Source of the DNA: Peribacillus loiseleuriae
Lineage (GTDB): Bacteria; Bacillota; Bacilli; Bacillales; DSM-1321
Direction of reading: 5' to 3'
Assembly: GCF_001183985.1 (NCBI RefSeq)
Contig: NZ_LFZW01000001.1
Coordinates: forward strand, 2,367,357-2,431,356
Length of the DNA: 64,000 nucleotides
Under the pieces are notes generated by a model. That model did not search any database. It was not told the DNA's origin and saw nothing but the letters and a program-made list of their open reading frames with translations. The translations under genes and the position numbers were made by a program. Positions 1-64,000 of the stretch are shown here, one piece after another. Within the stretch, counting starts at the first letter, position 1, and every line of letters starts with the position of its first letter.

Positions 1-267
1 ATGGTAAACAAAACATTCAAAATTATTGATGAGTCAGGAATTCACGCTCGTCCAGCGACAATTTTAGTACAAACTGCAGGCAAATTTGATGCCAATATCA
101 CCTTAGAATACAAAGGTAAATCAGTAAATTTAAAATCAATTATGGGCGTAATGTCTTTAGGTATTCCAAAAGATGCGGTAATCAAAATTACGGCTGAAGG
201 ATCAGCTGAAAAAGAAGCCATTATATCATTAGAAGATTCTTTAAAGAAAGCGGGATTAGCAGAATAA
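1..267 (+). CDS. ptsH: HPr phosphocarrier protein of the PTS
   Basis: Small cytoplasmic phosphocarrier that passes phosphate from enzyme I to sugar-specific EII proteins and, through Ser46 phosphorylation, takes part in catabolite control in Firmicutes. The 88-residue length is typical. His15 lies in GIHARPAT and Ser46 in [11 protein letters not shown], so both regulatory sites are intact. The ORF starts at base 1, so its promoter and ribosome site are outside the window. The expected partner ptsI does not follow; only a weak ptsI-like trace is seen after the stop, which is unusual because ptsH and ptsI are normally one operon. Confidence 0.96.
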
Positions 268-622
268 TCACAAAAGATATTTTAGGAATTGCTGTATACG
301 ATGGCTGCAGACAGTATGAACCAACGTGTTTCCTAATATATCAAGGCCATATAGCCCATCCATTTTAAGTTTGGTTAAAATGGTGATGAGTGTAGTAGTC
401 CACATATCATTAGGTGTCGTTAAAGGTGGCTGAATAAGAGAATAAATTAAATTGATTAATGACTCTAACGAGTGAGAGAGTTTTTCTGCATTTTATGTGA
501 GTTTGGCGAAATTTAATATGAAAACTGCCTTTTATATAGTATTATAAGGTATTTTTTTAAAACAAAGAGACTGATAATTCCTCCTTTTAAGAATATACAC
601 ATTATTAAAAGGAGGAATTATT
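268..622 (+). other. Gene-free stretch after ptsH; possible ptsI trace
   Basis: No intact ORF. Just after ptsH one frame reads DILGIAVYDG, resembling the start of enzyme I (usually ...ILGIAASDG...), then decays into stops. This is a weak inference. The 3' part carries the hairpin in front of gapN. Confidence 0.35.
574..621 (+). promoter_or_regulatory. Perfect 17-bp hairpin burying the gapN ribosome site
   Basis: Bases 574-590 and 605-621 are perfect reverse complements (17 bp) around a 14-nt loop. The 3' arm holds the AAAAGGAGGAATT ribosome site, two bases before the ATG at 623. In RNA the Shine-Dalgarno sequence would be fully paired. It could act as a translational switch, thermosensor or protein-binding site. 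There is no T run, so it is not a terminator. Confidence 0.7.
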
Positions 623-2004
623 ATGTCAACAAACGTATTATCTTTACCAGCTTATTATTTTTATATTAATGGGGAGTGAAGAGAAAGTAAGTCTAGTGAA
701 ACAATTAAAATCACTTCACCTTATATTGATGAAATGATTGGAAAAGTACAGGCGATTACGACTGAAGAGGTTGATCAGGCAGTTCATTTTGCTCAACAGG
801 AATAGAAAATATGGGCAGAAACCTCACTTCAAGAACGAGCAAAGTTTATGTATAAATGGCAGTTGAATTAGTAAATATGCAAGATGAAATCGCTGCAATA
901 ATTATGAAAGAGGTCGGCATAAGTCTTAAGGATGCAAAAAACGAAGTTGTACGGACTGCTGATTTAGTTACACTGTAGAAGAAGCACTACATATGCACGG
1001 TGAAAGTATGAAGGGAGACAGTTTCCCTGGAGGGGTAAAAACGAAGATCGCCATTATTGACCGTGTACCTTTAGGAGTTGTATTAGCGATCTCTCCGTTT
1101 AATTACCCGGTAAACCTAGCAGCAGCAAAATTGGCATCGGCATTGATTTCAGGTAATGCAGTTATCTTTAAGCTTGTACACAAGGGGCAATTAGTGGGAT
1201 TAAAATGATTGAGGCTCTTACAGAGCACAACTCCCAAAAGGGATTGTAAACTTGGTGACAGGACGGGATTCTGTGATTGGGGATTACCTTGTCGAGCATA
1301 AAGGAATTAATATGATTTCATTCACAGGGGGAACAATCACAGGTAAACATTTAGAGAAAAAAATCGCGATGATCCCACTTGTTCTTGAGCTTGGTGGAAA
1401 AGACCCTGGGATTGTCCGTAAAAACGCAGATCTGGAAGAAACTATAAAACAAATTATCAGCGGTGCGTTTTCATATTCAGGTCAACGTTGCACTACTATT
1501 AAACGAGTATTGTGCATGAGAGTGTAGCGGACGAGCTTGTAGGTATTTTAAAAGGTGAGAATGAAAAATTAGTAGTAGGTTCTCCAGAAGAAGGTAGCAC
1601 GGTTGTTCCGTGAATTGATGAGCAACCAGCAGATTTTGTCCAAGGTTTAATCGATGATGCCCTCGAAAAAGGCGCAACACTTGTAATAGGAAACAAGCGT
1701 GAACACAACTTAATTTATCCTCTCCTTTTATACGTGTATCTTCTGATAAAGAAGCGATTAAACTTGCTAACAAGTCTGAGTTTGGATTGCAAGCAAGTGT
1801 GTTTACAAAAGACATTAATAAAGCATTTGCAATTGCCAATAAGATTGAAACAGGAACGGTGCAAATAAATGGACGAACTGAACGCGGACCAGACCATTTC
1901 CCGTTTATCGGTGTAAAAGGGAACAGGCATGGGTGCACAAGGAATCTGTAAGAGCATTGAATCAATGACACGTGAAAAAAACAGTGTTAAACATTCGAGA
2001 GTAA
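623..2004 (+). pseudogene. gapN: NADP-dependent glyceraldehyde-3-phosphate dehydrogenase, broken
   Basis: Remnant of the non-phosphorylating GAPDH (aldehyde dehydrogenase superfamily) that oxidises glyceraldehyde-3-phosphate to 3-phosphoglycerate with NADP. The start is ATG 623 after a strong ribosome site. An in-frame TGA interrupts the N-terminus after INGE and a TAG follows after FAQQE. Several frameshifts lie further on (near 855, 975, 1190, 1240, 1500 and 1710, and in the A run near 1976). The ALDH catalytic signatures are still readable: LELGGKDPGIV (general-base Glu) near 1390 and SGQRCTT (nucleophile Cys) near 1480. The natural end is probably TAA 2002-2004. The many independent lesions argue for real decay rather than one sequencing error. 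Confidence 0.9.
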
Positions 2005-2297
2005 TCGAAACTATTATTTAATTTATGGATGAAAGAAATACCCACTTTGTCTACCCTGAACTCTTATCAATCATACTAGTATATTTACTTAGTAGTCTCC
2101 TTTTATTATAAGCCACATAGCTGCTGGTATTGATTAAAGAGAAATTTACACAGAACAAAGTAGTACTCATTATACCTTACATAGAACAGTGAATATGTTT
2201 GTCCAATCGTTTAAACCTCCTTATAATTGATTAATTTTATTGATTAAATCGTCTTTGCTTAGTTTTGAATTGGAAATACGGGATTTCTATGGTATCA
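2005..2297. other. Intergenic, no gene seen
   Basis: AT-rich spacer between the gapN remnant and the GntR gene. No ORF with a ribosome site was found. Confidence 0.5.
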
Positions 2298-2325
2298 TTT
2301 AATGTAATGACAATAATACATTAAA
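2298..2325 (+). promoter_or_regulatory. Inverted-repeat operator before the GntR gene
   Basis: TTTAATGTA (2298-2306) and TACATTAAA (2317-2325) form perfect 9-bp arms separated by 10 bp, 17 bp upstream of the regulator start. Position and symmetry suggest an autoregulatory GntR operator; this is an inference. Confidence 0.55.
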
Positions 2326-2342
2326 GTGAGGGACGACTAGAA

Positions 2343-3074
2343 ATGGTGCGGAAACTAAACAAAATGAATGAAGCCCAACCGTTATATGCGCAAATAGCAG
2401 ATGATTTGCGTTTTAAAATACAAACGGAAGAATGGAAGGTAGGCGATCAAATCCCGCCTGAGCTTGAGCTGTGCGAGTTATACAAGGTTAGCCGTATTAC
2501 TGTTAGAAAAGCAATTGACGTGTTGGTCCGTAAAAATTTACTTTACCGGGAACGTGCAAAAGGAACTTTTGTGGGGGACGGGGAGGAATCGGAAAATAAT
2601 CATATTACATTTGTACGCAGTTTTACCAATGAAATGAAAGAAATCGGGAAAAAAGCAGAAACGCTCTTTGCTGAGGTAGGTATTATTAAAGCAAACAAAA
2701 CACTAGCAAAACATTTGGAGATTAATGTTGGGGATGAAGTGTTGCAGCTTAAGCGTCTGCGCGGCACCGAAAATATTGCTTTTGCGTTTTTTGTTAGTGC
2801 AATTCCTTTTACGCATGAATATTCGCTTGACAGTAATGATTATTATGGCTCTTTTTATGAATATTTAAGCCAATTTGGTATCAGTATTGATCAACAGAAA
2901 GAATATATTGAAGCGGTGTTGGCTCCAAGTGAGGCTCAGAAGTTACTTGGTATTAATAACGAACCAGTATTAAAACGTGTTAGGATGACAAGTCAGAAAG
3001 AGAGTAATTTTAGAGAATATAGCGAGTGTTATTATATTGGTAGTCAATACAGATATTATATTGATTTTAGTTGA
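2343..3074 (+). CDS. GntR-family (HutC/UTRA) transcriptional regulator
   Basis: DNA-binding repressor with an N-terminal winged helix (about residues 12-80; recognition region around SRITVRKAIDVL) followed by a UTRA ligand-sensing domain (about 100-235). The 243-residue length is normal for the HutC subfamily, which often senses sugar phosphates or amino sugars. The start at ATG 2343 follows GTGAGGGACG. A 9-bp inverted repeat just upstream is a likely operator. No intact target gene is adjacent: upstream is the decayed gapN and downstream are repeats, so its regulon cannot be read from context. Confidence 0.88.
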   Translation: MVRKLNKMNEAQPLYAQIADDLRFKIQTEEWKVGDQIPPELELCELYKVSRITVRKAIDVLVRKNLLYRERAKGTFVGDGEESENNHITFVRSFTNEMKEIGKKAETLFAEVGIIKANKTLAKHLEINVGDEVLQLKRLRGTENIAFAFFVSAIPFTHEYSLDSNDYYGSFYEYLSQFGISIDQQKEYIEAVLAPSEAQKLLGINNEPVLKRVRMTSQKESNFREYSECYYIGSQYRYYIDFS

Positions 3075-3330
3075 AAACGAAAACGCATTACCCCGCAGTT
3101 ATGGAGTTGAAGTGACCCCCTTAGGTTGGACTAATAATCCTACTTAGGGGGGATTTGGTTAAGGTTTTCAAGTGAAAATAGAGAAAAGGTGGTTCTGGTG
3201 CAAATATGACCTGTTAGAAACATAGAATCTCAATATCCTTTTCATCTATGAATTATGAAGCTACTCCAAATAATTTATGTATAAATTCAATCTCACTTTG
3301 GACAGACTTCACCCCTTGTTGAATGAATGC

Positions 3331-3383
3331 AAAGACTCCTGTCATCCAAATACTTAAACAGTATTTGGATGACAGGAGTCTTT
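3331..3383. repeat. Perfect 24-bp inverted repeat
   Basis: Bases 3331-3354 and 3360-3383 are perfect reverse complements around a 5-nt loop (TAAAC). This is longer than a usual terminator and lacks a clean T run. It could be a bidirectional terminator or a mobile-element end. Confidence 0.7.
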
Positions 3384-3452
3384 ATTAAATATTAGTAAAG
3401 CTACTAACGGGAGTGGTGTCGGCTACGCTGGCATTACCCCTTCTTAGAGAAT

Positions 3453-3490
3453 ACACCCGTTCAAAAAAGTAGACTTTTATGAACGGGTGT
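3453..3490. terminator. Hairpin followed by T run
   Basis: ACACCCGTTC (3453-3462) pairs with GAACGGGTGT (3481-3490), with inner AAAAAAGT/ACTTTT pairing, followed by TTTTTTG. It resembles an intrinsic terminator. The GTTC/GAAC motif is shared with the resolvase upstream region that follows. Confidence 0.6.
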
Positions 3491-3517
3491 TTTTTGTTTG
3501 AAAACTGTCAATATTGG

Positions 3518-3580
3518 CGTTCGTAAAACTTTAAAATTAATTTATGAACGTTCATTTAATTATATATACTTTTATGAACG
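3518..3580 (+). promoter_or_regulatory. res-like inverted repeats upstream of the resolvase remnant
   Basis: Repeated CGTTC...GAACG dyads (3518-3550 and 3549-3580) precede the resolvase start. A matching dyad (63263-63294) precedes the intact copy. Resolvases bind such sites beside their own gene; assignment as res is inferred. Confidence 0.5.
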
Positions 3581-3627
3581 ATTTTTGATAGAATAATAGA
3601 AAAAGAACCAAAATGAAGGAGTTTTAA

Positions 3628-3678
3628 ATGGACGTTCGAAAATTTGGATACATACGAGTTAGTAGCAAAGATAAATAG
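3628..3678 (+). pseudogene. Serine resolvase remnant with internal deletion
   Basis: The first 15 codons (MDVRKFGYIRVSSKD) match the intact resolvase at 63342 almost exactly, including the catalytic-Ser region RVSS. After GAT the sequence jumps to AAATAG followed by AAGAAACACG. That resembles the stop codon and trailing bases of the intact gene (TAATAGGAGAAACACG at its end). This is an internal deletion of roughly 570 bp rather than truncation by the neighbouring IS. Confidence 0.8.
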
Positions 3679-3712
3679 AAGAAACACGTCAAAAAAGGAG
3701 CCTTTGCCGATA

Positions 3713-5205
3713 TGAACTGTAACCCGAATAATGGACACTTATAAAAAAGTGCCATATATTCGGGTTTTTCTATGTCCTAAGACAGAAAACCCGTTTATAA
3801 TAAAAGCAATTATTGTGGACGGAGGATTTACATGAGTAAGAACCTATTTACGGAATTTCAAATTAAAGAGTTAGAGAAGAATCCTAACGTTTTACGTGTT
3901 TCTGAACGTTCTATATCTTATGTTCCTGAATTCAAAGTAAAGGCTGCAATGGAATAACGAAGTGGAAAATTACTTTCTCAAATCTTTATCGAAAATGGTT
4001 TTAATCTTGAGTTGATCGGTAAAAACCAACCAAAAAGATGTCTTCAAAGGTGGCGCGACACCTTTGAGAAATTTGGTGAAGTTGGGCTTCAGTCAGATCG
4101 TAGAGGCAAATCCAGTACAGGACGCCCTTCATCAAAGGAACTATCTGCTGAAGAAAAGCTCAAAAAGGCTGAAGCCAGAATAAAATTCTTAGAAGCTGAA
4201 AATGACTTCTTAAAAAAGCTAGAGGATCTAGAAAGGCAGGCGTTGAGGGAAAAACGTTATTAACACGATCAGAGGAATATCAACTTATCGAGCAAAGCAT
4301 TCGTCAACACCAATTAAAAAACTCAGTAAGTTTTCTATGTGGGCTAGCTGGCGTAAGTAAAAGTGGGTATTATGCTTGGTTAAAGGCAGTCTCGATTCGC
4401 CAACGTAAAGATGAAGAGGATCAAAAGGACATTAAATGAATCCAATATATTTTCAATCAGAAAAAACAAAAAGTAGGGGCACTACAAATTAAAATGATTT
4501 TAGAAAATGATTATTATGTTGTAATGAATCAGAAGAAAATTAGACGGTTAATGCGTACATATCAACTTAGTACAAAGGTTAGAATGGCAAAGCCTTATAA
4601 GAAAATGGCAAAAGCAACACAAGAACATGGGACACGCGCTAACCTCTTAAATCGTGAATTTAATCAAGAAGAGCCAGGGAAAGTGTTATTAACGGATATC
4701 ACTTATCTGTATTATGCGCATGGACAAAAAGCCGATTTATCCTGTATTAAAGATGGCAGCACAAATGAAATACTCGCCCATTATCTGTCCACTTCTTTAG
4801 AAATGGATATTGTTTATAAAACTTTGGAAAAGCTTAATGAAACTACACAGAGACATTTTCATCCAGGAGCTAACCTGCATTCGGACCAGGGTTTCCATTA
4901 CACTCATCCCCTCTTTCAAGAGAAAGTAAAGAAACTAAGAATGACACAATCCATGTCTCGTAAGGGTAATTGTTGGGATAATGCTCCAATGGAATCGTTC
5001 TTTGGCCATTTTAAAGATGAAGTCGATTATAAAGAATGTAGTAGTTTAAATGAATTAAAACATATAGTGGATTCTTATGTCGAGGAGTATAACAATCGTC
5101 GTTACCAGTGGGAATTGAAAAAGATGACCCCGGTTCAGTACCGAGATCATCTAATTGCAGCATAGGACCTTTTATTAAACTGTCCATATTATGGGTTACA
5201 GTTCA
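3713..5205 (+). mobile_element. IS3-family insertion sequence, inactive
   Basis: Terminal inverted repeats start TGAACTGTAACCC at 3713 and end GGGTTACAGTTCA at 5205, enclosing 1493 bp with the two-frame orfA/orfB arrangement of the IS3 family (IS150-like). No clear target-site duplication is visible. Both reading frames carry stops, so it cannot move by itself. Its right end cuts a TraX-like gene. Confidence 0.85.
3832..5165 (+). pseudogene. IS3-family transposase (orfA + orfB), broken
   Basis: orfA starts at ATG 3832 after GGAGG and has a premature TAA near 3957. It then continues in frame as a helix-turn-helix and leucine-zipper region to 4263 (EKLKKAEARIKFLEAEND). orfB follows in another frame, has a TGA near 4437, and resumes as a 223-residue rve core from 4494 to 5165. 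The DDE triad is readable: D in LLTDITYLYY, D in LHSDQGFHYT and E in NAPMESFFGHFK. The core is intact but the N-terminal halves of both proteins are not. Confidence 0.88.
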
Positions 5206-5539
5206 GTTTTACCTGTCTTTTATCCAATATATAAATTACTAGAACAATTACAAATAAAGTTGCAAAGAAATTATTTGTGATAAATTCCCCTGTTGAACTA
5301 TAGGCAATATTAACACCTAAATTAATAAAGGCCATAGCAACTCCTGAAAAATACAAACGTAACATGCATTTCCGTCTGTTAGATGTATGTTTGTATCCTA
5401 AAACAACACAATATACGAAAATTGGGGCAGCCAACCTGCCAATCCATCTTAAAAATTCTGGAGTACCAGGGATGAATTGCCCTGTGTGATCAATAAACAT
5501 AGAAACTAATGTGATTAATTTAAGTAATGTAGTAGTCAT
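5189..5539 (-). pseudogene. TraX-family membrane protein, truncated by the IS
   Basis: The N-terminal part of a TraX-like integral membrane protein starts at ATG 5539 after GAGGG. It has features typical of the family: KLITLVSMFIDHTG at the start, RWIGRLAAPIFVY in the second helix and further hydrophobic segments. Native sequence ends at about 5206, where IS3-family DNA begins; the last residues (KLNCNP) are read from the IS terminal repeat. Family members are about 220-250 residues, so roughly half is missing. The missing part is not found on the other side of the IS, so a deletion followed insertion. Confidence 0.75.
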
Positions 5540-5573
5540 TTAAATATTCCCTCACTCTTATAAAAGGCAAACA

Positions 5574-5693
5574 AAACCTCCTATTTGGAGTTTTTGTTCA
5601 TTCTTTATAGTTATCATTGTACATGATGCTCCGGGTGATCCAGGTTCGGATGCATCCAAAGCAGCCATTGAAAATACTAGAAAAGGGGAAAAT
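5574..5693 (+). repeat. Decayed gene tail duplicated at 38.24-38.36 kb
   Basis: One frame reads FIVIIVHDAPGDPGSDASKA... to a stop near 5697. A homologous stretch near 38240-38357 reads FIVIIVHDAMGALGSDAHKA... Both follow a CCTATTTGGAG motif. The parent gene is not recognised with confidence. Confidence 0.5.
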
Positions 5694-5727
5694 TGAATGT
5701 ACGAAAATAACTAAAATCATACATTCA
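5694..5727. repeat. Short dispersed palindromic repeat, copy 1 of 3
   Basis: 34-bp unit with TGAATGTA and TACATTCA arms around CGAAAATAACTAAAATCA. The other copies are at 25734-25767 and 30467-30500; all are followed by A-rich sequence and CTTCTTCA. Confidence 0.75.
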
Positions 5728-5893
5728 AAAAACCTCTTCTTCAGATGATAAATTAATACTCATTAAATTGTCCTTTATTTTAGGCGATTATTTATTTATA
5801 AAAAAATCAAAAAAGTTTAAGCCAAATTGAACTTTCAATTGTCTAATATAGGTAGCACAAAAAAGAGAGGGGGGAACTACTATTATACGATTA

Positions 5894-6406
5894 GTGAAAA
5901 AAGCTCAAAAAGGGAACGGCGAAGCCTTTTTAACGCTTTTCCAACAATATGAAGTAGATATTTATCGAATGGCTTATGTATATGTCAAAAACAAAGAAGA
6001 TGCTTTAGACGTAGTTCAAGAAGTAGCATATCAATCATTTAAAAAGATAGATACATTGAAAAAACCAGAATATTTTAAAACCTGGCTGATGAAAATTACG
6101 ATGAACTGTGCAATCAATTTAATAAAAAAAAATAGTAAGGTGGTTCTAATAAGATCAGAATACGAGGAGTTTATAGAAACCGAAGAAGAAGAAGATATTC
6201 CTCTTACTTTATCACTACAAGACTTGATAGATGGTTTGGAAGTGGAAGAAAAAAGTGTTGTACTTTTAAGGTTTTATCAAAATCATACCTTTAAAGAAAT
6301 TGCTGAGCTGTTAGATATGCCAATGGGAACCGCAAAATCAGTTTTATATAGAGCTTTAAAGAAACTTAGAAATAAATATTTGAAAGGAGATGGTGTTAAT
6401 GAGTAA
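5894..6406 (+). CDS. ECF-type RNA polymerase sigma factor
   Basis: Extracytoplasmic-function sigma factor of 170 residues. Region 2 covers about residues 10-75 (YVKNKEDALDVVQEVAYQSF) and region 4 about 110-165 (FKEIAELLDMPMGTAKSVLYRA, helix-turn-helix). It resembles the SigV/SigW type. GTG 5894 is the first standard start, but the ribosome site GAGAGGGGGGAA is about 17 nt upstream. The in-frame ATT 5882 or ATA 5885 sits at a better distance and gives the familiar IRLVKKAQKG start. The stop overlaps the next gene by 8 bp, the usual sigma/anti-sigma arrangement. Confidence 0.9.
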   Translation: MKKAQKGNGEAFLTLFQQYEVDIYRMAYVYVKNKEDALDVVQEVAYQSFKKIDTLKKPEYFKTWLMKITMNCAINLIKKNSKVVLIRSEYEEFIETEEEEDIPLTLSLQDLIDGLEVEEKSVVLLRFYQNHTFKEIAELLDMPMGTAKSVLYRALKKLRNKYLKGDGVNE

Positions 6407-7163
6407 TAAAATAAAACAAGAGGTTGATAAAATTGATATCCCAAAAGAACTTCATAAGAGAAGTGAAATGGGCATTTTAAAAGCGAAGAACGAAAGGCAA
6501 AGAAGTAGAAAAAGAAATAATGTAAAAGGCATCGTTGTAGCTGCTGGTTTACTTGTATCTATTGGAATATTCTCTTTAGTTAATAATAATTTTATTAAAA
6601 ATAGTACAACACCTAATCCTGATCAAAATACGGTTGCTGTCACTGAATCAGCAACGGACAGCATTCGTACGGTTGATATTGAAGCTAATTATTTTGTGTA
6701 TGAAACGGTGGACAAGCTCAGCCAAGGCGCTGATATTATTCTCGTCGCATCCCCCATAGATGACTTTGCTAACCGCGAGCATCGCTCGACGAAGTTCGAA
6801 GACGGCGCCATCCAAGACTTCTATACGCTAACAAATCTAAACGTCGAGCACATAATCAAGCAGCCTAAAGGAATGAACATTGGCTCACAAATGCAAGTAA
6901 ATGAACCGGTTAGTATCATTACAGAAGCTGACAAACAACAAACAAAAGTTACAGTAGAGGAATACCGCGAGATGAAGCAAGGCAGGCGTTATATCGTGTT
7001 CCTGAAGAACAATGGCATGGGTGGCTATAGCGTTATCAATATGAACAACGGTAAGTTCAACCTTGATGGCGGCGATGCACAGGACATTCCAACAAACACA
7101 AATGAGAAAGCGTTCAAAGAAAGGCTGAAGAAAGATATTCAATCAAAGTTCAACGTGAAGTAA
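6399..7163 (+). CDS. Anti-sigma-like membrane protein, possibly chimeric
   Basis: The start at ATG 6399 lies 8 nt after AAAGGAGA and overlaps the sigma gene. The N-terminal 45 residues are basic and cytoplasmic, followed by one membrane helix (GIVVAAGLLVSIGIFSLV) and an extracytoplasmic domain of about 180 residues. The head fits an RsiV-like anti-sigma factor. From about base 6700 the DNA becomes GC-richer and codon use changes. The rest (from VDKLSQGADIILVASP to the end) looks like a separate secreted-domain family with KQGRRYIVFL and a polar C-terminus. The gene may be a fusion of an anti-sigma N-terminus and a transferred tail. Confidence 0.65.
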   Translation: MSNKIKQEVDKIDIPKELHKRSEMGILKAKNERQRSRKRNNVKGIVVAAGLLVSIGIFSLVNNNFIKNSTTPNPDQNTVAVTESATDSIRTVDIEANYFVYETVDKLSQGADIILVASPIDDFANREHRSTKFEDGAIQDFYTLTNLNVEHIIKQPKGMNIGSQMQVNEPVSIITEADKQQTKVTVEEYREMKQGRRYIVFLKNNGMGGYSVINMNNGKFNLDGGDAQDIPTNTNEKAFKERLKKDIQSKFNVK

Positions 7164-7376
7164 TCCTACTAAGCCCAGTATGTTTGCGTAACAAAAATTA
7201 TGAGTTTCGTTACAGGGTTTGTATAAAAATTCCGCTTTATAAAAAGTAGTAAAGTTAAAAGCTTCAGTTACCCTATTACGCAATTGCCCCTTATAAGGAT
7301 ATGGCGCTGAGCTATCTTATAATACTATAGGAGCCATGAGACAAAAAATAAAGATGAATGTATTAGACAAGAGTAA

Positions 7377-7420
7377 AAGGGTGAGGGATATTAGTCATGA
7401 TAATATCCCTCACCCTTTAT
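7377..7420. terminator. Strong bidirectional hairpin
   Basis: AAAGGGTGAGGGATATTA pairs with TAATATCCCTCACCCTTT (18 bp, 7-nt loop). It lies between the convergent anti-sigma and MocR genes. Confidence 0.8.
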
Positions 7421-7457
7421 GCTTTCGAAATAAGGATAGTTTTGCCTTACTGAAAGA

Positions 7458-8798
7458 TTATAAAAAGTAGTTTTGGGGATTTTTTAATGCACTTGCAATT
7501 TTCTTAATTCCATCTTCAATTCGATAGGCGTCAACATTTGAAACATTCAACTTCAAAATCCGTTCGTGGTAAAAGTCATCTAAATAATTTCTTTCAACTG
7601 AATCCAGATATATGCCTTCTTCTTGCAAATGATAAACAAATGATTTCAAATTCACACGCTTGGGCAACACAATATGACTATGCATTACAATTTCTGATGT
7701 TGATTCGTAGGTAGGTAAATGATCTTGTACTGATTGATGTAGAATTTTCGCACGTGCATGATAGATGTTACTGACTTTCGTTTTATTATGTTCAAACATA
7801 CCATTTTTCAAATAGAGATATAATGCGGCTTGTGAAATCATAGAGCTGTCGATATCCGTTGTCATTTTGTATTTTTGAAAAATGTCAATAATTGAAGGAG
7901 GAAGAACCGCCAATCCAACTCTTAACCCAGGAAACATAATTTTTGAAAAGCTTTTTAAATAGATGACTTTATCATGGTAATCATCAGTAAAAAGAGGATC
8001 ATGCTTTGGATTGTATTCAAAATCTACTAAATAATCATCTTCTAAAATGTATACATTATATTGGTGTGCTAATTGTAAAATAGCCTCTTTTTCTTTTTTA
8101 CCGTATGAAGATCCTAAAGGATTATGAAAGCGTGGCATTGTATAAAAAAATTTAATATCTTCTTCATGAAATATTTGTTCTAGTCGACCTAAATCAATAC
8201 CTTTCGCGGTACGTTGAATTCCTATTGCTGGAAGCTGTAAGGTTTTCAGCAGATCCATATATAAATGATAGCTAGGTTGTTCAACTAGAATGGTGGAACG
8301 ATTATTTGGAAAGGGCATAATACTTAATAAAGAAAGAGCCTGTTGAACACCTGTAGTGATGAAAATCTGTTCGTTATGCGTGAATACTTGGTAAGATTCT
8401 AACAGTTTTTTAGCTTCTGCTATGAGTGGAGGCCAACCTTTTGGCGTTCCGTAGCGAAATAATTCTTCTTGATAGGTATCAATTGCTTTATTTGTGCAGT
8501 GTTGAAATTCTTTATAAGGAAATGCATGCCAAGTAGGAGATGCGCTTGCAAAGTCAATTATGTCAGTGGACAATGGGGTTTTGAAGACGTGATTATCCAC
8601 AACATAATAACCACTTTTCGGTAGAGCATAAATAATATGTTGCTCCTCCAATTTCTTTAAAGCAGTCAATACCGTGCTTTTACTACAAGAATATTGGTGT
8701 GTTAAATTTCGAATGGATGGTAATTTTGCACCGGTCGAAAATTTACCAGACTGAATTTGCATCAGAAGTGATTGATAGATTGATTCATATTTAAGCAT
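7458..8798 (-). CDS. MocR-type GntR/aminotransferase transcriptional regulator
   Basis: 446-residue fusion of an N-terminal GntR winged helix (residues about 1-70, with CSKSTVLTALKKLEEQ) and a fold-type I aminotransferase domain (about 100-446) that binds PLP. The Schiff-base lysine is in SFSKIMFPGLRVG; the LEDDYLVDFEYN motif and GVQQALSLL are also present. The start is one of two tandem ATGs (8801, 8798) behind AGGAGG; 8798 has better spacing. It is divergent from the EamA exporters, with a perfect 11-bp inverted repeat between them, so it probably controls itself and the exporters. MocR regulators often pair with transporters. Confidence 0.9.
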   Translation of the reverse strand: MLKYESIYQSLLMQIQSGKFSTGAKLPSIRNLTHQYSCSKSTVLTALKKLEEQHIIYALPKSGYYVVDNHVFKTPLSTDIIDFASASPTWHAFPYKEFQHCTNKAIDTYQEELFRYGTPKGWPPLIAEAKKLLESYQVFTHNEQIFITTGVQQALSLLSIMPFPNNRSTILVEQPSYHLYMDLLKTLQLPAIGIQRTAKGIDLGRLEQIFHEEDIKFFYTMPRFHNPLGSSYGKKEKEAILQLAHQYNVYILEDDYLVDFEYNPKHDPLFTDDYHDKVIYLKSFSKIMFPGLRVGLAVLPPSIIDIFQKYKMTTDIDSSMISQAALYLYLKNGMFEHNKTKVSNIYHARAKILHQSVQDHLPTYESTSEIVMHSHIVLPKRVNLKSFVYHLQEEGIYLDSVERNYLDDFYHERILKLNVSNVDAYRIEDGIKKIASALKNPQNYFL

Positions 8799-8811
8799 CA
8801 TAAACCTCCTT

Positions 8812-8837
8812 ACACATCTGTATCGGTACAGATGTGT
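8812..8837. promoter_or_regulatory. MocR operator candidate
   Basis: ACACATCTGTA (8812-8822) and TACAGATGTGT (8827-8837) are perfect 11-bp arms around TCGG, placed between the MocR gene and the divergent exporter genes. The TGTATCGGTACA core resembles known MocR sites. Confidence 0.65.
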
Positions 8838-8914
8838 ATTTTTTATATCGTAAAGGTTATTATTATCTCTTACGATAATGGTACCGGCCGGATCAATATA
8901 AGGGGGTAATCGAA

Positions 8915-9841
8915 ATGATTGAAAATAGAAATGCATATATCGCAGCAACCATCTATGCAATCATTATCGGATTGTCATTTATGTTTGTTAAAGTGACATT
9001 AATGGTTGCAACACCGTTAGATACATTGGCTCATCGGTTTACCATTGCATGGATTGCTGCCACAGTGTTGTTCGTGTTAAAAAAAGAATCGATCAAAGTC
9101 AAAGTAACAATAAAAGATGTGCTGCGGATTGCTTTGTTAGCCATCTTATATCCGACACTCTTTTTTGCTTTTCAAGTATATGGGTTAGTGCATACATCTT
9201 CATCGGAAGCTGGTATTATTCAAGCAACAATACCAATTTTTACGTTAATTTTTGCAAGTATCATCTTAAAGGAAACATCTACACGTAGTCAAAAAATAGC
9301 GATTGGTTTATCTGTACTCGGTGTGATGTATATTATGTACATGAACGGGGCAGGGGGCACAAATACAAGTCTCATCGGGACTGGTTTAATTTTACTTTCA
9401 GCACTTACCGCCTCACTATACAACGTATTTGCCAGAAAGTTAACACAATGCTATTCGTTATTCACTATCACATATATCATGGCCTTGTTTGGGTTTATAG
9501 CTTTTAATGGACTGGCACTAACAAACCATGTAATGAATGGAACAGTCCATCAATTTATGCAGCCTTTTGGTCACTGGGATTTTGTTCTTGCCATTTTATA
9601 TTTAGGTATCCTATCGTCTTTAGGAACGTCCTATCTTTCCAACTATGCTTTATCAAAAATAGACGCATCGAAAATGAGTGTTTTCAGTAATTTTGCTACG
9701 CTCATTACCATTTTAGCAGGGATCATTTTTTTAAAAGAGGAATTTCATTTATACCACATAGCAGGATCAATTATCATTATCATCGGTGTTGTTGGTACAA
9801 ACTATTTTGGTGCAAGGGGCAAATTAAATGAAAAAATATAG
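8915..9841 (+). CDS. EamA/DMT-family transporter
   Basis: 308-residue integral membrane protein of the drug/metabolite transporter superfamily, with two EamA repeats of about five helices each. Typical signatures are HTSSSEAGIIQATIPIFTL at the end of the first repeat and ILKETSTRSQKIAIGLSVLG before the second. The ATG follows AAGGGGG. The stop overlaps the next transporter by 14 bp, so the two are co-translated and may form a hetero-oligomer. The substrate is not readable; control by the divergent MocR protein suggests an amino acid or related metabolite. Confidence 0.9.
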   Translation: MIENRNAYIAATIYAIIIGLSFMFVKVTLMVATPLDTLAHRFTIAWIAATVLFVLKKESIKVKVTIKDVLRIALLAILYPTLFFAFQVYGLVHTSSSEAGIIQATIPIFTLIFASIILKETSTRSQKIAIGLSVLGVMYIMYMNGAGGTNTSLIGTGLILLSALTASLYNVFARKLTQCYSLFTITYIMALFGFIAFNGLALTNHVMNGTVHQFMQPFGHWDFVLAILYLGILSSLGTSYLSNYALSKIDASKMSVFSNFATLITILAGIIFLKEEFHLYHIAGSIIIIIGVVGTNYFGARGKLNEKI

Positions 9842-10709
9842 TCTCTTGCTAATCATAAGCCTCATTTGGGGATCTCAATTTTTCTTCGTGGAATTAGTAA
9901 CGAATGATGTAGGTTCCATTTCGTTGTCTGCTTTTAAAGCACTGATTGGTGCACTTTGTTTATCAGTGATTAGTCTGTTCCAATCAAAGAAAAACTACAC
10001 AACCAATACTAAAAGATATTTTTGGATTGCACTTTTTGAAGTAGTCTTGCCGTTTATTCTTATTGCACAAGGCCAAAAGAACGTGCCGAGCAGTATTGCA
10101 TCTATGCTAATCGCAATGGTCCCAATCTTCACATTAGTATTTTTCGTATTGCTCTTCAAAAAGAAAGCAAGCAAATTTGAAATAGTCAGCATAGTATTAG
10201 GATTTTTAGGAATTGTGACCTTATCGTGGCCTACGCAAGGAATTATGAACGTTTCAGGTAATATATTAGGTAATGTGTTGCTAATACTTGCTGCTATAAG
10301 TTTTGCATTGTCTTTAATTCTAATGGAAAAATTAGAAGATGGTTCTCCGGTGGTCCATATGAGAAATGTTTTATGGATTGCAAGTATTGTCTTATTACCA
10401 ATGGCATTCCTTTTTGAAAAGCCATTACAAATCGGTATCAATCATTCACAAGTAATATATATTATCATTTTAGGTATATTCCATGCAGGAATTGTCTATA
10501 TGCTGTATAATCTCTTAATTCAAGAAGAGGGAGCATTATTTGCCTCTTTTAGCAACTATATTAACCCGGTTATTGGTGTAACTTTAGGCTATATTATTTT
10601 AAAAGATCCATTATTTTTGCAGCATAAGATTGGCATATTAATCATTCTTTTAGCACTTTTATTTTCGAATCCTGATATTTTTAGAAAATGGGTTAGGAAG
10701 GACAATTAA
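9828..10709 (+). CDS. EamA/DMT-family transporter, second gene
   Basis: 293-residue protein with ten predicted membrane helices and two EamA repeats (SSIASMLIAMVPIFTLVFFV in the first; SFSNYINPVIGVTLGYIILK in the second). The start lies inside the previous gene, indicating translational coupling. With the upstream paralogue it probably forms one transport unit under the divergent MocR regulator. Confidence 0.9.
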   Translation: MKKYSLLLIISLIWGSQFFFVELVTNDVGSISLSAFKALIGALCLSVISLFQSKKNYTTNTKRYFWIALFEVVLPFILIAQGQKNVPSSIASMLIAMVPIFTLVFFVLLFKKKASKFEIVSIVLGFLGIVTLSWPTQGIMNVSGNILGNVLLILAAISFALSLILMEKLEDGSPVVHMRNVLWIASIVLLPMAFLFEKPLQIGINHSQVIYIIILGIFHAGIVYMLYNLLIQEEGALFASFSNYINPVIGVTLGYIILKDPLFLQHKIGILIILLALLFSNPDIFRKWVRKDN

Positions 10710-10806
10710 TAGAGAATATCCTTGTGTATAATGAGCTTTTGTTCTATAAAAAATCTCTAAAATAAAGTTAATCGGAACAGAAAATAATCTTAAATATTTT
10801 AAATTA

Positions 10807-10858
10807 GGATATTCAACAAAGGGCGCTATTCTTGAATAAGGAAAGTGCCTTTTTTCAG
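10807..10858 (+). terminator. Terminator-like dispersed repeat (family D)
   Basis: AAAGGGCGCT and AGTGCCTTTTTT pair across ATTCTTGAATAAGGA. It begins with TATTCAACAAAGGG, a motif recurring at about 26540, 28570, 31436 and 41798. Confidence 0.55.
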
Positions 10859-10973
10859 TAAAGTGCCATTTTGTGGAAGATAGGTAAAAACTTTTGAGGT
10901 GGTAATCAAAGTTGTAATTATTTTATTGAAGTCGTAAAATTAGGACAAGAACAGCAATTCTGGAGGGATTTAT

Positions 10974-11323
10974 ATCGATTATCACACTATTAATCTAAGC
11001 GAAAAACTATCCAAATTCAGTGAACACTGGTCACCCAAAGTCATTTGTGAAATGAATGACTATCAATTTAAGCTAGTCAAGATTCAAGGGGATTTTGTAA
11101 TACCGATGAGGTATTCTTCGTGATAGATGGCGAGATGTCCATCATATTCCGAGATGGAGAAGTTAAACTCTCTGAAGGGGAAATGTTTGTGATACCAAAA
11201 GGTGTAGAACATAAGACTTATGCTGAAAATGAATGCCAAGCAATGCTAGTAGAGCCTAAAGGTGTAGTCAACACTGGTGAAACTAGTTCCGAATTAACTG
11301 CTGCAAACGATGTATGGATATAA
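10974..11323 (+). pseudogene. Cupin-domain protein, broken
   Basis: Remnant of a small mannose-6-phosphate-isomerase-like cupin of about 115 residues. The 5' part reads DYHTINLSEKLSKFSEHWSP after TGGAGGG, but the expected ATG is ATC at 10974. Near 11095 a deletion and frameshift removes the His-rich motif 1 normally found between GDFV and TDEVFFV. The 3' part (IIFRDGE...[17 protein letters not shown]) keeps motif 2. With the start codon and metal-ligand motif lost, a working protein is unlikely. Confidence 0.75.
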
Positions 11324-11406
11324 ACCAATAAGTCAGTTACTTTCTCTGGATAAACATACCCGATTGCTGCCACTTTCATTGGGTGACTACAGTTAAATAA
11401 TCAATC

Positions 11407-11443
11407 AGACCGATTGTCCTTAAAGTAATAGACAATTGGTCTT
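11407..11443 (+). terminator. Terminator after the cupin remnant
   Basis: AGACCGATTGTC pairs with GACAATTGGTCT, followed by TTAT. Confidence 0.65.
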
Positions 11444-11641
11444 TATTCTAATATTCGCTTCCCAAAAAGTCGCCCTTATCTAACCCAGTTATGATCATTA
11501 ATACCTTTAGCAGATTGATAAGTCCGATTATTGTATCGAGGTATGGCTGAGCTATCTTCCGCAAACGGGCGCAATTGTTGAAGATTACAGCTAGAAAATT
11601 ATCAAACTTTTTTATAAAAATTGTACAATACTTCACAAAGG

Positions 11642-11683
11642 AAGAATCCGTTTTGATCAATCTTTTTTTCAAAACGGGTTCTT
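11642..11683. repeat. Covarying hairpin family A, copy A1
   Basis: AAGAATCCGTTTTGA pairs with TCAAAACGGGTTCTT around a TCAATCTTTTTT loop. It shares loop and inner stem with copies at 12475, 21071 and 31588, but the outer stem sequence differs while staying paired. Confidence 0.8.
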
Positions 11684-11701
11684 TTAAGTCAACGTAAGAT
11701 G

Positions 11702-11754
11702 TGGGTTTGTGAGGTATTTTTGATCAAACTTTATTTTAAAGCTACAATAATGAG
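11702..11754 (+). repeat. Family B repeat (MIKLYFKAT-like fragment), copy 1
   Basis: GTGGGTTTGTGAGGTATTT followed by a TTG-initiated LIKLYFKAT reading frame, ended after 11 codons. It directly follows hairpin A1. Confidence 0.6.
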
Positions 11755-11874
11755 TTAACCTTCACCAATATTGGCTGCCCTTTTTATGAGCAGCCCTTTT
11801 TATTTTTCTAATGAAGAATTTAAATAAACGGAAATTAAATTTATATGATATACATTAAGGTGGAGGTGAAATTT

Positions 11875-12384
11875 ATGAATAGAGATCAAGCCCTTTTTAT
11901 ACTTAGAAAATACTCTCCAATGCCTGATGAAGAAGATTTAACTGAGGGAATGATAGATGAGTTCGCTAGTGCAATTGAGTATTTTGGAGATAACCCAGAT
12001 CCAAGTTACATTGAAGCTATTATGATGACTTTCAGTTTAGATGATTTGTATGGAGTATATGATCATGCAGTCGATGTATTAAGAAATTTTACTAATGAAC
12101 AGGTAATCCCACATTTAATTGAAGCGATACAAAATAAACATGAGAGAAGAAGATACTGGGGAACAGAGATAGCTAAATTTTTTCCCGATGAAAAGTTAAT
12201 TAGTTCTTTATCAACATGTATTAACGACCCAAATGAAGAAATCAGAGCTTATGCTATTTTCGCTTTAAATTGTATTGGTCATAAGTCGGTTTTACCAATG
12301 TTACATGAAAGATTAGCTAAAGAACAAGACGAAGAAGTTTTCGAAGAGTTAAAGAATGCTATTTCAAAGTTAGAAAAGATTTGA
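11875..12384 (+). CDS. HEAT-repeat-like protein
   Basis: 169-residue soluble, acidic, all-helical protein. The ATG at 11875 has GGTGGAGGTG 8 nt upstream, better than the earlier in-frame ATG 11845. Repeated helix pairs of about 30 residues (for example AVDVLRNFTNEQVIPHLIEA, then AIFALNCIGHKSVLPMLHER) fit HEAT/PBS-type repeats that scaffold protein contacts. No enzymatic motif is seen. Similar lone HEAT proteins in Bacillus genomes have no assigned function. A hairpin ends the transcript downstream. Confidence 0.75.
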   Translation: MNRDQALFILRKYSPMPDEEDLTEGMIDEFASAIEYFGDNPDPSYIEAIMMTFSLDDLYGVYDHAVDVLRNFTNEQVIPHLIEAIQNKHERRRYWGTEIAKFFPDEKLISSLSTCINDPNEEIRAYAIFALNCIGHKSVLPMLHERLAKEQDEEVFEELKNAISKLEKI

Positions 12385-12429
12385 GCGATCTTCCATTAAA
12401 AGGCGCTTTAATTGAAGATGGATCACAGA

Positions 12430-12464
12430 AATGATCAATCTTTTTTATAAAAGATTGATTAACC
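12430..12464 (+). terminator. Terminator after the HEAT-like gene
   Basis: Imperfect IR AATGATCAATCTTTT / AAAAGATTGATT around TTAT. It shares GATCAATCTTTT with hairpin family A. Confidence 0.6.
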
Positions 12465-12474
12465 GGGATATATT

Positions 12475-12515
12475 AAGAGCGTGTTTTGATCAATCTTTTT
12501 TCAAAACACGCTCTT
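12475..12515. repeat. Covarying hairpin family A, copy A2
   Basis: AAGAGCGTGTTTTGA pairs perfectly with TCAAAACACGCTCTT around TCAATCTTTTT. Confidence 0.85.
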
Positions 12516-12551
12516 TCCTTTTGTTCATTTATTAAAGTAATTAGTATCAAT

Positions 12552-12689
12552 TTGATCGAACTTTATTCCAAACCTACACTATATGAGATTCATAACCGGG
12601 TGGCAGGTTATCTTAAAGAGATGTATGGAGATATTGGTGATTGTGCCTTAGCAGATCATCAAGATCACGTATACGTCCAAAGTTGTTAA
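12552..12689 (+). pseudogene. Family B repeat extended into a 45-codon frame
   Basis: Frame LIELYSKPTLYEIHNRVAGY... continues to HVYVQSC. Its start aligns with MIKLYFKAT at 18258 and 21149, but no ribosome site is visible. It follows hairpin A2, repeating the A-then-B order. It looks like the longest surviving piece of a small decayed gene. Confidence 0.4.
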
Positions 12690-12837
12690 GGTAGGTAGGA
12701 GCAGGAGCTAATAGGCTTCTGTTTTTTTATTGCCACAAAAGACGTACCAGTCCATATAAGACGGGTTATATGGACTCTGTTCTTTTCAAAAGTCTCTGTT
12801 AAAGTTTTTTCTTAACCCCAATAAAAAAAGTACTCGA

Positions 12838-13050
12838 TTAATCGGATACATACTTAATGATTCCATGTAAATAAACGGAGTATTCTCGCTGCACATACTC
12901 TCTTAATTTAATTTTTCCTTCTCTTTCTAATTCTTTAACCAATTCTTCAATCTTATTTTCATCTTCTTTAGTATTCTTAGGAATTTCTAGTGAAAATAAA
13001 TTACCTTGATGGGCACTCTGAATCTTTTTTAATAGTTTCTCTTTATTCAT
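12838..13050 (-). CDS. Small hypothetical protein
   Basis: 70-residue charged protein starting at ATG 13050 behind AAAGGGGATG. It has a long helix (KEDENKIEELVKELEREGKIKL) followed by a short beta-like tail, compatible with a small winged-helix or partner-binding fold. There is no membrane segment. Function is unknown; coding is supported by the ribosome site and the absence of competing frames. Confidence 0.6.
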   Translation of the reverse strand: MNKEKLLKKIQSAHQGNLFSLEIPKNTKEDENKIEELVKELEREGKIKLREYVQREYSVYLHGIIKYVSD

Positions 13051-13380
13051 TGAGGCATCCCCTTTATCTACTCGTAGAACAAATAAAAACCTAAATGTTG
13101 CTCTGGATTTATTATATCCGATTAACGTATACGAAAAGTAAAAAACGAGAATATATTCTTGTTATCAATGAGAATCTGTTACATATCCATTTTAATTCAT
13201 TATTTTTCAGGCAGGTTAATTTAAATGGCACCGATTATCGCTACTTGAGTTACGAAATACCTTTACTAGCAGATGTGCAAGATTGATATTTATCCATATT
13301 GTCACTGTCAAGAAACAGTTGTTCTTTACGGTTAAGAGCAAGGGCACCTGGTGAAAGTAAATCTTAGCTATGACTAACTA
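13051..13380. other. Intergenic, fragmentary
   Basis: A frame at 13095-13286 ends ...NGTDYRYLSYEIPLLADVQD and may be a decayed gene tail, but it lacks a ribosome site and is not recognised. No other feature seen. Confidence 0.3.
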
Positions 13381-13539
13381 AACTCCCTTGCTCAATATCA
13401 ATATATTTCCCGTCATATTCATTTGTGATGCTTCGAGTAGTCTTAAGGCGTCTTTCTTTAGATGTTTTTTTAGATAAAGGCTTCAAGCATACTTCGGGCG
13501 TTAGCACTACAGCATGTAAGAAAGTAAAGAGCGACCTTT

Positions 13540-13723
13540 CTAACATGTTGTACGTGTCGCTTCGGCATTAAATGGCCCGATAACCACGGACTGTACGGCT
13601 AGCGCCTACATTCCATAGGTTCCTGTCCCATTTACGGCTACGCCGCCATACCGAACGAACCGAAAACCTGAAAATCAAAGAGATAAAGACGAAAGGAATG
13701 CAGCCATACGGCTGCTTTTTATT
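13540..13723 (+). other. GC-rich gene-free stretch ending in an intrinsic terminator
   Basis: Markedly richer in GC than its surroundings, with no credible ORF. It ends with GCAGCC-ATAC-GGCTGC (13700-13715) followed by TTTTTATTTTATTTTT, a canonical terminator. It may be a short RNA gene or the tail of one. Confidence 0.45.
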
Positions 13724-13763
13724 TTATTTTTCCCTTTTGCCTTCCGAATCGTAAAACAGCGCA

Positions 13764-13909
13764 AGCCTTCTAACCTTCCAGCCGGTAGGACACCCGAACC
13801 TTTCCGGCAGGAAGCTAAGAAGCCTAGTCAATCGGTCAAGGGGCACAAAACTTTTTTATTAAAAACGCTTCGCAACATAAAAAACTTTTGCGCTCAGAAC
13901 GCCCTTGAC
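13764..13909 (+). ncRNA. Candidate structured RNA upstream of radC
   Basis: Two nested-looking helices are readable. At 13764-13825, AGCCTTCT, CTTCC and GCCGG pair in order with CCGGC, GGAAG and AGAAGCCT, separated by small symmetric internal loops. At 13834-13909, GGTCAAGGG pairs with CCCTTGACC across about 58 nt. A third hairpin lies at about 13947-13968 (AAGGGG/CCCCCTT). The array ends about 150 nt before the radC ribosome site. Structured RNAs upstream of radC-type genes have been reported in other bacteria, but relatedness cannot be judged here. Confidence 0.5.
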
Positions 13910-14117
13910 CCATTGCCTATGCGTGTTTTTCGTTCTACTTGCAAAAGGGGAAAAATAATCCCCCTTTGGGGAACAGACTCCGCTTCGAAAAACAAAAAGA
14001 AAAACTTAAAACCCCAAATTCATTAAAGAAAAAACCTTTAGGAGGTGCCCAAAAGGCCAGACCGAAAATCAATGGAGCAGAAATGTACAAAATCACAACC
14101 ACAAAGGAGTGTTTTTA

Positions 14118-14432
14118 ATGGAATTAAACCCAATTTTTGAAGTGGTACGTATTAAACAGGAAGTAAGGGAAACGTCAGAGCCATTTTCATCATATCGAAT
14201 TGCATCACCAGAGGATGCGCAAGAATTGGCGGCTTCATTTATCGCAGATGAAGATAGAGAAGTATTTCTTGTGATGATGCTCAACACCAAAAATCAGGTT
14301 ATAGGGCTTCATAGAGCACATGTAGGGAGTCTGAATGCAAGCATAGTTCATCCGCGCGATGTCATAAAAAGCGCTATTCTAAATAATGCCGCATCCATTA
14401 TTGTCAGCCATCAGCACCCATCAGGTGACCCC
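14118..14432 (+). pseudogene. radC: RadC/JAB-domain protein, 5' part split by a transposon
   Basis: N-terminal 105 codons of a RadC-like JAMM-fold protein. The ATG at 14118 has AAAGGAGTG 7 nt upstream. The family core is present: SPEDAQELAASFI, EVFLVMMLNTKNQVIG, then ASIIVSHQHPSGDP. The JAMM motif HxHx7SxxD is cut after SGDP. Its SxxD half (SPSRED) lies at about 21327-21341, so the gene continues beyond the Tn554-like insertion. Joining both parts gives a continuous frame of normal RadC length. RadC-like proteins of this short form are common on integrative and plasmid elements. Confidence 0.88.
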
Positions 14433-14443
14433 ATAAACATAGT

Positions 14444-14490
14444 ATCCTAAACTAGAGTACTCTAAGTACTCAAAGTTTAGGATTTTTTAA
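14444..14490 (+). terminator. Terminator at the left end of the transposon
   Basis: ATCCTAAACT (14444-14453) pairs with AGTTTAGGAT (14474-14483), followed by TTTTTTAA. It would stop radC transcription from entering the transposon. Confidence 0.7.
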
Positions 14491-14563
14491 ATTCAATACT
14501 TTAACTAATGAATATATATAGGTGTTATTTATAGTAGTTAAAGTATTTGAAGGTGGTGGCGAA

Positions 14564-15649
14564 ATGAAAGTTCAAAAAGTAGTTGTTGAGGAAAAATCAT
14601 ATCCATTATACATACTTCTAGACAAAAATTTTGAAGTGATAGAACCGGTTAAGAGATATATAAAGTACTTGGATAATACGGGGAAAGCGCCAAATACGAT
14701 TAAAACATATTGTTATCATCTCAAGCTGTTTTATGAATTTATGAGTCAAAGGGGAATTGGATTAGAAGATTTGGAATTCGAGGAAATGTCAAACTTTCTG
14801 GGGTGGTTAAGAAATCCAACGGGAGAGGTAAAGGTAATAGATTTACAACCAAAGAAGGCTAAAAGAGAAGAAACATCTGTTAATGCCATACTTAATGCTG
14901 TAACTAGTTTCTTAGAGTATTTAAATCGTACAGGAGATTTTAAAGCTATAGATATGACTAAAGAAGCAAGGGGAAGAAATTTCAAGGGGTTTCTTCACCA
15001 TATTTCTAAAGGTAAATCTTATCAAAAAAACATTTTAAGGCTTAGGGTCAAAAAGAAACTTGTACAAGTATTAGAACTCGAACAAGTTAAAGCAATAATC
15101 GATGCGTGTCATACAAAAAGAGATAAGTTACTTATTATGCTTATGTATGAAGGAGGGCTTCGGGTAGGAGAGGTATTATCACTCCGTATCGAAGATATTT
15201 CTACTTGGGATAACCAGATTAATATCACGCCAAGAGATCACAATGAAAACGGGGCTTATATTAAGCTTAGAAAAGAACGAACAATCGATGTTAGCAAGGA
15301 ATTAATGGCTTTATATACCGATTATTTAGTTCATGAATATGGGGAAGATTTGGAGCATGATTATATATTTATAAATCTAAAAGAATCTTATTTTGGGCAA
15401 CCTCTAAAATATCAAAGTGTATTAGACCTTATAAGGCGATTGGTAAAACGGACAGGGATTACCTTCACTGCCCATATGTTACGCCATACGCATGCCACAG
15501 AACTCATTAGAAGTGGATGGGATGCTGCTTACGTACAAAAAAGGCTAGGTCATGCACATGTACAAACAACACTTGATACGTACGTTCATCTTTCTGATCA
15601 GGATATGAAAAATGAATATAAGGCGTATCTTCAAGGGAGAGAAACATAA
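14564..15649 (+). CDS. tnpA: Tn554-type transposase A (tyrosine recombinase)
   Basis: 361 residues, the same length as TnpA of Tn554. ATG 14564 follows GAAGGTGGTGG; the upstream in-frame start at 14522 lacks a site. An N-terminal SAM-like core-binding domain (about residues 25-140) precedes the catalytic domain. The catalytic set is visible: R in [23 protein letters not shown] (HxxR), H in [13 protein letters not shown] and the Tyr nucleophile in TLDTYVHL. It acts with TnpB for site-specific insertion. The stop is two bases before tnpB. Confidence 0.94.
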
Positions 15650-15651
15650 AA

Positions 15652-17565
15652 ATGAAATTTCCAAGCGTTGCAACTAATCGAAAGCTTGTCACTAGCACAG
15701 AGATTAATAAAAAAATAGCGGATATGACTAGTGTCTTACAAGGGTTTTTGGCAGCAGATAGATGGGATATAAGAATTTGCCCACATCCTAGTGCGATTGA
15801 GTTAAGTAAGAATCCATCATTAAAAAATCGTTGGGTAAATTTCAATAAAGTCGAAAATATCTGGTTGAGAACAGAATTAAAGTACTTTTATTATGTTCAC
15901 TTAAATAATGGAACTTGGAATGCAAAATCTGTTTGGATTAGAAAAGGAACAGTGATAAGCCGAATGTTAGGGTTTTTAAATTTGAAATATCCTGGCATTA
16001 CATCTATAACTGAGGTGCCCATAATAAAAGCTTTGACGGAATACCGAACTTACTTAGCGGAACAAGGAGTAAGAACTACGACTAAGAACTATAAGCTTGA
16101 TGTAAATCAACAGAAAATCACTGTACATGCGAACTCCTACTACGTTACTAATCTTAAGCAATTTATGGAATTTTATGAGGATTTCTATTTTGATGGCGAA
16201 GAATGGGATAAAGATGTTTGGAATCGAAGAAAACTTTCGTTACCGGAAGATAAGGTAAATCCAACATCCTATGAGTATATAATCAATTTTAAGGGTTTTG
16301 AAAATGATTATTTTAAAGAAATCGTCAAGCGGTATTGTAAACTAATGTTAAACACATCCAGCTTTTCTCACGTAAGAGATATAGCCTCAAAATTAAAAGA
16401 GTTTTTTAATATTATGAACAAAAATTGTGAAGGTATACGAAGGATTCATCAATTAACTAGAAATGAAATTGAGCAATATTTAAATTATATTAATTTAAAG
16501 GGATTAAAACCTAGTACTACAACTGGACGAATATCTACTTTAGACGTTTTTTTCACTACAATTCAAAGGTATGACTGGGAGGATACTCCTTCTAAAATCC
16601 TGATCTTTCAAGAAGATTATCCTAAATTGCCGAAGGCACTACCACGATATATTGATGAACATGTACTTGAACAATTAAATGGGAAATTAGATAAATTGGA
16701 ACCTTATATAGCCGCAATGGTTATGGTAATACAAGAATGTGGCATGCGTATCAGTGAACTTTGTACATTGAAAAAAGGGTGTGTCATAACTGATAAAGAA
16801 GGGGATTGCTTTTTAAAGTATTATCAGTGGAAAATGAAGAAAGAACATATCATTCCTATTTCTAAAGAAATTGCTGCATTGATATTAGTTCAAGAGCAAA
16901 GAGTGGCTGATGAACTCGATGATGGATGTCAATATGTATTTCCCCGAAAAGATGGCTCTCCGTTGAAGCAAGATACCTTCAGGGTTAAATTAAATGAATT
17001 AGCTTATGAAGAAAAGATATCGGATAATAAAGGAGAGATTTTCCGATTTCATGCTCATGCCTTTCGGCATACAGTTGGCACTAGAATGATAAACAACGGA
17101 GTGCCACAGCATATTGTTCAAAAATTCTTAGGGCATGAATCACCAGAAATGACTGCAAGATATGCCCATATTTTTGATGAAACTCTAAAGAAAGAGTTCA
17201 TAAAGTTTAAGGAAACTTTGGTGACGAATAACGGTAGCATTCTGGATTTAACCGAAGAAAATACTGAAGCTGACAACACAGATCTTCAATGGTTTAAAAA
17301 GAATATCAATGCACAAGCACTTCCTAATGGCTATTGTCGTTTACCAGTAATTGCCGGACCTTGTCCTCATGCAAATGCTTGTTTAGATTGTACGAACTTC
17401 TGTACAAGTAAACAATTTCTAAATGAACATGAAGAGCACTTAGACCGAACTAAAGAAATATTAAATAGGGCTAAACAGAACCAATGGCAGCGTCAGGTTG
17501 AAACTAACGAACGTGTTAAAAATAGATTAGAGCAAATTATTCATTCGTTAAAGGAGACGAATTAA
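15652..17565 (+). CDS. tnpB: Tn554-type transposase B (tyrosine recombinase)
   Basis: 637 residues, close to the 630 of Tn554 TnpB. A long N-terminal DNA-binding half precedes a tyrosine-recombinase domain with R in [38 protein letters not shown] (Tyr nucleophile). A Cys-rich C-terminal knuckle follows ([19 protein letters not shown]), probably binding zinc. It begins two bases after the tnpA stop without its own clear ribosome site, suggesting translational coupling. All catalytic residues are intact. Confidence 0.94.
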
Positions 17566-17566
17566 G

Positions 17567-17932
17567 ATGACTAGAAAGAGTAACACAACTGCCATAATTC
17601 AACTATCTAAAGAAAAGTCGGAGAAGACAAGAACTAAGGTTGAAAAGACAATTTCAGAGATGGCATTGAAAAAAGAGAGGATTAATTTTAATTCCGTTGC
17701 ACAAAAGGCAAATGTTTCAAAGTCATGGCTTTACAAACAAAAAGACATCAGAACTAGAGTAGAGACATTAAGAGGGATGCAAATAAATGAGTTAGCCCCT
17801 CGTAAACCTAGTAAAAGTCTCCGTTCAGAGGATGTCTTAATAAAGACCTTAAAAAGCCGTATAAAGGCACTAGAAAAAGAGAACGAACAGTTAAAGGATC
17901 AAGTTCAAAAATTACATGGCAAGCTGTTTTAG
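17567..17932 (+). CDS. tnpC: Tn554-type accessory protein C
   Basis: 121 residues (Tn554 TnpC is about 125). Basic N-terminal region with a helix-turn-helix-like segment (NFNSVAQKANVSKSWLYKQ) and a C-terminal coiled coil (LKSRIKALEKENEQLKDQVQ). In Tn554, TnpC influences frequency and orientation of transposition. It starts immediately after tnpB, forming a three-gene operon. Confidence 0.9.
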   Translation: MTRKSNTTAIIQLSKEKSEKTRTKVEKTISEMALKKERINFNSVAQKANVSKSWLYKQKDIRTRVETLRGMQINELAPRKPSKSLRSEDVLIKTLKSRIKALEKENEQLKDQVQKLHGKLF

Positions 17933-18123
17933 CGGTATCGTGCTTCTTGTAATTGACAGGGTATTCAGATTATAGTGTAAACTTTTGCTTTAGGTATTTG
18001 TTAAAATAAACTTGAAAAGTATAATTTATGAGATCGTTTTTCAACAATAGGGCCATTTAACGGAATAACTTTGTGAAAAACAGCTGTTTCATGAAATAAT
18101 AAAGGCGATATTGGGGATTACTT

Positions 18124-18216
18124 ATGACAAAAATAATAATGGAGACAAGAGTAGTAAATGATATTCCAATTTTAAGTATTTTTCAGGAGAAATTACATAG
18201 TTGTCCGTTGGTATTT
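18124..18216 (+). pseudogene. N-terminal fragment of an alpha/beta hydrolase
   Basis: The frame from ATG 18124 reads MTKIIMETRVVNDIPILSIF and then ...SCPLVFFF, the typical strand leading to the oxyanion HGxxG of a YitV-like serine hydrolase. That motif is missing: the sequence switches at about 18215 to the family B repeat. It is a truncated relic inside the transposon. Confidence 0.45.
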
Positions 18217-18219
18217 TTC

Positions 18220-18344
18220 TTTTTATTTATTGTAAAATGTAGGTTTGGGAGGTATTTATGATCAAACTTTATTTTAAAGCTACAAATAATGATAATTTTT
18301 TTATTATAAATATTCATTCGGAGGAAATGAAGAACTACAATTAA
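18220..18344 (+). repeat. Family B repeat, copy with an intact 28-codon frame
   Basis: TTTATTTATTGTAAAATG, a GGGAGG ribosome site, and then an ATG at 18258 giving MIKLYFKATNNDNFF... to a stop at 18344. The 5' part matches 21110-21172 closely. It could encode a small peptide or be the 5' end of a lost gene. Confidence 0.5.
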
Positions 18345-18350
18345 ACTTGT

Positions 18351-18389
18351 AAAAAGGGCAACGTCTTTCGAGACGTTGCCCTTTTTAAT
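18351..18389 (+). terminator. Perfect 16-bp terminator
   Basis: AAAAAGGGCAACGTCT and AGACGTTGCCCTTTTT pair around TTCG, followed by AATTAAT. Confidence 0.9.
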
Positions 18390-18559
18390 TAATAGTATTT
18401 TTGTTAAAAGACTTTCCTTAACCGTCCGCTAAGTTGAGCCTAAATTTAGGTTATTTCACTTTTCTCATGTTCCATCAACTTTGTATGACTTCAATTGGTG
18501 GATATTGTGAAATCTTTGTAAGAGTAAATAGGAACTATTTTTGTTTCGTAATTGTTTAT

Positions 18560-18690
18560 AATCTAGGGAAATTGTTGTTTATAGCGTCGATAAACAAAAA
18601 GAAGCAGCTCTAGTTCAACGTGCCTTTAATTTGATTAAATATTCTTTACGAAATGTGGGGTTTTTCACGTAGACCAGGGATTCAAATAAA
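18560..18690 (+). pseudogene. IS3-type transposase relic
   Basis: The stretch reads IVVYSVDKQKEAALVQRAFN, and in a shifted frame HVDQGFK, matching the region around the second catalytic Asp (H-x-DQG) of IS3-family orfB. It is short and frameshifted. Confidence 0.4.
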
Positions 18691-18807
18691 AAAAGTGGAA
18701 ATAGATGATTTATTAACCTAGTTTAAAATTAAATAATTACTAAAATAACTGGTTGAAAGCAGCAAAACCCCTACAAATCAGCCTTTTGTTGATTTTAAAA
18801 AACTTTG

Positions 18808-18836
18808 TTGACATGCTATGCGTTGCGTAGTATGAT
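18808..18836 (+). promoter_or_regulatory. Sigma-A promoter of the padR operon, with dyad
   Basis: TTGACA (18808-18813), 17-bp spacer, TATGAT (18831-18836). The spacer holds CTATGC-GTT-GCGTAG, a near-perfect dyad well placed for repression by the PadR protein encoded downstream. Confidence 0.75.
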
Positions 18837-18934
18837 GTGTGCACAAGTAATATTGTACTCGTTAAAGGCAAGACTTTTTCAACGAATGTGTATTATTGGA
18901 GCTTCGATCAAAGGGCTGTGTAGGAGGTGATGTT

Positions 18935-19252
18935 ATGGATATACAATTAAAACGTGGCTTACTTGAAGTTTGCGTATTGACAGTTCTTTCAAAAGAAGAC
19001 TCGTATGGATACAAAATAGTCAAGGATTTATCTGAGCATATTGAGATTGCTGAATCAACATTGTATCCAATCTTAAAGCGTTTGGAGACCCAAAATTGCG
19101 TGACAGTTTACACGATTGAACACAACAGCCGATTGCGAAAATATTACAAAGTAGAGCAACAGGGTAGAGATAAAATTCAGGACTTTCTAAATGACTGGGA
19201 GTCTGTATTAGCTCTATATAAATTTGTTCAGGAAGGAGCAGAATATGAATAA
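18935..19252 (+). CDS. PadR-family transcriptional regulator
   Basis: 105 residues. ATG 18935 follows AGGAGGTGAT; the longer in-frame start at 18896 lacks a site. A winged helix (YGYKIVKDLSEHIEIAESTLYPILKRLE) is followed by a short C-terminal dimerisation helix. PadR proteins of this type sit first in operons with DUF1700 and DUF4097 genes and repress them. It overlaps the next gene by 8 bp. A dyad in the promoter spacer is the likely autoregulatory site. Confidence 0.92.
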   Translation: MDIQLKRGLLEVCVLTVLSKEDSYGYKIVKDLSEHIEIAESTLYPILKRLETQNCVTVYTIEHNSRLRKYYKVEQQGRDKIQDFLNDWESVLALYKFVQEGAEYE

Positions 19253-19817
19253 ATCAGAATTTTTATCAAAACTCGATGCTAAACTTAGTACCTTGCCTCG
19301 AAGTGAAATTAACAAATTTCTTGCATATTATTCAGAAATAATTGACGATCGTATGGAAGATGGAATGAGTGAAGAAAATGCAGTACGTGGTCTTGGAGAC
19401 ATCGAAGAGATAGCACAGGAAGCAATACTTGATGCTACACCTCTCCCGAATCTCATTATCCCTAGTGGATCACTTTCTAAATTAGATATTTTACTCTTAC
19501 TTATGTGTTCGCCATTAATCATTGCTTTATTTGCTTTGATTTTCGTTTTTTATGCAGCTGTATGGTTAGCGATCATCGGGCTATTTTTACTCGATCTTTC
19601 CTTCATGTTGGCTGGTATAGCAGGGATCGTTGCTTCGATTGTCGATTTTAGTGACAATATGCCAATTAGTATACTTATGTTTATTGGCAGTTTGATTTCT
19701 ATTGGTATTGGGATCTTTACATTCGCCCCAATTAAAGTGATTTCCAAAAAAATATTGGGACTGACGACATGGTTCATGAGAAATATTAAGTTGAGATTAT
19801 TTAGAAAGAGGTTATAA
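19245..19817 (+). CDS. DUF1700-domain membrane protein
   Basis: 190 residues starting at ATG 19245 behind GGAAGGAG. The N-terminal 60 residues form the DUF1700/HAAS-type helical region (FLSKLDAKLSTLPRSEINKF, then YYSEIIDDRMEDGMSEENAV). Four hydrophobic segments fill the rest. In Firmicutes this family is encoded between PadR and DUF4097 genes and is thought to act in envelope-stress signalling; no enzymatic motif is visible. Confidence 0.88.
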   Translation: MNKSEFLSKLDAKLSTLPRSEINKFLAYYSEIIDDRMEDGMSEENAVRGLGDIEEIAQEAILDATPLPNLIIPSGSLSKLDILLLLMCSPLIIALFALIFVFYAAVWLAIIGLFLLDLSFMLAGIAGIVASIVDFSDNMPISILMFIGSLISIGIGIFTFAPIKVISKKILGLTTWFMRNIKLRLFRKRL

Positions 19818-19820
19818 ATT

Positions 19821-20630
19821 ATGAAAAAAACGTTTAAGAAAATTGCAGCTGTTATTGTTACGCTTGGTTTAGCGATCATTATTTCTGCTTGTACAACTGA
19901 TTCTGATTCGCAAAAAAAACCGATTTCATACGAGGAAAAAAGTTATGCTATAAATGCAGATGAAGTTACCCAAATATCTCTGTCTGCCAAAGGCCGTACA
20001 GTTGAAGTGATAGAATCGACCGACAATAAGATTCATATTAAGTACTTTGAAAGCGACAAGGAATTTTATGAAGTAAATGTTACAGACGAAAATGAATTAG
20101 TGATGAAATTGGCAACTGATAAAAATTGGAAAGATTATGTAGGTCTGGACACTGACAAAGCTCATCGTACTGTACAAATAGCTGTTCCAAGTGGTATTTC
20201 TAGCGGAGTAAACATCCTTACTTCGAAGGGAAGTATTGTTTTATCAGACGTAAATATAGGTGGTTCAGTTGAAGCGACAACTTCAGATGGCATTATAAAA
20301 ATGACTAATGTAACAGTTAATAATAATTTGAAATTGGTAACGAAAAATGATGATATCGTTTTATCTAAAGTAAGTGCAGTAGGTACCATCGATGCTGTAA
20401 TCTCAAATGGCAATATAAAAGTGGCAAAAATTGCGGTTGACGAAGCATTGAAATTGACAACGAAAAATGGTCATATTACAGGAACTATTGTAGGTTCATA
20501 TGATGTATTTAGTATTTCTAGCAGCGCTTCCAAAGGTGATAATAATCTACCTGAAAATAAAAAAAGTGGTGATAAGACATTAAACGTCAGCACTAATAAT
20601 GGTGACATAAACCTTGAATTTGTTGATTAA
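19821..20630 (+). CDS. DUF4097-domain lipoprotein
   Basis: 269 residues with a lipoprotein signal (basic start, hydrophobic helix, lipobox IISAC). The mature part has repeated short strand motifs of the form GSI, GII, DDI, GNI and GHI about 20 residues apart, giving a right-handed beta-helix-like DUF4097 domain. It would be anchored outside the cell as the sensor or effector of the PadR-DUF1700 module. It follows DUF1700 by 3 bp. The transposon cargo ends with this gene. Confidence 0.88.
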   Translation: MKKTFKKIAAVIVTLGLAIIISACTTDSDSQKKPISYEEKSYAINADEVTQISLSAKGRTVEVIESTDNKIHIKYFESDKEFYEVNVTDENELVMKLATDKNWKDYVGLDTDKAHRTVQIAVPSGISSGVNILTSKGSIVLSDVNIGGSVEATTSDGIIKMTNVTVNNNLKLVTKNDDIVLSKVSAVGTIDAVISNGNIKVAKIAVDEALKLTTKNGHITGTIVGSYDVFSISSSASKGDNNLPENKKSGDKTLNVSTNNGDINLEFVD

Positions 20631-20806
20631 TCGCTTCCGCTGAATGCTATGCTCACATCAATTATGTGGATGAAAATGGTCAAACATTATCCAAACTTGA
20701 ATAAGTGTTTGACCATATCCATCATTGATTTCGTTTGAATGGTCAATCTCTTACAGATTGTAGATGATGAAATAATGTCGAGGTTAAAACCGACAAAATG
20801 TTTAAC
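20631..20806. other. Short spacer after the cargo operon
   Basis: Stop-rich sequence with no recognised gene; the terminator at 20807 follows. Confidence 0.4.
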
Positions 20807-20855
20807 GGGCATCAGAAACCATTTAATAAAAAAATGGTTTCTGATGCCCATTTTC
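20807..20855 (+). terminator. 18-bp terminator of the padR operon
   Basis: GGGCATCAGAAACCATTT pairs perfectly with AAATGGTTTCTGATGCCC, followed by ATTTTCC. Confidence 0.88.
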
Positions 20856-21070
20856 CAATTAATCCACTCAAAATGATTATCTTAGAGATTCAAGAAAAAT
20901 TGATGCTTGTTTTCTTGACTTATTGAACTAACGACGCAGCATTCCTGTAATCTGAAAGGAAATCTAGAGTTTGTGAAATAATGCACTTAAGCTAACGGGT
21001 GATTAGTTAAAGATTCGCTCTCCGAAATAATCAATCTTTTTTTAAAAAAACAAACTTAAATCTGCTGGAT

Positions 21071-21111
21071 AAGAACCCATTTTGATCAATCTTTTGTCAA
21101 AATGGGCTCTT
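21071..21111. repeat. Covarying hairpin family A, copy A3
   Basis: AAGAACCCATTTTGA pairs with TCAAAATGGGCTCTT around TCAATCTTTTG. It is preceded by CAAACTTAAATCTGCTG, also found before copy A4 (31569). Confidence 0.85.
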
Positions 21112-21244
21112 AATTATTTATTGTAAAATGTGGGTTTAGGAGGTGCTTATGATCATACTTTATTTTAAAGCTACAACAGAAGTGGTACATACTTATGACC
21201 GTAATCAATTACACCTAACCATTACATTGCATTTTTCCGTTTGA
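21112..21244 (+). repeat. Family B repeat, copy with a 31-codon frame
   Basis: Follows hairpin A3 directly. It contains TTATTGTAAAATGTGGG, an AGGAGG ribosome site and ATG 21149 giving MIILYFKATTEVVHTYD... to TGA 21242-21244. The start resembles the copy at 18258 but the tail is unrelated. Confidence 0.5.
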
Positions 21245-21326
21245 TTTAAATGCGTTAAATACATGTCCTTAAAGTAAAAGCATTGATGTTAATGGATTTT
21301 TAATAACTTACTCTTGATAAGACCCC

Positions 21327-21464
21327 TCCCCTAGCCGTGAAGATATAGAAGTAACGAAGCGATTAGCAGAAGCGGGAAAAATTATTGGAATTGAAGTCCT
21401 TGACCATGTGATAGTTACCAATACTGGAAAGCATGTCAGCTTGAAAGAAAAGGGTTATCTTTAA
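21327..21464 (+). pseudogene. radC: RadC/JAB-domain protein, 3' part
   Basis: C-terminal 45 codons of radC displaced by the Tn554-like element: [20 protein letters not shown], then [11 protein letters not shown] and [10 protein letters not shown] before the TAA at 21462-21464. The SxxD half of the JAMM motif is at the very start. It joins in frame to the part ending at 14432. It has no start signal of its own and should be silent. Confidence 0.88.
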
Positions 21465-21475
21465 AATAAATAACA

Positions 21476-21505
21476 GGCAAAGGGTCCTTTCCCCTTTGCT
21501 TGAAA
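21476..21505 (+). terminator. Terminator after radC
   Basis: GCAAAGGG pairs with CCCTTTGC around a short loop, just after the radC stop. Confidence 0.6.
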
Positions 21506-21506
21506 G

Positions 21507-21919
21507 GAGAAATTTATAATTAGCGAGAATGAAAGAATTAGTGAAAAATAAATATAAACGGAACAGAAACTTACGACCTTTACTCAAGATGAGGGGGAGA
21601 ACGAGTGTTGAGGGAAATGACTGAATGAAAGTTGGTCCAGGCTAATCAATCGTCAGAGGGTGATGATTACGCAATGAAGAAAAAACTACCATTTTTTTCT
21701 TTATTATAGGCCGGCATCGAGCCCTTGCGGCTGCTGAAGCAACCTTTAAAAACGTTTGAAGGATTATGCAAGGTAGTATGAAACAGATGGACAATGGTGC
21801 TCTTGCTTTTCATCCTGTTAGATCTAAACAGTTCCATTTGGAAAATTATCTGAACGTTCAATTGTAGTTGCTTTTGTTTATGCGCTGTTCTTACTTATGT
21901 GGATTTTGAATAAAGTTTG
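21507..21919. other. Decayed sequence between radC and the mqo relic
   Basis: Stop-rich. One frame near 21720-21830 reads LKQPLKTFEGLCKVV and a hydrophobic LLLFILLDLNSSI, perhaps a membrane-protein relic. Nothing firm. Confidence 0.3.
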
Positions 21920-22165
21920 AGTGCGACTTTAGGGACCTCTTGAAAAAATTAGTACCGGAATGGGAAATTACAGTGTTTGATAAGCTAGCAAACGCAGGAG
22001 AGGAAAACTCTAACGAATGGAATAATGCGGGAACGGGGCATGCAGCACTGTGCGAGCTTAACTATACGGTAGAAAAACCAGACGGATCTATAGATATTAG
22101 CTAAGCTATCAAAATTAATGAACAGTTTTAGCTTTCAAGACAGTTTGGGTCTTATCTTGCTAGGC
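21920..22165 (+). pseudogene. mqo: Malate:quinone oxidoreductase, 5' fragment
   Basis: The fragment reads SATLGT, frameshifts, then [20 protein letters not shown] and [20 protein letters not shown], the highly conserved FAD-domain start of Mqo. A TAA follows SIDIS and a TAG follows INEQF. Homology fades at about 22165, just before the IS at 22190. Only about 80 of some 500 residues remain, so this peripheral-membrane TCA-cycle enzyme is not made from this locus. Confidence 0.85.
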
Positions 22166-22244
22166 TCAAGTGGAGTTAGTATAGTTTCTTGGACACGGTT
22201 TAGTTAACTCTCTATGATAAAAAATAAGAGGGGAAGTGTCCGGC

Positions 22245-22517
22245 ATGGAATCAATAAACAAGCGTAATTATAACGATGATTTTAAGAAAATGGTGGTGGA
22301 ACTTTATCACACTGGTAGCTCGGTGAGTACGTTAAGCAGCGAATATGGTGTATCTGAAGTCACAATTTATAAATGGATTAAAGCTCTTACTCCAGTGAAT
22401 GGAGAGGAAAATAGTCTAACACCACAGGATATAACTGAAATCCAAAAAGAGAATCTTCGAATGAAACAGGAAATTGAAATCTTAAAAAAGGCTATGGCCA
22501 TATTCGCCAGAAAGTAA
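22245..22517 (+). CDS. IS3-family transposase, OrfA
   Basis: 90 residues from ATG 22245 (AGGGGAAG upstream; an earlier in-frame GTG 22236 is less likely). A helix-turn-helix (VSTLSSEYGVSEVTIYKWIK) binds the IS ends, followed by a leucine zipper (IQKENLRMKQEIEILKKAMA). An A6 run in CTTAAAAAAGG near the 3' end is a plausible -1 frameshift site producing the OrfAB transposase. Confidence 0.92.
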   Translation: MESINKRNYNDDFKKMVVELYHTGSSVSTLSSEYGVSEVTIYKWIKALTPVNGEENSLTPQDITEIQKENLRMKQEIEILKKAMAIFARK

Positions 22518-22537
22518 CCGATACCGAGCTAACAAAC

Positions 22538-23392
22538 TTGATTCACGATCAAAAAGAAGTGTTCCCCATCCAGTTCATGTGTGAAGTGTTGGATATGCCA
22601 AGAAGCACTTACTATCAGTCCTTGATTAAAACAGAATCAGCACGTGACCGGGAAAACCGACTGCTTCTTGAACAGATTCAGTTGATCCACATCAAGAGTA
22701 AAGGCCGATATGGAGCACCTAAGATTCATTTCCTTCTATTAAAAGCAGGGTTTTCGGTTAGTCTTAAACGAGTTCAACGAATCATGAGAAAGGCGGGAAT
22801 CTATTCGATTACGATTAAAAAATTTCGTCCACAAACAAATAGAAAACCGATTGAGGCACGTGAGAACGTGCTACAACAGGATTTTTCCACGTCTAAATTG
22901 AACGAAAAATGGGTGGCCGATATCACCTATATCCACACTTTGCGAGATGGCTGGTGTTATTTAGCGACGGTCTTAGATCTGTATTCTAAAAAAATCATTG
23001 GGTATTCTTTCTCTCGTTCCATGACGACTGAACTTGTTTTGCATGCTTTAAACAATGCCGTTTCTATCCAACAGCCAACGCCTGGCCTCATTTTGCATAC
23101 AGATCTTGGCTCGCAATACACAAGTGAAGGTTTTAGCCAAGCGCTTAAAGAACAGAAAATTATTCCATCTTTTAGTCGCAAAGGTTGCCCATACGATCAT
23201 GCATGTATTGAATCTTTTCATTCCATTTTAAAGAAGGAAGAAGTCCATCACGTAACCTATTTAAATTTCGAATCGGCGAACGCAGCCTTGTTTCAGTTTA
23301 TTGAAGGCTGGTATAATCGTCGCCGTATTCACGGCCAATTAAACTTTCATACGCCGCAAGAAGTTGAAAATCAGTTCCATCAATCAGCATGA
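22538..23392 (+). CDS. IS3-family transposase, OrfB (DDE integrase core)
   Basis: 284 residues, probably made as an OrfAB fusion by frameshifting because no ribosome site precedes TTG 22538. HTH_21 region (KSKGRYGAPKIHFLLLKAGF) followed by an rve core with D in WVADITYIHT, D in LHTDLGSQYTSEG and E in HACIESFHSILKKE. No stops or shifts, so the element may be active. Confidence 0.93.
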   Translation: MIHDQKEVFPIQFMCEVLDMPRSTYYQSLIKTESARDRENRLLLEQIQLIHIKSKGRYGAPKIHFLLLKAGFSVSLKRVQRIMRKAGIYSITIKKFRPQTNRKPIEARENVLQQDFSTSKLNEKWVADITYIHTLRDGWCYLATVLDLYSKKIIGYSFSRSMTTELVLHALNNAVSIQQPTPGLILHTDLGSQYTSEGFSQALKEQKIIPSFSRKGCPYDHACIESFHSILKKEEVHHVTYLNFESANAALFQFIEGWYNRRRIHGQLNFHTPQEVENQFHQSA

Positions 23393-23555
23393 AAAGTTAA
23401 CTTATTTGTGTCCAGGATATTGACCTAGATCCACAAGCCTAATCAAAATATGTTTGAACATAATTCATTTTTCGCTAAATAATAATTATATTTATTATGT
23501 TAAGTTTTAAAAACAATCATTTTACCTTTCCATTCTTCAATACTTCTTCCCATAT

Positions 23556-23732
23556 TTAATTCATTTTAGTTGTGTGAAATTTTCTAAATACTATTGATAT
23601 TGATATAATTGATGTATCTTTTAATCGACTGAAAGATAAACGTCCATGCTTATTATAAATCGCTCTTAACTCACGCATACAATCATCTTTTGTAATAATA
23701 GGTGGTGTTGAACGTTTCGTTTTTACTTTATT
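23556..23732 (-). pseudogene. Relic resembling a homing-endonuclease-associated repeat
   Basis: Directly in frame after the integrase-remnant stop: NKVKTKRSTPPIITKDDCMR, ELRAIYNKHGRLSFSRLKD. The pattern TKDDCxxELRxIYNKHGRLSFSRL resembles the short helical repeats found with HNH nucleases. No start or ribosome site. Confidence 0.3.
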
Positions 23733-23876
23733 CTAAAATTTCGGCAAAGCATCCACTGCATCCGCCAAATCACTATATGAATCCTTCGAATATTTACTCG
23801 TCGTCGCAATATTACTATGGCCGGCCAACCTTCTTACTTTTTCAATGTCGTTGTTTGAAGCTTTTAGCAACCATTG
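23733..23876 (-). pseudogene. Tyrosine integrase, C-terminal fragment
   Basis: The reverse strand reads KASNNDIEKVRRLAGHSNIA, TTSKYSKDSYSDLADAVDAL, then PKF and a stop. This is the box II end of a phage-type integrase, including the LAGHSNIATTSKYS motif with the catalytic His and Tyr. The rest of the gene is missing. Confidence 0.72.
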
Positions 23877-23945
23877 ACAAGGGTGTAAATAACTTATCCT
23901 ATGTTGTCATAATTAAGCAATCTTTGATTCTGGAGGTGATAAGTA

Positions 23946-24161
23946 ATGATTATTCACCTCAGATTACTAGATAAAATAGAAAATAAAAGGAAAGAAATGC
24001 TTCAAGTTGCAAGTAAAGCAGGATTAAATCGTTCAAAAACAATAAAATGCAGTCAAGAACTTGACAATATTTTAAATTTGCATATTCTTGATAAAGAAAT
24101 TATAGGGTATGATAATGAAATAAAACTACTACTTTTAGATGCTCGAATAGAGAATGATTAG
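23946..24161 (+). CDS. Spo0E-family aspartyl-phosphate phosphatase
   Basis: 71-residue cytoplasmic protein. ATG follows GGAGGTGATAAGTA. The family motif SQELD is at residues 36-40, between two predicted helices (IENKRKEMLQVASKAGLN and LDNILNLHILD). Spo0E-type proteins remove phosphate from Spo0A~P and delay sporulation, so the host is probably a spore former. It is followed closely by the PilZ gene. Confidence 0.85.
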   Translation: MIIHLRLLDKIENKRKEMLQVASKAGLNRSKTIKCSQELDNILNLHILDKEIIGYDNEIKLLLLDARIEND

Positions 24162-24186
24162 GTGATGACAAGGAGAACTAATTACT

Positions 24187-24564
24187 ATGAGATACAACAG
24201 AGAAGCACATTTTCGCTATACTTTTGAAAATCCCATCCAAGCATATTTTCAGATTATAAAAATTGATGGCGAATCAGTAAAGACTTCGGAAGGTGATGCA
24301 AGAATCATCAACATCAGTCCGGGTGGAGCAAAAATACAATCAAAATTGAATATACCAGAAACAGATCATAAATCTATTGGGCTATCCATCCGTTTTAAGC
24401 TGAATGAGAAAGAATTGACCTATAATGGCTTCATTATCTGGAAAAAGGTATGGGGTGCAACAATTGATTATGGCATCAAGATGGAGGAAGATGATGACGA
24501 TAAAAAGGAATTAATCGACCAATTAAAAATTCATTCAAAAAATGTCATTGAACATGGTCATTGA
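24187..24564 (+). CDS. PilZ-domain protein
   Basis: 125 residues. ATG follows AAGGAG. The c-di-GMP-binding motifs are both visible: an N-terminal RxxxR-type stretch (RYNREAHFR) and NISPGGAKI. The beta-barrel covers about residues 5-100, and an acidic tail (EEDDDDKKE) follows. It probably responds to cyclic di-GMP; the target is unknown. It sits 25 bp after the Spo0E-like gene and overlaps the next frame. Confidence 0.85.
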   Translation: MRYNREAHFRYTFENPIQAYFQIIKIDGESVKTSEGDARIINISPGGAKIQSKLNIPETDHKSIGLSIRFKLNEKELTYNGFIIWKKVWGATIDYGIKMEEDDDDKKELIDQLKIHSKNVIEHGH

Positions 24565-24872
24565 TTTTTTTAAAAAGGCTGTTTTCGCATAATGCTATTT
24601 TGACCATACTCCTGCTCGCTTTACTGGTTTATAAAGTGTTCCAACGTCGAATTCGCCAACACGTGACGGAAGAAAAACCCCTTATCGGCGCAGCTAAACG
24701 CAAGTTAGTCCATCCGACGGGGCAAGCAATCTTCCAAATGTTTGCCTACATACAAGTCATTGTATTAGAACTTCCAAATGGTGAAAAACAACGCCAATTT
24801 GGTAAACCACTCACCTATGAGCAACGAAAGGTACTTACATATTTAGGATTTGATGAAACGATCTACCTATGA
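24561..24872 (+). CDS. Small membrane protein of unknown function
   Basis: 103 residues from TTG 24561, overlapping the PilZ stop. One N-terminal helix (AILTILLLALLVYKVF) precedes a basic cytoplasmic tail ending TYEQRKVLTYLGFDETIYL. The ribosome site is poor, so it may be translated by coupling or be a 5'-altered gene. Not recognised. Confidence 0.5.
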   Translation: MIFLKRLFSHNAILTILLLALLVYKVFQRRIRQHVTEEKPLIGAAKRKLVHPTGQAIFQMFAYIQVIVLELPNGEKQRQFGKPLTYEQRKVLTYLGFDETIYL

Positions 24873-24876
24873 AATG

Positions 24877-25027
24877 AATACATGTTAAAGCTGTGGGTTC
24901 CGAAAAAAATAGGCGACCGACAGCTGTTTTTCTTGAATCTTATCACCTTAAAAAAACCACTGCCCTAAAATTAAAAGAATTAGCTGTGGTGGGTGCGAAA
25001 TGTGAGTTTATTGTCACTCAACACTAA
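24877..25027 (+). other. Coding-like frame without a start
   Basis: The frame HVKAVGSEKNRRPTAVFLES, YHLKKTTALKLKELAVVGAK and CEFIVTQH ends at TAA 25027. Composition looks coding, but the frame has no ATG and no ribosome site. It is probably a gene relic. Confidence 0.35.
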
Positions 25028-25059
25028 ATCCACCTTTTCCTGCTGCTATCTCAATCAGG

Positions 25060-25099
25060 AAAAGGAGTAACAAATCATATATGATTTGTTACTCCTTTT
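25060..25099. terminator. Perfect 20-bp palindromic terminator
   Basis: AAAAGGAGTAACAAATCAT and its reverse complement flank AT; T-rich on both strands, so bidirectional. Confidence 0.88.
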
Positions 25100-25499
25100 G
25101 CGTTGTTATTTTTGATCTTTTCAAGATGTTCGGAACTACCTTTTTATTTCATTTTTTTCGTTCATCTTATTAAAGAACTGATATCGATCGGTTTTAATAA
25201 AGCTACAATTTGGAACAAGTGATTTTTTTTAAGAAGGATCGCCAGTTTGTTAAGTACCTGAGCTAAACCAGAAACGAAGGTCAAAAGAAAAAAATAAAAA
25301 AAGGGACATCACACTTCGTTTAAAAGAAACGGACTCTTTTACCATAATTTTTCACGATTCAAATTTTCATAGTCAACTTCTGTATTGAATATGATTGTAA
25401 ATTGATTACAAAAAGTTCTTGTATCATAATTACCTTTAATAAATTCATTAATAAGGTAATATAGTGATCCTTTGCTGTCATTTATGTTCCATCCTCTAA
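25100..25499. other. Intergenic, no gene seen
   Basis: AT-rich. It contains a degraded family B-like motif at about 25180 (GATCGGTTTTAATAAAGCTACAA). No credible ORF. Confidence 0.4.
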
Positions 25500-25658
25500 T
25501 TATTTTTTGGGTATTGCTGGTAACGGACCCATCGCTTTTCTAGCATATTCAAAATGGTAAATTGTGTTGGTCGTTTTATCATATAGCACTTCCAAATTGT
25601 ATTTCATATCCTCGATTTTTTTGGCCGTTCGCAACGGCTGTACGTTCTTTTCTTTCAT
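25500..25658 (-). CDS. Small protein with an integrase-like start, possibly chimeric
   Basis: 52 residues from ATG 25658 behind CGGAGG. The first part (MKEKNVQPLRTAKKIEDMK) resembles the N-terminus of a XerC/D-type recombinase. The second part (LEVLYDKTTNTIYHFEYARK and AMGPLPAIPKK) resembles a different short domain. It may be the product of a fusion that gave a new promoter and start to an unrelated tail. Confidence 0.4.
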   Translation of the reverse strand: MKEKNVQPLRTAKKIEDMKYNLEVLYDKTTNTIYHFEYARKAMGPLPAIPKK

Positions 25659-25733
25659 GATTTTCCTCCGATATCGTACATTCAACGTATGATAATGGTA
25701 GCTTATCAAAACAACCTAGTAATATCAACAATT

Positions 25734-25767
25734 TGAATGTACGAAAATATCTAAAATCATACATTCG
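25734..25767. repeat. Short dispersed palindromic repeat, copy 2 of 3
   Basis: Same unit as at 5694 with one internal base change and a G at the last position of the right arm. Confidence 0.72.
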
Positions 25768-25836
25768 TAAAAACACCTTCTTCAACTAAAATAAGGTGGA
25801 GTATTAATCATTGGAATAATAGTCAGAGGTGAAGTT

Positions 25837-25917
25837 ATGAGGAAATATGCTTTTCTTAAGGAAAAGATTGATGACCCGTTAGATGGATGCCAAGACGATA
25901 TAATTAATTGTAAATGA
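25837..25917 (+). other. 26-codon frame, probably a gene relic
   Basis: ATG 25837 after AGAGGTG encodes MRKYAFLKEKIDDPLDGCQD and six more residues, then stops. It looks like the start of a lost gene. Confidence 0.3.
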
Positions 25918-25962
25918 TTTAAATTTGTGATGTTTTATACTTTAAAGTAATTGGAGGACTGA

Positions 25963-26292
25963 ATGGACACAAAACAATTAAGAAAATGGGCAGAAAAATA
26001 TGACGTTGAGAAGAAAACGATTGAAGGGTTTTGGTACTATATTAATTCTTTTGAAAAGGAAGAGGGAGAACCGTTTTTTGACGGGAACATTGATAAAAGT
26101 CAATTAAATCTTACTTTAAATAATATAGGACTTTTCATTGATGCTTGGAGTAAAGACTCATACAGACAATATGGATATGATTATATTATTTCATATTTAC
26201 CAGTTATCCATAAGGAAGATCATTTGGGTACCTATAAAATGTTTTTTAACCTAAATGGAGAAATATGTGATGATTCGTTTTCACCTTTTTAA
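25963..26292 (+). CDS. Hypothetical protein, 109 residues
   Basis: ATG follows TTGGAGGACTGA. Acidic, aromatic-rich soluble protein (YDVEKKTIEGFWYYINSF near the start; YDYIISYLPVIHKEDHLGTY in the middle) with no signal or membrane segment. Such proportions are seen in immunity-type or SMI1-like proteins, but no family motif is certain. Confidence 0.65.
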   Translation: MDTKQLRKWAEKYDVEKKTIEGFWYYINSFEKEEGEPFFDGNIDKSQLNLTLNNIGLFIDAWSKDSYRQYGYDYIISYLPVIHKEDHLGTYKMFFNLNGEICDDSFSPF

Positions 26293-26589
26293 AGCTAGCT
26301 TACTCAACTAACCAGGCTTTAGTGAAAGAAGAATTTGCATAAACACCCCTTTTTTATGCAGCTACTAAGCTTATTCAGAAGCCGAAAATGTTGATTCATC
26401 AACCATGTATAAAATCATGTATAAACGATAAAAATGGACCATTCGTAACCCCTTGAGTATCAAGGGGTTTTATGTTTCGGAAGTTCCGAAAATTCATTTT
26501 ATGTTAACTAGTTTCGTATAGAGTATTCATGTGATACATTAAAGCCTTATTCAACTAAAGGGCCATATTGTTTGATAGTGTAGGATAGA

Positions 26590-26850
26590 TTGGGGGTTGG
26601 TCTCATAGCTTATCTATTGTTCTTAGTGGGGATTATTTTTTGTATAAGGCAGTTTTCCTTGGCGAGAAAAGGAAAGGTAAAAACAACCTTATTTATTGCA
26701 ATTTTATTCAGTGTGATTGCAGTGCTAATGATTCTTTTTGCCGTAGATTTTGTAAAGATATATCAAACTATAATCGCCATTATATTATGGATTTTATTCG
26801 GTTTAGCGCTGGCAAAGAAAGGCATCACTAATAAGGGGAAAAGAGGTTAA
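26590..26850 (+). CDS. Small three-helix membrane protein
   Basis: 86 residues from TTG 26590. Three hydrophobic segments: LIAYLLFLVGIIFCI, TLFIAILFSVIAVLMILF and IIAIILWILFGLALA, with a basic tail. The GGGGG at 26591-26595 might instead serve a later non-ATG start. Function unknown. It lies 5 bp before the next small ORF, so the two are probably co-transcribed. Confidence 0.55.
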   Translation: MGVGLIAYLLFLVGIIFCIRQFSLARKGKVKTTLFIAILFSVIAVLMILFAVDFVKIYQTIIAIILWILFGLALAKKGITNKGKRG

Positions 26851-26855
26851 ATATT

Positions 26856-26987
26856 ATGGAATTTGTTATAACGATTGGCGTTATTGTGATAGCAATTACC
26901 TGTCTTTCTATTGAAGGAAGTTTGAGAAAAACTAAGGAACAAAATAAAGAAATTATAGAGTTATTAAAACAGGTGAAACCAAAATAA
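26856..26987 (+). CDS. 43-residue membrane peptide with a coiled-coil tail
   Basis: ATG 26856 behind AAAAGAGG. One membrane helix (FVITIGVIVIAITCLSI) followed by a charged helix (LRKTKEQNKEIIELLKQVK). Co-oriented with the preceding three-helix protein. Function unknown. Confidence 0.55.
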   Translation: MEFVITIGVIVIAITCLSIEGSLRKTKEQNKEIIELLKQVKPK

Positions 26988-27083
26988 GCTAATAGAGTTA
27001 TTAAAGTAAACGGGATACTTATTGTGAAAATGGGGGGATTTGAAATAATTAAATGAAACATTGGTTAATTGGGGGAGTAAAAG

Positions 27084-27698
27084 ATGCGAAATATTAAAGG
27101 GTATTGTTTGTTTATAATTTTCACCTTGTTGCTAACAGGGTGTACCGGTGTAGAGAAAGAAAAACCGTCATCAAATACGAAAATAACCATTGAGTCATAT
27201 AACATGAGTGAAAAGGAAAAACTGCTCATTAGCAAGACTGGTGTAGGGCAAATTGAATTTTTTAGGCTGAATGGCACTCTTAAGGAAGATGATAATTTGC
27301 AATTTTCAGTGGAGGAATTTGAAAACGGTAAGTTTAAAAAGGAGTTGCAAAATACTTCAGATGGACCGAAAGTAAAATTTAAAGACAGCCTCATTTCTTT
27401 TGGAATAAGTGGTATTGAATATGAAAGTCATTCTTTAAAGCTGTTAACTGGTGTACCATCTGGACTTACTATAATGGAGTATTCAAATAATATGACAATG
27501 TCTTCCTTTAGTAAGTTAATAGGCGAAAAGATTACTTTAGAAAAAAATAAACCTGCATATTTAGTAGCGTGGTTAGGCACTACTAAAAACAGTTTGCGTT
27601 CTGTTGAAAGTGAAAATGGCGAATTACCTACAGGTATTGAAGAAGCCGAGATTGCACTTTTATACAAAGTTTTATGGACTGATAAAGAAAAGAAATAA
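27084..27698 (+). CDS. Predicted lipoprotein
   Basis: 204 residues with a lipoprotein signal (MRNIKGYCLFIIFTLLLTGC, Cys20). The mature part is beta-rich and ends with a domain containing TLEKNKPAYLVAWLGTTKNS. ATG follows TGGGGG. Secreted and membrane-anchored; function unknown. A terminator follows at 27745. Confidence 0.75.
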   Translation: MRNIKGYCLFIIFTLLLTGCTGVEKEKPSSNTKITIESYNMSEKEKLLISKTGVGQIEFFRLNGTLKEDDNLQFSVEEFENGKFKKELQNTSDGPKVKFKDSLISFGISGIEYESHSLKLLTGVPSGLTIMEYSNNMTMSSFSKLIGEKITLEKNKPAYLVAWLGTTKNSLRSVESENGELPTGIEEAEIALLYKVLWTDKEKK

Positions 27699-27744
27699 CT
27701 TCCGTTTTGTTAAACAGTCGGGCGCTTTGCTTGAACAAGCAGCT

Positions 27745-27775
27745 AAAAGGATCTTCCAGCCGAAGATCCTTTTTA
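27745..27775 (+). terminator. Terminator
   Basis: AAAAGGATCTTC pairs with GAAGATCCTTTT around CAGCC. The same AGCAGCTAAAAGGATC context recurs at 38984. Confidence 0.85.
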
Positions 27776-27876
27776 AGTACCTATAAGGGTGATTATGTTA
27801 ACTTACTTGAAGGTCATACGTATTTCACATGGAATAATACATATATGAGTTTGAATGAAATGAGGGTGAACAATTT

Positions 27877-28464
27877 ATGAGTGTAGATCAAAAAGCATCC
27901 ATACGAAGCATTTTAGAAGTACTGGTACAAGAGGGAATAAAGACAGGCGATGTGGCTAAACAAATACCTGGCATAAGTGAAAAACCATTTAGACATGCAT
28001 TAAAAGAGGCTGGATATGAATTTAGAAACTCTGGTCAAAAGGGTTGGTTTTTTATTGGAGAAGGTGAAGAACCCCTTGATAAAAGCATTTTTGATTATGT
28101 GAAATCGAGTTCACCTAAAATTCATACAGCTTTCACACGAAGTAATCAGAAGTTCGCAGAGAGTAATAAGGAATTCACACATAATTCATCTATTGTTCAT
28201 GAGCAGTTCTCCCAAGATGAAATCCATATGATTAAGGAAATGCTTAAATCATGGCAAGAGGTTACCCCAACTACACAAACCAATGAACCAAGTCTTTATG
28301 ATCGCGTCAAACAGTTGCCACAAAGTAACAAAACAAGAAAGACTATTGTTATTGATCGTGTCATTGGTAAACGTTTAGATGAGCTTTGTAAAGCTGAGAG
28401 GATCAATAAGTCTGATGTGTTTCATTTAGCATTAGCCGACTTTCTAGAAAAATATGAAAAGTGA
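27877..28464 (+). CDS. DNA-binding protein: winged helix plus ribbon-helix-helix
   Basis: 195 residues; ATG behind GAGGGTGAAC. The N-terminal region (residues about 8-65: ILEVLVQEGIKTGDVAKQIP...FRHALKEAGYEF) looks like a winged helix. A polar linker follows, then a C-terminal CopG/ribbon-helix-helix segment (KTIVIDRVIGKRLDELCKAE and KSDVFHLALADFLEKY). This architecture is typical of plasmid-borne copy or partition regulators in Bacillus, suggesting an integrated plasmid relic. No replication gene is adjacent. A strong terminator follows. Confidence 0.65.
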   Translation: MSVDQKASIRSILEVLVQEGIKTGDVAKQIPGISEKPFRHALKEAGYEFRNSGQKGWFFIGEGEEPLDKSIFDYVKSSSPKIHTAFTRSNQKFAESNKEFTHNSSIVHEQFSQDEIHMIKEMLKSWQEVTPTTQTNEPSLYDRVKQLPQSNKTRKTIVIDRVIGKRLDELCKAERINKSDVFHLALADFLEKYEK

Positions 28465-28473
28465 CCAAAGAAA

Positions 28474-28517
28474 AAAAAAGGATTGGATATCTAAGAGGTA
28501 CCCAATCCTTTTTTTGC
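28474..28517 (+). terminator. Terminator
   Basis: AAAAAGGATTGG pairs with CCAATCCTTTTT and runs into T7. Confidence 0.85.
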
Positions 28518-28838
28518 CGATAATTCACTTTATGTAAACTAGATTTGTATAGAGCATTCATGTGTTCCTTAGAAACCTTGTTCAACAAACGGCAACGTAT
28601 TGATAAAGAAGGTATTTTCCATACAAACTGGATGGAGTAAGACTCCTTGTTTTCTTAATATAAGACAAAACTGCCAGTAAAATGGTTGGTTTTGTCTCTT
28701 TTTTTCTGGAATTATTAATCGGAAAGCATTATCAGTCAAAAACATTAAAAATGAAAGCAGCTCCAGAGAATGTCTTTTTTATGCTGCAGGGGTAAAATAT
28801 ATGTAAGCTTTACAACGCTTAAGAAAGGCGTGAGGGCT
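28518..28838. other. Intergenic with a family D repeat
   Basis: Contains TTGTTCAACAAACGGCAACGT at about 28572. No gene seen. Confidence 0.4.
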
Positions 28839-28964
28839 GTGGAAGATCGAAATAATTTGTCTTTTGATGAATGGATTATTGCATCTTATCGTATGCAGAG
28901 AGTGGATTTCTATCCTTTTCAATTTCACTCATATCACGAATTTGAGATTTATTTCTTCTGTTGA
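28839..28964 (+). pseudogene. AraC-type regulator, N-terminal fragment
   Basis: GTG 28839 after GTGAGGG. The frame reads DRNNLSFDEWIIASYRMQRV, then FHSYHEFEIYFF, the typical first strands of an AraC cupin sensor domain, and stops after 41 codons. No AraC helix-turn-helix follows. Confidence 0.6.
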
Positions 28965-29077
28965 TTAAAACCGTTCTAGCGAATGCTTTTTGCGTCAACA
29001 CGCAATAAAATTGAATTGCGCCCAACCAGAGGCGTTCGTGATTCTTGCGTTACCCAAAAATAATATAAGCGAGGAGT

Positions 29078-29452
29078 GTTTACATTACAATAGTAAATGG
29101 TGTTGCTACTACTATATCTAAAGCAAATATGCCGTTGTCATTATTATTATTATTAGGACTATATTTGAATTTTACATTTGACAAAAAATATTTTAGACCT
29201 ATTATGAAATTTTTAACTTTCCGATACGGTTTAGGGCTACTCTTTGGTTTAGCATTATACTTCTTCCTTCCTTTCGATCAAATGTTTCGATATACACTCT
29301 TAATCGGACTATTACTACCAGTTGGAATGACAGCTTTAGTATTTGGAATTGAATTGAAATATAAGACCACTCATTTAATTGCCATGATCGCAAATATTAC
29401 AATTTTGATTAGTATTGTAATATTATATGTTTTTGCTATCTTTATACTTTAA
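29078..29452 (+). pseudogene. AEC-family transporter (auxin efflux carrier type), C-terminal fragment
   Basis: The frame IVNGVATTISKANMPLSLLL continues as four membrane helices (FRYGLGLLFGLALYFFLPF, LLIGLLLPVGMTALVFGIE and a last helix). These match the C-terminal third of malate permease/AEC proteins, which are about 310 residues long. The N-terminal helices are absent. GAGGAG precedes an in-frame ATT at 29084, so a short product is conceivable but not convincing. Confidence 0.6.
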
Positions 29453-29511
29453 ATTATTGGTTTCAGGTACGGAGTTAAAAACGAATACATAAGGAAATAA
29501 GGGGGACAACT

Positions 29512-30273
29512 ATGACAAAACTAGGCATACAGATCTCAAGCGTTCGGGAATATCTTCAAACCCCTGAGGATGTCTTGGCATCGTTCAGCAAAGTAAGTGA
29601 GATCGGTTATAAAACGATTCAAATTCAATGGATCAACCCTGAAATCCCAATGGACTTCATTCACGATGTCTTAAAGGAAACGAGGTTGGAATGCATAGGA
29701 ACACAGGACCATTATGATGTGGTCATTTCTCATTTGGATGAAGTCATAGAAATCAACGACCTTTGGGGAGGTTCTTACATTACCGTCAGCGGGATTCCAG
29801 AGCGCTACCATTCTTATGAGGGCTGTCTGGAGTTTGCAAAGGAGTTGAATAAACTTTCAGAATTCCTTGAAACAAAAGGAAAGATTCTGAACTTCCATCC
29901 AAGATATATGGATGTGTTTCAATATGATGGGCAAAATTCACTTGACATCATATTCGAAAATACCAGAAGGGACTTTCAATTTTTATTAGACATCTATCAA
30001 ATCATCTATGCAGGTCTAGATCCGATTGAATGGATTTATAAGGTGAAAGGACGAAATGATTTAATCCACTTCAAGGATGGGTTGATCGATTCGGATGGAA
30101 ATGAAGTGCTCATGCCTGTTGGGCAAGGCGCAATCCAATGGAAGAAAATCTTCGATGCCACGATCGAAACTGGCGTAAAATATGCTTTCGCGGAACAGGA
30201 GAAATGGCAGAAAAATCCATTCCAATGTTTAAAAGAAAGCTACGATTATATTATGATGAATGGAATAGAGTGA
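29512..30273 (+). CDS. Sugar phosphate isomerase/epimerase (TIM barrel)
   Basis: 253 residues of the AP-endonuclease-2/xylose-isomerase-like superfamily. ATG follows AAGGGGGACAAC. Barrel features: LGIQISSVREYL at strand 1, GYKTIQIQWI, ILNFHPRYMDVF (metal-ligand His region), LIHFKDGLIDSDG and YAFAEQEKW (Glu ligand). Cytoplasmic; it probably interconverts a sugar or inositol derivative. No catabolic partners adjoin. A related gene lies at 55980. Confidence 0.85.
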   Translation: MTKLGIQISSVREYLQTPEDVLASFSKVSEIGYKTIQIQWINPEIPMDFIHDVLKETRLECIGTQDHYDVVISHLDEVIEINDLWGGSYITVSGIPERYHSYEGCLEFAKELNKLSEFLETKGKILNFHPRYMDVFQYDGQNSLDIIFENTRRDFQFLLDIYQIIYAGLDPIEWIYKVKGRNDLIHFKDGLIDSDGNEVLMPVGQGAIQWKKIFDATIETGVKYAFAEQEKWQKNPFQCLKESYDYIMMNGIE

Positions 30274-30466
30274 AACATATGAACATGTGAGACCACTGGT
30301 TTCAATAAAAAAATCGCCCTCTTTTGTAAAACGAAGTAGAAGAACAGCTAAAAGAAGAAGTTCAAACGATAGAAGCCCAAATGACTCCGCAATAGTTTGT
30401 GAACTTTCCTATTTAAAGTAACTGGTGTTTTAATTCAACAATGCGACCACCAATTTGGTGGTTTTT

Positions 30467-30500
30467 TGAATGTACGAAAATAACTAAAATCATACATTCA
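30467..30500. repeat. Short dispersed palindromic repeat, copy 3 of 3
   Basis: Identical to the copy at 5694 over the 34-bp unit; followed by GAAAAAACTTCTTCA. Confidence 0.75.
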
Positions 30501-30615
30501 GAAAAAACTTCTTCAATTGACGTAGCAGTTTAGTGCAATAATGCAGTTATGCAACAAGGGCGTGGTATTTGCTTGAACCAGTTGTATAAAAGTATGCAAA
30601 TGCCCCCATAATGAA

Positions 30616-30646
30616 AGAATCTCCAACAGGATGCTGGAGATTCTTA
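30616..30646. terminator. Terminator
   Basis: AAGAATCTCCA pairs with TGGAGATTCTT. It lies just past the stop of the minus-strand gene at 30650. Confidence 0.8.
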
Positions 30647-30649
30647 AAA

Positions 30650-31291
30650 TTATTTTTTAAATTTATCCGGAAATTGCTTTACAACTCCCGCAGAGATAGT
30701 GTCTGCCATTAGGATTATATGTGTGATCCCTTCGTCAATTGAAACGATTCTTGTATTCCAATCTTTTGCTAAGCTTGCAGATAAATCATTTGTCACTAAT
30801 TTCAGATGCATATACAGCAAATTTTTTAGATCTTCATTTTTCAAATAGGGGTTGGCACCGCTAAGGAAAGCTGCTATTTCATCGGCATTTCTGTACCATT
30901 CTTTGTTTAGCTGATTCACCAAGGCTTCATTTCCGCTTTTAGCCGCATCTACAATCTTTCCCGCAATAACAATATGCTCCTTAAGCAAATCAGTAAGTTT
31001 GTTCCCAGCTTTCTCTCCGTATACTGGCTTTACAGCATTACCAATACCCTCCTGATTTTTCAGAAGCCTAGTCAGTACCTGTTTTTGATCCTCCGCTCTT
31101 GCTGTTGTTGCACTTGTAATATAATTACTTGTCCACAATACATGATCAATCCAAAGTCTCCTGAATTTATTTTCGAACTTTACCTCAGATTGGCTAATGT
31201 ATTGTACCTGTGGTTTAGCGTAGGTACTTGTTCCAGCCACCATGTTTAAAGGAAATAACAAAATAAATCCCATCAACAATAATTTTTTCAT
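30650..31291 (-). CDS. Secreted helical protein of unknown function
   Basis: 213 residues from ATG 31291 behind AAGGAGAAGG. A Sec signal peptide (LLLMGFILLFPLNMVAGTSTYA) precedes an all-helical mature domain with conserved motifs WIDHVLWTSNYITSA, LLKNQEGIGNAVKPVYGEKAG and LKEHIVIAGKIVDAAKSGN. It ends in KQFPDKF. Homologues are common in Bacillus and often labelled hypothetical or, without support, glycosyltransferase. The His-containing helices suggest a four-helix bundle. Exported, function unknown. Confidence 0.8.
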   Translation of the reverse strand: MKKLLLMGFILLFPLNMVAGTSTYAKPQVQYISQSEVKFENKFRRLWIDHVLWTSNYITSATTARAEDQKQVLTRLLKNQEGIGNAVKPVYGEKAGNKLTDLLKEHIVIAGKIVDAAKSGNEALVNQLNKEWYRNADEIAAFLSGANPYLKNEDLKNLLYMHLKLVTNDLSASLAKDWNTRIVSIDEGITHIILMADTISAGVVKQFPDKFKK

Positions 31292-31609
31292 AAAACCTTC
31301 TCCTTCCAAAGTTAAAAAAAATCCCCTTTTTATTATTAATATATGGGATTTTTTTATTCCTAAAAATGGTTCTACTTACCTTGTTGATCTGTAAATAAGT
31401 GTCTTTTAAATGAAGGAGAAAAAAAGAAGTGACTATTCAACTAAAGGGTGCGTTAGTCGAAGGACAAGTAAGTAATTTAAGTCTGAGTTCATATTCTAGT
31501 TCTTCCATTAAAGGACGCGATTATGGTAGATCAGAGATAGAAAATGATCAAATTTTTTTATAGAAATCAAACTTAAATCTGCTGAAAAAGAATCCCTTTT
31601 GATCAATCT
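31292..31609. other. Intergenic with family D and left half of a long palindrome
   Basis: Contains TATTCAACTAAAGGGTGCG (31433) and, from about 31548, the left arm of the palindromic repeat that hosts the next IS. No gene. Confidence 0.5.
31588..31602. repeat. Hairpin family A, copy A4, left arm (split by IS)
   Basis: AAGAATCCCTTTTGA pairs with TCAAAATGGATTCTT at 32894-32908. The IS occupies the loop. Outer sequences (about 31548-31587 and 32909-32955) are also complementary. Confidence 0.75.
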
Positions 31610-32896
31610 TGAACTGCTCCCTGTCAAGTAGACAGCGGAAATAATAAAAATGCTTTAAGCGGCTTGAGCCCTGTATTCCAATGGACTTAAGCCGTTCAAT
31701 GTTCGTTATATATAATCATTTATTGCCTGTTGTAACGCTTCAAACGTCTCATACTTATGTAGATCATACTTTTCACACTTCAGCGTTCCCCAAAAAGATT
31801 CCATTGGTCCATTATCAATACATTTTCCTACACGTGACATACTATGAATCATCTTTGCTCTTTCTATCTTTCTTTTAAATCCATGTGATGTATATTGATA
31901 ACCACGATCACTATGAACCAATGGTGGTTCATCGCGTTTTAATGCGGCGATGGCTTGATCCAATGTCCGAAATCCCCATTTATTATTATTGGAATGACCA
32001 CATGCATAACTAATAATGGAACCGTCGTAAAGATCTAAGATTGCACTTAAATAAGCTTTCTTTCCATTTTCTAATTTGAACTCCGTGACATCTGTTACTC
32101 ATTTTTCATTTGGCTTACTTGCAGTAAATTCACGGTTTAATAGGTTTTCAGCGACATGTTGTGCTGGAGAAGAAACATATCGTTTTCTTTTTTGACGGAT
32201 CACGGACTGTAATCCGGCGATTTGCATGAACCGATAAATACGTTTGTGATTGAATGTTTTTTTCCATTGGCGATTAATAATTAATGTTATTCTTCGATAA
32301 CCATAAATACCCTCTACTCGTACATAAATGGCCCGGACATCTCGAAGAAGCGCTTCATTTTCTAATTCCCTAGCTGTTGGCTTACGTTGTAGCCACTTAT
32401 AATAAGCAGCATGAGATATACCCGCAACTTTACATAAAAGGATCACTGGCAGACTTTCCTTTGTATGTAACTCTTGAATGGCTCTATCTTTATTTTGTAG
32501 ACGAACGCTTGTTAACGACGCCTCCTTTCGAGTTCCTCTAACTTTTTTAAAAAGGCATTTTCTGCACGTAATCGTTCATTTTCACGTTCTAAATGTTTCA
32601 TGTCCAGCTTGAATTTTTCTTCAGCTGTTAATTCATACTCTTCTTTTTTTCGACCACGTTTATCTTGAAGTGCTTCTTCACCATTCACTTCATATTTTCT
32701 TTTCTGCTCTCTAATAGTCCCGGGATCAACAGAAAATTTAGCGCTAATATCGGCTATTGAATGATGACCATCTTTATAAAGGTGTAGAATGGCTAATTTC
32801 TCAGCTTTAGAATATTTAATTCGAGCCATAAAAAATACTCCCATTAGATAAACAGATTTTATTTTTTAATCTGTCTACCTAATGGGGAGCATATCA
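31610..32896 (-). mobile_element. IS3-family insertion sequence, inactive, in a hairpin loop
   Basis: Ends TGAACTGCTCCC...GTAGACAG (31610) and the complement of TGATATGCTCCCC...GTAGACAG (ending 32896); 1287 bp. Transposase genes run on the minus strand and are mutated. The element sits exactly in the loop of repeat A4. Confidence 0.85.
31655..32829 (-). pseudogene. IS3-family transposase (OrfA + OrfB), broken
   Basis: OrfA (32829 down to 32512, 105 residues) is intact: HTH region DGHHSIADISAKFSVDPGTI, then zipper LERENERLRAENAFLKKLEE. OrfB follows in another frame with KVAGISHAAYYKWLQRKP and GIYGYRRITLIINRQW. A TGA at about 32098 replaces the Trp codon of NEKWVTDVT. The rve core then continues (LVHSDRGYQYTSHGF, GPMESFWGTLKCEK). 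A frameshift after AINDYI precedes the conserved LNGLSPLEYRAQ end. Confidence 0.88.
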
Positions 32897-32908
32897 AAAT
32901 GGATTCTT

Positions 32909-33439
32909 ATCCAGCAAATTTAAGTATCAGTTTTATAAAAAAGGTTGATCATTTATGAGCTGCATCTCTACATATGGTGTAACTTTCGGAGATATTTTGC
33001 GCTTGTTTTAAGTGCTAATTTGCACATCTAACTTTTAGAAAGAAAATTGAAAATCTAAACGAAAGTGAAAACCTAGTTATTATTTATCCTTCAAAACATT
33101 GGTGTAAACTTATGTGAGTGTATATTTGAAATAAAGATTGATCAATTATAATAAAGTTAATTGAAATGATCAATTTTGTTTATTGCTGTACTCCTGAAGT
33201 AGCACACCCTGATCCTGGTTCAGGAGTCCGGCAACAGTCTAGAAAAATACGAATAATAATAAAAGACCAGTTCCCGCCGTGAATTAGTCTTCTTCCTTGA
33301 TACTGTTCATTTAAATAATCAAAGTGGTTTCTCTTAACCAATAAGAGACAAACTCCCACTGTGATTTTCAGTGAAAGGATGCTAGCATTTCAACGTTGTA
33401 GGAGTAAATCCACCATATAGGAGAGAGCGCCATAAAACG
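32909..33439. other. Intergenic after the IS
   Basis: The first 45 bp are the right arm of the host palindrome. The remainder has GATCAAT-type degraded repeats at about 33130 and no credible gene. Confidence 0.45.
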
Positions 33440-33910
33440 TCAATTTCCAGCCAGCTGCAGTGCCACTGCTATCAAGAAGAACAAAAATGCCAAGATTGCT
33501 GCTGAGGAACGAATTATATCCAATCGTCCCCATCGCTTAACTAGCACCTTCCAATTACTTGGTGGAGAATCGGGTTGCCAGTCGAGAGCACCTTTGTTAA
33601 TAGGAACAGTTCCTACCAACGTGAATGCCATGAGAAAGAGTAATGCAAGTACTCCCGCGCACTGGAAGACGAAGACGGACCGAGTGCTACCACCAAAAGT
33701 TAGTAAGGCAACCCCTGACACGATTGTCGGTAAAATAATTGCAGGCACTAGCACACGTAGTCTCAGAATCAATGCTTGACGGGCTTTAATATGAGATTGT
33801 TCGTCCAGTATAGACATGGATACATGTACCCCGTAGCGAACCACAAACTCTTCACCTGCTAAGATGCCAGCAAGAAATAAACAAACGATTTCAATAGTTA
33901 TTTGGAACAT
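33440..33910 (-). CDS. DUF1772/anthrone-oxygenase-like membrane protein
   Basis: 156 residues, four hydrophobic segments. Family signatures: AGILAGEEFVVRYGVHVSM near the start and LVGTVPINKGALDW followed by WGRLDIIRSSAAILAFLFF. Start ATG 33910 behind GGAGGAAAC. Divergent from a TetR gene with a dyad between them, so it is probably the TetR target. Some relatives are anthrone oxygenases; the substrate here is unknown. Confidence 0.85.
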   Translation of the reverse strand: MFQITIEIVCLFLAGILAGEEFVVRYGVHVSMSILDEQSHIKARQALILRLRVLVPAIILPTIVSGVALLTFGGSTRSVFVFQCAGVLALLFLMAFTLVGTVPINKGALDWQPDSPPSNWKVLVKRWGRLDIIRSSAAILAFLFFLIAVALQLAGN

Positions 33911-34046
33911 TGAGTTTCCTCCCTATAGTTTTTGTAATGAGACGCAATCACTGACGATTGACCCGTCCTATGAGAAATTGTAACTGTTCTATTTTTACTA
34001 GTTAATCTCTGATGTTAGGAAAAGGCATGACTACTCAAATCACTAT

Positions 34047-34077
34047 ACTTGCCGACCGGTAAGTTGTCAATTATAAT
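34047..34077 (+). promoter_or_regulatory. Promoter overlapped by a TetR operator
   Basis: ACTTGCCGACCGGTAAGT (34047-34064) is an imperfect palindrome. It overlaps the -35 TTGCCG (34049-34054) of a promoter with 17-bp spacing to TATAAT (34072-34077), directly upstream of the TetR gene. Confidence 0.68.
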
Positions 34078-34109
34078 TAAATATGAGAATGGAAAAGGAG
34101 CGAGAGTAA

Positions 34110-34667
34110 GTGAAACGAAATGGAAACGAGACTAAAGAGGAAGCACAACGTGTTGCATTGGAACTTTTTATTGCCAAGGGATTTGAGGCAACATCACTTC
34201 GTGAGATTGCTGAGGAAATCGGCATTAGTAAGGCCGCACTGTATTACCATTTCAATAGCAAAGAGGATATTGTCAAGTCTATTGTTTCCGCCCGCAGCAA
34301 AGAAGTAACGGAACTCCTCAACTGGGTCCGCAATCAAGATCCAGCCTCCGACCTTCTGGAACGCACGGTTCTTCGCTGGATAGAAACGACCTCTGTAGAA
34401 AAGTTACGTGGCATTCGTTTCGTAAATGCGAATCCTGCCGTAATGAGGAATATGAGCACGGGCATCGGTGAAAATCTTGGTGCAGTGGCTGAACTTGTTA
34501 CGGGTAAAGGCTCGGACCCCACAAGGAAACTGATGGTCAGAATGGTATTTCTAAGCATCAACTCAGCCGTAATGGCTGCTGAAGGAACCCAACAATCGGA
34601 CGAAGAAATCGTTGCGGCCTCGAGAGAAATGGCACTAGCTCTTCTTGACCGCCTTCGAGAATGCTAA
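34110..34667 (+). CDS. TetR-family transcriptional regulator
   Basis: 185 residues from GTG 34110 behind AAAAGGAGCGAG. An N-terminal helix-turn-helix (TSLREIAEEIGISKAALYYHF, one long motif) precedes a variable ligand-binding helical domain. Divergent from the DUF1772 gene; the palindrome overlapping its promoter suggests autorepression and control of the neighbour. Confidence 0.9.
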   Translation: MKRNGNETKEEAQRVALELFIAKGFEATSLREIAEEIGISKAALYYHFNSKEDIVKSIVSARSKEVTELLNWVRNQDPASDLLERTVLRWIETTSVEKLRGIRFVNANPAVMRNMSTGIGENLGAVAELVTGKGSDPTRKLMVRMVFLSINSAVMAAEGTQQSDEEIVAASREMALALLDRLREC

Positions 34668-34918
34668 TTCAATCATCGGGCTGAAAAAAACTAATGTTTG
34701 TCAATTTTTTATAAAAACAGGTGTGTAATGACAATAAAGTTGTTTAATTTTGAAGTCGAAAATAAGCATTACATCGTCCGCAAATGTGGACGGTGTAAAA
34801 ATAAAATTGTTTAATTTTTGGTGTAATTGCTGAATAACAACTCATAGATGTAACAATAAATTCGTTTAAATTGATGGGGGTGTCCCATAATCGCGCCCGT
34901 TTGTTTAAGTATAATTCC
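34668..34918. other. Intergenic with three spaced TTGTTTAATTTT-like repeats
   Basis: AATAAAGTTGTTTAATTTT (34735), AATAAAATTGTTTAATTTT (34800) and AATAAATTCGTTTAAATT (34855) recur at about 60-bp spacing. The frame between the first two reads EVENKHYIVRKCGRCKNKIV, a zinc-ribbon-like relic. Confidence 0.4.
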
Positions 34919-35206
34919 TCACAATACCTCTTCGTATTGAACAACATATGGAGTGAACAAAAAACCAATAAGTCCTATAAGAACTCCTATATCAGGCATC
35001 CCAAAGATGTTATCGAAAGGAGAAAGAAAAAAGGGAAATATCCATATTGGCAAAATAGACATGGCTACAAATGTAAATCTACCAAAAATGGTGATCTTAT
35101 GTTTAGTACCACAGTTGTCACATTCAATTGGTTTATATGTCCACCAAAACGATTTAAAGATTTTACTCCAGCTAAATGGTGAGTTGCAGTTTTCACATTT
35201 TTGCAA
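34919..35206 (-). CDS. Small zinc-ribbon membrane protein (TIGR04104-like)
   Basis: 95 residues from TTG 35206 behind AAGGTGGG. Two CxxC pairs (CENC near the start, CDNC at about residue 29) form a zinc ribbon, with KIFKSFWWTYKPIECDNCGT between. Two hydrophobic segments follow. This matches a family of Bacillus putative zinc-finger membrane proteins of unknown role. Confidence 0.8.
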   Translation of the reverse strand: MQKCENCNSPFSWSKIFKSFWWTYKPIECDNCGTKHKITIFGRFTFVAMSILPIWIFPFFLSPFDNIFGMPDIGVLIGLIGFLFTPYVVQYEEVL

Positions 35207-35441
35207 ATTAACCCACCTTAAAATTTGATTTTGCTAAGTGATTAAAACCTTAATACACAATTCCATTTTAACATTTATATTTCATTTAATATTTTCCAAT
35301 TTTATTGAATTAACTTGCCCCGTTAGTCGAAAAAGAAAAAAAGACCGCCGCAGCGATCCTAATCTTTCACTCTCACATCCGTCAGTTGAACAAGGAAATG
35401 AAAGGTTCTCCTAATAGAAAAACGATGATCAATCAACCTTT
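35207..35441. other. Intergenic
   Basis: AT-rich; degraded family D-like sequence at about 35310-35400. No gene. Confidence 0.4.
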
Positions 35442-36209
35442 TTAGTTTCTCATTCTTACTGCATAAGGATAAATTGGATCCTTTAATTGAAATTCATACG
35501 TAAGACCATCGACAATTCCAACTACTTTTTCGCTATCGTAAAGATCAAGCATAAATCCAGCCATTTCTTTAGCTGTATGGTATTTCGGAAGAAGCCCTTC
35601 GAATTTCACATTTTCCTCCAAGTCATTCGATACTTTTGCAAATTCAGTTTCAGTTGCAGCAGGAGCTAATACTTTTGCTTGCATGCTTGCACCTTGTTCT
35701 TTTAATTCATGTGCAAGGCCTTCAGTAAAGGCACTTACATAGAATTTAGAAGCACAATATGTGATTGCATTTCCAATAATCGTGTAACCTCCACCTGATG
35801 AAACGTTAATTAATTGAGTTCCTTCAACAGTTGAATAATCACGCACATAAAGAGAAGTTAAAATAGTTAAAGCTTCAATATTTAAATTTAGCATAGTCTC
35901 AATTTTAGTTAAATTTTGTTCTCCAACTGATGCGAAATTACCAAACCCTGCATTATTAATCCAAGTTTCAATTTCGTATTCCTTTAAAACTTCAAATAAT
36001 GTATACGCATTCTTCGTATTAGATAAATCAATTGTTTTTATAATGATATCTAATTCAGCATTTACTTTCGCAATTTCTGATTTTAGTTTTTCGAGCTCCT
36101 CAGTTCTACGTGCCACAATGACTAAATTTTTTCCACGAGCAGCAAAAGCAAGGGCTGTTTCATAACCAATCCCAGAACTTGCACCTGTAATAACTGTATA
36201 TTTCTTCAT
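35442..36209 (-). CDS. Short-chain dehydrogenase/reductase
   Basis: 255 residues. ATG 36209 follows AGGAGGAAATGA; upstream in-frame codons to 36329 lack a site. Rossmann motif TGASSGIG at the N-terminus, NNAG in TWINNAGFG, catalytic Ser in NVSSGGGY and YxxxK in YCASK. The ending and length fit classical SDRs using NAD(P)H. Divergent from a MerR regulator with a perfect operator between them. The substrate is unknown. Confidence 0.92.
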   Translation of the reverse strand: MKKYTVITGASSGIGYETALAFAARGKNLVIVARRTEELEKLKSEIAKVNAELDIIIKTIDLSNTKNAYTLFEVLKEYEIETWINNAGFGNFASVGEQNLTKIETMLNLNIEALTILTSLYVRDYSTVEGTQLINVSSGGGYTIIGNAITYCASKFYVSAFTEGLAHELKEQGASMQAKVLAPAATETEFAKVSNDLEENVKFEGLLPKYHTAKEMAGFMLDLYDSEKVVGIVDGLTYEFQLKDPIYPYAVRMRN

Positions 36210-36283
36210 TTCATTTCCTCCTACTATTATGTTTATACTAATAAAAATTGATTCTTTATGATGATACGAATTTATTATATGGG

Positions 36284-36299
36284 TTAGAGTAAACTCTAA
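36284..36299. promoter_or_regulatory. MerR-type operator
   Basis: TTAGAGT-AA-ACTCTAA, a perfect 7-bp dyad between the SDR and MerR genes, typical of MerR-family sites lying between promoter elements. Confidence 0.7.
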
Positions 36300-36350
36300 G
36301 TCAAATCTATTTTTACACTTGATTAGCATTGGTTAAGTATGGAGGTTTTT

Positions 36351-36731
36351 ATGTATACAATTGGCGAAGTGGCACAACTTCTAGGAGTCAGCACACATAC
36401 ATTACGTTACTATGAAAAAGAGAAAATCATTCTTCCGGATCGAAATGAGCATGGAGATAGAATATATTCTGAATCACATCTTCAATGGCTAAAATTTGAT
36501 TTAAAGTTAAAAGAGACGCAAATGCCGATCACCAAAATAAAAGAATATGCCTACTTGTATACTGAAGGAGAACATACAGCAATAAATCGATTAAAACTGT
36601 TAGAAGATCATAAAAGTTCGATTGAAAACCAGTTAAAGACACTGGAAGAAACACATAAAATGTTAGAACATAAAATTACATCATATAAAGAAATGATTCT
36701 GAAAAGAGATGAAGGAGTTACAAAAGCATAA
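36351..36731 (+). CDS. MerR-family transcriptional regulator
   Basis: 126 residues from ATG 36351 behind TATGGAGG. N-terminal winged helix (YTIGEVAQLLGVSTHTLRYY) and long dimerisation coiled coil (IENQLKTLEETHKMLEHKI). It lacks metal-binding Cys residues, so it is an AdhR/YhdM-like organic-effector type. Divergent from the SDR gene it probably activates. Confidence 0.92.
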   Translation: MYTIGEVAQLLGVSTHTLRYYEKEKIILPDRNEHGDRIYSESHLQWLKFDLKLKETQMPITKIKEYAYLYTEGEHTAINRLKLLEDHKSSIENQLKTLEETHKMLEHKITSYKEMILKRDEGVTKA

Positions 36732-36844
36732 TATTATCTGAAAATGAAAGTGTTAAATAACGTAAACTCATAAAATCAAAAGAACCGCCATATTAGATAC
36801 GTCTAATATGTTTGGTCGTAGCAGCAGGATTATGCGGATATACA

Positions 36845-36895
36845 ACGTTAAGGCCAAAAACCTTGTATCAATAGGGTTTACTCTATTGATACTGT
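36845..36895. terminator. Inverted repeat
   Basis: TATCAATAG pairs with CTATTGATA around GGTTTA; downstream is a family D-like CTTAAACTAAAGGGC. Confidence 0.45.
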
Positions 36896-36957
36896 GAAGT
36901 GATACACTTAAACTAAAGGGCAGAAGAGTTAAAGAAAGAATATTAGGAGGGATTTTT

Positions 36958-37218
36958 ATTCAAACAATAATAACTAGAATATTACTTGTGGTGATTGTAT
37001 TAGTTGTAGTTTTATTTATGGTAGATAAACCTTTTTTAGGAGGTATTCCTTTAATTAGTTTAGCGTTAGTGAATAACTACATTAGTAAATTAGAAAAGAA
37101 AGCAGAAGTTGATATTAAATTACAAAGAACAGGCATGATTTGTTTTTTTGCGACTGGAATTATAGGATTAGTGCTAATACTTTCGTTTCCAGATTTTTTT
37201 CAAACGGGTCGTTTCTAG
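36958..37218 (+). CDS. Small membrane protein with apparent ATT start
   Basis: 86 residues if initiated at ATT 36958, which sits 5-7 nt after AGGAGGG. The next standard in-frame start, GTG 36988, has no ribosome site. Hydrophobic helices (ILLVVIVLVVVLFMV, IPLISLALVNNYI and MICFFATGIIGLVLILSF) flank a charged loop (KLEKKAEVDIKLQRTG). Function unknown. Confidence 0.55.
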   Translation: MQTIITRILLVVIVLVVVLFMVDKPFLGGIPLISLALVNNYISKLEKKAEVDIKLQRTGMICFFATGIIGLVLILSFPDFFQTGRF

Positions 37219-37529
37219 ATCAACAGGAATCGACTTTTTAATGTTGAAATTAGTTTAACGTTGTAAAGCTGCATTTTCCTGACTCTATCCCTTCTTGAAA
37301 TAAAATAAGAGGTGTTGGTTTGAAATAAAGTTCGATTAAAATTTAGTTTAAAACATTGATTTCATCATAAAAGATTCTCCTATATTTTGAACAAAGATTG
37401 ATCAGAATGTAGGGGATTATTTTTCTCTGCACGAACATTTTATAAAAAAGATTGATAATTTCGGTAGGCGAATCGTTAAAGAAAGCCCTCAATTGCGAAT
37501 TTAAAAATAGTTCTTCTTAATATCGTTTA
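37219..37529. other. Intergenic, nothing recognised
   Basis: AT-rich spacer with scattered GATTGAT motifs; no ORF with signals. Confidence 0.4.
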
Positions 37530-37772
37530 TTATAAAAAATACAATTTCTTTAATTTTTCAACTTCAAAATCATCTGATAAATCAATAAAATAATCTGCTT
37601 GCCATGATTGAGTCCTAGTAGCATTTGTATTCAATTCAGTTACCCAACTCGGATAAACTCTAAGTGCCATATTCCCTTTTTGCTTGGGACTTTTCAAGAT
37701 TCCATATTTAAGAAGCACTTTTTTAGGAAAAATAAATTGCCCCCGCCTTACCTGAAATATAGTAACAGCCAA
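37530..37772 (-). pseudogene. MepB-family protein, C-terminal fragment
   Basis: The 80-codon frame contains RGQFIFPKKVLLKYGILKSP and KGNMALRVYPSWVTE, the conserved centre and end of MepB-type proteins (about 150-170 residues). The N-terminal half is missing, and no ribosome site precedes the first ATG. Confidence 0.65.
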
Positions 37773-37820
37773 GCATACATTTACAAATAGTCAAATATCT
37801 ACCTCTTATTGAATTAAAGA

Positions 37821-37852
37821 AGGACGGCCTATGACGGCCGTCCTTTTTGTTA
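37821..37852. terminator. Terminator
   Basis: AGGACGGCC pairs with GGCCGTCCT and is followed by TTTTTG on the + strand. Confidence 0.8.
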
Positions 37853-37860
37853 CTTATTTA

Positions 37861-37995
37861 TTAGCAGAAGCCCCCGTAACCATAGCCACCGCCACAACTA
37901 CATCCAATAATGATTAAGAGGATAAACAATACAATTAACAAGGCAAAGCCGCCACCAAATCCACGACCGCCATCTACACAACCTGACCTATACAA
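37861..37995 (-). CDS. YjcZ-family small sporulation-type membrane protein
   Basis: 44 residues, Gly- and Cys-rich. Probable TTG start at 37995 behind AAAGGAGATG. N-terminus MYRSGCVDGGRGFGGG, one membrane helix (FALLIVLFILLIIIG) and a C-terminal CSCGGGYGYGGFC. This pattern is characteristic of YjcZ-type proteins found in spore-forming bacilli. The gene is too short for routine ORF calls. A terminator follows at 37821. Confidence 0.78.
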   Translation of the reverse strand: MYRSGCVDGGRGFGGGFALLIVLFILLIIIGCSCGGGYGYGGFC

Positions 37996-38446
37996 ACATC
38001 TCCTTTTGTATGAAAGGAGGCACTTACTACTTGCATGGGCTACTTAATAGTATGTTGAAAATAATGAAATGTCACAAATATACGCATGTCTATGTGATGC
38101 AGGACTTTTTATTTAATAGGTAATCACCTATTTTGAGTGAAAATAAGCTCATTCACTAAATTAGGGCGTAACATGGAAATGAGCATACGTTTTTCTCAAT
38201 AGAATGAAACGCAAGAAATATTGCCTCTTCTAAAAGACAATCAAGATCTCCTATTTGGAGGCCTTGGTTGTCTTTTATAGTTATCATTGTGCATGATGCT
38301 ATGGGTGCTTTAGGTTCGGATGCGCACAAAGCAGCCGTTGAAAGTACTGTGCAGTAAAGGTGGAAATTTGAGATATAAGAACAAATGTTTTATAATGTAT
38401 CTCCAGCAATAAATAATCCATCGAATGGATTTTGGAGGAATTATAT
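37996..38446. other. Intergenic with duplicated gene tail
   Basis: 38240-38357 is homologous to 5574-5697 (frame FIVIIVHDAMGALGSDAHKA). The remainder has no gene. Confidence 0.5.
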
Positions 38447-38950
38447 ATGTATGTAACGATTTCAGACTTTATTAAAGAATGGAATAGGGAAGCTATGCTA
38501 ACTCAAAACGTTTTGAATGGTTTGACAGATGAATCTTTAAAACAACAAGTTTATCCAGAAGGTCGGACTTTGGGAAGAATTGCGTGGCATTTAACAGCAA
38601 GTATTCCAGATTATTTAGCTCATTTCGAGCTGAATATTGATGGAGTAGAAAATACAGAAAGTGTCCCAAATTTAGCAAAGGAAATTACTGAAACCTTTAA
38701 AGAGGTAAGTTCTCACGCAGCCCAAATCATTGAACAACAATGGACGGACAAATCTTTAGAACAAACACAAGAAGCATTTGGAAGACAGGAATCAAATGCT
38801 CAAATATTAATGGGACTAATCAAGCATATTGTTCATCATCGTGGTCAAATTACCGTTCTGATGCGTCAAGCAGGATTGAAACCGTTTGGGGTTTATGGAC
38901 CACCAAAAGAAGATTGGATTCATTTAGGTGTGGAAAATCCACCACTATAA
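38447..38950 (+). CDS. DinB-family protein
   Basis: 167 residues from ATG 38447 behind TTGGAGG. Four-helix bundle with the metal-binding His set: His in GRIAWHLTAS (about residue 51) and the pair in HIVHHRGQITVLMRQAG. DinB-like proteins include thiol transferases and damage-induced proteins; the specific reaction is unknown. A terminator follows at 38992. Confidence 0.9.
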   Translation: MYVTISDFIKEWNREAMLTQNVLNGLTDESLKQQVYPEGRTLGRIAWHLTASIPDYLAHFELNIDGVENTESVPNLAKEITETFKEVSSHAAQIIEQQWTDKSLEQTQEAFGRQESNAQILMGLIKHIVHHRGQITVLMRQAGLKPFGVYGPPKEDWIHLGVENPPL

Positions 38951-38991
38951 TAATATTGTGCTAACGTCGTGCGTTAATTGAAAAAGCAGCT

Positions 38992-39022
38992 AAAAGGATC
39001 TTTAAATTAAAGATCCTTTTTC
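38992..39022 (+). terminator. Terminator
   Basis: AAAAGGATCTTTAA pairs with TTAAAGATCCTTTT. Same upstream context (AGCAGCT) as 27738. Confidence 0.85.
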
Positions 39023-39329
39023 AGTACCGATAACATATAATTTTGCTTCAATGTAAAATAACAGGAAAAATATATTCGAGGTGAAGAAAATGTCTTTTGG
39101 GATTACCCTCCAACTTTAGGGTATATAAGGAATGTGAAAAGACATTCTTAAACTATGGTGCAGAAAACTAAAAAAAGAGTTTTAAAATATAGGGGTTTAT
39201 TCATTAAAGAAGTCAATTTAATTCATAGTAATCTTTATTTTCAGTAAATTAAGCGTTGACAACTTAAGTTTCTCGATATATCATCATATTTAATTAAATA
39301 ATAACAAGCAAAGATTGGAACTAGTAAAA

Positions 39330-39575
39330 GGATTTATAAATTTGTCAGAGAGCCGATGGTTGGTGAGAATCGGTAATTATAGCCATTGAACTCATCCAAG
39401 AGCTACTCCCTGAACATAAACAGTAGGGGATGTCGGTTTTCTACCGTTATGAAGATAGGTGGTGATTGCCACCGAAAATGAGTGGGTTAATTTTATTACG
39501 ATTAATCAATTAGAGTGGTACCGCGAGCAATGCCTCGTCTCTATAAAAATATAGAGACGGGGCTTTTTTATTTTA
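39330..39575 (+). promoter_or_regulatory. T-box riboswitch leader, leucine type
   Basis: Canonical features are visible. A stem I region begins at about 39343 with GGTGAGAATCGG. A specifier-type loop GAACTCATCC places Leu codon CTC at 39391-39393. The T-box AGAGTGGTACCGCG lies at 39513-39526. A terminator follows (GCCTCGTCTCTATA / TATAGAGACGGGGC plus T6, 39532-39570). Uncharged tRNA-Leu would favour the antiterminator and allow leuA expression. Confidence 0.92.
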
Positions 39576-39615
39576 AAATAATCTAATAATTATAAATGAA
39601 AAGGTGGGAATCAGG

Positions 39616-41319
39616 ATGAAAAATGTCGATAAATATGCTAGAGGTTACTTTATGCCCCCAGTGCAAAGCTTGAAATGGGCAGAGAAGGAGTATATTACAG
39701 AAGCTCCTAACTGGTGTAGTGTGGATCTTCGCGATGGAAATCAGGCGTTGGTCGTTCCGATGAGTCTAGAGGAAAAGCTAGAATACTTTCAGTTGCTTTT
39801 ACAAGTAGGTTTCAAGGAAATCGAAGTAGGTTTTCCTGCGGCTTCGGAAACCGAATTTGCTTTTTTACGTACATTAATTGAGGGAAATCTAATTCCGGAT
39901 GATGTAACCATTCAAGTTTTAACACAGTCAAGAGAACATATTATCCAAAAAACTTTTGAGGCGTTACGGGGTGCGAATAAAGCAGTGGTGCATTTGTACA
40001 ATTCCACATCTTTGGCACAGCGTGAGCAAGTATTTAGAAAATCAAAGGAAGAAATTATTGATATTGCTGTAACTGGAGCAAAAATGCTTAAGAAATATGC
40101 TACTGAAACTGAAGGGAATTTCCAATTTCAATATTCTCCAGAAAGTTTCACGGGTACAGAAATGGAGTTTGCACTTGAAATTTGCAACAAGGTACTTGAT
40201 ATTTGGCAGCCGACAGCTGATAACAAGGTCATTATCAACCTGCCAGATACTGTACAAATGTCTATGCCTCACGTTTACGCAAGTCAAATTGAGTATATGA
40301 GTGATCATCTGAGCTACCGAGATCATGTCATCCTATCTCTTCATCCACACAATGACAGAGGAACTGGGGTTGCAGCTGCCGAGCTAGGAATACTTGCCGG
40401 GGCGCAAAGGGTCGAAGGAACATTGTTCGGAAATGGAGAAAGAACAGGGAATGTGGACATCGTCTCGCTTGCATTAAACATGTTTTCACATGGTGAGGAT
40501 CCAAAGCTGAATTTTGAAAATATCCCTGCCATTATTTCCAAATATGAAAAATTAACAAGAATGAAGGTTCACGAAAGACACCCATACGGCGGTGAACTTG
40601 TCTTTACAGCATTTTCAGGTTCCCATCAAGATGCCATTGCCAAAGGGATGAAATGGCGCGATGAAGAAGAACGTCAGTATTGGACTGTACCTTATCTAAC
40701 AATTGATCCGTTGGATATAGGCAGAGAATACGAGGGAGATATCATCCGAATTAACAGTCAATCTGGTAAGGGAGGGATCGGTTATATCCTTCAGCAAAGT
40801 TATGGAATCGATCTACCTGCCGAAATGCGTGAGAGCTTCGGATATAGTGTGAAAAATGTTTCAGATCGTAAACACAAGGAACTTATGCCGAATGAAATCT
40901 ATGACATTTTCATCAATGAATATGTGAATGTTAACACTCCCACCGAATTTATCCGTTACAAATACACTCAAAATGGTCATTACGAAACGATTGTATCGGT
41001 CCGGATGAATAATGAAGAACGTGATTTTACCGGTGTGGGAAATGGTAGACTAGATGCGATTAGCAACGCTCTTCAAACACAACTGGGCCTCGACTATACA
41101 GATTTGGTCTATAAGCAGCATGCGCTAGAAATAGGCTCAGGATCAAATGCTGTATCTTATGTAGGAGTTACCGTGAAGAATGGTGCAGTATATTGGGGCT
41201 GCGGAATTGACACCGATATTATGACTTCCTCAGTAAAAGCTTTGTTTAGTGCCGTTAACAATATGGTATCCAGCTTACAACATCCTGTTGAAAGGGAGCT
41301 TATCCATTCAAAAAAATAA
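39616..41319 (+). CDS. leuA: 2-isopropylmalate synthase
   Basis: 567 residues; ATG 39616 with AAAGGTGGG 7 nt upstream (in-frame GTG 39604 is too close to that site). First committed step of leucine synthesis: condensation of 2-ketoisovalerate with acetyl-CoA. DRE-type barrel motifs: VDLRDGNQAL near the start and SLHPHNDRGTGVAAAELG (metal His pair). The C-terminal LeuA dimer/allosteric domain includes GVGNGRLDAISNAL. Length and sequence fit the long, fungal-like class. It is controlled by the Leu T-box and stands alone: no leuBCD follows. Confidence 0.95.
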   Translation: MKNVDKYARGYFMPPVQSLKWAEKEYITEAPNWCSVDLRDGNQALVVPMSLEEKLEYFQLLLQVGFKEIEVGFPAASETEFAFLRTLIEGNLIPDDVTIQVLTQSREHIIQKTFEALRGANKAVVHLYNSTSLAQREQVFRKSKEEIIDIAVTGAKMLKKYATETEGNFQFQYSPESFTGTEMEFALEICNKVLDIWQPTADNKVIINLPDTVQMSMPHVYASQIEYMSDHLSYRDHVILSLHPHNDRGTGVAAAELGILAGAQRVEGTLFGNGERTGNVDIVSLALNMFSHGEDPKLNFENIPAIISKYEKLTRMKVHERHPYGGELVFTAFSGSHQDAIAKGMKWRDEEERQYWTVPYLTIDPLDIGREYEGDIIRINSQSGKGGIGYILQQSYGIDLPAEMRESFGYSVKNVSDRKHKELMPNEIYDIFINEYVNVNTPTEFIRYKYTQNGHYETIVSVRMNNEERDFTGVGNGRLDAISNALQTQLGLDYTDLVYKQHALEIGSGSNAVSYVGVTVKNGAVYWGCGIDTDIMTSSVKALFSAVNNMVSSLQHPVERELIHSKK

Positions 41320-41572
41320 AATAACTAAGCCGATGAATAACTACATTCTAGGTAGTAGAATTGTCGGTTTAATTATTGAAAGGTTAGTTCTTGGTCAAGA
41401 AACCAAGAGGGGAATTTGCAGTTTTACAATTCCCTTATTAAGCAATACCAGCTAATAGAAGCTTTTTGTTTATTCCAGAAAAGGGCGCATTTAGTGTAAC
41501 AAATAGTAAAGAACATTTTTATTATGAAAGGCGATCAGTTTTTTACAAATGTTACAACTAGGAAAGGACTTT
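41320..41572. other. Intergenic after leuA
   Basis: No gene; weak inverted repeat near 41329-41371 (AAGCCGA/TCGGTTT). Confidence 0.4.
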
Positions 41573-41701
41573 CTTTTTATTTTTAGTTACAAGTTATTGA
41601 TTTTATAGGATTTTTATATACCTTCATTAAAGAACTTATTTTTCATACAACAATTATTGTGTTCTATAAAAAATGTTCGTAACTTGAAAAGAAAGTCCTT
41701 T
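41573..41701. repeat. MITE-like element with 15-bp terminal inverted repeats
   Basis: AAAGGACTTTCTTTT (41573-41587) and AAAAGAAAGTCCTTT (41687-41701) are perfect complements enclosing 129 bp of AT-rich, partly self-complementary, non-coding sequence. No clear target duplication. Confidence 0.6.
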
Positions 41702-41740
41702 ACAAGATAAAAAAGCTGTTTACTAATGAAGCAAATTTTA

Positions 41741-41772
41741 CCTCTAATGCTCTTTGGGATTAGAGGTTTTTA
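41741..41772 (+). terminator. Terminator
   Basis: CCTCTAAT pairs with ATTAGAGG, followed by TTTTTAT. Confidence 0.8.
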
Positions 41773-41820
41773 TCTTGTTCAAATAACTTCTCCATATTCA
41801 ATTAAAGGGCCCTATTGTTG

Positions 41821-42719
41821 GTGCGAAATGTTCCTGGCTCAAATGAAATGTGGTTTACACAATTTTGGTAAAGGTCAGGCAGTTTTAGATATCTAAAACT
41901 GAAGGGGTATGTAGAGAAGTCGAATGAGGAGGTAACGTTCTGAAAGCTCCCCCTGTGTCGAATAGCACGCTGTTTAGTAAGAAAAAGCGTGTTATAAGCT
42001 CGGCTAATAGGCGCGAGAATTTATCGTAACAGTCCGGCTGACGAAACCCTACTCGATGGGGTGGTGTAAATCATGGTGCTTGGGTTGAACAGATATGGTG
42101 AGAATACAATGTAAATACAATAAGATATTGTATTGCTGACGAACTTCTGAATGTACGGGTCTAGACGCGTGTTATATAGAAATGTATTTACTACTACATG
42201 TAGGGTTAGCTGTGGATGAGTAAGAATGATGAATATAAAAATCCATCTTGTGTTACAGGCACATGCAAGGCTAACAGGCTCATAGGAAGCACCTAAGATT
42301 GTTCCATAATAGACATAATTCAACGTTGTAAGCTGATAACGTGGAGAGCTTACTCTCGGCGAAGCGTTGAAAAGGAAAATAGTCGTGAGAATAGCGACTG
42401 TATAACTTTTCTTCATATCAGTGAAAGTGGTGGCACAATACCGTTGAAGCGTGTAATGAACGTGGAGGGATAGCCACTAGACTAATGAAGGATCATTTAA
42501 TCATGTAAGGCAAGTCTTTATCGGTTAATAAGGTTCTCGTAAGACTAAAAGAGGTTCACCTCCTACGGGAGGCACCGACTTATTGAAACGGAAGAATTGA
42601 GACACATAAAGTATTGATGATTAAATTGAATTGGATTAGTTGGAGCGCCGTATGAGGTGAAAGCCTCACGTACGGTGTGAACAGGGAGCGATAACTTCAA
42701 ACCCTTACCCTATCTGTAT
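41821..42719 (+). mobile_element. ORF-less group II intron
   Basis: Begins with GTGCG at 41821, inside a family D repeat. Domain V is clear at 42643-42679: GAGCGCCGTATGAGG pairs with the complementary CCTCACGTACGGTG around GAAAG. Domain VI follows (ACAGGG...CCCTAT), ending near 42719. The roughly 0.9 kb between holds structured RNA and no reverse transcriptase frame, so splicing or mobility would need a protein supplied in trans. The 3' end is approximate. Confidence 0.82.
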
Positions 42720-43167
42720 AATAAGAAACTTATTTTTTAGTGTAGTGAAGAATCTTACATCAAAAGTGGGTGTCATAAGTGCCAGCTCATACCGATAAAC
42801 TTCTACCCACTGCCAGCCCACGCATCGCCCATACCGCACCACTACTAGCATAAAGATAGTAAGCATAGCAAGATAGGTCGCACCGCACACTGCCACCAGT
42901 GACCGCATGACATGATGCAAGGTAATCAATGAACGAATGGAATTTTGTTTTTGGTAATAGGTTTTGAGACCCTCCTTTAACAAGTTTTTAGCGCTATTTT
43001 AAAAGTATTCAAACACAGTCCCTAAACGTGGACTGTTTAGAGAAAAAAACTCTAAAAAGCAATTATTATTCGGTATAGTACATTTCATCTTGTTTGGAGA
43101 ATAAATAAATGATATTATTTAGTTAAATAAATTTTACCGTGTAAATTTATAATACGGAGTTGATTTT
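42720..43167. other. Region with a doubtful minus-strand frame
   Basis: A frame on the minus strand (42983 to 42705) contains LVAVCGATYLAMLTIFMLVV and a start overlapping AAAGGAGGG, but it ends inside the intron 3' part. It is not accepted as a gene. A promoter for the ArsR gene probably lies at its right end. Confidence 0.3.
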
Positions 43168-43794
43168 ATGAAACCAATGTTAACCTTAACAGAGCACAGT
43201 CAATTAAAAGCACTTAGTGATCCGTTACGGGCAGAGATGATGATGCGTTTGTTAGAAAAACCATATACAGGTCAACAGTTATCTGAGTACTTTAATTTAT
43301 CCCGGGCAAAAATTCACTATCATCTTAAAGAACTAGAAAAAAATCAGCTCATTTCAATTGTAAAGAAAGAAGAGAAGAATGGTATCATCCAGAAGTTTTA
43401 TCAATCTGTTGCCAGAGGTTTTACTCCTTCTGCGGAATTACTTCCACACCTAGCAGATATTAGTGAAACTTCCAGGCAACTGCTTCTGCAAATGGCTGAA
43501 AGAACCAAAAGTGTTATTCTTTCAGCACCCGAGAACGCTTTTAAATTGAATAAAGCTAGCGAGAACCCTTCTGAATGGGGTTATGTAGGATCCATGTGGC
43601 AATTTTCCGCAAAAGAAGAACACTTCAAAGATTGGATAAAAAAGTACTTCGCCCTAATGAAAGAATTTAGCGAGATAACAAAGGAAGACCATCCAAGTCA
43701 CCCTGATAGCAAAATCTATTATATTTCCACAATGGCTTTCCAAATTGACGAGCCTGTAATGGATGATATGAAAAGTAATAAAGAAGAGGAGTAA
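43168..43794 (+). CDS. ArsR-type winged-helix regulator
   Basis: 208 residues; ATG follows ACGGAGTTG. N-terminal winged helix (LKALSDPLRAEMMMRLLEKP and FNLSRAKIHYHLKELE) with an extended C-terminal effector region of about 120 residues. No metal-binding Cys motif is seen, so it probably senses something else. Followed after 77 bp by an MFS exporter, its likely target. Confidence 0.88.
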   Translation: MKPMLTLTEHSQLKALSDPLRAEMMMRLLEKPYTGQQLSEYFNLSRAKIHYHLKELEKNQLISIVKKEEKNGIIQKFYQSVARGFTPSAELLPHLADISETSRQLLLQMAERTKSVILSAPENAFKLNKASENPSEWGYVGSMWQFSAKEEHFKDWIKKYFALMKEFSEITKEDHPSHPDSKIYYISTMAFQIDEPVMDDMKSNKEEE

Positions 43795-43871
43795 CAGTAC
43801 TCCTTTTTCTTTTTATACATATGTTAAAAAAAATTAACCGTTTCAACTAAATTTAACTATGGGGGTAAATA

Positions 43872-45143
43872 ATGAAATTATTACTAAAAAACAAAAACTT
43901 TCTTCACTTATTTTTAGGTAGAATAGTCACTAATATGGGGGATAGTCTTTATTATGTTGCATCCATGTGGCTTGTGTATGAACTGGGTAAAAGCTCTTTT
44001 TACACGGGTCTGGCGGGTTTCTTAATATTACTGCCCAAAGCAATGCAGTTTCTTTCAGGACCGTTTGTGGATAGGTGGAGTATCAAAAAGACCTTAGTGA
44101 TTACACAAATTCTACAATCTGTGCTCATTTTAATTATACCCATCTCCTATTTATTTGGATTTCTCTCCATTCAACTAATTTTAATCGTTATGCCTATTAT
44201 TGCATTTATAGAGGAATTTGCTTATCCAACTCAGACAAAAGCACTTCCTTTAATCCTTAGTAAATCAGAATTAATTGAAGGTAACTCTCTTTTTTCCTTT
44301 GCTTATCAAGGGGTAGATCTAATATTTAATGCCCTAGCCGGAATATTAGTAGTAGCTGTAGGAGCAATAAGTTTGTACGTCGTTGATTCTATAACTTTTG
44401 CTATGGCAGCCATCTTTTTTAGTTTACTAAAAGTTACCCAGAATACAGATCAAAGTTCTAAAGAAGAGAAACATAGAAAGTTATCCATAAAGGCTTATTT
44501 AAAAAACTTAACGGAAGGGTTTTCAATCGTTTTTAATTCATTACTGTGGGTATTTTTAGTGGGGTCTTCAATTGCTAACTTTTGTATTGGCATGACCATG
44601 GCTATACTGCCTTCTTTTTCTGATACATTAGGCGGAGTGGAAATGTATGGCGTATTATTAACGACGTTATCCGCAGGTTCTTTAATTGGTGCGTTACTGG
44701 GGTCCTTACTTGGAAAATATCGTGTCGGTATCTTATCCATTGTTTGCTTCACACTTGGGGCGTGCTGCTGGACATCTGCAGCATTAGTTTCATCACCTAT
44801 ACTTTCAACCTTATTTTTTGGGTTAGCATGGATACCGATTGGTGCAGTAAATGTATTAATTGCAGGGGTTTCGCAATCAGTTATTCCTAATAGAGTTTTA
44901 GGCCGAGTTAACTCAGTCATGTATAGTTTGAGTGTTATCGTCATGCCTATAGGATCTTTATTAGGTGGTTACTTAGCCACTATAGTTAATAGTAAAATTA
45001 TTTTTGCTTTTACAGGAGTTGGAGTGCTATGTATAGCTATTGTTTGGCTTGTTCACCCAGCATTAAGGGCATTACCTAAGGCGGAAGAAATGAGCGCAAA
45101 AACATTTAGGCTTAACTTTGAGGAGCAAAATATTTGTTCTTGA
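43872..45143 (+). CDS. MFS transporter
   Basis: 423 residues with twelve predicted membrane helices. Starts LLKNKNFLHLFLGRIVTNMG, typical of the MFS_3/enterobactin-exporter-like group; GPFVDRW at loop 2-3 matches the MFS D-R motif. ATG behind ATGGGGG. Probably a drug or metabolite exporter regulated by the upstream ArsR-type gene. Terminator at 45190. Confidence 0.92.
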   Translation: MKLLLKNKNFLHLFLGRIVTNMGDSLYYVASMWLVYELGKSSFYTGLAGFLILLPKAMQFLSGPFVDRWSIKKTLVITQILQSVLILIIPISYLFGFLSIQLILIVMPIIAFIEEFAYPTQTKALPLILSKSELIEGNSLFSFAYQGVDLIFNALAGILVVAVGAISLYVVDSITFAMAAIFFSLLKVTQNTDQSSKEEKHRKLSIKAYLKNLTEGFSIVFNSLLWVFLVGSSIANFCIGMTMAILPSFSDTLGGVEMYGVLLTTLSAGSLIGALLGSLLGKYRVGILSIVCFTLGACCWTSAALVSSPILSTLFFGLAWIPIGAVNVLIAGVSQSVIPNRVLGRVNSVMYSLSVIVMPIGSLLGGYLATIVNSKIIFAFTGVGVLCIAIVWLVHPALRALPKAEEMSAKTFRLNFEEQNICS

Positions 45144-45159
45144 AAGAAGGGCACGTAAC

Positions 45160-45228
45160 TTTTTGATCAAACTTTATTTTAAAGCAACAAAAAGTCGAGT
45201 CCTTAACGTAAGGGAGTTGACTTTTTTT
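45160..45228 (+). repeat. Family B repeat copy overlapping a terminator
   Basis: TTTTTGATCAAACTTTATTT (frame LIKLYFKATK) is followed by AAAGTCGAGTCCTTA / TAAGGGAGTTGACTTT plus T6, the terminator of the MFS gene. Confidence 0.7.
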
Positions 45229-45473
45229 AGTTGTAACTTGGTTCAGTATACGAATTTTGTTTCGTGATAATAAAGTCATTTAAAACTAAAACGTCAGTTA
45301 TGCTCTTCCACAATCGGGCCAGAATGTGAAAGATCTAGTTAATAGATGATGAGGGTCTTATTGATAGTTTGTGAAGTATTTCACTTAAAGCAACGGGGCA
45401 GTTTAGTGCAATAAGGATAGAAGGGAAATAAGTACATTAAAACGAATTTTAACTATATAAGGGAGTGGTGATA
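45229..45473. other. Intergenic
   Basis: Two family D-like motifs (about 45304 and 45381). No gene. Confidence 0.4.
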
Positions 45474-46157
45474 TTGAAAAAATTCAGTTTAACTTTGTTG
45501 TTAACACTTTTATCAATTGGGTTATTGGGCTGTCAACAAAGCAGTGGAGATACTATTACAAAACAAAATGAAGTAACTGAGAATAAGGTAACGAATGAAA
45601 ATTATGATATTGCAGGGGTTATTACCGAAGTAAATAAAGAATATAACAGGGTATTATTAAACTTAACACAAAAGGCGCAAGAAAATGAAAATCAAATGTC
45701 GGTTGAAATTGGTGAAAATACTAAAATTTCTAATGAAAACGGAGAAACTATTAGCTTTGAAAATTTAAAGCCAGAAGTTGAATTAAAAGCTAATCTTACT
45801 GATAAGTGTTTAGATTCAGCACCACGAATATGTTTTGCAGAGGAAATTGTAATCAGTACAGAGAAGGTTAATAATACATCATCTAACATCGAAAGTAATT
45901 CTTTAACTGAAATCGGAACAATAGTTTCAAGGGAAGAAGATAGAATCTTAGTTGTTGATGGGGCTACAACGGAGGATATTACCAATCTAACTATACAAGA
46001 AATTATTAATAAATATGAAGATGGAGCTTGGTTTACAATTAACCAAGAAGAACTGGGGAAAGACCTTAAAGTAGGTATGAAAGTTAAGGTATGGTATGAC
46101 GCAATGGATTCTTCTTTGCCTGGTTCTGGCAATGCAACCAAAATAGAGATATTCTAA
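45474..46157 (+). CDS. Lipoprotein with a DUF3221-like C-terminal domain
   Basis: 227 residues; TTG 45474 behind AAGGGAGTGG. Lipobox LLGC gives an anchored protein. Two similar OB-like domains follow: residues about 45-110 (IAGVITEVNKEYNRVLLNLT) and 140-225 (EIGTIVSREEDRILVVDG... KVWYDAMDSSLPGSGNATKI). The second matches YobA/DUF3221 proteins. Extracytoplasmic; function unknown. Confidence 0.8.
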   Translation: MKKFSLTLLLTLLSIGLLGCQQSSGDTITKQNEVTENKVTNENYDIAGVITEVNKEYNRVLLNLTQKAQENENQMSVEIGENTKISNENGETISFENLKPEVELKANLTDKCLDSAPRICFAEEIVISTEKVNNTSSNIESNSLTEIGTIVSREEDRILVVDGATTEDITNLTIQEIINKYEDGAWFTINQEELGKDLKVGMKVKVWYDAMDSSLPGSGNATKIEIF

Positions 46158-46225
46158 ATTTTAAATTTCGCCATCCAGTTTTTTTCTGATAGTGTGAAGA
46201 GTTGTATTTAAAGTAACAGGTGCTT

Positions 46226-47037
46226 GTGCGGTTGAGCTTAGGTCGTATCATATAGCGGGTGGGATTCCCGTCGGGTAAGAACTAGCCATTCGCTCGTAGC
46301 GAGTCTTGGAGGGCTAAAGGTAACTTTAGTCTTTAAGCGCTGCAGAAAGCTACATTTTATCTTTCGTTAAAGGCAAGAAGGGTAAAACCTCTCTGAAGTC
46401 AGAGACCTTGGCACGTTATACATTGATATGATACGGCAACTCGGGAGGCCCTACCGGTCTTTTCTTTTTAGAAGAGTATGGTCTACAAGCGATAAAAAGC
46501 AAGGAAACCAAATGCCGATGGAGGAAAGGCTGCTACCAGTTATCACCCTTGCTAGGAACACATTTACTACACACAGAGGTAGGTATACTAAATGGAAACA
46601 AAGCTACTAAGGATAGCAGAATTAGCAAAGTCTGATCCTAAAATGAAATTTACATCTCTTGCACATTTATTACATAAGCAAGCACTAATTCAATGCCATC
46701 ATGAATTACCTAATAAGAAGGCAAACGGGATTAACGGTACAACTAAAGAGCAATATAGTGAAAAGTTAGAAGAAAATATAGAGGATTTAGTAAGTAGGCT
46801 TAAAAGCAAAAGCTATCGTCCTGTTCCAGTAAGGAGAATGTATATTCCAAAGCTCAATTCAAACAAGAAGAGACCACTAAGAATACCGGAACATGAAGAC
46901 AAGGTTGTTCAAAAAGGCATTACGAAGATACTGAATACCATCTATGAAAATGATTTTTCAGACTGCTCCTTTGGATTTCGCCCAAAGCGTAGTTGCCATG
47001 ATGCGTTGAAAATACTGAACTACTATATTGAAAAGAG
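46226..47037 (+). mobile_element. Group II intron, 3'-truncated
   Basis: Begins GTGCGGTTGAGC at 46226 after a family D-like TTTAAAGTAACAGG. The 5' RNA domain carries typical paired segments (GCGGGTGGGATTCCCGTC and GCTCGTAGCGAG) and leads to a reverse transcriptase frame. Sequence stops at about 47037 in the RT domain; domains V and VI are absent, so it cannot splice. Confidence 0.78.
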
Positions 47038-47044
47038 GTTCTAA
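46592..47044 (+). pseudogene. Group II intron reverse transcriptase/maturase, N-terminal fragment
   Basis: 150 codons covering RT0 to RT2: LLRIAELAKSDPKMKFTSLA, NGINGTTKEQY, PVRRMYIPKLNSNKKRPLRI and FSDCSFGFRPKRSCHDALKI. It ends YYIEKR just before the segment holding the catalytic YxDD, so it has no polymerase activity. Full proteins are about 420-600 residues. Confidence 0.88.
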
Positions 47045-47045
47045 T

Positions 47046-47354
47046 ATGGGGTTTGTCATGGCTCTTGCGCCTGTTGTAATTGTGGGAGGGATTGTAGTAT
47101 TTGTAATTGAAAGGCTTAAACATAAATATAACCAAGGTAACCTAGGTAAGAACAAATCAAAAGACGCTCAAGATTTATTAGATAGTTTAATACCAATGGG
47201 AATGCTTTTTGGTTGTGCAATCGATGTAGTTTTAGGCATGTTTTCCCCAATCTCTCTAATATCTACAGTTAGTTTAGGAACCGGAATAGGCTATTTATTT
47301 GGATATTTTGCTTATGAAATTTATAGTAAGAAGGAAACAGCCATTCATAAATAG
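47046..47354 (+). CDS. Small membrane protein, unknown
   Basis: 102 residues from ATG 47046, with AAAAGAGG upstream lying on intron-derived DNA. Hydrophobic helices (ALAPVVIVGGIVVFVIE; MGMLFGCAIDVVLGMF; LGTGIGYLFGYFAYEIY) flank a basic loop. The junction suggests its original promoter was replaced by the intron fragment. Confidence 0.6.
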   Translation: MGFVMALAPVVIVGGIVVFVIERLKHKYNQGNLGKNKSKDAQDLLDSLIPMGMLFGCAIDVVLGMFSPISLISTVSLGTGIGYLFGYFAYEIYSKKETAIHK

Positions 47355-47578
47355 CTATCTTCCTGAAACGAGCGCAATTCTAGAGTGAAGTTGCGCTCTT
47401 TCTTTATGTATAGAGCCAGATTTAGGAGGATTAGAAGATTTGGGTTCTTCAAACAATCAGGTTATTGGAAGAAGAAAAGTTATGTAAAATTAGTGATGTA
47501 AGTTTATGCTTTTTATGTAATAATTATTTTGTAGTAATGTAAATTTACAATACATACGTAGTGGAAGTGGGGATTATA

Positions 47579-48019
47579 ATGGCAACGGGAACACATACAG
47601 TAGAAATTCCAATAGATGTACAAGCAGTTTGGGATTATGTCAGTGATCTTGAAAAATGGGCAACAACAGTACCGGCCTATAAAGAACATGAAATCATAAA
47701 TGACAATCAATCTATTTGGACATTCGAAGGTAGTGTAAAAGGTATTAAAAAAACAATACAAGCGCAGGTAGATATTACTGAATGGAATGAACCTTCAAAT
47801 ATTAAGTTTGAACTAAAAGGTTTATCAGATAATTTTACAGGAAGCGGTCACTTTACTGCTGAAGATGTTAATGGTAAAACAACAATGACTTGTACCGTGG
47901 AAATCCATGCAGGCGGATTATCGGGTGCGGTGTTAACACCAATTATTAAATGGGCTGTTCCAAAAGTAGCATCTCGTTTAACAGAATCTATCGCACGTAA
48001 AATTGCAGTATTCTCATAG
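47579..48019 (+). CDS. SRPBCC/CoxG-type protein
   Basis: 146 residues; ATG 47579 with GTGGAAGTGGGG upstream. START-like helix-grip fold: HTVEIPIDVQAVWDYVSDLE at the N-terminus, GSVKGIKKTIQAQVDITEW in the sheet and a long C-terminal helix (VASRLTESIARKIAVF). CoxG-like members bind hydrophobic ligands or act at the membrane. No CO-dehydrogenase genes are nearby, so the role is open. Confidence 0.85.
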   Translation: MATGTHTVEIPIDVQAVWDYVSDLEKWATTVPAYKEHEIINDNQSIWTFEGSVKGIKKTIQAQVDITEWNEPSNIKFELKGLSDNFTGSGHFTAEDVNGKTTMTCTVEIHAGGLSGAVLTPIIKWAVPKVASRLTESIARKIAVFS

Positions 48020-48124
48020 TTTTCAAAGATTGAAAGTCGCTTCATTTTGGAGATACCTCTTCTGAAGCAAAGATGGTAACCAATGTCATGATAAAGAGTT
48101 TTACTAGAAATTTTATAATTAATG

Positions 48125-48162
48125 GAAAGGGGGCTGTCCAAAAATGGACGGCTTCTTTTTTC
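48125..48162 (+). terminator. Terminator
   Basis: GGCTGTCC pairs with GGACGGCT, followed by TTTTTTCG. Confidence 0.7.
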
Positions 48163-48640
48163 GTTGTGTCAGCTATATACTAATGCTAATTCAAATAATG
48201 AATGATGGTGATTTTACAATTAGCAGAGTCTTTATTGGTTTTTACGAATGGTTTTACTTGCTCCCTTTAATCATGTTAAGTGACAATAAAGATGTTTAAA
48301 AACGAAAGTAATTTATAAAAATATGGAGGAATGGACAAAAGATGAGGAGGCAAAGGGACTTGGTAATATGGAAAAACAGTTGCTCTTTTTGAGGAAATTT
48401 CCGGCTTCGCGCCCCCCTCTTCAACTTTCAGTTGGTAGAGGGATATGATTTGGCTATGCTGAATTTGGAGAATCTGATTAAGCAATATCAAGATAATTTT
48501 GAACTTACCAAGCAGACCAACTAAGTGTGGTTGTTTAAGAAAAATATTTGAAATGAAGGTAACCGATTGATTAAAATCGGTTACCTCTAAATTCGCATAG
48601 AATTACAATGGCTTCAGAATCATAGAACAAAGGTGATAAA
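48163..48640. other. Intergenic with a gene tail
   Basis: A frame ending at 48523 reads QLVEGYDLAMLNLENLIKQY and QDNFELTKQTN, a coding-like C-terminus without a start. Nothing else recognised. Confidence 0.35.
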
Positions 48641-49277
48641 ATGTCAAAAAAAATTGCACAGCCAAATATTCCAAAAAACTTAGAACCATCAAACTTTCAG
48701 GAAATATATTTTAAGGATTAGTGTTATCTCATTAAATATATAATAACTAATTGCTCTATTGATAGAGAAAAGATAGATAAAATCGAATTTTTCCAAGTTG
48801 TTTTCAAAAATGTAACTTTTAGCGAAGTGTCTTTTAGAAATATTGAGTTAACAGATGTTGTTTTTGAAGATTGCGATTTGTCAAATACCGATTTTATGGG
48901 AGAAGTTATTCACAGAGTTGAATTTAAAAAATCTAAAATATTAGGTGTAAATCTATCTGAAGCTAGTTTGGAAAATGTCCTTTTTGAGAATTGTAACTTA
49001 GATCTAAGTGCTTTTGGTTTTTCCAGTTTAAAATAAGTAAAGTTCGATAATTGTTCACTGCGAAATGCTGATTACTATGAGTGCAAATTAAGTAAAGTTC
49101 TATCAATGTGATCTAAATGAAGTGAATTTTGCTCGAACATCACTCAAAGGGATTGATATTAGTAGTTCTACATTTCAAAGACTTAATGTTTCATTGGAAG
49201 ATTTAGATGGATGTGAAGTTCCTTCTGAACAAGCAATTGGATTTGCTGCAATTTTGGGATTGAAAATTAAAGAATAA
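48641..49277 (+). pseudogene. Pentapeptide-repeat protein, broken
   Basis: From ATG 48641 (AAAGGTG upstream) the frame runs MSKKIAQPNIPKNLEPSNFQ to a TAG near 48718. The frame then continues with pentapeptide-like repeats (VVFEDCDLSNTDFMG, SKILGVNLSEASLENVLFEN). A TAA near 49034 and a frameshift near 49098 follow before the conserved tail (GCEVPSEQAIGFAAILGLKI). The complete protein would be a right-handed quadrilateral helix of about 210 residues, as in quinolone-protection relatives. Confidence 0.85.
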
Positions 49278-49437
49278 TACATTTGATACAGTAATGCGAT
49301 CTGACAGCAGTAAACATCATTCATACAAAATTTTTTAGTTGCTTGTATTTAGTATGATTGATGTGTTGGTTATTGTATTATGGATAATAGAACGACTGCC
49401 TCAATAGGTATTTGTAATATACAACATAGGAGGATAT

Positions 49438-50007
49438 ATGACCTGGAGCAAATTGAAGCAACAGCTGGAGAGTTTTCTCTGTCCTGCGTTATATGGCAGG
49501 GTCGAATATCGTTCAACCAGCTACCGTTATTTACCTGATAAAGCAGGAATTTGTTATATTGCCGTAGATAAAAAGAACGTACTCAATATGAGAGATATAA
49601 CGACCTTAATCAGATGGTATCAGACGGATCTAGAAATTAAGAATGATTCAGATATCCAAATTCCGATCAACAATGAAGAAATTGAAGCGGTCAGACAAGA
49701 TACTAAGGGGATCGTTCCAGAGGATCGTCTAATAGTAATTGCTAGAAGTAGAAAAATATCAGAATATGCAAAAGAGCTTTTGTCAGCACAGTCATCATTA
49801 AGTAAATCAAACTTTAACGTTGTGGCTACTAAGTATTTATCCACTTCTATAGAGGAAAGCTTAGAGAGCAATGATATCTTATTGAATATACTAGCTTTGG
49901 TTGACCGACGAGTTGGAAAAAAGCGGATTTTAAACTTGACCGAGAAGATGAAGTTAAAGCATCCAATTGTGCAGTATTTTTATGAACTACGGGTTAGTAC
50001 GTTATGA
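49438..50007 (+). CDS. SF0329-family conserved protein
   Basis: 189 residues; ATG behind TAGGAGGATAT. Conserved segments WSKLKQQLESFLCPALYGRV, TSYRYLPDKAGICYIAVDKK and LALVDRRVGKKRILNL are typical of this Bacillus family. Soluble; no signal peptide. Function unknown. Confidence 0.82.
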   Translation: MTWSKLKQQLESFLCPALYGRVEYRSTSYRYLPDKAGICYIAVDKKNVLNMRDITTLIRWYQTDLEIKNDSDIQIPINNEEIEAVRQDTKGIVPEDRLIVIARSRKISEYAKELLSAQSSLSKSNFNVVATKYLSTSIEESLESNDILLNILALVDRRVGKKRILNLTEKMKLKHPIVQYFYELRVSTL

Positions 50008-50152
50008 AAATAAATGACTCTTTCACCTCCCATCGGAAGGTTTTTTCTTGAGACCTTACGCTTACTAATAGCTTTGTGTAGGTTGTGAGAGTCATAACAA
50101 TTCTGCTGAAAAACAATAATAGGATTGAGGAGCAGCTTATTATGATTTACAC

Positions 50153-50182
50153 AAAAACACGCCATTCATTGGCGTGTTTTTG
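50153..50182. terminator. Bidirectional terminator
   Basis: AAAAACACGCC pairs with GGCGTGTTTTT around ATTCATT. It lies between convergent genes. Confidence 0.88.
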
Positions 50183-50254
50183 TGTGTTTCGTGGCTGGAC
50201 ATTATGGATCAACCAGCACCCAAATCTGCAAATTGTATAAGGGATCATGGAAGA

Positions 50255-50821
50255 CTAGTTCATAACCAGCTCTTTGGCATATTGCTTGCCTGCCGAAAGA
50301 AGGCTGTTACTAAGTTTAGGGTCATTAACGGACCGTGCAAGCACAAGAGAACCAACCATGGTACTGAGCAGTGCGCTACCTTTGGACGCGTCAATGTCCG
50401 CCAGATTGGAGATAAAAGCAATCATCCGCTCTAGTTCATGGGTGAATACCTGCCGAACCTCTTCCGAAGAGCGGGATATTTCGCCAGAAAGGGCAGGAAG
50501 AATGCAACCCATCTCCGTTTGGTCGCGGTGATACGGGCTTAAATAATAATCAATGACAGTATTGATTTTGGGGTTCTGCTTGTCCTGGTCAGCGGCTTCT
50601 TGCAGAAGTGCGATGGTATCGCTGATGGCATACCGGCAGGCTTCGGCGACGAGCTGTTCTTTGTTGTCAAAATGTGAATAAAATCCTCCATGAGTCAACC
50701 CGGCCCCCTTCATAATGAACGGAACACTTACATCGTGGATACCATTGGTGCGAAAAGCCTTGGCAGCACTTTCAACGATTTTATTCCGCACTTTCATCTT
50801 ATGGCCTTTGGGATACGGCAT
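50255..50821 (-). CDS. TetR-family transcriptional regulator
   Basis: 188 residues; ATG 50821 behind GTGGAGTG. Helix-turn-helix SVPFIMKGAGLTHGGFYSHF and a C-terminal effector domain with EMGCILPALSGEISRSSEEV. Divergent from the lpd-exporter operon, with a 14-bp-arm palindrome in between. Higher GC than the surroundings, as in the whole 50.2-54.2 kb block, which suggests it was acquired together with its targets. Confidence 0.9.
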   Translation of the reverse strand: MPYPKGHKMKVRNKIVESAAKAFRTNGIHDVSVPFIMKGAGLTHGGFYSHFDNKEQLVAEACRYAISDTIALLQEAADQDKQNPKINTVIDYYLSPYHRDQTEMGCILPALSGEISRSSEEVRQVFTHELERMIAFISNLADIDASKGSALLSTMVGSLVLARSVNDPKLSNSLLSAGKQYAKELVMN

Positions 50822-50944
50822 TGTAATCACTCCACAGCTTCATAATTCTATCTTCAAAATATTATAATCGTCATAATATGAGGTGTCAATTTAGCCATCC
50901 GGCAAACGTTAGCTCAAGAAAGGCTAAACACGGTTGTTGACGTT

Positions 50945-50990
50945 TTTAAAATATGATGGTTATAATATATTACGATCATCATATTTTAAA
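50945..50990. promoter_or_regulatory. Operator with 14-bp arms upstream of lpd
   Basis: TTTAAAATATGATG (50945-50958) and CATCATATTTTAAA (50977-50990) are perfect complements, 18 bp apart, 24 bp before the lpd start. A related AT-rich dyad lies at about 50857-50878 near the TetR start. Probable TetR binding region. Confidence 0.65.
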
Positions 50991-51014
50991 AAATTCAACA
51001 GGAGGTATCAGGAT

Positions 51015-52418
51015 ATGAATAAGTTTGAATCCGTAGAAACGTTGGTTATTGGATCAGGGCCGGGAGGGTATGTAGCAGCGCTACGCTCCTCACAACTTGG
51101 TATGAAGACGGCGATTGTCGAACGCAGTCAACTTGGCGGAGTCTGCACGCATGTTGGTTGCATTCCATCCAAAGCATTAATTGCAGAATCGCATCGCTAT
51201 GATGTGCTCAGACAGTTCAATAATGTAGATGCGGCAGCGTCATTTAAGAATGCTCAGGATTTCAAGCAGGGGATTGTGAATAAGCAGGCAGGCGGAGTGA
51301 GTTATTTATTAAAGTCCGCCGGTGTGAGCATTCTGGAGGGAGAGGCTAGTTTGGTTGATGAACATACAGCGATTATCAATCAATCTGGAGCGGAGCAAAC
51401 CCTTTCATTTAAGTACGCGATATTGGCAACGGGATCTCGTCCGATTGAACTGCAAGCATTTCCGGTTGGAGGGCGTATTTTGTCTTCCACAGAAGCGCTG
51501 TCGCTCCCCGAGGTTCCGACTAGCCTGGTAGTTATAGGAGGTGGTTACATTGGTGTCGAACTGGGGCAAATGTATGCCAAATTTGGAACAAAGGTAACGA
51601 TTCTGGAGGGCGGAGAACAAGTGCTACCGGGATTCGAGACAGAGCTTGCGGCCCCTGTTGTCTGGCAGATGCTTGCCGATGGTATTAATATTATAAGCGG
51701 GGCGACAGCTGAGAAAGTGGTGCAGAATGCGGATTCAATTACACTGCATTATTTAAAAAATCAGGAGCAGCATCATGTTACAGCGGAATATGCGTTAGTG
51801 ACTATCGGCAGAAAACCAAATACAGACGGCAAGTTAGGGCTTGCACGCATAGGCTTGCCGGTGACGAGCAGGGGACTGATCGAGACGGACGAACAGTGCA
51901 GAACGGCTATCCCGCATATTTTCGCAATTGGAGATATTACGGCTGGTCCGGCACTCGCTCACAAAGCTTCCTATGAAGGCAAGATTGCGGCAGAAGCCAT
52001 AGCAGGCCATGCCTCCGAGGTTGATTATAAAGCCATTCCGCTCGTCGTCTTTTCTAATCCAGAGTTGGCAAGCGTCGGTTTAAGTGAAACGGAAGCAAAG
52101 GCAAAATCCATCCCGATTGTTATGGGCAAATCCACTTTCGCGATCAACGGAAGAGCATTGGCATTGAGGGAAACTGAAGGTTTCGTCAAGATTGTGGCGA
52201 ACCCGACCTCAGGAATCGTAATTGGTGCACAAATCGTTGGGGTGGAGGCGTCAACACTTATATCTGAGCTTGGACTTGCTATAGAGATAGGGGCAAACGT
52301 GGAGGACTTGGCTATGACGATTCATCCCCATCCCACATTGGGAGAAGTAATTATGGAGGCTGCCGAAAATGCAGTCAGAAAAATGATGATGGAAAGTAAA
52401 AAAGAGCAACAGATTTAA
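51015..52418 (+). CDS. Dihydrolipoamide dehydrogenase-like flavoprotein
   Basis: 467 residues; ATG 51015 behind ACAGGAGGTATC. FAD motif GSGPGGYVAAL, redox disulfide Cys44/Cys49 in GGVCTHVGCIPSKAL, NAD motif VVIGGGYIGVELG and C-terminal His-Glu pair in HPHPTLGE, so all E3 catalytic parts are present. E3 normally serves 2-oxoacid dehydrogenases, but no E1/E2 genes are here. Instead it precedes a membrane-fusion protein and an ABC-2 permease under a TetR operator. It may recycle a thiol/disulfide or reduce a toxic compound linked to export. Confidence 0.9.
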   Translation: MNKFESVETLVIGSGPGGYVAALRSSQLGMKTAIVERSQLGGVCTHVGCIPSKALIAESHRYDVLRQFNNVDAAASFKNAQDFKQGIVNKQAGGVSYLLKSAGVSILEGEASLVDEHTAIINQSGAEQTLSFKYAILATGSRPIELQAFPVGGRILSSTEALSLPEVPTSLVVIGGGYIGVELGQMYAKFGTKVTILEGGEQVLPGFETELAAPVVWQMLADGINIISGATAEKVVQNADSITLHYLKNQEQHHVTAEYALVTIGRKPNTDGKLGLARIGLPVTSRGLIETDEQCRTAIPHIFAIGDITAGPALAHKASYEGKIAAEAIAGHASEVDYKAIPLVVFSNPELASVGLSETEAKAKSIPIVMGKSTFAINGRALALRETEGFVKIVANPTSGIVIGAQIVGVEASTLISELGLAIEIGANVEDLAMTIHPHPTLGEVIMEAAENAVRKMMMESKKEQQI

Positions 52419-52455
52419 CAACATATAAAGATTAGGGAATGGGAGAGATAAAAGA

Positions 52456-53091
52456 ATGAAGATAAAAGTAGGTTTTTATATCGGGATGGTGGTTGTGCTG
52501 ATCGCAGGAGGTTCGCTTCTTGCTACTAAAGGAAAGGATGCTGTTAGCCAGGCTGAAAGTAGAAAGCAGGGTGTGCTTGAAGTGGAGCAAACGACAATAT
52601 TGTATCAGGATAGTCCAGGGGCGATTGTAAAGGTCAATGCGGTTGTAGGCGATTCGGTGAAACAGGGAGATGTGCTATTGCAGGTTATATCAGCTGAAGG
52701 AGGAGAAGTGGATGTATTCGCGCCTGATGACGGATTGATCAACAGGATTACTGTAAAGCCGGGAGATCAGCTGCTGCAAGGAATGCCGGTTGTGATTCTG
52801 CAGAAGAATACCTATTATACAGACCTCTACATTCAGGAAAGTGAAATCCAAAAGCTTAAGGTTAATCAAAAAAACGTTGCTGTTCATTTTCCATATCTGG
52901 AAAACACAACACAGGTGAATGGTGTTATTTCTTCGATCGCCACCGCCCCTCAATTTGCCAACTTGCGTATGTCACGTGAGAAAGGACAAACGGATTTAAG
53001 TATGTTTCTTGTCCGAATATCTATGGATTCGAATGCTGATCTGCTTCCGGGTATGACGGCGGAGGTGAGACTTGATGAACTCACTGATTGA
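52456..53091 (+). CDS. HlyD-type membrane-fusion protein
   Basis: 211 residues; ATG behind GGGAGAG. One N-terminal membrane anchor (VGFYIGMVVVLIAGGSLLA) then a short biotinyl-lipoyl hairpin (GAIVKVNAVVGDSVKQGDVL and GLINRITVKPGDQLLQGMPV) and a beta-barrel tail. It lacks the long coiled coil, as in Gram-positive exporters. Overlaps the permease by 17 bp. Confidence 0.85.
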   Translation: MKIKVGFYIGMVVVLIAGGSLLATKGKDAVSQAESRKQGVLEVEQTTILYQDSPGAIVKVNAVVGDSVKQGDVLLQVISAEGGEVDVFAPDDGLINRITVKPGDQLLQGMPVVILQKNTYYTDLYIQESEIQKLKVNQKNVAVHFPYLENTTQVNGVISSIATAPQFANLRMSREKGQTDLSMFLVRISMDSNADLLPGMTAEVRLDELTD

Positions 53092-54247
53092 CGAGTGGAA
53101 GCACGTAGCGGGTAGTAAGTACCTTCGTTTTATCTTTATCGGCCCGCTTGTTGCGGCTATATTTTTTGGTTTGATGTTTTCGCATAATCAAGTTAGCGAA
53201 TCACCTGTTGTTGTTATTGATGAGGATCACAGCGCGTATTCGCGGCAGCTGATTTCCACAATCAATGCTTCTCAATATATGAACGTCACGAACGTATACG
53301 CAAGCAGACTTGCTCCTGAAATATTACTGGCAAATGAGAAGGCTGTAGCGGTCATTATGCTTCCCAAACAGTTGGAGCAGCGTAAGCAGCAAGGGCTATC
53401 TACGAATATCGGTATCTTAATGGATAATACCATTCCCTCAGGGTTAACTGGTATTCGAACCGCCATTCAGGAAATCATCGTAACAGAAAACATGACACTT
53501 TCCATGACCCGTCTGATTCAAAAAGGGATGGATACTGAAACATTCAAAGGGCTTGTTTCTCCTTTGTCCCTTCAGCAGCGGATGCTGTTTAATCCGACCA
53601 CAAGTTATGTCGACTTTATGGTGCTTGGATTTGTGAATATTGTGGTGTTAATGATTACAACAAGTGCAGTGGGTGCGATTGTACCTCGTTTACGTCAGGA
53701 AGGGAAGCTCTTTGCCAACGGAAAATCGCCTTTTCAGATTTGGATTCGTAGTGTACCTTACGCTGTCATTAGCTCTATTTCACTGTTCTTATGCTATGGA
53801 TTGTTGAAGCAGGTGGGGGGGATGCGGTTTGAAGCAGAGCCGTATCTATTTATCATCCCATTGTTAGTTTATGCTTTTGCCTTGGCACTCGTGGGATTGT
53901 TGATCGGATATTCTGCCAAAGACCTGTCCAAAGTCAATTCACGGACCAACTTCGTAGTGTATCCGTCGTTTCTTGCTACTGGAATTCAATTGACTCCACT
54001 TGTGTTTCCAGAGCCCTTTCAAATTTTCGCATGGGTATTACCTATGAACTGGCTTAACCGTCTCATACGCGGGATGGCTTTTCGGGATGGGGCGCTAACA
54101 GCCTATAGTCTAGAGATAGGGGCGCTGCTGATCATTATTGGCGTTGTGTCCTTGTTCATTGGATTGCTGGTATTACGGGAAGCAGGGAAAGCTGGTCCTA
54201 GCCGAGAACCGCTTATGAATTCGGAAGATCTGCCGAGCAACAGTTAA
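53075..54247 (+). CDS. ABC-2-type permease (YhgE/Pip-like)
   Basis: 390 residues from ATG 53075 (GGAGGTGA upstream). N-terminal membrane helix, a large extracytoplasmic domain (residues about 40-170) and five C-terminal helices including FLATGIQLTPLVFPEPFQIF. No ATP-binding gene follows, so it may recruit a distant ATPase or act in a different way. Co-translated with the membrane-fusion gene; together they form a probable export system repressed by the divergent TetR protein. Confidence 0.85.
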   Translation: MNSLIDEWKHVAGSKYLRFIFIGPLVAAIFFGLMFSHNQVSESPVVVIDEDHSAYSRQLISTINASQYMNVTNVYASRLAPEILLANEKAVAVIMLPKQLEQRKQQGLSTNIGILMDNTIPSGLTGIRTAIQEIIVTENMTLSMTRLIQKGMDTETFKGLVSPLSLQQRMLFNPTTSYVDFMVLGFVNIVVLMITTSAVGAIVPRLRQEGKLFANGKSPFQIWIRSVPYAVISSISLFLCYGLLKQVGGMRFEAEPYLFIIPLLVYAFALALVGLLIGYSAKDLSKVNSRTNFVVYPSFLATGIQLTPLVFPEPFQIFAWVLPMNWLNRLIRGMAFRDGALTAYSLEIGALLIIIGVVSLFIGLLVLREAGKAGPSREPLMNSEDLPSNS

Positions 54248-54769
54248 TTAGGGCACCTTGCACAGCCAACGGTTGGGTAATCTAGTCCATAAGTCACTCC
54301 TTTCCTTTTTATTAATAATGAGCATTCCACACATGTTGAATGTGAGTAGCAACTCATTTTAAAGAAAGGCAACTAACCCTTATGGTAGTTGCCTTTTATG
54401 CTTCTTTGAAAGAATTTACGAAGTTGTAATGGATTCGAATATCACCATCTTTGTTACAGCTAATCTTTTCAACTAACGAATATAAAACTTGATGTGCAAG
54501 ATCTTTAAGCGGTAATTAAGCCAATTTGATAGTGCTAAATCAATAGCGCTTTTTTTATCCAATTTGGACATTTCTAAAAAAGGACAAGTGAGCCAAATAT
54601 CTCACAACAAATTCTTGCTTTGTGTGTGATAAAACTCAATTAAATTAATGAAAAATAAAGATTTTTTTGGAAACGCTCGCATAATGAATTTCAATTTTAC
54701 TAGGAAAGTAGCGTAACGGAATGTGAGTATGATAGTTCCGAAAAAAGGATAAAGAGAGGAGAAGTAACA
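54248..54769. other. Intergenic with terminator
   Basis: Terminator at 54365-54397. No gene in the rest. GAGAGGAGAAG before 54770 is the ribosome site of the next gene. Confidence 0.5.
54365..54397 (+). terminator. Terminator
   Basis: AAAGGCAACTA pairs with TAGTTGCCTTT, followed by TATG. Confidence 0.75.
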
Positions 54770-55939
54770 TTGGAAAAGGTAAGATTGGGAATTATTGGCG
54801 TTGGGGTCCAAGGTAGCAATTATACTCGATTTATATTGGAATAAAAAGTTAAAAATATGGTGATTGGAGCCTTTTGTGACATTGACCCGGCTAAAAAGAA
54901 AATGTGTGCAGAGAATTATCCGGATATACCTTTCTTTGATCACTATATGGACATGTTAAACAGTGGTAAAGTGGATGCAATTGTTACTACAGTACCACAT
55001 TATCTCCACCCAGAGATTGGGATTGAAGCATTAAAGAGAGGTATCCACATATTAGTGGAAAAACCAGCTGGGGTTTACACGAAACAAGTAAAGGAATTAA
55101 ATGAATTTGCTGCAAGCAAACCTGAATTGACTTTCGCTGTGTTCTTCAACCAACGAACAAATCCACTCTATCAAAAGGTAAAAGATCTTATTGATAACGG
55201 GGAGATTGGGGCGATTCGCCGTACCAACTGGATTATTACCACATGGTGGAGATCACAGGCATATTATGATCAAAGTGAATGGAGAGAAACATGGGGTGGT
55301 GAAGGGGGCGGCGTTCTTGTAAACCAAGCACCACATCAAATCGACTTACTTCAAGGGATATGCGGTATGCCTAAGAAGGTTTATGCAAATATAAAATATG
55401 GTTCCCAAAGAAATGTTCCTGTCGAAGATGAAGTAACAGCATTGGTTGACTATGGGAATGGTGCAACAGGTGTATTTGTTACTTGTACACATGACATTTT
55501 AGGAACAGACCGATTTGAGATTTTAGGAGATAAAGGGAAAATTGTAGTGGACAATAGTAAAAAAATTACGATTAAACGACTTCATAAATCCGAATCGGAA
55601 ATGAGTGATTCGTTGAGTTGGGAAGAATCGAAGAATCTTATGAAAGACATAGGTCCATCGGGAATTTACAGTAAGGGGACTTTTGAATTTCAAAGCGTAT
55701 GGGGGCAGCAGCATATTACTATTTTGGAAAACTTTGCTGCAAACATTTTGGATGGGACGGAATTGATAGCACCAGGAAGTGACGGGATTCATGGTGTGGC
55801 ATTAGCCAATGCGATCCATCTATCAAGTTGGTTAGGGAAAGAAGTAGAACTTCTGATTGATGAGGATTTATTTTTAGAAGAATTAACGAAAAAGATAGAA
55901 ACAGAAAAACAGATTACTGTTAAAAGTGAATCAAATTAA
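54770..55939 (+). pseudogene. Gfo/Idh/MocA oxidoreductase with an early nonsense codon
   Basis: TTG 54770 follows GAGAGGAGAAG and opens the Rossmann motif LGIIGVGVQGSNY. A TAA at 54842-54844 interrupts after FILE. The same frame then runs uninterrupted to 55939 (MVIGAFCDIDPAKKK, IHILVEKPAGVYTKQ with the EKP active-site motif, and GGGVLVNQAPHQIDLL with catalytic HxxD). Without the first 25 residues the ATG 54857 product lacks the nucleotide-binding loop. Apart from this codon the gene looks intact, so the lesion is recent. The following isomerase gene completes a sugar-modifying pair. Confidence 0.8.
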
Positions 55940-55979
55940 TCTTTCTATTAAACTGATAATCACTAGGAGGTATTTCAAC

Positions 55980-56831
55980 ATGAATAAAGGCAAATTTGCA
56001 GTACAAATGATGACGATTAAAAGCAAGGTTCCTGAGCTTGGTGTTTACGAAACCATGAGGAAGATAACTGAACTGGGCTATCAAGCTGTAGAGGTATCAC
56101 AAATTCCAATGACGGCCGAAACTGTAGCTGAACTTAAAAGAGCGGCTTTAGATTTTGATATAAAAATTGCAGCGCTTTCTGCGACCATTGATCCAAATCC
56201 GGGAAGTTCCAGTGATAACTTAACAGACCATTTTCAAAAAATTGTAGATGATTGTAAAACATTAGATTGTAACTATTTACGAAATGGAATGCTGCCAATC
56301 GATATATTAGAAGATAAAGAAAAAATCATGAATTTTATCGATAAAGCAGAAACAATGGCAAAACGACTTGATGAATATGGCATTCACTTCTATTACCACA
56401 ACCATCATATTGAATTCCAAAAATATGACGGAGAGTTTTTATTAGATCTAATAAAGAACAATACGAAGAATCTAGGTTTCGAAATAGATGTCCATTGGGC
56501 TGCAAAAGCAGGTGTAAACCCTGTAGAGTTATTAAAACAATATGCTGGTAGAATTGGATTGCTTCATTTAAAAGATTACCGGATTGGAAAAGTCGATTTG
56601 GAAGGTGTAAACGATCCTGTGACACATAAACAAAGACTACACAATATTATTGAATTTGCGGAATTAGGACAAGGTAACCTTGATATGAAAGCAATCATTG
56701 AAGCAGGACTTCAGTATGGGTCTGAATATTTCATCATTGAGCAAGATAACACGTACGGAAGAGACCCACTTGAGAGCCTTGAAATATCAGCTGGCCATTT
56801 GAGGGAATTGGGATACGCAGCTTGGTTTTAA
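55980..56831 (+). CDS. Sugar phosphate isomerase/epimerase (IolE/YcjR-like)
   Basis: 283 residues; ATG 55980 behind CTAGGAGG (the longer frame from 55926 has no site). TIM-barrel motifs: FYYHNHHIEFQK (metal His), LGFEIDVHWAAKAGVNPVEL (Glu/Asp/His), LLHLKDYRIG and YFIIEQDNTYG (Glu). Forms a pair with the upstream Gfo/Idh-type gene, a combination typical of keto-sugar or inositol metabolism. Confidence 0.88.
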   Translation: MNKGKFAVQMMTIKSKVPELGVYETMRKITELGYQAVEVSQIPMTAETVAELKRAALDFDIKIAALSATIDPNPGSSSDNLTDHFQKIVDDCKTLDCNYLRNGMLPIDILEDKEKIMNFIDKAETMAKRLDEYGIHFYYHNHHIEFQKYDGEFLLDLIKNNTKNLGFEIDVHWAAKAGVNPVELLKQYAGRIGLLHLKDYRIGKVDLEGVNDPVTHKQRLHNIIEFAELGQGNLDMKAIIEAGLQYGSEYFIIEQDNTYGRDPLESLEISAGHLRELGYAAWF

Positions 56832-57167
56832 TGCAGAAATCTCAGTGGTCTATCAGTAATTTCCATATAGGTTGAACAAATTAGAATAGATTCTGAATTC
56901 GATCTTGTAAGTCGTAGCTAGAAAGACTATTGAGAGGAGAAAAAAATGGATGGAAGACACAAATATAGTTTTAGACAAAAATTTATCAACTGTTAATCAC
57001 GATAAGCCTGCCAAATTCACTAAGATATCATCGATGATGGACCAGAAAATAACTTTTGTCTCTATTGCATTCCCAAAAGTTAAAAAAAGTTGACAAGAAT
57101 CATATGTATACGAGCCCTTTCGCTGTAACGCCAATGCTATGATCTGAAGAGATCACTAAAAATAAAA
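56832..57167. other. Intergenic with a short gene start
   Basis: ATG 56950 (GAGGAG upstream) opens a 47-codon frame MEDTNIVLDKNLSTVNHDKP ... KITFVSIAFPKVKKS, resembling the cytoplasmic N-terminus and first helix of a permease cut short. Probably a relic of the transporter for the preceding sugar genes. Confidence 0.4.
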
Positions 57168-57201
57168 AATGCGAAAGTCTATGAAAATGACTTTCGCAAA
57201 A
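57168..57201. terminator. Terminator
   Basis: TGCGAAAGTC pairs with GACTTTCGCA around TATGAAAAT. Confidence 0.8.
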
Positions 57202-57517
57202 GGATAAGCCTTTACAAACATAGGTATGATGCTCCTGTCTTTATATATATAAACATCTACTTACTATTTTTTTAGTACTAGACTAAACAGATAAAAACCT
57301 CTAACTTCATTTATGTTAGAATCACGTAGTAAATCCTATGCGTTTTGATCATTATGAGACAATTTAAATTTCATTTGATTCATAGGGATTCATGTAAAAA
57401 TTGAACTACTACATTTTGAATAACTCCAGTTAGATATTTTAGTGGCCTATATAGGCTGTCCAATTTTGAAATGGAACTAAAGGAGCTTCTTGTTTCTGCA
57501 AGTTTTGCTCGTAATCA
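57202..57517. other. Intergenic, nothing recognised
   Basis: AT-rich; no ORF with signals and no clear repeat. Confidence 0.4.
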
Positions 57518-58738
57518 TTATAGTTTTTCTATGTTAAAACGAATCTCTTTAGCTGCTGCCATCGCCATTTGTTTTGCTTCTTCATTATTATATGAGGAGG
57601 CTAACACGTATCCATAACGATCTCCCATTGATAAAGGGGGCCGTAATATCTTTCCTTTGCGTGGTTTTATAAAAACTTCTTGCACCCCTGGATATTGACT
57701 AGCACGATTTTTCCCGGTAACACTAACCAATTTACCCTCAATATCTACAGTTAGATATTGTACATACACGTACTTACGATGTTTTTTCGTAAGATTCGGT
57801 TGATTTCCTAAAAATATCTGAATCGTTTCTTCTACTAGATTAATGCCATACCCTACCTCAATCAGGCGGTTCATGGCACCACCGGAAATTCTAGGGTTAA
57901 TCTCGATTAATTTCCATCTCCCTCGAACGAGACGCAATTCGAGGTGACACGCACCATTTTTCATGTCAAAAGTTTCTACAATTGTACAAACTGATTCATA
58001 GAGATGATCAAAAAACTGTTTGTCCATATAAGCTAACAAGCTATATCCTGTTACGATAAAACGTTCTTGGAACGTAATTTCTTGTTCAATAACAGCTACA
58101 ATAGTAATCGTTCCATCGTGTACTACTGTTTCAACTAAATATTGAGGTCCAGTTAAAAATTCTTCAATTAATATAGGTGTATCTTTGTACTTATTTAGTA
58201 GTTTTTTCATTGCAAAGTTTAATTGATCGATATCGCTTGCCAGTAGGACATCTTTTGATCCAGCGGAAATAGGGGATTTTACTATTAATGGTAGATGGTT
58301 TTTTTGTTCTTCAAGGAAATCTTTTAAGGAGTCTTCTGATGTATAAATGGTAAAGTAAGGAGAAGATCGGAGGCTTTTAAGAAGATTTCTTGTTAAAACT
58401 TTATCTTCCATATTCAGAATTGGATGAACAGAAACAACGTTTGTACAGAATTTTTCTTCTAACGATACGGCGATATTTACATAGGGATCTATAAAGCTTA
58501 AGATTGCCTGAATCACTAGTCCACGATTTACTAATTTTTGAATACTTTTTGTTAACGCCTGATAATCAGATAGCTCTGTGAATATCATCTGATGAACATC
58601 AGGAAATTCTAATCTTTGTTCCAGAAATTGCTGTTTATTTGTAAATAGAACGGTTAAATAGCCAAGGCGCTCTGCGGCTTTTATCGCTTCTCTGCTCGAA
58701 CCGGATTTATTAGAGCCAATAAAGATAATCGTATTCAT
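57518..58738 (-). CDS. ATP-grasp carboxylate-amine ligase-like protein
   Basis: 406 residues. An N-terminal PreATP-grasp fold (IIFIGSNKSGSSREAIKAAE, one motif) precedes the ATP-grasp core: lid strand LPLIVKSPISAGSKDVLLA, LIEEFLTGPQYLVETVV and the metal-binding LIEINPRISGGAMNRLIE. Related proteins join amino acids or other acids to amines (L-amino acid ligases). Divergent from a YheC/D-like ATP-grasp gene across 161 bp. The product is unknown. Confidence 0.85.
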   Translation of the reverse strand: MNTIIFIGSNKSGSSREAIKAAERLGYLTVLFTNKQQFLEQRLEFPDVHQMIFTELSDYQALTKSIQKLVNRGLVIQAILSFIDPYVNIAVSLEEKFCTNVVSVHPILNMEDKVLTRNLLKSLRSSPYFTIYTSEDSLKDFLEEQKNHLPLIVKSPISAGSKDVLLASDIDQLNFAMKKLLNKYKDTPILIEEFLTGPQYLVETVVHDGTITIVAVIEQEITFQERFIVTGYSLLAYMDKQFFDHLYESVCTIVETFDMKNGACHLELRLVRGRWKLIEINPRISGGAMNRLIEVGYGINLVEETIQIFLGNQPNLTKKHRKYVYVQYLTVDIEGKLVSVTGKNRASQYPGVQEVFIKPRKGKILRPPLSMGDRYGYVLASSYNNEEAKQMAMAAAKEIRFNIEKL

Positions 58739-58899
58739 AAAGTCATGTTACCCACCTGTCTCTAGTGAATTAAATCTATACTATAGAATATATAAGTAGG
58801 TCCAAAATTGTTCGCCTTAATTTAAAAAATAGGAATAAAGACTAGCTTTGTTTTATATTTTTAAAGGACAGCATTTTATAAAGGTGGGATATAACGATT

Positions 58900-59943
58900 A
58901 TGACCTTAATTGGCATGCTTCACCATCGAGAGGATCCACAAAGGGTGAGAAGAGCATATGCTTACTCAGCTGTAGCGAAAGCGGAAGGGATTCCCTTTTT
59001 TTACTTTACGCCTGGGAAAGTAAATATGGAGAACCGAACAATTAATGGGAAAATATATGAGAACGGAAATTGGCAGGAAAAGAAGTTCCCTTTTCCGGAC
59101 GTTATCTATAATGCCAGCTATCCTCTAACGGATAAAGCAGAAATAATCGTGGATTTTTTATCAGAAATCATTCCTTTTACAAGTCACTCAGTTGGTGATA
59201 AATCATATGTTAATAAGCTGATAAAAAAAGGGGAAATGTTTGCGCAATATCTTATACCTTCAATGGATTTAATAGACGCTAATCGATTTATGCAAATGGT
59301 CCGTCATTATCCAAAAGTAATCATGAAACCAGTATCCGGGAATCAGGGAAAAGGGATCATTTTTATTGAAAAGGAAGGAAATGATAAATACAGAGTGAAT
59401 GAAACTGGGGACATTTCTATTTATACTAAACAAGAATTGGTCGAATTCACAAGTCGAAAGATTCAAGAACAAAAGTATTTAGCTCAACAGTTCATTTCCT
59501 GTCAAATTAAATCGGGCCAAGTATATGACTTCCGGTTGCATGTACAAAAAAATGGAGAAGGAAAGTGGGTCATTACCTCAATATATCCACGCATAGGAAC
59601 TGTAGGAAGCATTGCACCAAATATCGGAAGTGGGGGATATACTGGTTATCTGGATATTTTTTTACAAAAAGAATTCGATGATTCCTGGTATAATATAAAA
59701 AAAACACTTGAATATTTCGCTATAAATTTTTCGAACCACTTTGATTCTTTGTATGATGATGTGTCATTGGATGAATTAGGGATTGATGTTGGAATTGATG
59801 AAAATCAAAAATTGTGGTTATTTGAAGTGAATTGGAGACCAGGAGCGCCAATCATATTTAATTGTGAATTAGATGTAGCGAGAAATACGGTTCAATATGC
59901 TAAATATTTAGCTGAAAATAGCCAACGTAATGTAAATGAATGA
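58900..59943 (+). CDS. YheC/YheD-like ATP-grasp protein
   Basis: 347 residues; ATG 58900 with AAGGTGGG upstream. N-terminal YheCD region (RRAYAYSAVAKAEGIPFFYF; FPDVIYNASYP), then an ATP-grasp domain with VIMKPVSGNQGKGIIFIEKE, VYDFRLHVQKNGEGKW and the metal site LWLFEVNWRPGAP. In bacilli this family is associated with the spore coat, though its reaction is unproven. The divergent ATP-grasp neighbour suggests a two-enzyme ligation pathway. Confidence 0.85.
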   Translation: MTLIGMLHHREDPQRVRRAYAYSAVAKAEGIPFFYFTPGKVNMENRTINGKIYENGNWQEKKFPFPDVIYNASYPLTDKAEIIVDFLSEIIPFTSHSVGDKSYVNKLIKKGEMFAQYLIPSMDLIDANRFMQMVRHYPKVIMKPVSGNQGKGIIFIEKEGNDKYRVNETGDISIYTKQELVEFTSRKIQEQKYLAQQFISCQIKSGQVYDFRLHVQKNGEGKWVITSIYPRIGTVGSIAPNIGSGGYTGYLDIFLQKEFDDSWYNIKKTLEYFAINFSNHFDSLYDDVSLDELGIDVGIDENQKLWLFEVNWRPGAPIIFNCELDVARNTVQYAKYLAENSQRNVNE

Positions 59944-60001
59944 CCATTGTAACTTCTTAAGAAGAATCGAGATCGCTTGATGTTCTTATATACTTTTGGT
60001 T

Positions 60002-60034
60002 AAAGCATCTATCTTCTGGATAGATGCTTTTTAC
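60002..60034 (+). terminator. Terminator
   Basis: AAAGCATCTATC pairs with GATAGATGCTTT, followed by TTAC. Confidence 0.88.
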
Positions 60035-60104
60035 ATGGCTGTTGTCGTAAACTTTGATGCTTGTAAATTCTATTTATACTACTATCCTGGGGTGATTTCC
60101 GTTA

Positions 60105-60178
60105 CAGGTACTCGCTTTCCACAGGCGCAATGCGCCGAGGAGGCTCCCGGACCGCCCGCGGAAAGCGAACGCTTCTCA
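60105..60178. repeat. GC-rich intergenic repeat
   Basis: TCGCTTTCCACAGGCG... and ...CCGCGGAAAGCGA are inverted ends around GAGGAGGCTCCCGG. It stands out sharply against AT-rich DNA and matches a repeat type common between genes in Bacillales. Only one copy here. Confidence 0.65.
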
Positions 60179-60483
60179 CTGCAATCAACAGGCAAGTTTA
60201 ACAGAGACATTATATTAAATAGTTCCATTTTGGTGCTCTTTTTAAAAAGATGGCTTGAAATGACAGCATATTCACAAACGATTTGGCATTTTAAATGAAC
60301 AATAAAAATACACAAAGGTCGTCTTGAAATAGACAACCTTTGTTCTTAAACTAAAACACCCATTCGTAAAAGAATACTCCAGGTTTGTTTAAGTATATTA
60401 TTTTTTAAAATTTATTTAATAATAAGATTCGATCTTTTATTAAATTACAAAAATAACGTAAATCATAATGATTTCGTTTTGTA
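60179..60483. other. Intergenic, no gene accepted
   Basis: A weak inverted repeat near 60315-60350 and AT-rich DNA. Confidence 0.4.
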
Positions 60484-60512
60484 TTGACAGAAGATTTGAA
60501 ACATAGTATATT
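60484..60512 (+). promoter_or_regulatory. Sigma-A promoter of the ZinT-domain gene
   Basis: TTGACA (60484-60489), 17-bp spacer, TATATT (60507-60512). Confidence 0.8.
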
Positions 60513-60522
60513 CATAAAAGAG

Positions 60523-60545
60523 TAAATAGTAATTGTTACGATTTA
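60523..60545 (+). promoter_or_regulatory. Zur-box-like operator
   Basis: TAAATAGTAA-TTG-TTACGATTTA, a 23-bp near-palindrome just downstream of the promoter -10, close to the Bacillus Zur pattern (AAATCGTAAT/ATTACGATTT). A second dyad, AAATCATAATGATTT, lies at about 60455-60469. Both support zinc repression. Confidence 0.65.
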
Positions 60546-60582
60546 CACCGATTATTAAAATAGAAAAGGAGATATTTTATTT

Positions 60583-61299
60583 ATGAAAAAGGAACTTATC
60601 AAATCAATACTAGTGTTTTTCTTATTAGGTATAGTCCTTACAGGTTGTCAAGAAAAAGTAGATACACCTGTCGAAAATGCTTCCTCAGATTCTAAATCTA
60701 CTACTTCTGAATCTACAGAAGGTACCAATCATAGCCATAATCACGATGATGAAAAGCAGAAAGAAATATATTCAGGGATATTTGAAGATGACGAAGTTGA
60801 AGATAGGGAATTATCAGATTGGGAAGGAGATTGGCAATCAGTCTATCCATACTTATTAGATGGAACTTTAGATAAGGTCTTGCAGAAAAAAGTAGAAAAA
60901 AACAAAGATAAAACCTTTGAAGAATACAAAGACTATTATAAAGTTGGGTATGAAACAGACATTGAACGAATCGTTATAAAAGATAATACGATGACATTTT
61001 ATAAAAATGGAGAAGGAAAAGCAGGAGAATACAAGTATCATGGATACGAAATTTTGACTTATGAATCCGGAAATAGAGGTGTTCGGTATTTATTTGATTT
61101 AGTTGGGGAAGTAGATGGTGTACCAAAACATGTTCAATTCAGTGATCATAGTATTTATCCAACAAAAGCAGAACATTACCATATTTATCTGGGAGATGAA
61201 GATCATGGCACTCTTTTAAATGAATTAGACAATTGGCCAACTTATTATTTTTCTAATCTAAGTGGAGAAGAAATTGTAGAAGAAATGAATGCCCATTAA
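60583..61299 (+). CDS. ZinT-domain zinc-binding lipoprotein
   Basis: 238 residues. Lipoprotein signal with lipobox LTGC (Cys22), a Ser/Thr-rich linker and a His-rich stretch (NHSHNHDD), then a ZinT/YodA domain of about 180 residues. Domain motifs: LSDWEGDWQSVYPYLLDGTL, KYHGYEILTYESGNRGVRYL, VQFSDHSIYPTKAEHYHIYL. The HYHIYLGDEDH ligand region is present. Family members bind periplasmic or surface zinc and pass it to importers. A Zur-like operator covers the promoter, so it is probably made under zinc shortage. Confidence 0.92.
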   Translation: MKKELIKSILVFFLLGIVLTGCQEKVDTPVENASSDSKSTTSESTEGTNHSHNHDDEKQKEIYSGIFEDDEVEDRELSDWEGDWQSVYPYLLDGTLDKVLQKKVEKNKDKTFEEYKDYYKVGYETDIERIVIKDNTMTFYKNGEGKAGEYKYHGYEILTYESGNRGVRYLFDLVGEVDGVPKHVQFSDHSIYPTKAEHYHIYLGDEDHGTLLNELDNWPTYYFSNLSGEEIVEEMNAH

Positions 61300-61408
61300 T
61301 TTTTATCGGTATTTTCCTCTTTTAGTTCGATAGAATAAAATATAGCTTTAGAAAAAAGCAATATTAACAGTTTCTCTCAAATACATATTTAACAGCAGAT
61401 GAAGAAAC

Positions 61409-61449
61409 GTCATTTTAAAAAAGTTTGATTAAAATGGCGTTTTTTTATT
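61409..61449 (+). terminator. Terminator
   Basis: AACGTCATTTTAA pairs with TTAAAATGGCGTT, followed by TTTTTT. Confidence 0.82.
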
Positions 61450-61655
61450 ATATTTAATCAATTTTTATATCGATCTCAACTTAAAAAAGTAATTTTTTTC
61501 AATTCCTCTTGGGATTCTTCCTCATACAGATAGGTAAGGGTTTGAATAAGTTAAGGGCACGACAAACGTATATCATACGCTTCAATTCTAAGCAATAGAG
61601 TTCGTTAACTGGTTAAGGGTGTGTTATTCTTTTTTGGGAAAGGGATGATGATGAA
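61450..61655. other. Intergenic, no gene
   Basis: AT-rich spacer; AAAGGGATGATG at its end is the ribosome site of the next gene. Confidence 0.4.
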
Positions 61656-61940
61656 ATGGTTAAGGAAATTCAACTAAATGATACGAAAATCAAAATTACA
61701 CAATATGAAGAGGAAAAAGAAAAAAATGGAATTCAAATTTCGGTAACTTTTTATGTTACAAGTGACGACTACCATGACATAGCAACACTTCTTTATAAAG
61801 GAACATTTGATGTAATAGTACCCGAGAGACATCTTGAGTTCCGCGGAACGATTCAAGAATATTCAACATCTATTACAAATCTATACGAAAAAGGACAAAT
61901 TGGCGAATTTAAACTGACTTTAAAAGAAGGAACAAAATAG
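61656..61940 (+). CDS. DUF3219-family protein (YkvR-like)
   Basis: 94 residues. Beta-rich small protein: IQLNDTKIKITQYEEEKEKN, then ISVTFYVTSDDYHDIATLLY and the conserved FDVIVPERHLEFRGTIQEYS. Matches DUF3219/YkvR of bacilli, of unknown function. 19 bp before the flavin oxidoreductase gene, so probably co-transcribed. Confidence 0.85.
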   Translation: MVKEIQLNDTKIKITQYEEEKEKNGIQISVTFYVTSDDYHDIATLLYKGTFDVIVPERHLEFRGTIQEYSTSITNLYEKGQIGEFKLTLKEGTK

Positions 61941-61959
61941 AAAAGGGGAATTTCATTTT

Positions 61960-62940
61960 ATGAAATTAGGCATTTTAGATCAATCTCCCATTTCAACTAA
62001 TCAAACGGCACACGAGGCACTACAGGAATCAATGAAACTTGCACGAATAGGGGAGACATTAGGATATTCACGTTATTGGATTGCTGAACATCATGCATTG
62101 CCAGGTCTTGCATGCTCCGCACCCGAGGTGATGTTAGGTTATATTGGAGCAAACACAAAAAATATCCGAATTGGCTCTGGGGCGGTTTTATTGCCATATT
62201 ATAAGCCATATAAAGTGGCAGAAACCTATCACTTGTTATCCACTCTATTTCCAAATCGGATTGATGTGGGAATCGGGAGGGCACCGGGTGGTCCTGCTGA
62301 AGCATCAAATGCCTTATCAGACAACTATTTGCAAAATGTCTATCAAATGCCTGATTTGGTAAAAGAATTAATTAAATACATAGATAATGAGGAGTCCATA
62401 TTACCAGCTTCTCCGTTACCGCAAATTAGTCCTGAACTTTGGATGCTAGGAACGAGTAAAAAAAGTGCAAATTTTGCAGCGGAAAATGGTTTAGCTTATT
62501 GTTTCGGACAATTTATGAGTGATGAAAACGGAGAAGAAATCACCCAACAATATCGTCATTCATTTCAACCAAGAAAAAAAGGCCAAAAACCTTACGTCAT
62601 TATGGCTTTATCAGTAATTTGCGCAGAAACTACTGAAAAAGCAGAAGAAATTGCCTTAAGTTCGATTATTTGGAAACTGCAAAACGAGAATAGGGAAGAG
62701 AACCAAGGTGTTCCTTCTGTCGATGAAGCAAAAGAATTTCAATTAAATTTACGTGATCAAGAGTCAATTGAAAGAATAAAAAAGAAAATGATTATAGGTA
62801 ATCCGAATGAGATAAAAAGGAAGCTAATAAAGATTCAATCCCATGTATTAGCAGATGAAATCATGATTGTAACCATCACTTATTCACCAAAGGATAAGCA
62901 TCAATCATATCAATTAATCGCAGAACAATGCATCAAATGA
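61960..62940 (+). CDS. LLM-class flavin-dependent oxidoreductase
   Basis: 326 residues; ATG behind AAAAGGGG. Luciferase-like TIM barrel: LGILDQSPISTNQTAHEALQ at the start, YWIAEHHALPGLACSAPEV, IRIGSGAVLLPYYKPYKVAE and FPNRIDVGIGRAPGG. These are hallmarks of the bacterial luciferase-like group that uses FMNH2. The substrate is unknown. Confidence 0.92.
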   Translation: MKLGILDQSPISTNQTAHEALQESMKLARIGETLGYSRYWIAEHHALPGLACSAPEVMLGYIGANTKNIRIGSGAVLLPYYKPYKVAETYHLLSTLFPNRIDVGIGRAPGGPAEASNALSDNYLQNVYQMPDLVKELIKYIDNEESILPASPLPQISPELWMLGTSKKSANFAAENGLAYCFGQFMSDENGEEITQQYRHSFQPRKKGQKPYVIMALSVICAETTEKAEEIALSSIIWKLQNENREENQGVPSVDEAKEFQLNLRDQESIERIKKKMIIGNPNEIKRKLIKIQSHVLADEIMIVTITYSPKDKHQSYQLIAEQCIK

Positions 62941-63262
62941 AATAGTTGGCCAATATAGAAAAGAGGGTGTCCTTTTATATTGGCCCCCCTTTAATCCATG
63001 GTTAACTTCTCAATTCATGATTAATTATCGAATAAATAATTTTCTTAATTGGACTATGACACTTTTAAAAAAAGTGACACCATGCGGGGTTCTCTTTATA
63101 TATTGGCATATCCTCTTCCTTACTAATTTCTATTTTCAGGTAACTTCTGAAAATGCTTAGAATAGATTGATACATTGATTAAGGATCAAATTACCGGAGC
63201 AAAAATTAAAACATAGAGATTTAATTATTACTTATCTTCACTTTATATATTCCAAAACAACC
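62941..63262. other. Intergenic, no gene
   Basis: A short pairing region at about 62960-62998 (AGAGGG.../CCCCCCTTT) is a possible terminator; no ORF. Confidence 0.4.
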
Positions 63263-63294
63263 CGTTCGTAAACTTTAGGATTAATTTCCGAACG
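63263..63294 (+). promoter_or_regulatory. res-like inverted repeat
   Basis: CGTTCGTAAA pairs with TTTCCGAACG (9 of 10). It corresponds to the dyads before the remnant at 3518-3580. Confidence 0.5.
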
Positions 63295-63341
63295 TTATTT
63301 GATAGAATAAGAGAAAAAGAACCAAAATGAAGGAGATTTAA

Positions 63342-63962
63342 ATGGACGTTCGAAAGTTTGGATACATACGAGTTAGTAGCAAAGATCAACATGAGGGACG
63401 GCAACTTGAGGCTATAAAAGAAAAGGGGATAGGCGAACGAGACATTTTCAAGGACAAACAAAGTGGAAAGGACTTTAATCGAACTCAATATCAGTTGCTT
63501 AAACGAATGTTGAGAAAAAGAGATGTTCCATATATTCATTCCTTGGATCGCTTTGGACGGAACAAAGAAGAGATTTTACAGGAATGGAATGACATCACGA
63601 AGAATATCCAGGCCGATATTGTGGTGGTGGATATTCCTTTGCTTGATACAACTCAATTTAAGGATGGTTTAGGAACCTTCATAGCGGCTCTTGTTATGCA
63701 GATTCTTTCCTGGATGGCACAGGAGGAACGGGAACGTATTAGAAAACGGCAGCGTGAAGGTATTGATGTAGCTTTGCAAAATGGCCTAGCATTTGGTCGG
63801 CCTAAGGTACAGGTTACAGAAGAATTTAAAGAAGTCTATGATCGTTGGAAAGCAGGAGAGATTACTGCTGTTAAAGCTATGGGAGAATTAGATGTTAAAA
63901 AGAAAACTTTTTATAAGCTGGTTAAGGAATATGAAAAAGATTTTAAAAAGGCTACTATATAA
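63342..63962 (+). CDS. Serine resolvase (Tn3/Tn917 type)
   Basis: 206 residues; ATG 63342 behind AAGGAG. Catalytic domain: GYIRVSSKDQ (nucleophile Ser), SLDRFGRNKEEILQEW with the SxDRxGR motif, and QEERERIRKRQREGIDVALQ. A C-terminal helix-turn-helix follows (KAGEITAVKAMGELDVKKKT). It resolves cointegrates of Tn3-family transposons; the transposase is not in the window but could lie beyond the end. The remnant at 3628 is a deleted sister copy in the same orientation. Confidence 0.93.
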   Translation: MDVRKFGYIRVSSKDQHEGRQLEAIKEKGIGERDIFKDKQSGKDFNRTQYQLLKRMLRKRDVPYIHSLDRFGRNKEEILQEWNDITKNIQADIVVVDIPLLDTTQFKDGLGTFIAALVMQILSWMAQEERERIRKRQREGIDVALQNGLAFGRPKVQVTEEFKEVYDRWKAGEITAVKAMGELDVKKKTFYKLVKEYEKDFKKATI

Positions 63963-64000
63963 TAGGAGAAACACGTATTTATCCTCAAAATAAAAACTGC

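Follow-up and report, generated by a model that had tools for sequence, protein, structure and literature searches.

How did a radC-like gene in Peribacillus come to be divided by a transposon, and what does that transposon carry? The question is raised by a 64,000-nucleotide stretch of Peribacillus loiseleuriae DNA, here called the window. In it, a 6,894-bp insert parts HxH from SxxD of the JAMM motif in a short, accessory RadC-like gene of the chromosome. Sequence comparison places the insert, with high confidence, in the Tn558/Tn6188 branch of the Tn554 family of site-specific transposons, and it can probably still move. That confidence applies to the explanation as a whole, which includes a predicted cargo function and, less certainly, a proposed exchange of flanking DNA. 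Features are listed in Table 1.

Table 1. Features of the divided radC-like gene and its insert (window coordinates).
Feature	Position	Strand	Basis or remark
5′ half, accessory RadC-like (JAB/JAMM) gene	14118..14432	+	Ends after codons D-P of HQHPSGDP
Left core hexamer GACCCC	14427..14432	+	Would belong to current target by published Tn554 data (PMC3261861); orientation mapped in this analysis
Tn554-family element	14433..21326	+	6888 bp proper (14433–21320) plus carried hexamer; ends aligned with relatives
tnpA, tyrosine recombinase, 361 aa	14564..15649	+	PF00589, E 3e-44
tnpB, long tyrosine recombinase, 637 aa	15652..17565	+	PF00589, E 4e-39
tnpC (DUF6262), 121 aa	17567..17932	+	PF19776, E 2e-16
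Cargo segment (inferred)	17955..21175	+	Between two stretches common to Tn558-like elements
Partial copy of widespread repeat, left side of cargo	18223..18285	+	92% to 21114–21176
PadR-family regulator, 105 aa	18935..19252	+	PF03551, E 1e-17
HAAS-domain protein (DUF1700-like), 190 aa	19245..19817	+	PF22564, E 1e-13
Toastrack/DUF4097 protein, 269 aa	19821..20630	+	PF13349, E 2e-14
Widespread ~150-bp repeat	21025..21175	+	~20 matches in own genome
Right core hexamer GACCCC	21321..21326	+	Would come from former target by published Tn554 data (PMC3261861); orientation mapped in this analysis
3′ half, RadC-like gene (SPSRED...)	21327..21464	+	PF04002 79–121; nearest allele differs from that of 5′ half

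The original prediction was that radC homology ends after HQHPSGDP, at 14432, and restarts with SPSRED, at 21327. This is exactly where the Pfam RadC profile (PF04002) breaks: the left piece spans profile positions 1–78 (E 7e-23) and the right piece 79–121 (E 4e-14). Together, the pieces contain H-x-H-x7-S-x2-D, which we take to be the JAB domain motif. The HxH codons (CAT CAG CAC, 14409–14417) lie left of the insert, and the Ser (21333–21335) and Asp (21342–21344) codons lie to its right. Hence, the transposon does sit within the metal motif, as first proposed, and the metal site should be abolished. The frame of the 5′ half reads on into the element, ending at a stop at 14450 with the tail INIVS. 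Each half was also aligned alone to natural uninterrupted genes. The gap was 0 nt in nine of ten cases (three plasmid genes and those of G009, G029, G033, G004, G122 and G015); the one exception, the G016 gene, is 12 nt shorter at the insertion site. Relatives have a single intact protein to which both halves align. Neither outcome named beforehand as refuting the split, halves that fail to align as one protein or relatives with the same gap but no insert, was seen. Related occupied loci break at the same place. Thirty such loci were fetched by TnpB. The radC 5′ half was detectable in 19 of these, with the alignment always ending at residue 102–105 (19/19). The 3′ half was present in 19 of the 30, starting at residue 1–2 in every case. 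Removing the insert restores the frame, as had been claimed, but not necessarily the history of the gene, for the halves best match different alleles.

The three transposase genes match Tn554 in order and size, as predicted (361, 637 and 121 aa); the family sizes are ~630 aa for TnpB and ~121 aa for TnpC. Tyrosine recombinases share the catalytic motif R, H-x-x-R, H and Y. All of these residues are in place in TnpA (R200, H304/R307, H330, Y340) and TnpB (R366, H469/R472, H495, Y504). TnpA is 90% identical to that of a fexA-bearing relative, and amino acid identity reaches 95% across relatives. TnpB is 93% identical to its counterpart in L100, a fexA-bearing relative, and matching segments have ~89–90% DNA identity to fexA plasmids. 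In the element, tnpA starts at base 132, as it does in L100. The same position, and a length of 361 aa, are printed for Tn6188 (PMC3788773). Aligned with relatives, the element ends are ATAAACATAG (left) and CTTGATAA (right). Hence, gene order and sizes, catalytic residues, conserved ends, the radC site and the placement of tnpA toward the radC start all identify a Tn554-family element. Position and orientation match relatives, and the Tn554 report gives radC as the target (PMC3261861), bearing out the predicted target preference. We found one full-length element copy in the genome. A close full-length TnpB is encoded by just one of 36 genus genomes, its own, and the next full-length protein is 31% identical. 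This distribution is consistent with recent arrival of the element. A scan of positions 12000–24000 with Rfam gave no match at gathering score.

GACCCC is present at both junctions, precisely where it had been placed. The proposed boundaries (14433–21326, 6894 bp) are also correct as coordinates, but they are not directly readable: because the hexamers are equal, the insert can be placed in seven equivalent ways, from 14427–21320 to 14433–21326. This copy alone therefore does not reveal the exchange point. Comparison with relatives delimits an element proper of 14433–21320, followed by the carried hexamer at 21321–21326. The empty gene of G009 has GACCCC too. Identical hexamers on both sides could mean that insertion created a 6-bp target-site duplication, and the hexanucleotide of this family is described as duplicated in one paper (PMC9616846). 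However, flanking hexamers are unequal in 17 of the 19 other occupied sites where both could be read (38 loci scanned). Furthermore, for Tn554 itself the published report describes no target repeats, an end hexamer that mirrors the former target, and a circle (PMC3261861). We consider a duplication highly improbable and reject it; the direct repeat is better read as a shared core. By analogy with the family, TnpA and TnpB would excise a circle bearing the 6-bp core of the target then occupied. The circle would then enter a radC core elsewhere, with the core of the new target on the tnpA side, the old core on the other, and no duplication.

Matches to plasmids stop near 17954, and the right-end homology of a relic in G009 begins at 21176. 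The widespread ~150-bp repeat ends where the Tn558-like right end starts. Between these limits, the adjacent PadR, HAAS and Toastrack genes constitute a PadR-HAAS-Toastrack module. Such modules are proposed to act in envelope stress (PMC11237479). The cargo operon is thus predicted, by analogy, to encode an envelope-stress sensing module, in which PadR would be the repressor, HAAS the relay and Toastrack the scaffold. The HAAS-domain protein is probably in the membrane. By eye, the Toastrack protein has a lipoprotein-like N-terminus; its match to LiaG is under the cut-off for that family. No resistance-type cargo, such as fexA, was found among the cargo domains. We also considered a phage-defence system and rejected it: HAAS and Toastrack had no PADLOC match, and PadR matched Csa3 only weakly (E 5e-4), which was read as chance. 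The operon would have been captured from a Bacillaceae chromosome. The HAAS protein is just 26–36% identical to other copies in the genus, so that source need not have been a Peribacillus. On plasmids, 7 of 72,556 records match this protein, at 46–48% identity and over its first 60–71 residues only. The operon was not found in the 30 related loci, and no Tn554-family element with this cargo appeared among the literature matches listed (titles and abstract openings, with few subscription papers covered).

What kind of radC gene was entered? Against the NCBIfam model for full-length RadC, the 5′ half scores 86 bits, from profile position 83 only; the cut-off of 180 is meant for a whole protein and halves were scored. 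Intact relatives are also short (150 aa in G009, for example), which points to an accessory type. A longer RadC gene is intact elsewhere (G000:C1:3773948-3774307). Each genome holds several radC copies and relics. The window's own genome retains relics of radC and one of tnpA-tnpB (86%), and G009 contains an orphan right end of the element joined to a radC 3′ piece. In Peribacillus, accessory radC looks like a common landing pad for elements. We found no match to it in phage records and one relative, at 55%, in viral contigs. Plasmids of P. frigoritolerans, and two further genomes, have a second kind of recombinase element, which inserts into the HxH codons just a few bases off and keeps the Tn554 target sequence in place.

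The two radC halves seem to derive from different copies of the gene; this reading rests on two close alleles. The left half matches the intact gene of G009 at 301/315 positions (95.6%), against 252/308 (82%) for G029. Conversely, the right half matches G029 at 132/135 positions (97.8%), against 116/135 (85.9%) for G009. At sites telling these alleles apart, the left half is G009-like at 47 of 53, G029-like at four and like neither at two. The right half is G029-like at 18 of 21, G009-like at two (21338 and 21377) and like neither at one (21329). The switch falls between 14429 and 21332, an interval of 8 nt, or 20 nt when 21338 is counted. G009 and G029 differ evenly (82.7% identical on the left, 84.8% on the right). 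Just left of the gene (13980–14117) the window is equally near both, at 94.2%. On the right, the G029-like tract is short, extending to about 21492; beyond, the flank is G009-like at 73–75%. We scanned pairs among the 12 of 22 alleles (window included) with both halves; ten one-half alleles, including G009c, G028 and G020, were left out. Shuffle tests gave p < 0.05, uncorrected, in 31 of 66 pairs. Apart from two close window pairs, 29 pairs were significant, with cuts 113–259 nt upstream of the core. Hence, p < 0.05 alone does not mark the window pairs out. What sets them apart is the position of the cut near the core: −3 nt (0/500 shuffles) and +14 nt (p 0.012).

If the mosaic is real, and our estimates for the next three explanations are conditional on that, another radC copy would have supplied one flank of the locus, in an exchange that ran across the element or stopped at its border; this step is less certain. 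Two element copies in two radC genes could have recombined through the element, with loss of the intervening DNA, joining the 5′ part of one gene to the 3′ part of the other. Alternatively, the recombinases could have linked attL and attR sites from two different copies, with later reinsertion. The coincidence of switch and element fits such an event, and the relics in this genome, with the orphan right end in G009, indicate several insertions in the group. The reciprocal product and a second full copy are, however, absent among the own-genome matches listed, and we regard this route as a serious candidate that falls short of probable. Misassembly of two element copies is not supported by the same listed matches, which include neither a second full copy nor reciprocal halves. 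A comparable case, also somewhat under an even chance, can be made for replacement of the right flank alone, after insertion, by homologous DNA of another radC copy. Heterology limits gene-conversion-type tracts; a tract blocked from the element would have its edge at the insertion. The shortness of the G029-like tract, with G009-like sequence farther out, agrees with this. Against it, the right flank never regains the 95% G009 identity seen left of the element, and remnants of the earlier sequence would often survive conversion beside the border.

The mosaic could also predate the insertion: ordinary recombination would have produced a chimeric allele of radC, in which the element later landed at its usual site. 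Several radC copies and relics per genome make recombination between copies plausible. One pseudogene, G009c, is 87.6% identical to G009a on the left; on the right it matches at 51 of the first 54 nt by eye (52/60 computed, after which the sequence diverges). However, a switch within 8–20 nt of the insertion, in a gene of ~450 nt, would be a coincidence of roughly 2–4%. In addition, no pair lacking the window has a significant cut ≤20 nt from the core (12 alleles), and no intact gene unites the window's halves among the matches listed for 36 genus and 43 family genomes. We consider this order of events unlikely. More broadly, and only tentatively, Tn554-family elements may shuffle their own target genes. 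If insertions recur in the many radC copies of a genus and recombination then takes place across the element or at its core sites, the products would be radC genes with 5′ and 3′ parts of different lineages and a seam at the metal motif; the locus described here would be a seam still holding its element.

The Tn554 machinery is described mainly as a resistance carrier in staphylococci, listeria and enterococci; here it would be moving a predicted membrane-stress sensor in Peribacillus. Sister species supply naturally uninterrupted genes for comparison, and the mosaic halves offer a sequence-level way to ask if such elements rearrange their targets. The Tn554 family is already known; what is new is a member with an unusual mosaic target.

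Among known systems, a Tn554-like Type III restriction element on Peribacillus frigoritolerans plasmids (L099 and L102) carries tnpABC and occupies the same site in the same family of accessory radC genes. However, its recombinases are 64–82% identical to those of the window, its cargo is restriction-modification, tnpB of L099 is in two frames, and the 5′ side of the L102 element is the end of another element. The L099 halves lack a switch at the insertion, being 93.9% and 98.4% identical to G004, with the cut at −205. Tn554 of Staphylococcus aureus has three genes, tnpABC, as here, but plasmid records with erm(A) and ant(9)-Ia, the genes that Tn554 carries, put the DNA identity at ~70%. The radC target, the lack of a target repeat, hexamer carry-over and the circle are Tn554 features (PMC3261861). 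Tn6188 of Listeria monocytogenes, which carries qacH, resembles the element in its tnpA and relative radC site (PMC3788773), but differs in cargo and host. Tn558, the fexA transposon (so named in PMC9616846 and PMC3788773), is similar in tnpABC, ends, and radC position and orientation, judged from fexA records. In contrast to its fexA and oxidoreductase gene, the element described here carries PadR-HAAS-Toastrack, and it has entered an accessory radC of Peribacillus.

A short accessory RadC-like gene of the JAB/JAMM type is interrupted by a Tn554-family insert in the window (2.37-2.43 Mb on a 5.14-Mb contig; whole genome 5.43 Mb). Feature coordinates are collected in the table. The left piece covers positions 1-78 of the Pfam RadC profile and the right piece positions 79-121. 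Hence, the insert cuts the metal motif, which we take to be HxH...SxxD, between HxH and SxxD. The recombinase motifs of the element are intact. A longer RadC gene remains whole elsewhere in the genome. The original prediction of a Tn554-like element interrupting radC inside its JAMM motif is borne out by the tnpABC genes, the Pfam RadC halves and ends common to relatives. It also placed the boundaries at 14433 and 21326. These hold for the element plus its carried hexamer; by comparison with relatives, the element proper spans 14433 to 21320 and the hexamer runs to 21326.

A genome scan with TnpB identified 30 loci. The radC 5' half was seen at 19 and always ended at residue 102-105; the 3' half was also seen at 19 and always began at residue 1-2. 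At the remaining loci the half was not found, several times because the contig ended. We also aligned the window's two radC pieces separately to 10 uninterrupted genes from relatives. In nine, the halves adjoin without any gap (0 nt): genomes G009, G029, G033, G004, G122 and G015, and three plasmid genes. The tenth, in G016, is 12 nt shorter at the site. Hence, the gene exists in relatives without the insert, the opposite of a gap shared without the insert.

Features of the split gene and of related elements (L, fetched loci; other positions are window coordinates)
Feature	Location	Details
RadC-like gene, 5' half	start 14118	HQHPSGDP to 14432; foreign sequence, then stop at 14450
RadC-like gene, 3' half	21327-21464	homologous frame resumes with SPSRED
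Element genes		TnpA 361 aa; TnpB 637 aa; TnpC 121 aa (DUF6262)
Cargo	between 17954 and 21176	PadR regulator; HAAS-domain protein; Toastrack/DUF4097 protein
Plasmid genes with 0-nt gap		recorded as Arthrobacter citreus, Peribacillus psychrosaccharolyticus, Bacillus methanolicus
Second element	L147:6016-9158; L146:10016-13158; L134, L135 (G028, G020)	tyrosine recombinase/integrase 358 aa; HTH 102 aa; 449-aa protein annotated as integrase
Second element, right junction	directly before radC 3' piece starting L186:3685	minus strand
Tn554-like elements, P. frigoritolerans plasmids	L102:8019-16421; L099:8316-16717	

The core hexamer GACCCC occurs on both sides of the insert. Among 38 loci scanned, both hexamers were readable in 19 (16 of 30 genome loci, plus loci L099, L102 and L103). 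The pair was unequal in 17 and equal in two (L061 and L068). At one unequal locus, L072, the right junction is irregular and contains one extra base. PMC3261861 describes Tn554 insertion without a target repeat, one end hexamer mirroring the former target and the circle bearing the current radC hexamer. In the usual orientation, the tnpA-side hexamer would thus belong to the current target and the opposite hexamer to the previous one. The longer RadC gene of the same genome also has GACCCC. Hence, the equal hexamers do not single out the previous site of the window element. In section 18 of PMC9616846, the hexamer is described as duplicated, and the inverse complement of GATGTA appears as TACTCA; the correct reverse complement, found also in PMC3261861, is TACATC.

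The two halves of the target differ in their closest relatives. On the left, identity to the G009 gene is 95.6% by either of two alignments, against 81.8% to the G029 gene (81.4% by the second alignment). The right half is 85.9% identical to G009 and 97.8% to G029 (84.8% and 96.4% by the second). Divergence between G009 and G029 is even (82.7% identical left, 84.8% right). At discriminating sites within the gene, the left half has 47 G009-like, four G029-like and two matching neither; the right half has 18 G029-like, two G009-like and one matching neither. The left half's final discriminating site, 14429, is G009-like, and 21332, the earliest right-hand site that can be assigned, is G029-like; this leaves 8 nt for the switch, or 20 nt if G009-like site 21338 is counted. 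We also scanned 66 pairs from 12 alleles having both halves. Uncorrected shuffle p was below 0.05 in 31 pairs, with cuts 113-259 nt upstream in 29. Significant cuts within 20 nt of the core were confined to two close window pairs, at -3 and +14. As a control, the halves of the occupied gene on P. frigoritolerans plasmid L099 were 93.9% and 98.4% identical to G004, with a cut at -205.

Three histories fit this mosaic. Recombination may have passed through two copies of the element, or the right flank may have been replaced up to the element's edge; we judge these about equally likely. A chimeric radC allele predating insertion also fits. Left of the gene, the flank is 94-99% identical to G009, although G009 and G029 tie at 94.2% over 13980-14117. 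To the right, identity is 89% to both, and further out 73-75% to G009. The mosaic target is the part of the locus that merits follow-up.

A different element enters the same accessory radC in G028, G020 and two P. frigoritolerans plasmids. Its 449-aa protein had no Pfam match at E 0.001. The gene is split within the HxH codons, and the flanks have in common CACC (window 14415-14418), ending 8 bp ahead of the Tn554 core. The right junction, in G028 and three more radC 3' pieces, preserves the Tn554 target. On plasmid NZ_OY970401.1 (L102), a Tn554-like element lies at this preserved sequence, after the right-end sequence of the second element; the two seem stacked. The cargo of the Tn554-like elements in L102 (proteins scanned) and L099 (annotation) is a Type III restriction-modification pair.

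Further traces were evident. In G009, GACCCC links an orphan Tn558-like right end (L088:16128-16333), 97% identical to the window's, to a radC 3' piece; the intact gene lies 11 kb away, and tblastn found no tnp genes in the 19 kb of sequence covered. The window's own genome has a tnpA-tnpB fragment (2538215-2538676, 86% identical) fused to a copy of window 12387-13229. Hence, accessory radC genes are repeated targets. Near 2.0 Mb, the same genome has two decayed accessory radC 5' pieces (G000:C1:1999021-1999192 and 2000180-2000542), 94-95% identical to the window's left half and both stopping before the core. A third G009 copy (L098:5353-5707) has become a pseudogene; beside the core, it has lost a short stretch between two CATCAG repeats.

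To the right of the split gene, 21918-22159 is a truncated, partial copy of a chromosomal gene (90% identical to G000:C1:4403692-4403934), presumably resembling malate:quinone oxidoreductase. An IS3-type transposase pair, typed by domains, follows at 22171-23392; its 50-bp end recurs at four further places in the genome.

Tn558-like similarity ends near 17954 and returns at 21176. The three cargo genes between were absent by tblastn from the available sequence of the 30 related loci, apart from PadR, which had one 28% match in L084 at a site outside the element. The HAAS protein was matched in seven of 36 genus genomes, including this one, and the other copies are 26-36% identical. Copies of a widespread repeat flank the cargo (18223-18285 and 21025-21175), and the right copy stops where the Tn558-like right end starts. 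This suggests that the cargo may have been captured from a Bacillaceae chromosome. The repeat, of about 150 bp with a hairpin, has a further window copy at 11642-11747, about 20 matches in the genome and others in many Bacillales relatives; it had no Rfam match at gathering score across window 12000-24000. A comparative study (PMC11237479) proposes that HAAS-PadR pairs, frequently accompanied by Toastrack, respond to membrane stress and so offer an alternative to two-component systems.

The window element adds a new member, unusual in its cargo, to the Tn554 family. In matching segments, its DNA identity is about 89-90% to fexA records from plasmids of Lysinibacillus, Enterococcus and Staphylococcus; for records carrying erm(A) and ant(9)-Ia it is about 70%. 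Its tnpA starts at element base 132, the same offset as that printed for Tn6188.
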